A stretch of 22,689 nt of DNA from a virus. The translations under genes were made by a program, and so were the position numbers. The notes beneath the pieces were generated by a model that saw nothing but the letters and a program-made list of their open reading frames with translations, did no database searches and was not told the origin of the DNA. This document shows positions 1 to 22,689 of this stretch, piece by piece. The stretch spans positions 3,648 to 26,336 of IMG/VR virus record IMGVR_UViG_3300030090_000024. One strand, written 5' to 3'. The stretch's first letter is position 1. The number at the start of each line of letters is the position of its first letter.

Positions 1-12
1 GAAAGTTAGGCA

Positions 13-1236
13 TTACTGAACTCCTCCATGATCAGTTGAAGTTGCTGAAAGAAGAAATCTTGTTGCAGTTAAATCTCCAAAGTCACTAGTATTACCAGTG
101 GTAGCTATAGTAATGTAGTCCATTTGGTTAGTTCGTGTACCACTTGATATTTCTCCACCTATATTAACTCCTCTCAGATTAGAGGATGTTGAACCGTGTG
201 ATCTCCTATTTATAGTATCCCCAAAGTCTGTAGCGTTACCTGTTGAAGCTATAGTGACATATTCTACAGTATTTACATAACCAGGCAGACCACCTGATAC
301 CACTGCTCTTGTTTCACTAGAACAAGCCCCTCTCTGATACACAGCGGCTGCTGTGTCACCAAAGTCAGATGCGTTACCAGTTGAGCCTATGGTTATGTAT
401 GCTATTTCATTTAATTGATTAGAACCCTGTGTTTCGTAACCATTAAAAAATATACCTCTCGTAGGAGAGGCGCAAGCTGCATCACCGGTGTTATTTCTAA
501 CACCTGCTAAATTACCAAAGTTTGTAGCATTACCTGTGCTTGCTATGGTAACGTACTCCATTTGGGCTTCAGCCGTTCCATTATCAACACCCCCTCCATA
601 TACTCCTCTTGTAGCATTTGAAAGTCCCATTCCATATGCTTTGATAGATAACGCATCTCCAAAGTCTGTAGCATTACCTGTGCTTGCCATAGTTACGTAA
701 TCTATTATATTTAGATAGTAAGGAGATGCTTCTTTTTGACCTGCATGACAAACACCTCTAGTTGTAGAGGAGTAAGCACCTGATCCTTTTTTAGTTTCTG
801 TTAAATCCCCAAAGTCTTGAGAGTTTCCTGCAGAACTAATAGTTATATACTCTATAATATTAAGAGCACTTGTATTACCACCACCAAAAATTATACCTCT
901 AGGATCTGGTCTTGGTGTGAAACTATCACTAGCATCACTAGGAGAAGACGTGCCATAATCATTTATAGCCCACACTTTAGCGGTATAGGCTGTGCCATTA
1001 CTTAAACTACTTACAACTATAGGTGAGGATGAACCCGTTGCACTCCCTGCACTATAATCAGTTCCGTTTGTACTAACTTGTGCAACAAACCCTGTAATAG
1101 CATCATCACCAACATCACTAGGTGCAGTAAAAGCTATACTTACTCCTAGATTAGCTGCAGTGGGTGTAACTTCAGTGGGTGGGTCTGGAGCTTGCAAGCC
1201 CCTATGACCTATAAAGCCGCCTGTACGTCTTGGCAT
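13..1236 (-). CDS. Fn3 domain plus six-repeat tail/receptor-binding protein
   Basis: 407 residues. Residues about 16-110 read as a fibronectin type III domain (PPTEVTPT at the start, an ITGFVAQVS strand, LSNGTAYTAKVWAIN near the end). After this come six repeats of about 45-50 residues, each built as RG-V/I-x-x-GG ... EYVTIASTGNATDFGDL. The last repeat is cut short at HGGVQ, which looks like a natural end. Proteins of this make are seen as distal tail or adhesin-like proteins in marine phages (family knowledge, from memory). The gene is last in the leftward late block, after the long fibre and a small virion protein, which fits a host-recognition role (inference). The repeats suggest a toroidal or propeller-like fold, but the fold is not established. 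Confidence 0.7.
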   Translation of the reverse strand: MPRRTGGFIGHRGLQAPDPPTEVTPTAANLGVSIAFTAPSDVGDDAITGFVAQVSTNGTDYSAGSATGSSSPIVVSSLSNGTAYTAKVWAINDYGTSSPSDASDSFTPRPDPRGIIFGGGNTSALNIIEYITISSAGNSQDFGDLTETKKGSGAYSSTTRGVCHAGQKEASPYYLNIIDYVTMASTGNATDFGDALSIKAYGMGLSNATRGVYGGGVDNGTAEAQMEYVTIASTGNATNFGNLAGVRNNTGDAACASPTRGIFFNGYETQGSNQLNEIAYITIGSTGNASDFGDTAAAVYQRGACSSETRAVVSGGLPGYVNTVEYVTIASTGNATDFGDTINRRSHGSTSSNLRGVNIGGEISSGTRTNQMDYITIATTGNTSDFGDLTATRFLLSATSTDHGGVQ

Positions 1237-1247
1237 TAATGTTTTCC

Positions 1248-1610
1248 TTAGTCTACTAGAAGTTCGTAACTAACCAAGTATGTTAGATCACTGTTTGCAG
1301 AAGCTGTAACAGCAAGCAAGTCTGTTTCATCTAAGTAGAAACCGTTGTCTTTACCTACAACAACTAGAGATGAGTCAGCAGGTACGGATATGGTACTAGC
1401 TATTTTTACATAGTTAGATCCGTTGTCTGTGCTTACTTCTACTGTAACATCAGCAGCATTTGTACCATCTATGTTTGCAATGATAAGTGAATTTATCTTT
1501 GCACAGTTTTCTGCAGGAACATCCACAATGTCTGCTCTACTTGTTGTCACCGCACCAACTGCTACCTTTGGAGTAATAGTTGCTACATTAATTATATTTG
1601 GGGTTGCCAT
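1248..1610 (-). CDS. Small virion-like protein between the two tail-fibre genes
   Basis: 120 residues, no signal peptide or membrane segment. The sequence is rich in V, A, T, D and N and seems all-beta (VTVEVSTDNGSNYVKIAS, then a YLVSYELLVD end), like a small structural or fibre-tip protein. It sits 11 nt from the Fn3-repeat gene and 13 nt from the long fibre gene, in the same direction, so it is surely part of the tail operon. A fibre accessory or fibre-tip role is inference from location and composition; I do not recognise a named family. Confidence 0.65.
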   Translation of the reverse strand: MATPNIINVATITPKVAVGAVTTSRADIVDVPAENCAKINSLIIANIDGTNAADVTVEVSTDNGSNYVKIASTISVPADSSLVVVGKDNGFYLDETDLLAVTASANSDLTYLVSYELLVD

Positions 1611-1623
1611 TTACTTTACCTTT

Positions 1624-4251
1624 CTATCCAAATACTATTGCCATAGCAATGGCAAATCCTTTACTAGCTGAACTACCTGCTGCATAAGTTTTTACATCTG
1701 ATGCAGGAATTGTTTTCATTGTTCCGTTATCATTGACTATAAATCCGTCAGCGTCTGCTAGTGTTATTGAACCACCAACAGAGGTATCGCCATCTAGTAA
1801 ATTTATTTCTGATGCAGTTGCTGTAGCACCATCAAGTATATTTAACTCTGCAGCAGTAGATGTTACATTTGTACCACCAATATCTAGCGTTGTCAAGGAT
1901 ACTTCACCTGCAACCGTAACAAGTCCATCTGCAACAGTTATTAAGTCTGTGTCATCTGTGTGACCAATAGTTGAACCGTTAATAAGAACATCATCAATGT
2001 CTAATGAGCCACCAGATATAAGTCCTGTAGTGGTGATAGTAGAAGAACCTGTGTCAATATTTCCAAACCCAGAGGTAATACTACCAGAGTCTAATGCTCC
2101 CACTGTAGTAGCTGCAGTAGTTACAAGGTTAGGCATTGCAGTTATTTCATCATCAAAGTATGCAGCAAGGTCTGTCACAGCCACTTGAACCATAGTGCCG
2201 TTGTCGTTCATAACAACACGGTCTGCATCTGCCACTGTGGTTGATGTAGCAGAAGTATCACCATCTACTATATTAAGCTCTGCTGCTGTACTAGTTACAC
2301 CATCTAAAATATTAAGCTCTGCTCCAGTAGCAGTAACTGCAGTACCACCATAGTTTAAGTTACCTGCACCTATTACAATCTCACCTGTACCTTTAGGAGT
2401 AAGTGCAATACCTATATTAGTGTCTCCTCCTGTAGCCGCAATTATTGGATTGCTACCACTAGCATTGTTAGTAATCTCTAATTGATTTACAGCAGAGCTT
2501 GTTGTTTGAAATACAACTAATTCATTACCGTTAGCATCAGCTATAAAACCACCATCAGCTATCTTAGGTGCAGTGAGTGTTTTATTAGTAAGTGTTGCAG
2601 TTGAAGCAGTTGAAACTAAGTCAACGTCACCGCCTGTGCTTGGAAGTGTTAAAGTGTTTGAAGCTGCTTCTGAGTGTGGTGCTGCTTGAAGTGTTTGTGC
2701 GTGAGCGTTTCCTGACTCGCAGTAAAACTTTATCTGTGATCTTGATCCTGAATTTTTAAGATCAATTAATCCTGATTCAATCCCTACATTACCATCAAGT
2801 AGAACTTGTCCAGAACCCTTTGGTGTTATCTTTAAGCTTATGTTGGTGTCACCGCCTGTTGCAGACAACTCAGGTGCATTACCTGTGGCAGCGTTAGTTA
2901 TGTCAAACTGATTGACTGCAGAACTTGTAGTCTGAAAAATAATCTGCTCATTACCGTTTTCATCAGCAATAAAGTGTGCATCATCAATTAGTATGTTGTG
3001 TGAGTTAGTATCTAAGTTACCACCTAGCTGTGGTGTGGTGTCTTCTACTATGTTTGATATATTACCTGCTACACCAGTACCTGCAATAATAGTGCTACGT
3101 GTAATTTTTTTAAGTCCACCACCAGATGTATCTACAGCTATAAATACATCATCGTCTGCGGCTGTGCTGATCTCAGACAAATCTCCCACAGCAGTAGGAT
3201 TAAAGTTCGTGCCATCTGCAATTAACAAATGTCCTGAAGTATTAGTACCCATAGTAAGATCGTCACCACCAATAGTGAGATCTCCTGTAAGTGTGAGGTT
3301 TCTTATACCAGTGTAGTCTTTGTTAGCATCTAGTACAACTGCTTTAGATGCAATGGCTGTACCCACAGCAGTGCTACCTAAGTCAAGAGCATTAAGCTCT
3401 CCCACTACTGCTGTAATACCATCTAAAGTATTTAGTTCTGCAGCCGTGGCAGTAACACCGTCCATGATGTTAAGTTCAGCAGCAGTAGCAGTTATAGCTG
3501 TACCATTAAAGTTTATTGCATCTGCATGAAGTGTACCGTCAAAGTAACCATCTTTAAATTCAAAAGAACTAGACCCTAAGTCTACGTCATCATCTGTTGT
3601 AGGTAATATTGATCCATTGTTAAAAGTAACCTGTGTCTCACCACCTGTAGTAATGGTAATAACATCAGACCCACTAAACGCTATGCTTGTGTTTGAATCA
3701 GCATCACCTGAAATACTATCTAGTTGTATATCACCTGCGTTAGTAAAGTTAGAGTCGCTAAGATCAAACGTGCCTGTAACATCTAAGTTACCACCTACAG
3801 ATAAGTTTCCTGATATATCGACTGCACCGTTGATGTCAACAGTGGTAGCTGCAATTTGTATTTCAGTGTCAGCAACAAGGTCAAGCTGACCGTCAGTGCT
3901 AGAATTAATATAAATAGCAGTATCACGAAACTGTAACTTTTCTGTCGAAGCAATAAGTATATCATCAGAAAACTCAAAGTAATCCTCATCTTCCATCCAT
4001 TTTAATACACCGTCACTTGTTTCACCATCAAACGTTAGGGTAATATCTGTTCCTGCTGTGCCTAAACCTATAGTAATACTGTGACCTGCAAGCGTAGTTA
4101 TAGGTCCACCTTCTCCAGTTGTACCATCGTGTGTGTGTCCTGTACTAGCAGCAAAGGCGGCAAGAAGCTGATCAAACTCATCATTAGTGTCTGATGCTTG
4201 AATTATGTCACCCTCTGTATACGTGGACTGTCTTGTGTATGTAGCACCCAT
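1624..4251 (-). CDS. Long repeat-rich tail fibre protein
   Basis: 875 residues. The N-terminus (about 1-50) carries the T-x-H-T-H-DGT segment often found at the virion-attachment end of marine phage tail fibres. The body is low in aromatic and charged residues and rich in T, D, G and A. It holds seven AELN-x-x-DG type motifs (AELNIMDG, AELNTLDG, AELNILDG and variants) and two copies of a block of about 60 residues that starts FIADxNGNE and runs through FQTTSSAVNQ and ATGGDTNI to a TPKG turn. The C-terminus ends in a small hydrophobic tail (AIAMAIVFG). The start ATG overlaps the stop of the upstream tail gene by one base (TAATG), which implies translational coupling. Role as host-binding fibre is inferred from family likeness and order. 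Confidence 0.85.
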   Translation of the reverse strand: MGATYTRQSTYTEGDIIQASDTNDEFDQLLAAFAASTGHTHDGTTGEGGPITTLAGHSITIGLGTAGTDITLTFDGETSDGVLKWMEDEDYFEFSDDILIASTEKLQFRDTAIYINSSTDGQLDLVADTEIQIAATTVDINGAVDISGNLSVGGNLDVTGTFDLSDSNFTNAGDIQLDSISGDADSNTSIAFSGSDVITITTGGETQVTFNNGSILPTTDDDVDLGSSSFEFKDGYFDGTLHADAINFNGTAITATAAELNIMDGVTATAAELNTLDGITAVVGELNALDLGSTAVGTAIASKAVVLDANKDYTGIRNLTLTGDLTIGGDDLTMGTNTSGHLLIADGTNFNPTAVGDLSEISTAADDDVFIAVDTSGGGLKKITRSTIIAGTGVAGNISNIVEDTTPQLGGNLDTNSHNILIDDAHFIADENGNEQIIFQTTSSAVNQFDITNAATGNAPELSATGGDTNISLKITPKGSGQVLLDGNVGIESGLIDLKNSGSRSQIKFYCESGNAHAQTLQAAPHSEAASNTLTLPSTGGDVDLVSTASTATLTNKTLTAPKIADGGFIADANGNELVVFQTTSSAVNQLEITNNASGSNPIIAATGGDTNIGIALTPKGTGEIVIGAGNLNYGGTAVTATGAELNILDGVTSTAAELNIVDGDTSATSTTVADADRVVMNDNGTMVQVAVTDLAAYFDDEITAMPNLVTTAATTVGALDSGSITSGFGNIDTGSSTITTTGLISGGSLDIDDVLINGSTIGHTDDTDLITVADGLVTVAGEVSLTTLDIGGTNVTSTAAELNILDGATATASEINLLDGDTSVGGSITLADADGFIVNDNGTMKTIPASDVKTYAAGSSASKGFAIAMAIVFG

Positions 4252-5990
4252 TAGCGTCTAGCTCCTACTTGATATTCTAATTGAAATCCTTTTAGTGAAT
4301 ATGGTGGAGATTCACCACTATCATCTATTTTTAATGCAACAGTAAAACCAGAACCTTCAACAGGCTGTCTTACTAGAGGCTGTGATCCTCCTCCATAAAC
4401 AAACTGTGTAGTAGAAGAGGAGGTACTGTAAACAGATGTACCATACTGCGCTCCTACTGTGGAGGTGGTTAAACTATAAGCTGCAGGTCTTGATGCACCT
4501 ACGCTGTCGTTGTCGTATCTTAAAAGTAAATCTGCGCTGATGTTAGCCTCTGGCTTGTAGTTAAGTATGACTCTGTGCATAGTCTTTCTTACACCTACAT
4601 CTCCGAAGTTTAAGTCTGGACTTCTGTACCTTCCTAGTATGGCTGTACCATCAAAGTTGTTACCTTTTTCTTGACGTTGAACAAAACCGTCAAACGTGCC
4701 GTGTATAACTACAACATCACCTGCTTCTACAAGAGTGTCTGTGCATGATGGTTTAATACCTAGTGACTCAGCAAACTCAAAGCCATCGCCTTTCATAACA
4801 CATATAACACCCTTAGTTCTTTTTTGTGATATAGTATCTTTAGTAAAAAATATTCTGTACTGTGTTTTATCAGGTATGACAACACTTTCAAAAAGGCTAG
4901 AATCTGTTATGTTCTCATCAAATAAAGACTGAACGTTTTTAGATATTGTACCTAACTCAACGTCACCAATCCTAGCTGTACCAGCAACTGTGCGTAAACC
5001 ATCAGGACCAAGAAAGATTAAATCACCTGCAAATTCTTGGATAGTGTTTCCGTTTACACAACCTATGTTTCTAGTCACAGGCTCTACAGCGAAGTTTGCT
5101 AAAGCAGAACCTGTCAGTTTAAATATCCTGTTCTCGCAAAATATAAACAGATTGTCACGAAAAACTTTTAGTCCTACGATAGTATCATCTACATTAATAC
5201 TACCAGCACCATCTCCTGAGTTAAAACCGTCTTCGTCAAAAGGTTCGCTAAATACTATAGTTGATGGTGTCGTAGATTTACCTGCGTAAAACATGTGGTT
5301 TCTAAACGCAGCTACAAACTTTGAACCAGCCACCGTGCTTTCGCTTACATCTGTAGCTGTCATAGATGAATTAAACACCACAGGTGCGTTAGTTCTATCT
5401 ACACATATAAACTTATCATTGCCATCAAAGTTAAATCTTTCAAAGTCATACTTGTCTGCGTTGGTTCTACCTGAATCTCTTTCTGTCCAGTTTTCTGACA
5501 CTGCATCGTCTATAGCGTGATTTGCTGCAGTTGTACTAGACGTTGATCTCGTGACACCTGTAAAGGTTGTGCTAGTTATACCTGTGTAAGTAAACTCTTC
5601 ACTGTTTATTACTAGTGTGCCACTAGATCCAAAACCTGCAGTAGAGTCTACGTTTAACGTACCAGATCCTGTCATAGAAGTTGTTGATACTATTTTTTGC
5701 GACAGCTCTGTTGAACCTGCAGTAAATATCTTTTCACCCCTAGCTGCAACCACCCTGTCAGCAAATCTAGCTGACATCAAAACTTTTTCTGTAGAGCTAG
5801 ATGTTTGTGGCACTATCTGGTTAACGTATTTACGAAAACCATTAATGCGTCTATAACCACCTTCAACGTCAGGCTCAAAGTTTTCTAGAACTAAAGCTTC
5901 ACCTGGTTGCATAAGAAAGGTGGACCTGTTTAAAACTAGCCCACCCTCACAGTTATAAGCTGCTGGTTGTAGTGTTGATGTATCTGGCAT
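4251..5990 (-). CDS. Tail protein, P22 gp10-like stabilization protein candidate
   Basis: 579 residues. The N-terminal part (CEGGLVLNRSTFLMQPGEAL, then ENFEPDVEGGYRRINGFRKY) and the middle (FVAAFRNHMFYAG ... FSEPFDEDGF ... VGLKVFRDNLFIFCENRIFKLTG) match the pattern of podovirus tail stabilization proteins, which are beta-propeller-like and close the portal after packaging (family knowledge). Residues about 100-168 hold an inserted beta module (GTLVINSEEFTYTGI ... FTGVTR ... TTAANH) that also occurs in the next gene upstream. One base separates the start from the stop of that upstream gene. Length is somewhat above the 472 residues of P22 gp10, and the inserted module accounts for much of the difference. 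Confidence 0.65.
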   Translation of the reverse strand: MPDTSTLQPAAYNCEGGLVLNRSTFLMQPGEALVLENFEPDVEGGYRRINGFRKYVNQIVPQTSSSTEKVLMSARFADRVVAARGEKIFTAGSTELSQKIVSTTSMTGSGTLNVDSTAGFGSSGTLVINSEEFTYTGITSTTFTGVTRSTSSTTAANHAIDDAVSENWTERDSGRTNADKYDFERFNFDGNDKFICVDRTNAPVVFNSSMTATDVSESTVAGSKFVAAFRNHMFYAGKSTTPSTIVFSEPFDEDGFNSGDGAGSINVDDTIVGLKVFRDNLFIFCENRIFKLTGSALANFAVEPVTRNIGCVNGNTIQEFAGDLIFLGPDGLRTVAGTARIGDVELGTISKNVQSLFDENITDSSLFESVVIPDKTQYRIFFTKDTISQKRTKGVICVMKGDGFEFAESLGIKPSCTDTLVEAGDVVVIHGTFDGFVQRQEKGNNFDGTAILGRYRSPDLNFGDVGVRKTMHRVILNYKPEANISADLLLRYDNDSVGASRPAAYSLTTSTVGAQYGTSVYSTSSSTTQFVYGGGSQPLVRQPVEGSGFTVALKIDDSGESPPYSLKGFQLEYQVGARR

Positions 5991-5991
5991 T

Positions 5992-6933
5992 TTATGATAC
6001 TCTTAGTACAGGATTATACGTTGTTGTAGCACCGCCCATTAATGTAGATCTTACGTAGTCGTATTTGTTTATTACAAGTGTTTGCATATTCTTTATGCCT
6101 TGTTGAAATCTCTCAAAGTTTACTTGATACTGTTGTATCTCTCCACGATACTGATATACGTAGGCTACTGCACCATCTATTATGACAGTTGCAAACCTGT
6201 CAGGTATTGTCGTTGTATCTGTTGCTGCAGATAAGTCTGAGGGAAACGTGAAGTAATCAAATATTAATGTATATTGTTTATCTGGAAAAGGGTATAGTAT
6301 ATAATTGTTGTCAGGAGTACGCACTATAAATCTGGGTATGCCACCCTTCGTAAACTGAGTTACTGTTGTGCTGTTTGCAATTGCTGCTGCTGTTGTATCG
6401 TTTGCACCTCTAGTACATCCTGTGAAATCGTTACCTGTTATACCTGTATAAGTTATCTGCTCACCGCCTATGAACAAAGTGCCTGTGGCATCAAAGTCAG
6501 ATGTATCTGCAACGGTTATTGTTGTTACGGATGCTGATAATCCAGACGATGCATTGACAGTTGTAGAAGCAATGTCATCTTCTTGTACAGCATAATCTCT
6601 TGATATGTATTCGTTGTAATTTAGTTTAGTCAGGCTATTACCTGCTGAACTTAAATCTTCATCTTTTTTTATCCTAGCTGTGTTGTAGTCTATATACTTT
6701 GTGCTCGTTGGAACAGTATACTTAGCAACACCTGGAGTAAGTGTAGAGGAGTTTGATGCGTGGTTAAAAGGATAAGCAAACTCTCTCTGATTAATATATC
6801 TTATAGATTCATTGACAGCATTTTGACACTGTGTCTGTACACCTCTTGGGCTTGCAAAGTTAGAAGACGTAAGTTCTACCTCGTTCATCCTAACTAGTGT
6901 TTTATTTGTCAGTGTAAGAAATGTCTCTGCCAT
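5992..6933 (-). CDS. Head-tail connector / tail adaptor-like protein with inserted beta module
   Basis: 313 residues. The N-terminal helical part (TNKTLVRMNEVELTSSNF ... NAVNESIRYINQREFAYPF) and the C-terminal part (IIDGAVAYVYQYRGEIQQYQ ... FQQGIKNMQ) are typical of the tail-accessory or adaptor protein encoded between capsid and tail genes in podoviruses (inference by order and look). Residues about 128-192 form a separate beta-rich insert with TITVADTSDFDATGTLFIGG, EQITYTGITG, FTGCTRG and TTAAA, closely similar to the insert in the downstream 579-residue protein. A P22 gp4-like role is possible, but I see no lysozyme-type active site. Confidence 0.6.
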   Translation of the reverse strand: MAETFLTLTNKTLVRMNEVELTSSNFASPRGVQTQCQNAVNESIRYINQREFAYPFNHASNSSTLTPGVAKYTVPTSTKYIDYNTARIKKDEDLSSAGNSLTKLNYNEYISRDYAVQEDDIASTTVNASSGLSASVTTITVADTSDFDATGTLFIGGEQITYTGITGNDFTGCTRGANDTTAAAIANSTTVTQFTKGGIPRFIVRTPDNNYILYPFPDKQYTLIFDYFTFPSDLSAATDTTTIPDRFATVIIDGAVAYVYQYRGEIQQYQVNFERFQQGIKNMQTLVINKYDYVRSTLMGGATTTYNPVLRVS

Positions 6934-6956
6934 AAGTACTTCCTAATATGTGATAA

Positions 6957-6978
6957 GGGGGCCAGTTGCCCAGCCCCC
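6957..6978 (-). terminator. GC-rich intergenic hairpin after the 178-residue gene
   Basis: GGGGGC at 6957-6962 pairs with GCCCCC at 6973-6978 around a 10-nt loop, giving a 6-bp all-G/C stem in the 51-nt gap between two late genes. On the minus strand it is followed by TTATCAC rather than a T-run, so it may be a weak or partial terminator or an mRNA-stabilizing 3' hairpin that lets the highly expressed capsid-associated gene be expressed more than the genes after it. Confidence 0.4.
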
Positions 6979-6984
6979 AAAGTA

Positions 6985-7521
6985 TTATGCTAGTAGATCA
7001 CGGTCTACTTCATTAGCAGAACTTGATCCTGAGACATCATCCATGATTACGCACACAGCGTAGACACGGATAATACCGCCAGTAATAGTTCCACTTGACG
7101 CATGAATCTCTACGTCAATAGTGTCTGCTGATGCAGTGAACACTGGTAAGTTGGAACATACACCTGAAGATGTAATCGCAGGAGTGTGATCCCCTGCTGA
7201 TGCACCGTCTAGGTCAAATGACGCAGCAAAAATGTCTACGTCTGTTCCTGTGATACCAACGTGGATCGCAGAATCTGTAGTAGTACCTTCCATTGCAGTT
7301 TGAACTTTGAAACCTGCATGTAGGATCAAAGTGTTTGCAGGAACAGCAATAGCCTCAATAATATCATTGGCTGCTAGTGCAGTACCACCGTTTTGTAATA
7401 TAGCATCTGCAAGATCGATATCGTTCTGCAGAGTAACTAAGCTGCCACGAAGCTGCTTATTGCCAGTACCGCCATTGTTGGAAGTAGAGGCTGAGTTCGT
7501 GCTCATTGAAATAGTAGCCAT
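6985..7521 (-). CDS. Capsid-associated (decoration-like) protein, function unproven
   Basis: 178 residues, directly downstream of the major capsid gene (16-nt gap) with a good ribosome binding site (GGGAG). The N-terminus is an S/T/N/G-rich flexible arm; the rest is beta-rich (IIEAIAVPANTLILHAGFKV, IHVGITGTDVDIFAAS, IDVEIHASSG, IIRVYAVCVIMDDVS). Small beta proteins next to the capsid gene are often head decoration or minor capsid proteins; this is inference from context. No membrane segment and no enzyme motif is seen. Confidence 0.65.
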   Translation of the reverse strand: MATISMSTNSASTSNNGGTGNKQLRGSLVTLQNDIDLADAILQNGGTALAANDIIEAIAVPANTLILHAGFKVQTAMEGTTTDSAIHVGITGTDVDIFAASFDLDGASAGDHTPAITSSGVCSNLPVFTASADTIDVEIHASSGTITGGIIRVYAVCVIMDDVSGSSSANEVDRDLLA

Positions 7522-7537
7522 TGTTCAATCTCCCTTC

Positions 7538-8611
7538 TTACGCTGCGTTATACTTAGCTGTTACGATACCTTCTGGACGAAGGATTTTTCTACCATATAG
7601 GTGCATACCACGAACAATGTCAGCAAAGCTGTCAGGGTCACGATATGATTCTGTTTTGTTGATCTGCTCTGCAGTTGCTACTGCTGAGTCATGTCCACCA
7701 ACAATCACACCAAAGTTAGCATTTTGGTTTGCTGATCCAGATGTGCCTGGCCCTGTTCCTACTGCAGGTAGGTTTGAGGACACGTACATACGGAAGCCGT
7801 GAAAGTTGTTTACAACAAGACCGTTGCGAAGACCACCAGACTCACCGAAGTCAGCGTTCATTAAGCGTGAATCTTCGTCACGCAATAGTTCCATGAACAC
7901 AGGGTCAACAACAAGCCATCTGCCATCTGTATCAACTTGTTGTTGATCTAGCAAACGAGCCATACGAGCTACAACCATTGCTGGTGAAGCTGTTGCTGTT
8001 GGTAGTGAAGTTGCACCTGGCATACGTGCAGTTAGTGGGATAGAGTGATCCCCTGCAGATGACGTTGTGATGTTACCGAAGTCACCCTTCTTTAACTTCA
8101 TTGAAGAAAGAAGTTCATCTGAACCAGCAGTGATAACAGACTTAGAACCGTTTACGGTTGTGTTAGCTGTATCTGGTGATCCATGTAGTGCTGACTGTTT
8201 GAAACCACAAAGGTATCCAAGTACGTCTTGATCATACTGATCTTTTAGACGATACGCTGCACGATCTGTTGCAAGTTGCATAAAGTTTACGTGACTATGC
8301 GCTTCTTCAATATCGTCCATTTTGAAAGCAAAGTAGTTAGCTTTGTCAATGGTCAACTGAAAGTCTTCATCGTCTAAGTCTTGTGCTGTGACAGTTGTGC
8401 CACGAGTATAAGCTTGCACTGAGATTTCTGGCTCTTTGATAATCTGAACCGTATCCCCTTGTGCGCTTATCTCTCCGAAATAATCGGAGTTAGTTATTTC
8501 TCCTACAACAGTACTCTTGCGGAAAGCAAGCTGTACCTGTTTGGAGTAGATTACTGGACTAAAATTACCGTTAGGTAAATTGCCGTAACCTGACGCTGAT
8601 GAAAAAGCCAT
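7538..8611 (-). CDS. Major capsid protein
   Basis: 357 residues. It lies right after the scaffold-like gene and before a small capsid-associated gene, as expected for the major head protein. Sequence features fit a HK97-fold coat protein: an N-terminal arm (residues 1-35), a region with DTVQIIKEPEISVQAYTRG and the acidic DLDDEDFQLTIDKANYFAF strand, a helix with RAAYRLKDQYDQDVLGYL, and a C-terminal part with DGRWLVVDPVFMELLRDE and GFRMYVSSNLP. The start is well supported by GGAGGA 9 nt before the ATG. The gene has its own long leader with a predicted promoter. Fold and role are inferred from pattern and context. Confidence 0.88.
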   Translation of the reverse strand: MAFSSASGYGNLPNGNFSPVIYSKQVQLAFRKSTVVGEITNSDYFGEISAQGDTVQIIKEPEISVQAYTRGTTVTAQDLDDEDFQLTIDKANYFAFKMDDIEEAHSHVNFMQLATDRAAYRLKDQYDQDVLGYLCGFKQSALHGSPDTANTTVNGSKSVITAGSDELLSSMKLKKGDFGNITTSSAGDHSIPLTARMPGATSLPTATASPAMVVARMARLLDQQQVDTDGRWLVVDPVFMELLRDEDSRLMNADFGESGGLRNGLVVNNFHGFRMYVSSNLPAVGTGPGTSGSANQNANFGVIVGGHDSAVATAEQINKTESYRDPDSFADIVRGMHLYGRKILRPEGIVTAKYNAA

Positions 8612-8774
8612 GATAAAAATCCTCCATTAGATGTTTGGCTTAAGTTAGTAAGCTAACACTTTGAAAGAGGCTAGTAGTTCTAGGGTGCAAGTACCGTACA
8701 CGTTGGCCTTTGTGTACAGCATCGGGCCTATACTTAACTAGGTAGGTCTTACTTAGTAGTTGGGCTTAGTTAAG

Positions 8775-8814
8775 AAAAGCACAAAGGTAGCTAATAATAG
8801 GGCTTTATGCTTTT
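8775..8814 (-). promoter_or_regulatory. 12-bp hairpin in the capsid leader
   Basis: AAAAGCACAAAG (8775-8786) is the inverse of CTTTATGCTTTT (8803-8814) except at one position, which is an A-C mismatch on the plus strand but a U-G wobble on the minus-strand RNA. That fits selection for a structure in the leftward transcript. It lies just after the predicted start of that transcript. It may act as a 5' stabilizer, processing site or weak terminator. Confidence 0.45.
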
Positions 8815-8828
8815 ACTTCATAAACATA

Positions 8829-8856
8829 GTTATATATACTTAATCTACTATGTCAA
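8829..8856 (-). promoter_or_regulatory. Sigma70-type promoter for the capsid gene
   Basis: On the minus strand TTGACA (8851-8856) is a perfect -35 box, followed after 16 nt by TATAAC (8829-8834), five of six matches to the -10 consensus. It lies 8-35 nt past the scaffold stop and faces the capsid gene, about 220 nt upstream of its ATG. It is the best-scoring promoter by eye in the late block. Confidence 0.6.
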
Positions 8857-8863
8857 TAGTTTT

Positions 8864-9745
8864 TTATCGTGCACCACCAGAAATATCATATACAAACTTA
8901 CCTGATCGTATAGCTTCCATAATATCTTCTGATCGTGCTTCATATTCTTTGGCAGACATTTTCTGTACCTGTGACTCTAAAATCTGTCCTGATACACCTT
9001 CGCCATCAATTTTAGTTGTTCTTTTTGTGCTAACTTTTGATGCTGCATCTTTAGTTGTTTTCTTTTTAGCCTTGATGTCCATACCGTTGTCAACCTTAAA
9101 TAGATCAATAACACGTACAACTGATCTAGGATCATCTTGATTTTCGTATAAAGCGTCCTGTACCCATTTAGGTTGTTCTGCTGCCCAGTTGTGAAAGTCA
9201 TCGCTCTCACGTAACTCATCGAAGTCGGGATGCATTTTTCTTATTGCATTTTCTGATTTAGTGCGTTGGGTTTCTGCATTAAGTTTATCTATCTCTTGCA
9301 GTCTCTTGTCTGCTTTCTCAAACTTTTCCTCTGCTTTTTTAGTAGCAATAGTTTCAACAATGCTTGCTATCTCTGGATATTTTTTAGACCATGCCTCTAT
9401 ACTTTCATCTGAACTAGGTGGACGTAGCTCCCCTTTAGATGCATTTTCCATCTGAGCTTTTAGTTCTTTTATTTCCTCAGACTGTTTGTTTAAATGCTTG
9501 CGTAAGTCACTGTACCGTTTTTTATACGTTCTTTCTTCAGCAGATAGCGTTTCTTCTTCAGTTTCTGTATCGGCCTTTTTCGCTTCGGTACTTTCTTCTT
9601 GTTTAGGATTGGCTTCTCTCTCCTCCATGAGGGCTTTGAGTTCTGCTTCATCCTGTTCTATGCGTTTTCGATTTGCTGTGAGGGTTGATTTGTTTTGTAC
9701 AAATCCTGCATTTTTTGGTGTTTCCACTTCTGTTAGTTCTGGCAT
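8864..9745 (-). CDS. Capsid scaffolding protein
   Basis: 293 residues, highly charged (E, K, D and Q), with few aromatics and long predicted coiled-coil helices: about 25-50 (RKRIEQDEAELKALMEE), 70-108 (AEERTYKKRYSDLRKHLNKQ and on) and 135-170 (KKAEEKFEKADKRLQEIDKL). The C-terminus is basic then ends in a small helical segment (KEYEARSEDIMEAIRSGKF), like the coat-binding end of scaffold proteins. It sits just before the major capsid gene, the usual place for scaffold. AAGGAG 7 nt before the ATG supports the start. No protease motif is seen, so a fused maturation protease is unlikely. Confidence 0.8.
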   Translation of the reverse strand: MPELTEVETPKNAGFVQNKSTLTANRKRIEQDEAELKALMEEREANPKQEESTEAKKADTETEEETLSAEERTYKKRYSDLRKHLNKQSEEIKELKAQMENASKGELRPPSSDESIEAWSKKYPEIASIVETIATKKAEEKFEKADKRLQEIDKLNAETQRTKSENAIRKMHPDFDELRESDDFHNWAAEQPKWVQDALYENQDDPRSVVRVIDLFKVDNGMDIKAKKKTTKDAASKVSTKRTTKIDGEGVSGQILESQVQKMSAKEYEARSEDIMEAIRSGKFVYDISGGAR

Positions 9746-9767
9746 GTTATTACTCCTTATGTTGGGG

Positions 9768-9781
9768 CCAGCCGTAGCTGG
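9768..9781 (-). other. UACG-tetraloop hairpin ahead of the scaffold gene
   Basis: On the minus strand CCAGC-TACG-GCTGG forms a 5-bp stem closed by a C(UACG)G loop, a known extra-stable tetraloop. It lies in the 64-nt gap between the 359-residue gene and the scaffold gene, about 22 nt before the scaffold ATG. A role as mRNA stabilizer or weak terminator is inference. Confidence 0.4.
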
Positions 9782-9809
9782 GTAGCCTTATTGTTATATG
9801 GATTTAGTT

Positions 9810-10889
9810 TTATTTTCCTAATGCTGAATCATCAAAAGATGGACCTTCTGGTGTATCATCTTCTTCATCATCGTCATCATCAGTAACACTTGGTGGTAAT
9901 AGTTTATCTATATCTATATCACCAGTTTCTGTTTGATAGAAAGGTTGATCTGTTATAGGTATTCCTGTAGAGGTATCTCCACCTGCGTTTGCATCTTGTT
10001 GATTGGCTGCTTGCTGTGCTCTAAATAAAATATTATTTGTTTCCTCTGTTAATGGATTGCCATCTGCATCAATACCTTGTTCAAGTAAGCTATTTATTTT
10101 TTTATTAATTGAACCTGCTTGTAATCGTTTTATCTTTTTGGCTTGTGTAACAAGACCCATACCTATGCCTGGTGCAAAAGAGTTTCCTACTAAACCTAAA
10201 ATAAATCTATCTGCAAATGTTACCTTACCTATATCTTCAGTTTTAAGCTTAGACATATCATTAGTATATTTAATAAAATCTTCATGTGTCCATTTATTAG
10301 GAGGTGTGTTTTCCCAAGATTTAATTAAAGTAACGCCTCTTCCGTTATCATCATTTCTTATTTGTTCTTCCTGCTGTTGTTGTTCTACAACAGTTTCTCC
10401 TTTTAAAGTGTAACCCTCTGGTATGGGTCTAAGAGGTCTGCCATTAAAAAAAACTATCTCTATTTCTGGTTTTGTTGGATGCACATAAGTTTTAAATTCA
10501 AAACCAATAAAAATGTTACCAGTGCCACCAAAGCCAGTGGTGTCTTGTATCTTACCGCCCTCGTTCATCTTTTGAGCTTCTTGCTCTACTTCTAGCTCAT
10601 CATCTCTAAAGAAAGACTCTTCACCTGCTTTGATACGTTTAAATCCTTGTTTAGCTGCAGCTTGTAGGTTCTCAAAGAAAGGTGTGCCATAGTAACGTCT
10701 AGTAGCAGCATCTATCATAAACTCGTTGGGGCTTGCCATGATAGGTATATCGTCACGAACTTCTGCTGGTGTTGCACCTATTGGTGCAGTGTTACCACTT
10801 ACAGGATCTTGTTTCTCACTAAGTATCTCATCCATCTCACGTTTCATAGAACGTGTAGATTGAAACATTGGTGCGTCAGTCTCTGCCAT
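9810..10889 (-). CDS. Conserved-type phage protein between portal and scaffold, unknown function
   Basis: 359 residues. Recognisable pieces: IMASPNEFMIDAATRRYYG ... FENLQAAAKQG (residues about 50-85), a stretch FNGRPLRPIPEGYTLKGE (about 147-165), a hydrophobic segment ADRFILGLVGNSFAPGIGMG (about 218-240) and a very acidic C-terminus (DDDDDEEDD). Proteins with the NEF-I-x-x-A-x-x-RYYG and NG-x-PL-x-PIP pattern are common in marine phages next to head genes, without known function (family knowledge, from memory). The G/A-rich hydrophobic stretch and the location would fit an internal or ejected virion protein, but this is inference. Confidence 0.65.
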   Translation of the reverse strand: MAETDAPMFQSTRSMKREMDEILSEKQDPVSGNTAPIGATPAEVRDDIPIMASPNEFMIDAATRRYYGTPFFENLQAAAKQGFKRIKAGEESFFRDDELEVEQEAQKMNEGGKIQDTTGFGGTGNIFIGFEFKTYVHPTKPEIEIVFFNGRPLRPIPEGYTLKGETVVEQQQQEEQIRNDDNGRGVTLIKSWENTPPNKWTHEDFIKYTNDMSKLKTEDIGKVTFADRFILGLVGNSFAPGIGMGLVTQAKKIKRLQAGSINKKINSLLEQGIDADGNPLTEETNNILFRAQQAANQQDANAGGDTSTGIPITDQPFYQTETGDIDIDKLLPPSVTDDDDDEEDDTPEGPSFDDSALGK

Positions 10890-11070
10890 TTATTTCATCC
10901 CTTAAAAATGTCAATCTTCTTAGAGCAGCTATCTCACCTTGAGCACGATACACACCTTCTATAGATGTTTCCTGTTCTAGTTTACGCTGTGCTACTTCTA
11001 TTTTTTCGTTAAGTATTTCAATAAATGAATCCCAAAGAGGTTTATCATTTACTAACTTTTTTATCTTCAT
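10876..11070 (-). CDS. 64-residue coiled-coil protein between portal and the 359-residue gene
   Basis: Overlaps the portal stop by 4 nt (ATGA) and the next start by 14 nt, so all three are probably translated together. The protein is a single charged helix-rich unit (KLVNDKPLWDSFIEIL, then KIEVAQRKLEQETS and GEIAALRRLTFLRDEI). The same kind of small helical protein is often seen just after phage portal genes; its role is unknown. Confidence 0.6.
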   Translation of the reverse strand: MKIKKLVNDKPLWDSFIEILNEKIEVAQRKLEQETSIEGVYRAQGEIAALRRLTFLRDEINGRD

Positions 11071-13196
11071 GTTCCTGTGAATCCTTGCTCACCTGGAACT
11101 GGTGCTGTACCTGTGCCTATAGTTCCACCACCTGCACCTGTAGTATCTGCTACCCCTGTACCTGCAGGAGTTGTTGGAGCAGCTTGAGCTTCAGGTGATG
11201 GGGGTGGTGCGACACCTTCAGGTGGTTCTGGTGGTGTAGCAAACTTCTTGAGTATCTCAGCTTGTATAGCTGCATCACCAAGAGAGTTAGTTACTTTGTC
11301 TGGATCTAAGTCCATACTCTTAGCTATCTCTCGTATGATGTAATCTGATTTTACAAAAGGTTGTAGCATAGGATTAGAAGCTACACCCAAGAACTGCATT
11401 AGACGCTGAGATCTTACTTCGTTAGCCATAAGACTTTCTGTGCCTTGAGCTTTTACTTCTAGATCACCTTTGATACCTTCATCGTAGTCAAACTGCATAT
11501 TAAATGCAAAGAACGCCCTACCCATTGGAGCAATAAGATAATCATCTACGTTCTTAACTACGTTCCGTATACTACCGTTGGCAGCAGACATGAGCATAGA
11601 AATACCAGAGGCAGTACGCCCCACACCCTGTATGCCTGTTTGACCGTGTGCAAAAGATGGAAAGCCTGTTGATTCATCTGCTAATACCCTTGCTTTATCA
11701 AATAGCTGCATATTTTCTGCAGCAACGTTTGGAAACTTAGTGCCAAATATGCCTTGACCTGGAGCACCGCCTTGTCTGCGAAAGACCTTGCCAGGATACA
11801 CAGAGAGGTCTTGACCTGGCACTAGGTTGGTTTCATCTACCTCTATAATAAGATTACCACTTAATGCAGCGTTGTCAATAGCCATACGCATAAAACCGTT
11901 CATTAAAGTTTGCGTATCGTCCATGTTTTCTGCAATGCCTACGCCAAAGAAAGAGTATGGGTTTAGTTCATATGGCACAGCATAGTAAGGTATACGTGCT
12001 GGTTTAAATGGATTAAGAACTAAACGTAATACTTTACTGTTACATATCCAAGCATTTACACTTAGTTGTTCTGAGTCTTTTAAATCTTTTGGTATCACTA
12101 CACCATGATCTTCTAGTATAGATGTATCTACGTATCCCCAAAACTCTAGAACTTCGTATCTGTATGGAGCGCTGCTGTACTGTGCATCGTCCTCCATATC
12201 TTGTTCCCAGTATTTCTTTTCGTAGGACTCACCCATATCTATGGCTTCATTGATAGACTCCTCTCTAAAGAAAGGTCTAGACTTTAGGCCACGCATTTGA
12301 GAGCGTGTCATGCGGTGACGTTCCACTACATACTCTGCTTCATCCATGTTGTACGCATCTGGGTCTGGGTAAAAGTTCCAGATAGATACATGGCTTGTAG
12401 ATGGTACAGTCTTTACTGTTGGGTCATACTCACCATCTTCGTTCCAGTTAGCGTACTCTTTGTCTATCGCAAACGGACCTTTCATAATCCCTGTGCCGAA
12501 CAACGCCATCTCAAAAGAAGTGTGGCGCAGTTGTTTATTAGCGCCACTTTCTTCTAACTGATCATGTATTTTCTTTTCCATCTTCTTAGCTGCAATCATA
12601 GCAGGATGAAATGTAACTGTGTCCTGTGTAGTGCCTGGACCCTCTATTATTTTATCGGAAGCATACTCTAGCGTATCCTCTATTGGACCCATACGCTTCA
12701 TGCGGTCATACATGGTTTCGCCAGGTTTCAGTTTATTATCAGGATCAAACAACAATGTAACTGGGGGTTTTTTACCAAAGGCATCTTCTAACTGATCTTG
12801 TGCTTGTTCAGTCTGTGGGTTGATGCTGATGTGCATAGACTCAGCTACACCTTCAGGTAGTGTTGTAGGATTAACTGTAAGGGGGAAACGAGAGCTACCA
12901 AACAAAACATCTACAATCTGCCCATACGCAGCTAGTGTTTTAGTTTTAGTAACCTTAATAAATACGCGAGACTTTTCAGTTTCTGTAAACTGTACGTCTG
13001 TATTGTATAAGCCACGGTAGTTTCTGTAGGCACGTAGCCACCTATTTTCATCTGCAAACCTAGCATCCTCTGCTCTATTAAACTTTGAAGTAACAAAAGC
13101 AACCACACCTTGTGCATCTAGGTCATCTGTTTCTTGGATTACAGACACTTCATCTGTTTCAAATAGTTCACCTTGTTCGTTATCTGTTGTAGCCAT
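11067..13196 (-). CDS. Portal protein (P22-type size)
   Basis: 709 residues, close to the 725 of the P22 portal. It is in the portal position (after TerL, before scaffold and capsid). The N-terminal part carries RAEDARFADENRWLRAYRNY; the middle holds the long helical and beta core (SHVSIWNFYPDPDAYNMDEA, EFWGYVDTSILEDHG, RIPYYAVPYELNPYSFFGVG); the last 70 residues are a P/G/T/A-rich, disordered tail (PPEPPEGVAPPPS and on). The protein forms the dodecameric ring at the packaging vertex (family knowledge). The start overlaps the stop of the 66-residue gene by one base. Confidence 0.85.
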   Translation of the reverse strand: MATTDNEQGELFETDEVSVIQETDDLDAQGVVAFVTSKFNRAEDARFADENRWLRAYRNYRGLYNTDVQFTETEKSRVFIKVTKTKTLAAYGQIVDVLFGSSRFPLTVNPTTLPEGVAESMHISINPQTEQAQDQLEDAFGKKPPVTLLFDPDNKLKPGETMYDRMKRMGPIEDTLEYASDKIIEGPGTTQDTVTFHPAMIAAKKMEKKIHDQLEESGANKQLRHTSFEMALFGTGIMKGPFAIDKEYANWNEDGEYDPTVKTVPSTSHVSIWNFYPDPDAYNMDEAEYVVERHRMTRSQMRGLKSRPFFREESINEAIDMGESYEKKYWEQDMEDDAQYSSAPYRYEVLEFWGYVDTSILEDHGVVIPKDLKDSEQLSVNAWICNSKVLRLVLNPFKPARIPYYAVPYELNPYSFFGVGIAENMDDTQTLMNGFMRMAIDNAALSGNLIIEVDETNLVPGQDLSVYPGKVFRRQGGAPGQGIFGTKFPNVAAENMQLFDKARVLADESTGFPSFAHGQTGIQGVGRTASGISMLMSAANGSIRNVVKNVDDYLIAPMGRAFFAFNMQFDYDEGIKGDLEVKAQGTESLMANEVRSQRLMQFLGVASNPMLQPFVKSDYIIREIAKSMDLDPDKVTNSLGDAAIQAEILKKFATPPEPPEGVAPPPSPEAQAAPTTPAGTGVADTTGAGGGTIGTGTAPVPGEQGFTGT

Positions 13197-13396
13197 TATC
13201 GGTCATCCTTTTCAAAACAGTCAAACTGTAGTCCGTAATATTGATTTTCTTCATACTTTTGCCAGTTAGCATTATCAACTATTATATTACACTGTTCTTG
13301 TGTAAACGTTTCTTGCATTATATATTGATTGCCAGTGTAAACCCACTCTTGTCCTGTATGACCCCATATACTTATTACAACTACAAATGTTTTCAT
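13196..13396 (-). CDS. Small protein between TerL and portal, unknown
   Basis: 66 residues, rich in Q, Y, W and N (KTFVVVISIWGHTGQEWVY ... FTQEQCNIIVDNANW ... YYGLQFDCFEKDDR), two cysteines. A short hydrophobic start may be a beta strand rather than a signal peptide, because it lacks a basic n-region and cleavage site. It is tightly packed: 2 nt after TerL and 1 nt overlap with the portal. I do not know a function. Confidence 0.6.
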   Translation of the reverse strand: MKTFVVVISIWGHTGQEWVYTGNQYIMQETFTQEQCNIIVDNANWQKYEENQYYGLQFDCFEKDDR

Positions 13397-13398
13397 TG

Positions 13399-14967
13399 TT
13401 AATATCCAAAGGTTTTATCTGCAGCTTGAAAGCCTGTTCTGTGAGACATGGGGTTGTAATCCCATAAAGAACTACGTGGCCTTGTCATTATACCATAACG
13501 TAAAGCATCATACAAGTGGTCTTCTGCATTTGTGTCTACATCCTCTGGGTTCTTTTTATCTAAAGGTATCCCTGGAAGTTGTGCTATCATATTGTTGCAA
13601 GTAGAGAAGAACACTAGTCTTGGCTCCTCAGTAAACTCATCTACTTGCAAACGGTGGTGAAGCTCGTTTTTACCTGCCACCCTTGAACCTTTAGATCTAT
13701 CAGATGGCCTCCAACGCAAGCCTTTCTGATTCATCTGTTCAGCCAAAGAAGGGCCAGTGTCTCCACGTTTATGCCACAGGGAGCTATCCAACACACCGTA
13801 CCTGATATTGTCATCTTGTTCTGCATCTAATATCATATCCGCTAAATCTGTTGCTGTAACTCTTGAACAGTATAACTCTCTGTATACTATTAGCTGTTCA
13901 CTTGGACTTACTGCCAACCAAACAACTCCTGTGTAACTTCCGTAGCCATAATCACATGCCCTAAACCTTGCCCAGTTTTTAGGTATGTCGTAAGGTTCGA
14001 CTACGTGTATCTTTCTATTAAACTCAGGAAATGCTGCTCCCTCGTTTACATCCCAGTTCCCTTCTAGTAACTGCTTTCTTTGATGTTCTGGGAGTGATAG
14101 AAGCATGGCTTCGTAATCACCACTCTCAGCTAAATAAGGATTATCAAAGAGACTAGCAGGTATGAACCTTCTTTTGAATAGGGGTTGACCAGCTTTGCTA
14201 TGCCCTTGTGGAAACTTCAGAACCTCACTAGTCTCTATGTCCGTTGCCCAAAATGGCGTGTTAGGCTTTGCTGGGTCAATGAACATCTTCTTAACCCAAG
14301 AGTGACCAGGGCCACCTGGGTTTGTAGTTGCTCTCATGTACAGACCTAAATCTTTGTTTGAACTACGTAGTCTTGATCGCATGTAGTTCCAAGAGTAAGG
14401 ACTGTTCCACTGTGTTAACTCGTCAAATGCTACGTAATTAAACGCCTGACCTTGATAGCGCATTACGTCTGTATCTCTATCCAAGTACGACATCCAAAGT
14501 GTGCCGCCTCTTGGTGTAGTCCATTGCGACTTACGCTCAGACCACTTTATGTTAGGTATTGCTTTAGGGTATAGCTCTTGGCTTTTCTGTATAAGTTCCC
14601 TAAGTTCTTCTGTTGTGTGTCGTACAAGTAGCCCACTAAAGTCTGGACTATTTAAGTTTCGTAACGGATCAGCTAGTGTCGCATAGCTCTTTCCGCCTCC
14701 AGCTGCCCCACCATATAGTACCTCACGTTCAGAAGACGCTAGATATTGTGTTTGTGGACCAGGATTAGGTTGAAATACAACACTCTGTGCGTGGTCTACA
14801 TCGTACTCAGGTGGCTTTACTTGCGCTGGTTTAGCTTCAGTCTTCTTCGTAGGTGTAGGAGCCAGGTCTTTCTTTTTCGAGGATCTCAATTTGACGGAGC
14901 GTTTTTTCGAGCCTTTTGGCATACTGGCGTTTAATCGCAGTAATCCTCTTTCGCTTTCTTTCGACAT
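13399..14967 (-). CDS. terL: Terminase large subunit
   Basis: 522 residues, the DNA packaging motor. Walker A is GGAAGGGKS (residues 86-94), Walker B is FNYVAFDE (176-183) with the catalytic Glu, and the coupling motif is TTNPGGPGHSW (215-224). The nuclease domain shows the expected acidic residues: D339 in RACDYGYGS, D394 in GVLDSS and D483/D487 in EDHLYDALRYG. The N-terminal 60 residues are a basic, P/T/K-rich extension. The start is uncertain: the ATG at 14967 or the one at 14922 (residue 16, MPKGSKKRS); neither has a strong ribosome binding site, and both make the gene overlap the upstream HTH gene (131 or 86 nt). Confidence 0.93.
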   Translation of the reverse strand: MSKESERGLLRLNASMPKGSKKRSVKLRSSKKKDLAPTPTKKTEAKPAQVKPPEYDVDHAQSVVFQPNPGPQTQYLASSEREVLYGGAAGGGKSYATLADPLRNLNSPDFSGLLVRHTTEELRELIQKSQELYPKAIPNIKWSERKSQWTTPRGGTLWMSYLDRDTDVMRYQGQAFNYVAFDELTQWNSPYSWNYMRSRLRSSNKDLGLYMRATTNPGGPGHSWVKKMFIDPAKPNTPFWATDIETSEVLKFPQGHSKAGQPLFKRRFIPASLFDNPYLAESGDYEAMLLSLPEHQRKQLLEGNWDVNEGAAFPEFNRKIHVVEPYDIPKNWARFRACDYGYGSYTGVVWLAVSPSEQLIVYRELYCSRVTATDLADMILDAEQDDNIRYGVLDSSLWHKRGDTGPSLAEQMNQKGLRWRPSDRSKGSRVAGKNELHHRLQVDEFTEEPRLVFFSTCNNMIAQLPGIPLDKKNPEDVDTNAEDHLYDALRYGIMTRPRSSLWDYNPMSHRTGFQAADKTFGY

Positions 14968-15259
14968 CTAATCTTTTTTTTAACCCATCGTGTGTTATAC
15001 TTCTACCTGACTGTGTTGTTAGCCACGCAGCTACTTGTCTTAAACTATATTGCTTTACGTGTTTCTTTGCAAGCTCTAGTAGTTCTAACTGTTCTGGGAT
15101 AGGGTTTAGCCAATCCTCATCCTCTGGGTCTACCTCGTATCCAAAAGGTATATTTTTACTTACCTTCGGAATCCTCTGCCACAGTTTTACTTTAAATGGA
15201 ACTTTAGGTAGTGTCCAATATTCATACTGTAGGGGTCTTTCACTCGTCAGATTCTGCAT
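14837..15259 (-). CDS. HTH protein between TerS and TerL
   Basis: 140 residues. Residues about 71-98 (YSLRQVAAWLTTQSGRSITH and DGLKKRL) read as a helix-turn-helix, followed by a basic helix of about 30 residues (KRKRITAIKRQYAKRLEKT). A DPEDEDWLNPIP segment precedes it. The type is common in marine phages next to the terminase genes and is sometimes annotated as a terminase small subunit or DNA-binding protein. It may help recognise the packaging site (inference). It overlaps the TerS-like gene by 20 nt and TerL by 86-131 nt. Confidence 0.7.
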   Translation of the reverse strand: MQNLTSERPLQYEYWTLPKVPFKVKLWQRIPKVSKNIPFGYEVDPEDEDWLNPIPEQLELLELAKKHVKQYSLRQVAAWLTTQSGRSITHDGLKKRLDVERKRKRITAIKRQYAKRLEKTLRQIEILEKERPGSYTYEED

Positions 15260-15620
15260 TGGTATCCTCTTTAGGTGGCAAGATAAACAAACCTCCTGTA
15301 GACTCTACTGATACTTTCTCTGTTTTAACTACACCTGCACGGTCAAGTATCTGACCTGCAGCCATCAATGTTTCTTTTATACCTAACTGGGTAGGATCGT
15401 CCAAAGCCCTACCATAAGCGACTGCAGCTTTGGGTCCAATCCTTGACATGTACGTTTTAGTAGCGTCAAATATCTCATCCTTCAACCCCTCCACTATAGA
15501 TGTAGTGGGAGTGTTGTCACTATAACCTGCTAACTTCTTAGCCGTAACAGCATCCCCACCTGCTTCCTCAAATAGAACTTCTAGGAACTTAGTTTGTTTC
15601 TCATTTAAAGTTCGTGTCAT
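15240..15620 (-). CDS. Terminase small subunit
   Basis: 126 residues. The N-terminal LNEKQTKFLEVLFEEAGGD followed by AKKLAGYSDNTPTTSIV is the usual DNA-binding start of phage small terminases (LT-x-KQ-x-KF ... AA-x-x-AGYS). A helical middle follows (oligomerization region), and the C-terminus is acidic and probably flexible. Location just before the HTH gene and TerL supports this. It forms the ring that picks the packaging start site (family knowledge). Overlaps the upstream basic gene by 4 nt. Confidence 0.75.
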   Translation of the reverse strand: MTRTLNEKQTKFLEVLFEEAGGDAVTAKKLAGYSDNTPTTSIVEGLKDEIFDATKTYMSRIGPKAAVAYGRALDDPTQLGIKETLMAAGQILDRAGVVKTEKVSVESTGGLFILPPKEDTNAESDE

Positions 15621-15898
15621 TTTACTTTCCTGTAGGCTCTGGTTTTTTTTGCAATTTTCTTAGGTTGAGCCACATGCTGCTTACCTGCCTTAGTGCCTTT
15701 TCGTTTTGCTCTGGTTGTAGCGGCATACTCAGCAGGGCTAAGAGACTTAATAGCCGCACTAGGTAAATAACGCTCACCAGTTTTAGCACTAGGCTTCCCA
15801 CTTTTAGTACGCCACTTTTGTTTTGTCCATGACTTTAAACTTCTTTGAGACTTTTTAAGTGCCATATCAAGCCTTGCAGTCACATCCACACTTGCCAT
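15617..15898 (-). CDS. Basic conserved-type phage protein, unknown
   Basis: 93 residues, very rich in K and R. The middle TKQKWRTKSGKPSAKTGERY-LP and SPAEYAATTRAKRKGTKAGK are recognisable as a pattern seen in many marine and other tailed phages (from memory), with no known function. The high basic charge would suit nucleic-acid binding. It ends in overlap with TerS, so it may belong to the packaging group. Confidence 0.65.
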   Translation of the reverse strand: MASVDVTARLDMALKKSQRSLKSWTKQKWRTKSGKPSAKTGERYLPSAAIKSLSPAEYAATTRAKRKGTKAGKQHVAQPKKIAKKTRAYRKVK

Positions 15899-15952
15899 TA
15901 CACAAGCATTTCCAGTTTAGTATTGCTCTAAGTAATCTTCTAAAGTACCTTT

Positions 15953-16138
15953 TCATCTGTACCCTCCACCTTTTGCTTTGTATTGTTTTGCAAGCATCTG
16001 TGCTTTCCTGGCGCTCCACTGTCCAGGTTTTCCACCTTTGCTGCCAGCTTTAATGGAAGAAAACAAACGCTTACGCATAGTAGGCTTAGTATAATTACCT
16101 GCCTTGTTAACGGTTGATTTTTTTGCTGATTTTGCCAC
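15953..16138 (-). CDS. Small basic phage protein, GTG start
   Basis: 61 residues; the start codon is GTG, with AGG about 10 nt upstream. NKAGNYTKPTMRKRLFSSIK and KGGKPGQWSARKAQMLAKQY are typical of a short basic protein family recurrent in marine phages (from memory), ending in a KGGGYR tail. The overlapping 82-residue frame on the same strand (15940-16188) lacks such a pattern and was not chosen. Likely DNA or RNA binding; unproven. The long hairpin described below lies between this gene and its upstream neighbour. Confidence 0.65.
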   Translation of the reverse strand: MAKSAKKSTVNKAGNYTKPTMRKRLFSSIKAGSKGGKPGQWSARKAQMLAKQYKAKGGGYR

Positions 16139-16174
16139 GAGTAATACCTATGTCTTTTAGTTGTTAGTCTGTTA

Positions 16175-16255
16175 TTAATCTTGTCCACATAAACTATCCT
16201 TTCTTACATTAGTTGTGTACTAAGGATAGTTTTACATATATGTGGACAAGATTAA
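16175..16255. repeat. Long imperfect hairpin (27 bp with asymmetric bulge)
   Basis: Outer arms TTAATCTTGTCCACATA (16175-16191) and TATGTGGACAAGATTAA (16239-16255) are a perfect 17-bp inverted repeat. Inner arms AACTATCCTT (16192-16201) and AAGGATAGTT (16222-16231) add 10 perfect bp. A 7-nt bulge lies on the right side (16232-16238) and the loop is 20 nt. No T-run follows on either strand, so it is not a simple intrinsic terminator. The design resembles RNase III processing hairpins between genes of T7-like phages, or a palindromic protein-binding site. Each outer arm holds TTGTCCACA, one base from a DnaA box. Confidence 0.75.
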
Positions 16256-16268
16256 ATAGACATTATTG

Positions 16269-16281
16269 CATAACCGTTATG
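16269..16281. repeat. Perfect short palindrome CATAAC-c-GTTATG
   Basis: Two 6-bp arms separated by one base, 13 nt beyond the long hairpin and about 13 nt past the stop of the 169-residue gene. It may be an operator-like site or part of the same structured region. Confidence 0.35.
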
Positions 16282-16293
16282 TTAAATACAAAC

Positions 16294-16803
16294 TTATGTA
16301 AACGGAGTTGCTGCAGTACCGTCACCAAATAGATGACCTGTTACCACCCACTTAGAATCAGTGATACATGTGTACTTAATCATACCACCAATAAAGCGTC
16401 CTTTAGTATCACCGTCAGCTACAAGCTGGTGATCTGCTGCTGCAGGACAAGCAAACGCTAGAGTGTCAATGTTTTCGTTTAGTGCAGCTAAACCACCGAC
16501 TTCATCTTTGTCAATCATAGTAATCATACCTTGTAAGGTATCTGAACTTGACGCTGCATCAATTTGCATTGTTCCTGTAAATGTTGTACCTACATGGAAC
16601 TCATAGGTTAGTCCTGCTGCTGCTGCAGGTAGAGTTATAGCAATACCACCTGCTCTGTTAAGAGTAAAGATAGTTCCTGACTCTGCTGCTGTCACTGTTT
16701 TAGTAGCATCTTCGATACTTGTTATCGCTGCTTTGATAGTAGTGAGGGTAATAGGTGTTTCGTATACTTCGATACCCTCTTGCCTTGTTGCCGTTGCTGA
16801 CAT
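16294..16803 (-). CDS. Beta-rich virion-like protein, unknown
   Basis: 169 residues. It has stretches of alternating small and hydrophobic residues (VTAAESGTIFTLNRAGGIAI, LTYEFHVGTTFTG, DTLQGMITMIDK) and a closing DSKWVVTGHLFGDG. The pattern suggests an all-beta protein resembling phage head-decoration or fibre-like domains. No signal peptide or membrane segment. The gene begins within the stop of the upstream gene (1-nt overlap). I cannot name its role. Confidence 0.6.
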   Translation of the reverse strand: MSATATRQEGIEVYETPITLTTIKAAITSIEDATKTVTAAESGTIFTLNRAGGIAITLPAAAAGLTYEFHVGTTFTGTMQIDAASSSDTLQGMITMIDKDEVGGLAALNENIDTLAFACPAAADHQLVADGDTKGRFIGGMIKYTCITDSKWVVTGHLFGDGTAATPFT

Positions 16804-17108
16804 TATTTGTCTCCTTTATAAAACATACCAGACTTTCTGTAGTCTGTTTTTCCGTTGTTAATCATGCCGCCTCTGTTCTTGAAGCCCATTTTGTTTCGTA
16901 CCTCTGTAGGAAGTTTGCCTAAGCCTTTGTTTCCTGCTGGTACATCTTTTAGTTGACCACCTTTAGACATACCCATAGTCTTTGGTTTATCTTTAGGTTT
17001 ACGTTGTTGTTGACCCATCATCATACTACGCTGTCTTTCTTGATCTGCTTGTGTAGGATTATACATAGGTTGTATAGGATTTATAACGTTAGTGTCTTTA
17101 GTTCTCAT
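16803..17108 (-). CDS. Basic, low-complexity protein with GG-K/GG-M motifs
   Basis: 101 residues, rich in Q, K, M and G. It starts INPIQPMYNPTQADQERQR and later has MGMSKGGQLKDVPAGNKGLG, GKLPTEVRNKMGFKNRGGM. Such DVP-x-GNKGL-x-KLPTEVRN-x-MG proteins occur in marine phages (from memory). Shared GG-x-K motifs link it to the next gene, the GGK-repeat protein, and to each other's possible role in DNA condensation or as an internal virion protein (inference). Confidence 0.55.
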   Translation of the reverse strand: MRTKDTNVINPIQPMYNPTQADQERQRSMMMGQQQRKPKDKPKTMGMSKGGQLKDVPAGNKGLGKLPTEVRNKMGFKNRGGMINNGKTDYRKSGMFYKGDK

Positions 17109-17112
17109 AACG

Positions 17113-17406
17113 TTACCCTTTCATAAGTTTATAACCTTTGGCTTTTGCTGCTGAACGAAGGCTAGCTAAAGTCATACCTGACACTTTACCACCGTTAGCC
17201 ATACCTTTTTTCTTCATGGTTTTAACTTTACCGCCATTAGCCATACCTTTTTTCTTCATAGCTTTGACTTTACCGCCATTAGCCATCTTCTTTATTTTAC
17301 CACCTTTAGCCATGCCTTTTTTCTTCATAGCCATTTTACCACCTTTGGCGTAACCTTTTTTCATTTTGCCGCCTCTAGCCATACCTTTCTTTTTCATCTT
17401 TCTCAT
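17113..17406 (-). CDS. GGK-repeat, extremely basic protein
   Basis: 97 residues built of repeats KKKGMAxGGK (six GGK blocks: ARGGKM, AKGGKM, AKGGKI and three ANGGKV). Three neat 42-bp (14-residue) units begin at 17183, 17225 and 17267, with worn copies further upstream in the gene. Many marine phages encode such repeated KGMAKGGK proteins (from memory). A nucleic-acid-binding or condensing role is suggested by composition alone. The C-terminus LASLRSAAKAKGYKLMKG is non-repetitive. It lies 2 nt after the 225-residue gene. Confidence 0.65.
   Translation of the reverse strand: MRKMKKKGMARGGKMKKGYAKGGKMAMKKKGMAKGGKIKKMANGGKVKAMKKKGMANGGKVKTMKKKGMANGGKVSGMTLASLRSAAKAKGYKLMKG
17183..17399 (-). repeat. 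42-bp tandem repeats inside the GGK-repeat gene
   Basis: ACTTTACC-x-x-x-GCC-type units start at 17183, 17225 and 17267 (period 42). They show near-identical sequence in the first two steps, then decay further along. Period divisible by three keeps the frame. This is the only clear tandem DNA repeat in the window; copy number could vary by slippage. Confidence 0.65.
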
Positions 17407-17408
17407 AG

Positions 17409-18086
17409 TCAGTCCTCACTGTATAGATTGTTAAACACTCGTTGCGTATCCCAAACGTACTCTACGTCTTGCTTAGAGTGAAATATGTTTTGGTTAGGTT
17501 TAAAGTCAGGTGCACCTTCTCCAGCTTCAAACCATGCAGGGTGAGTTACCCTCACTCTATTATTAGGCAACGCAACCATGTTGCCAGTATACTCACCTGC
17601 GTCTAACAACTCCAACACGTGTGATTGTTTGTGCTGCGCTGGGTCATCTGCTACCTCACTGCTTGTGTAATCCACAGTAAAGTAGTACTTTGCAGGATAA
17701 AACTCATTGTCTATCTTAGCTATCCACGGAGCAGGAGTTGCTCTGTCTATTACATAAACGGAGTGGGTGTGTGACATACAATCCCACGGTTGCGCTAAGT
17801 AAGGTGGAAGTTCTTGGGGCCACTCCTCTAAAGGGGTATCTGCAACGAGCGCAGTTAGCGGCATCCTAGCCCACATTGCTCCACCGTGCACATTAGGGCT
17901 ATCTTCTTCGTCATCGGACTCATAGCCAGTAAATATTACTTGAAAGCTTAGTGTCCTGTTAGGCATAGTCGTAACTGCTACAACCATACAATGCAAGAAC
18001 TCGCCATGATATTCCTGCATATTCTTTGTGTATTCTCTTCTTACCCACGCTTTGAAGTAGGGTACATTACTTTGTAGATACGCCAT
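17409..18086 (-). CDS. Conserved-type phage protein of 225 residues, unknown
   Basis: It is rich in W, Y, H and E. Landmarks: YFKAWVRREYTKNMQEYHGE, HCMVVAVTTMPNRTLSFQVI, FTGYESDDEEDSPNVHGGAM, LPPYLAQPWDCMSHTHSVYV and HPAWFEAGEGAPDF. The pattern (mixed alpha/beta, many aromatics, several Cys and His) suggests a globular protein; I see no catalytic motif I can name. It overlaps the preceding basic gene by 20 nt. Same kind of gene is seen in marine phage genomes (from memory) without function. Confidence 0.6.
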   Translation of the reverse strand: MAYLQSNVPYFKAWVRREYTKNMQEYHGEFLHCMVVAVTTMPNRTLSFQVIFTGYESDDEEDSPNVHGGAMWARMPLTALVADTPLEEWPQELPPYLAQPWDCMSHTHSVYVIDRATPAPWIAKIDNEFYPAKYYFTVDYTSSEVADDPAQHKQSHVLELLDAGEYTGNMVALPNNRVRVTHPAWFEAGEGAPDFKPNQNIFHSKQDVEYVWDTQRVFNNLYSED

Positions 18087-18372
18087 CTTTTTTGTGTTTC
18101 CTTCGCAAGTCTGCTTTAGCTTGTTTGAAGACGTTAGCTATAGCTGTCTTCCCCATAACTTTAGCACGTTGTTCAGCTACTGTCAATATCTGAATCTTTC
18201 TTGCGTAGGGTTTCTTGATGCGTTTTACTTTAGCTACTGTAGCTCTAGCGTCAGCCATCGTAGCAAACTTAATTGACACTGTATCTTTTGGATTTTCATC
18301 CGTGTATAGTCTGCGTCCAGACCCTTTAGGTTTTTTACCTGTTCCTACTTTTGGGTCTTTTTGCTTTGCCAT
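18067..18372 (-). CDS. Small basic phage protein (KGSGRRLY-type), unknown
   Basis: About 101 residues from the ATG at 18372 (a TTG two codons earlier at 18378 is possible). Very basic: KPKGSGRRLYTDENPKDTVS, KRIKKPYARKIQILTVAEQR and KQAKADLRRKHKKDG. GSGRRLYTDENP and YARKIQILTV look conserved among related phages (from memory). A DNA- or RNA-binding role is inferred only from charge. Overlaps the 49-residue gene by 38 nt. Confidence 0.6.
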   Translation of the reverse strand: MAKQKDPKVGTGKKPKGSGRRLYTDENPKDTVSIKFATMADARATVAKVKRIKKPYARKIQILTVAEQRAKVMGKTAIANVFKQAKADLRRKHKKDGVSTK

Positions 18373-18484
18373 TACCAACTATACCTTTTAAAGTTTTTGC
18401 TTGTCCTGCATGTAGCTTAGAGGCTTTGTTCAAACCTTTAATTACTTTTTTTACTTTTGCCTTACCTCTTCTTGTTAGAGCCAT
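18335..18484 (-). CDS. 49-residue basic protein
   Basis: Start chosen at the ATG (18484) preceded by AGAGGA, not the upstream frame opening, because the 18 residues before it look unrelated. The protein is basic: MALTRRGKAKVKKVIKGLNK then ASKLHAGQAKTLKGIVGNGK. Unknown function. Overlaps both neighbours, which fits tightly coupled small-gene translation. Confidence 0.5.
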   Translation of the reverse strand: MALTRRGKAKVKKVIKGLNKASKLHAGQAKTLKGIVGNGKAKRPKSRNR

Positions 18485-18605
18485 TTTTTTTCCTCTTTGC
18501 TTTACTAGGTAGTAAACCTTTACTAACTGCACGAGCACGTTCAGAAAAACCCATCTTTTCTCCTGTACGTATCTTTCGTTTGATAGTAGATACTTTAGCT
18601 ACCAT
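18462..18605 (-). CDS. 47-residue basic protein (SERARAVSKGLLP)
   Basis: Short gene easily missed: 47 codons from the ATG at 18605, which overlaps the end of the upstream gene (AAGCATGGTAG). It reads VAKVSTIKRKIRTGEKMGFS then ERARAVSKGLLPSKAKRKK. An internal ATG at 18554 with a GGAGAA ribosome binding site would give 30 residues and is a fair alternative start. The cationic composition matches its neighbours. Confidence 0.5.
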   Translation of the reverse strand: MVAKVSTIKRKIRTGEKMGFSERARAVSKGLLPSKAKRKKNGSNKKR

Positions 18606-18883
18606 GCTTTGCAGGACCAGTATCTTGCAGTAAATTTATCTTTTGCTGTATCACATTTGTGTCGAGCACGAAAACTTTTACGTGCAGCAGCGTTGTCTTT
18701 ACGGATAGGCATGTTAGGATCTCCAAAGCGAACTACTTTTACTTCGTCACCCTTCTTAGCTAAAACGGCTGACTTCTTAGATTCACCTGATAGTCGTTTA
18801 ACTTTGTTGTACCCTGGGAATATCTCACCACGATACTTTAGTTTACCACTTGGGAGTCGTTCTACATCTTTAGTTGTTGCCAT
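18599..18883 (-). CDS. 94-residue protein with cysteine-bearing end, unknown
   Basis: Pattern LPSGKLKYRGEIFPGYNKVK, KKGDEVKVVRFGDPNMPIRK and DNAAARKSFRARHKCDTAKD, ending TARYWSCKAW. The KVVRFGDPNMPIRKDNAAAR and FRARHKCD ... YWSCKAW motif is recurrent in phage proteins (from memory), and it has two conserved-looking cysteines and one histidine, which could bind a metal. Function unknown; no ribosome binding site conflict, start at 18883. Confidence 0.65.
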   Translation of the reverse strand: MATTKDVERLPSGKLKYRGEIFPGYNKVKRLSGESKKSAVLAKKGDEVKVVRFGDPNMPIRKDNAAARKSFRARHKCDTAKDKFTARYWSCKAW

Positions 18884-18892
18884 TAGTAAACC

Positions 18893-18967
18893 TCAACTAG
18901 TTATTAAAGCTAGTGTAATTAAACCCATCCATACAGTAATTACTGCCACTGTTAAATATGTATTCAT
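18893..18967 (-). CDS. 24-residue membrane microprotein
   Basis: ATG at 18967 with AAAGG about 8-9 nt upstream; 24 codons. It is almost wholly hydrophobic: NTYLTVAVITVWMGLITLAL followed by ITS, one clear membrane helix. It starts 11 nt after the stop of a single-TM coiled-coil gene. Membrane insertion is likely; a role as holin-like or spanin-partner peptide is a guess from location and size. Confidence 0.5.
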   Translation of the reverse strand: MNTYLTVAVITVWMGLITLALITS

Positions 18968-18978
18968 AGTTCTACCTT

Positions 18979-19335
18979 TTATTTTCTAGGATCAAGCATT
19001 TCCATATGTTCACGATTCATAAACTTCAAACTGTTCTCCATTAAAGCCATGCGTTGTTGCAAAGCAGTAATAGCGCCTATAGTTTTAGTTAAGCTTTCTG
19101 TTTCTTCCCACAGTTCTTCTATCTCAGCAAATGCACCATCAATATAATCCATATTTTCTAGCACATCACGCTTTAGATTAACGCTATCTTCTACAGCCAT
19201 CTTACTGGCAAACTGTTCTACTGTTTCTTCTAGGCTTGATATAGTAGCAGCTTGTTGTGATACCCACCACACACCACCTGCTAGTTGTACACCCATTGCT
19301 ACTACAAGTGCTATAGGTAGTTTTACGTTATCCAT
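18979..19335 (-). CDS. Single-TM, coiled-coil protein (spanin-like candidate)
   Basis: 118 residues from the ATG at 19335, preceded by GAGGG with 9-nt spacing; the ATG two codons earlier (19341) is too near that site. Residues 5-24 form a membrane helix (KLPIALVVAMGVQLAGGVWW), followed by a long charged coiled-coil (SSLEETVEQFASKMA ... AEIEELWEETESLTKTIGA ... LQQRMALMENSLKF). Layout N-terminal TM plus coiled-coil is that of inner-membrane spanins or other phage membrane proteins. No endolysin is seen in the window, so a lysis role is open. Overlaps the 90-residue gene by 8 nt. Confidence 0.6.
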   Translation of the reverse strand: MDNVKLPIALVVAMGVQLAGGVWWVSQQAATISSLEETVEQFASKMAVEDSVNLKRDVLENMDYIDGAFAEIEELWEETESLTKTIGAITALQQRMALMENSLKFMNREHMEMLDPRK

Positions 19336-19600
19336 CTGCATATTCCCTCTTTCTGTCAGGGTCTAACACTTCGTGTCTCTCTAAATGTCCTTCTAGGTAC
19401 ATAGCTCTTTCTACATGATCTAATGTGTACCACTCTCCAGTACGATTATAGATAGCTTCTCGTACATAGAATACATCCGACTTAGGGATGTGTACTTTTT
19501 TCATAGCATACGAGTTATTAGATGCTAATGCGTTGTAAAAATCCTCTAGAACACTTTCACTTTGACATAGTTGTACTCTTTTATTTCTCATTGTCAACAC
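19328..19600 (-). CDS. First gene of the leftward block, unknown 90-residue protein
   Basis: GTG start at 19600 or ATG at 19591 (MRNKRVQLCQ); no strong ribosome binding site for either. Sequence: ESVLEDFYNALASNNSYAMK, KVHIPKSDVFYVREAIYNRT, GEWYTLDHVERAMYLEGHLE, then a DPDRKREYADG tail. FYVREAIYNRTGEWYTLDHV and YLEGHL look like a conserved helix-rich phage motif. No function is known to me. It is the first gene after the divergent control region. Confidence 0.6.
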   Translation of the reverse strand: MLTMRNKRVQLCQSESVLEDFYNALASNNSYAMKKVHIPKSDVFYVREAIYNRTGEWYTLDHVERAMYLEGHLERHEVLDPDRKREYADG

Positions 19601-19623
19601 ATATTTAACCTGTCAGAGGAAAA

Positions 19624-19701
19624 AAGTGTTACAGATACAAATATGGTAGGGAGAGAGGAGACACATGGGAGGAGCTTTACCACACTGTGTCTGTAACACT
19701 T
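19624..19701. repeat. 16-bp inverted repeat flanking a purine/pyrimidine-rich stretch
   Basis: AAGTGTTACAGATACA (19624-19639) and TGTGTCTGTAACACTT (19686-19701) pair with a single mismatch; an inner TGGTA/TACCA adds 5 bp. On the minus strand the left arm is followed by a run of T (ACTTTTTTCC), so it could serve as an intrinsic-type terminator or antitermination site just before the leftward block. On the plus strand the loop is purine-rich (GGGAGAGAGGAG). Confidence 0.6.
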
Positions 19702-19743
19702 ATAGTTTAACTATAGTTTAGTTATTATTATAGTTATAACGTA

Positions 19744-19773
19744 ATAGTATCATAGTTTAACTAGTAGTGTCAA
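19744..19773 (-). promoter_or_regulatory. Leftward promoter candidate with embedded AGTTTAACT
   Basis: On the minus strand TTGACA (19768-19773) is a perfect -35 box, followed after 18 nt by TACTAT (19744-19749, four of six). One AGTTTAACT copy (19754-19762) fills the spacer. It faces the 90-residue gene about 145 nt away and would read through the 16-bp inverted repeat first. Confidence 0.4.
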
Positions 19774-19797
19774 TATATTTATTTAATTAATTGGTAG

Positions 19798-19826
19798 TTT
19801 AACTTTAAGTTTAACTATTTTATAAT
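19798..19826 (+). promoter_or_regulatory. Rightward promoter candidate with embedded repeats
   Basis: TATAAT at 19821-19826 is a perfect -10 box; 17 nt upstream TTTAAC (19798-19803) is a poor -35. Two AGTTTAACT copies overlap or fill the spacer. It could start the rightward transcript about 990 nt before the first rightward gene. Confidence 0.3.
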
Positions 19827-19879
19827 CGTTTTATAGAAGTTTTAACTTTAAAGTTTAACTAAGCTACTTCTACTTCGTA

Positions 19880-19907
19880 GTTTTACACGGATTTACACCC
19901 AAGTCAA
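19880..19907 (-). promoter_or_regulatory. Second leftward promoter candidate
   Basis: On the minus strand TTGACT (19902-19907) and TAAAAC (19880-19885), spacing 16 nt. Both boxes match at four to five of six positions. It lies upstream of the AGTTTAACT cluster. Confidence 0.3.
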
Positions 19908-20092
19908 CCCTAAAAGTACACCTAGTTGCATTATTATCACGGTGTGTAGCCCTTTGTATACACTAAAATAGGGCAAAACTCAAAATCTGGTGTGTTGCAG
20001 TGTACATATACATATACGGTAGACCCCCCGATGGCCCTCGCACGGTACAAAACGTGAACAAAACTAGAACTGGAGAACAAAAAAAGAACGAA

Positions 20093-20122
20093 TCAGGTAC
20101 AAACCTGGATTTTATTTTCTTC
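20093..20122 (+). terminator. Weak rho-independent terminator-like hairpin
   Basis: CAGGT-ACAA-ACCTG (20094-20107), extended by a T-G wobble, is followed by a T-rich tail (TTTTATTTTCTTC). Stem is short (5-6 bp), so it may be partial. If real it would cut off rightward transcripts from the AT-rich promoter region, or be regulated. Confidence 0.35.
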
Positions 20123-20610
20123 AATATGTAAAACTCCGGTGTAAAGCATTGTATTTACTACATAAAATTACAGATGAGTTGTCAGTATCTAGAGAATATG
20201 TGAAAAAAAGAGCGAATATTTCACGGGAAGTAAAGTCTTTGAAATGGATGCACAAAACACCTAGCAAAACAAAAAGAAAAAAAAGCACACATATTAATAC
20301 ACGAAAAAAAGTACACCCCATATCAAAAAAAGTACTTGCAATTATTTTCAAAGTATGGGCATGATAAGAACATGGAAAGCTGAACATCGCTAAACACTCG
20401 AAAGATTAAGTTTACAACATGAAGCACCTGCAAGCCCTAGCAATCAAGAGGGGTAAGAATACAAAGACTAAACAAACTAAAAATAAAACTTGACTAACTA
20501 AACTAAAACTGAAAGACTAAATACAACAAGCCCTAGTGTATGGATTTACACAAGCTGACCAAATGAACTAGACTAAGGAACTAGTAAAGCTGTCTGATGG
20601 AAGTGACGCA

Positions 20611-20767
20611 GGTATACGTGCTATATGGCCAAAACTATATAGCATACAGCAGGAGGTGCATTGAAACCATGCGCTAGAGAACGGTGACTTGAATCAGTCC
20701 GTCTTCAGGAGAGAGTGTCTTTTTCTTGGACACATAAGCAGCTAATTGAGGCCAACCTCAACTTATG
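20611..20767 (+). ncRNA. Candidate structured RNA, several consecutive hairpins
   Basis: Five hairpins follow one another: TGCTATAT (20619-20626)/ATATAGCA (20637-20644); GTGCAT (20656-20661)/ATGCGC (20669-20674); ACG plus GACT pairing with AGTCCGT (20681-20702, 2-nt bulge); GTGTC/GACAC (20715-20733); and CATAAG (20733-20738) plus TTGAGG-CCAA-CCTCAA with CTTATG (20762-20767), a 12-bp stem with a 7-nt bulge. This density is far above the neighbouring DNA. Lies just before the first rightward gene. Could be a leader, riboswitch-like element or phage small RNA; no known family recognised. Confidence 0.4.
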
Positions 20768-20768
20768 C

Positions 20769-20797
20769 TTGACATATGGGTTGCTTGTGTGTCTATC
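20769..20797 (+). promoter_or_regulatory. Rightward promoter candidate before the 65-residue gene
   Basis: Perfect -35 TTGACA (20769-20774) but a weak -10 (TCTATC at 20792-20797 with 17-nt spacing, or TATCTA at 20794). The start would fall just before the ribosome binding site AAGGAG (20807-20812), so the mRNA leader would be very short. Confidence 0.35.
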
Positions 20798-20818
20798 TAA
20801 AAAGATAAGGAGTATATC

Positions 20819-21016
20819 ATGAATAATGGTGAGAGAATATCACGAAAGCTAGAGCATGTGTTCGTGCTACTAGGTGCTCAAAGAGATGAGCAAGCAACAA
20901 AATTATTACAACAAGTGTTTGACGAATTGAATGACATCAAGTACTGTTTCAAATCAGTAAGTGAGATGATCAAACACGTAAAAGAATTGGAGGATGCTAA
21001 TGACACAACATGTTAG
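20819..21016 (+). CDS. First rightward gene, 65-residue helical protein
   Basis: Strong ribosome binding site AAGGAG 6 nt before the ATG. The protein is helical and charged: ERISRKLEHVFVLLGAQRDE, QATKLLQQVFDELNDIKYCF and KSVSEMIKHVKELEDAND. No domain is recognised. It overlaps the next gene's start by 17 nt; its own stretch holds the GGAGG that starts that gene, which suggests coupled translation. Confidence 0.65.
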   Translation: MNNGERISRKLEHVFVLLGAQRDEQATKLLQQVFDELNDIKYCFKSVSEMIKHVKELEDANDTTC

Positions 21017-21590
21017 AAACATACTCAAGGTATACCGTAGAGCGACTACGGATGACATTGCCAACGGATACAAGTGGTATGATGAGGCCAAGACATATTG
21101 TTCAATCATATCAGGGCTGTCAGGTGTCAAGCTTAACACTGTCATAGGTGTTATGGCTGCACTGTCACCAAACAACAAATGGGAGCGCAACATTGCTGAC
21201 TGTGAGCGTATGTGTTGGGCTTGGGTCAAAGGTGATGACTTGGATGACTTCAAGGTCTCATGCTACAACACAATGAAGCTCAAGGCTTGGTCTATACTTG
21301 AGGACAACCTGACCAGTGATGATGAGATACTTGACAGGCTCAATGGTCAAAAGATCAGGTCATTCTATTCAAACATACGAGGGCTTGACGAGGTGACTAT
21401 TGACGGTCATGCCCTGAACATTGCGCTAGGTGTCAGGCAAGGTCTGACTACAGACAAGACAAACATGTCAAAGAAAGTATACAAGCAGATGCAGGAAGTC
21501 TATGTCAGGGCTGCAAAACGTGTTGACATCAAGCCTCATGTGCTGCAAGCTATCACTTGGACTACATGGAAAAGAGAAAATAATATTTAA
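21000..21590 (+). CDS. HhH-GPD glycosylase-like phage protein (196 residues)
   Basis: Start set at the ATG at 21000 because GGAGG (20989-20993) is 6 nt upstream; the ATG at 20994 touches that site. The layout is like endonuclease III-type DNA glycosylases. A helix VIGVMAALSPNNKWERNIAD matches the place of LLSAQATD in EndoIII; then LNGQKIRSFYSNI, with K118, stands for the HhH hairpin; and VTIDGHALNI, with D135, stands for the catalytic Asp (17 residues apart, 18 in EndoIII K120-D138). There is no C-terminal FeS-cluster cysteine set. Phage proteins with LSPNNKWERN and VDGHA are common (from memory), function unproven. Glycosylase role is inference. Confidence 0.7.
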   Translation: MTQHVRNILKVYRRATTDDIANGYKWYDEAKTYCSIISGLSGVKLNTVIGVMAALSPNNKWERNIADCERMCWAWVKGDDLDDFKVSCYNTMKLKAWSILEDNLTSDDEILDRLNGQKIRSFYSNIRGLDEVTIDGHALNIALGVRQGLTTDKTNMSKKVYKQMQEVYVRAAKRVDIKPHVLQAITWTTWKRENNI

Positions 21591-21602
21591 GGTTGACATC
21601 TA

Positions 21603-21743
21603 ATGACAATTATGAGAGAAACTACCTCAGGCAAATGGGTAGTCTATGATGATAAAGGTAAACTTGTCATCATATCTAGAGACAAAAAAGTTTGCCAAAA
21701 ACTAGTAGAAAAACTTACATCGAAGGAGAAAACAAATGATTGA
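21603..21743 (+). CDS. 46-residue basic protein
   Basis: Reads GKWVVYDDKGKLVIISRDKK then a short helical end (VCQKLVEKLTSKEKTND). ATG at 21603 (AAGG about 8 nt upstream) or at 21612. It looks like a small beta-hairpin plus helix. The end overlaps the HTH gene's start by 8 nt (ATGATTGA), with the HTH gene's GAAGGAG inside this gene. Unknown function. Confidence 0.5.
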   Translation: MTIMRETTSGKWVVYDDKGKLVIISRDKKVCQKLVEKLTSKEKTND

Positions 21744-22026
21744 TTATTCTACACATACTGAGCACTACAGCAGAGCTGACAACTTTACATACAACTACAA
21801 GTTCATTGATGATTCTATCATCGAGTGCTACAACAAGGGCTACACAATGCAACAGATTGCTGATGCTTTACGTGAACCAGTCAACAGGATTGCTTATCGT
21901 GTATCACTACTGCAATCAAAAGGTATCGTTGACTACAAACTAAATACTACACGTGCTCACTTGACACGTACATACTTCAAGCTTAGAAAAGATTTACAAG
22001 AGGTAGAAACTCAACTTAAAGGATAA
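21736..22026 (+). CDS. Small HTH DNA-binding protein
   Basis: 96 residues. Residues about 29-63 (IECYNKGYTMQQIADALREP then VNRIAYRVSLLQSKGIV) form a helix-turn-helix of the kind in sigma-like and small phage regulators. The start is well supported (AAGGAG 9 nt upstream). The C-terminus is a charged helix. It may regulate early transcription or bind its own operon; no target can be seen. Ends 2 nt before the next gene. Confidence 0.65.
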   Translation: MIDYSTHTEHYSRADNFTYNYKFIDDSIIECYNKGYTMQQIADALREPVNRIAYRVSLLQSKGIVDYKLNTTRAHLTRTYFKLRKDLQEVETQLKG

Positions 22027-22028
22027 GT

Positions 22029-22217
22029 ATGAAAGATAAACAAACTGAGGGGATAGCTCAAGTTATCCCCATAGAACAGTACTACAATGATATATCAAGA
22101 ATCATTGATGATGCTGAATGGATGGGTGAGGATGACGTAGTAGAGTTATACTTGCCTGAGAAGGAACAAATAAAAAGAGACATGGATGATGGTGAGCTTT
22201 GGTATCCTAATTTCTAA
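22029..22217 (+). CDS. 62-residue acidic protein, unknown
   Basis: Acidic and mostly helical: IEQYYNDISRIIDDAEWMGE then DDVVELYLPEKEQIKRDM, ending ELWYPNF. It starts 2 nt after the HTH gene's stop, so it is in the same operon, with AAAGGAT as weak ribosome binding site. DNA mimic-type acidity is noted but not enough to infer a role. Confidence 0.5.
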   Translation: MKDKQTEGIAQVIPIEQYYNDISRIIDDAEWMGEDDVVELYLPEKEQIKRDMDDGELWYPNF

Positions 22218-22224
22218 TAGTACC

Positions 22225-22239
22225 CTGTCCAAAGGACAG
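22225..22239. repeat. Perfect palindrome CTGTCC-AAA-GGACAG
   Basis: A 6-bp perfect stem with a 3-nt loop right after the 62-residue gene. No T-run follows it on either strand, so it may be an RNA hairpin at the end of a transcript or a repressor-type operator ahead of the next gene. Confidence 0.5.
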
Positions 22240-22283
22240 CCCTAGTATACCAACATTTTCTGATTTGTCAAGAGGAAAAATAA

Positions 22284-22457
22284 ATGTTTTATGATGTAAT
22301 AGTAAAGTATTCTGATGAAACAAAAGAAAAAGTAACAGCAACAGTAGGTAATGAGAGTAGCTATTGTGAAGACATACTTGGTATGTTCAAAGAATCTAAG
22401 CTCGAATACGTACTAATACAACCTTCAAAAGGATGGACTAATGGAAATAATAATTGA
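22284..22457 (+). CDS. 57-residue protein, unknown
   Basis: ATG at 22284 with AGAGGA 7 nt upstream. Reads FYDVIVKYSDETKEKVTATV, GNESSYCEDILGMFKESKLE, then YVLIQPSKGW. It seems a compact alpha/beta unit; a small phage protein with no motif I know. Overlaps the next start by 17 nt. Confidence 0.5.
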   Translation: MFYDVIVKYSDETKEKVTATVGNESSYCEDILGMFKESKLEYVLIQPSKGWTNGNNN

Positions 22458-22581
22458 TTGCGGAGACAAAGAACTAGCAAAGGCTATAGCTGACAAACTA
22501 TCTGAGGATACAGGTGTAGCCAGAGATAAATTCAAGGAGAGTACACATGATGAAGAACTACCAAGTACAACTGAAGACTGA
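22441..22581 (+). CDS. 46-residue acidic protein, unknown
   Basis: ATG at 22441, with AAAGGA upstream. Reads IIIDCGDKELAKAIADKLSE then DTGVARDKFKESTHDEELPS. The acidic composition fits the early-gene neighbours. Overlaps the following gene by 35 nt, and that gene's AAGGAG site is inside it. Confidence 0.45.
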   Translation: MEIIIDCGDKELAKAIADKLSEDTGVARDKFKESTHDEELPSTTED

Positions 22582-22689
22582 CCTAAGGAGCAGTGTGTAC
22601 AAGACCCTATACATCAAGGCTTACAGTGTAGGACAGATCGTTGATCAACTTGGTGAGGATTATTTTGTAACAGAAGTAGAGGAGTGGAA
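22547..22689 (+). CDS. Partial gene running off the right edge
   Basis: ATG at 22547 (or 22550) with AAGGAG 7 nt upstream; open to the last base, 47 codons seen. Reads KNYQVQLKTDLRSSVYKTLY, IKAYSVGQIVDQLGEDYFVT and EVEEW. The pattern of a short beta-alpha protein is often seen in phage early regions (from memory). C-terminus unknown. Confidence 0.55.
   Translation, partial: MMKNYQVQLKTDLRSSVYKTLYIKAYSVGQIVDQLGEDYFVTEVEEW

Follow-up and report, generated by a model that had tools for sequence, protein, structure and literature searches.

A probable RNA lock and embedded promoter for DUF1127 translation in HMO-2011-type phages, orphaned in one phage by a gene deletion

What is the role of an 81-nt hairpin that lies directly ahead of the packaging genes of a marine phage? 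The stretch of DNA in which it occurs, hereafter the window, covers 22,689 nucleotides (positions 3,648 to 26,336) of a 26,336-base virus record, IMGVR_UViG_3300030090_000024. A preliminary description of the locus proposed an RNase III site, a switch or a DNA-level element. We compared the hairpin with its counterparts in related phages, and find that it probably belongs to a conserved device controlling translation of a DUF1127 gene, which this phage has lost.

Geometry of the hairpin

Since the minus strand carries all the surrounding genes (13399-19600), the relevant RNA is the one of that strand, read from 16255 to 16175. Its outer 5′ arm, TTAATCTTGTCCACATA (16239-16255), forms 17 perfect base pairs with the outer 3′ arm, TATGTGGACAAGATTAA (16175-16191); the inner 5′ arm, AACTATCCTT (16222-16231), forms 10 perfect pairs with the inner 3′ arm, AAGGATAGTT (16192-16201). 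Between the two 5′ arms lies a one-sided 7-nt bulge, TATGTAA (16232-16238). These are exactly the arms and the bulge given in the preliminary description. The 20-nt loop (16202-16221) contains a small stem, TTAGT/ACTAA, previously suspected of competing with the main one: it is present, but has only two bases (16222-16223) in common with the inner stem and is essentially a nested hairpin, seen in the loops of many relatives as well.

The structure is beyond chance, as had been supposed: z-scores of the RNA fold are -9.4 for the plus strand and -6.8 for the minus strand, and on either strand none of 200 shuffled sequences folds as stably. In stability it ranks near the top of all 101-nt stretches in the window, whose most stable single-strand fold is found at about 11111-11251 (+), in the coding region for the proline/glycine-rich C-terminus of the portal gene. 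No T-run or U-run follows the stem on either strand, so we agree that it is not an intrinsic terminator. The hairpin has no Rfam covariance-model match above the gathering score, and no second copy of the palindrome occurs in the virus record. We thus rejected a mobile or repeated palindrome; a similar 17-mer in three other loci (L102, L105 and L117) is due to chance.

A DUF1127 gene and its deletion

The window belongs to the HMO-2011-type roseophage group: its terminase large subunit shares 69-79% identity with its counterparts in roseophages such as CRP-2, CRP-603, CRP-207 and CRP-13 and in HMO-2011. In relatives of this group, the 3′ arm is made of the Shine-Dalgarno sequence, the start codon and the first codons of a gene for a DUF1127 small protein, with a reading frame that opens within the arm: AAGGATAGTTT ATG TGG ACA AGA TTA ... 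Two of the products match Pfam DUF1127 (PF06568) with 24.7 and 33.2 bits, against a cut-off of 23.3, a third example falling just below it with 22.8; the best E-value among the relatives' products is 4e-8. Of the first 95 loci that we examined, most have the gene, among them those of ten named roseophages (CRP-1, 2, 3, 9, 13, 207, 235, 345, 603 and 738). Among the records compared, only that of CRP-603 annotates it as DUF1127; in other isolates it is usually a 'hypothetical protein', and in CRP-13 (MW514247, locus L087, about 4688-4849) the gene and its leader fall between gp61 and gp60, where nothing is annotated.

In the window, the inner 3′ arm still contains the Shine-Dalgarno motif AAGGA (16201-16197) and the outer 3′ arm the former start codon (16190-16188). 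Alignment to two full-gene loci (L003 and L005) shows an in-frame deletion of 78 nt from the middle of the gene, together with a new stop, which leaves a truncated frame, MWTRLITD* (16164-16190, minus strand). A relic of the C-terminus, QLKDIGITRGKISKKINR* (16107-16163, minus strand), extends into the beginning of the next gene; the latter encodes a basic protein of 61 amino acids of unassigned function (phrog_17747; 15953-16138, minus strand). The same deletion allele is found in four further contigs, therefore an assembly error is unlikely.

On the upstream side, the hairpin is preceded by a gene for a 169-aa protein (16294-16803, minus strand). Many relatives (L003, L004, L025 and L041 among them) carry extra small ORFs of about 300 nt between this gene and the sequence block described below, as if the site were a point of gene exchange. 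Farther upstream, the window has a lysine/glycine-rich gene made of 'KKKGMA(R/N)GGK' units (17113-17406, minus strand; repeats of about 42 nt), with related repeats in relatives.

Conserved pairing over the ribosome-binding site

With the Shine-Dalgarno motif and the start codon both in the 3′ arms, the inner 5′ arm is an anti-Shine-Dalgarno sequence and the outer 5′ arm pairs with the start codon and the first codons. We collected 160 DUF1127 leaders and grouped them at below 80% identity into 37 families: 36 of phage loci and one of a bacterial leader (L202). Stem sequences differ among the families, for instance ACTATCCTT/AAGGATAGT, ACTACTCCT/AGGAGTAGT, TAGTCTCCG/CGGAGACTA, GCTCCAGTTGGT/ACTAACTGGAGC and AAACTCTCCTTAGT/ACTAAGGAGAGTTT, and pairing is kept through compensatory change; this comparison had been proposed in the preliminary description as a test of the stem. 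Over the 37 families, the mean duplex energy is -16.1 kcal/mol for each leader's own arms and -11.8 kcal/mol with swapped 5′ arms; none of 20000 arm-swap permutations equals the true pairing, in a set with script-selected start codons and stems, whose families are related and thus do not count as independent trials. In an alignment of 28 rows, 83% of the cells are paired, against at most 53% when the arms are slid. Two-sided changes occupy 29 of its cells; shuffles give 11, and slid arms no more than 10. Covariation scores 0.381 versus 0.233 (0/500).

The pairing is predicted to be costly for the ribosome. Opening the Shine-Dalgarno sequence takes a median of 8.6 kcal/mol in the 36 phage families and 3.1 kcal/mol in 141 other genes, taken from CRP-1, CRP-738 and HMO-2011 (P = 4e-15); for the window's leader the value is 10.2 kcal/mol. 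Outside the window's clade, the continuous stem usually has only 5-14 bp: the long outer stem is special to this clade, where its few changes all preserve pairing, one pair being seen as U-A, U-G and C-G. A few families (L064, L193, L194 and L167) have a weak stem or no clear one. Altogether, prediction and covariation strongly support occlusion of the ribosome-binding site by the hairpin, and the earlier view of a cis-regulatory RNA structure directly ahead of the packaging genes is borne out.

We do not see a conserved aptamer-like core in the leaders, whose loops vary widely in sequence and length. A single-protein genome scan for DUF1127 matched one MAG. The combination of stem and promoter is absent from 34 bacterial DUF1127 leaders; we rejected a host origin of the phage leader on the difference from these, a sample to which the phages' true hosts do not belong.

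A predicted promoter inside the hairpin

Upstream of the stem lies a partly palindromic block with the consensus GCATAACGGGKWTGCAAT (short form GCATAACGGGKWTGCA). In the window it reads ACATAACGGTTATGCAAT (16265-16282, minus strand; weight-matrix score 22.3, a single match in the window). The predicted -10 element, TAAAAC (16229-16234, minus strand), follows 30 nt after the block; most relatives have TATAACTA at this place, and TAAAAC is weaker than TATAAC. With the TATG before it, it takes up most of the bulge, and also the edge of the inner 5′ arm; the bulge is the predicted extended -10 region. From the position of the -10, transcription is predicted to start at 16222 (±2; minus strand), which places the block at about -60 to -43. 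An RNA begun there would lack the outer 5′ arm and keep only the last base of the inner one, and in it the predicted cost of opening the Shine-Dalgarno sequence falls to 1.9 kcal/mol.

The geometry of this candidate promoter is fixed across the group. A -10-like hexamer begins 30-33 nt from the block's end (sd 0.7) in each of the 33 families whose block is clear, whereas the distances from the block to the ATG (sd 9) and to the arm (sd 15) drift. Upstream of DUF1127, TATAACTA is found in 28 of 36 families, against 2 of 89 control leaders. It usually lies across the blocking arm's 5′ edge, and a predicted RNA starting 7 nt past it misses most or all of that arm. In CRP-235 and CRP-738 the arms lie elsewhere and TGnTATAAT is in the loop, at an unchanged distance from the block. 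Every family has a -10-like motif before or inside the hairpin, and RNA begun there is predicted to be mostly open. A second -10 is present in 14 of the 36 families (TTGCA-N17-TATAAC, 16 nt from the block), and transcripts begun at it would retain the hairpin. The embedded promoter itself has no -35 hexamer, and for this reason a sigma-70 promoter scan of the window did not pick it up.

The block is tied to the DUF1127 gene. A weight-matrix scan of the isolates and the window gives one strong match per genome, ahead of DUF1127; the block is therefore not a genome-wide element, and we rejected a general late-promoter motif. We count 150 loci with both DUF1127 and the block plus -10, and 27 with neither. 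All 10 block-only loci, some of them duplicates of one contig, carry the window's deletion allele, and the 14 gene-only loci are apparently due to contig edges or divergent blocks. Block plus -10 is found only ahead of DUF1127 or of its relic, the latter in the window and the four other contigs. A sigma-54 reading of CGGGGTTGCA was rejected by inspection, the spacing being wrong. Elsewhere in the window, a promoter-like site, TTGACA-N16-TATAACTA, lies ahead of the presumed coat gene (8829-8856, minus strand); the same arrangement precedes this gene in CRP-1 (L096, 40765, minus strand) and in HMO-2011 (L098, 27596, minus strand).

A probable lock opened by local transcription, and its alternatives

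Taken together, the most probable reading of these sequences is an RNA lock with an embedded promoter that controls DUF1127 translation, orphaned in the window's phage by the gene deletion. In read-through RNA from the upstream late genes, the 5′ arm would be present and would lock the Shine-Dalgarno sequence and start codon in the stem. RNA begun at the embedded promoter would have its first base where the 5′ arm ends or within the loop, which would leave it translatable. DUF1127 would then be made only when the embedded promoter is in use, as is the case of T4 lysozyme and I-TevI with their own promoters. Use of the -10, the timing of this use, the exact start point and the binding of a factor to the block are our inferences. 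The read-through transcript likely starts in an AT-rich divergent region (19700-20800) between the minus-strand late genes and plus-strand genes, where several promoter-like sites occur (TTGACA at 19773, minus strand). More speculatively, and with some doubt on our part, the device may be a dedicated, activator-dependent promoter plus lock, present once per genome and evolved independently of T4, that ties expression of one host-like small protein to the place where transcription begins, and in which the tandem -10s, 14-15 bp apart in many phages, form an off/on pair: the distal start would give locked RNA and the proximal start open RNA.

The main rival is an occluding switch opened by a ligand, by temperature or by a protein such as the DUF1127 protein itself, with the TATAAC sites serving an upstream promoter that keeps the hairpin. 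Occlusion and covariation are strong in its favour, a hairpin-retaining TTGCA-N17-TATAAC promoter does occur in the 14 families mentioned above, a host DUF1127 gene is under leader control (PMC12218461), and RNA binding is described for the DUF1127 relative CcaF1 (PMC10253847). The masking stem is shared with RNA thermometers and translational riboswitches, yet the phage leaders differ from these by the missing sensing domain and Rfam match, by their variable loops and by the embedded promoter geometry; a switch would also leave unexplained why a -10 stays 30-33 nt from the block even when it lies in the loop. We hold it to be unlikely. The reading of the window's own hairpin as a recent relic, its pairing no longer under selection, is compatible with the lock at the level of the family, and we lean slightly towards it. 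The DUF1127 frame is broken, and the presumed TerS of the deletion allele (L001) is 100% identical to those of full-gene relatives (L002 and L003), which makes the loss recent; persistence of the stem is thus weak evidence for a function independent of the gene. Against a relic, the window's stem is perfect and changes among deletion alleles preserve its pairing. As an orphan, the hairpin would at most still provide promoter activity to the packaging genes.

The proposals of the preliminary description fare less well, and its interpretation is on the whole partly supported. T7-type phages have RNase III processing stems, long ones located between late genes. A cut in the late transcript before the packaging genes would suit the 27 bp of the window's clade, enough for RNase III, and the position between gene blocks. 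With continuous stems of 5-14 bp in most families, too short for typical cleavage of a near-perfect helix of about 20 bp or more, and with placement over the Shine-Dalgarno sequence and AUG as the conserved feature rather than stem length, we regard it as very improbable. A DNA palindrome, be it a DnaA-box replication origin or a pac/cos site for packaging, is harder still to credit. The motif TTGTCCACA is indeed present in both arms (16181, plus strand; 16249, minus strand) and is one base off a DnaA box, some 0.5 kb ahead of the presumed gene for the terminase small subunit, but it is a single motif on opposite strands, as in any inverted repeat. Its complement spells the codons ATG TGG ACA A, the motif is confined to the window's clade and missing from all other families, and the exact DnaA box TTATNCACA does not occur in the window. 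What likely survives of a DNA-level role is that of a promoter, since the bulge carries the -10 element.

The preferred reading, a lock with an embedded promoter, has a close parallel in T4, whose genes e, soc, 49 and I-TevI have hairpins that occlude the ribosome-binding site and embed late promoters (PMC3014915, PMC2988022). Both systems sequester the Shine-Dalgarno sequence and/or AUG in a stem of the read-through transcript, keep this arrangement in related phages despite sequence changes, and have a promoter in the 5′ strand of the stem, giving short RNAs without that strand; in the marine phages such transcripts are predicted from the promoter spacing and opening energies, both sequence-derived. 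In addition, TATAACTA resembles the T4 late TATAAATA. However, the marine phages are unrelated to T4 and the gene is DUF1127. The gp55-dependent TATAAATA of T4 functions without a -35, as TATAACTA or TAAAAC would here, but the marine -10 is paired with a conserved block about 50 bp before the start, the same -10 stands with TTGACA at the coat-gene promoters, and many families have a second, hairpin-keeping promoter 14-15 bp upstream. The phage hairpin is apparently a new, convergent variant of the T4-type control device.

Cellular members of DUF1127 include the RNA-binding CcaF1 and regulators described as acting on PhoR (PMC12501420). Control of a DUF1127 gene through its mRNA leader, with a ribosome-binding site masked by RNA structure, is shared with duf1127_1 of Sinorhizobium meliloti. 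In S. meliloti, transcription attenuation is governed by an upstream ORF that has a masked site of its own, in a 279-nt leader (PMC12218461), whereas the phage leaders mask the site of DUF1127 itself and we noted no upstream ORF of that kind.

HMO-2011-type phages have been described as a dominant marine group with a broad distribution (PMC9038755). In the openly accessible literature on HMO-2011-type and RCA phages that we searched, we found no mention of promoters or of DUF1127. Hairpin and block together give these phages a control point defined by sequence, from which the spacing rule predicts the start site to about 2 nt. They also mark a small gene, unannotated or 'hypothetical' in many such genomes, as a tightly regulated DUF1127 protein. 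Our results suggest that unrelated phages have evolved anew the trick of T4 gene e, where folding distinguishes RNA begun locally from RNA that reads through.
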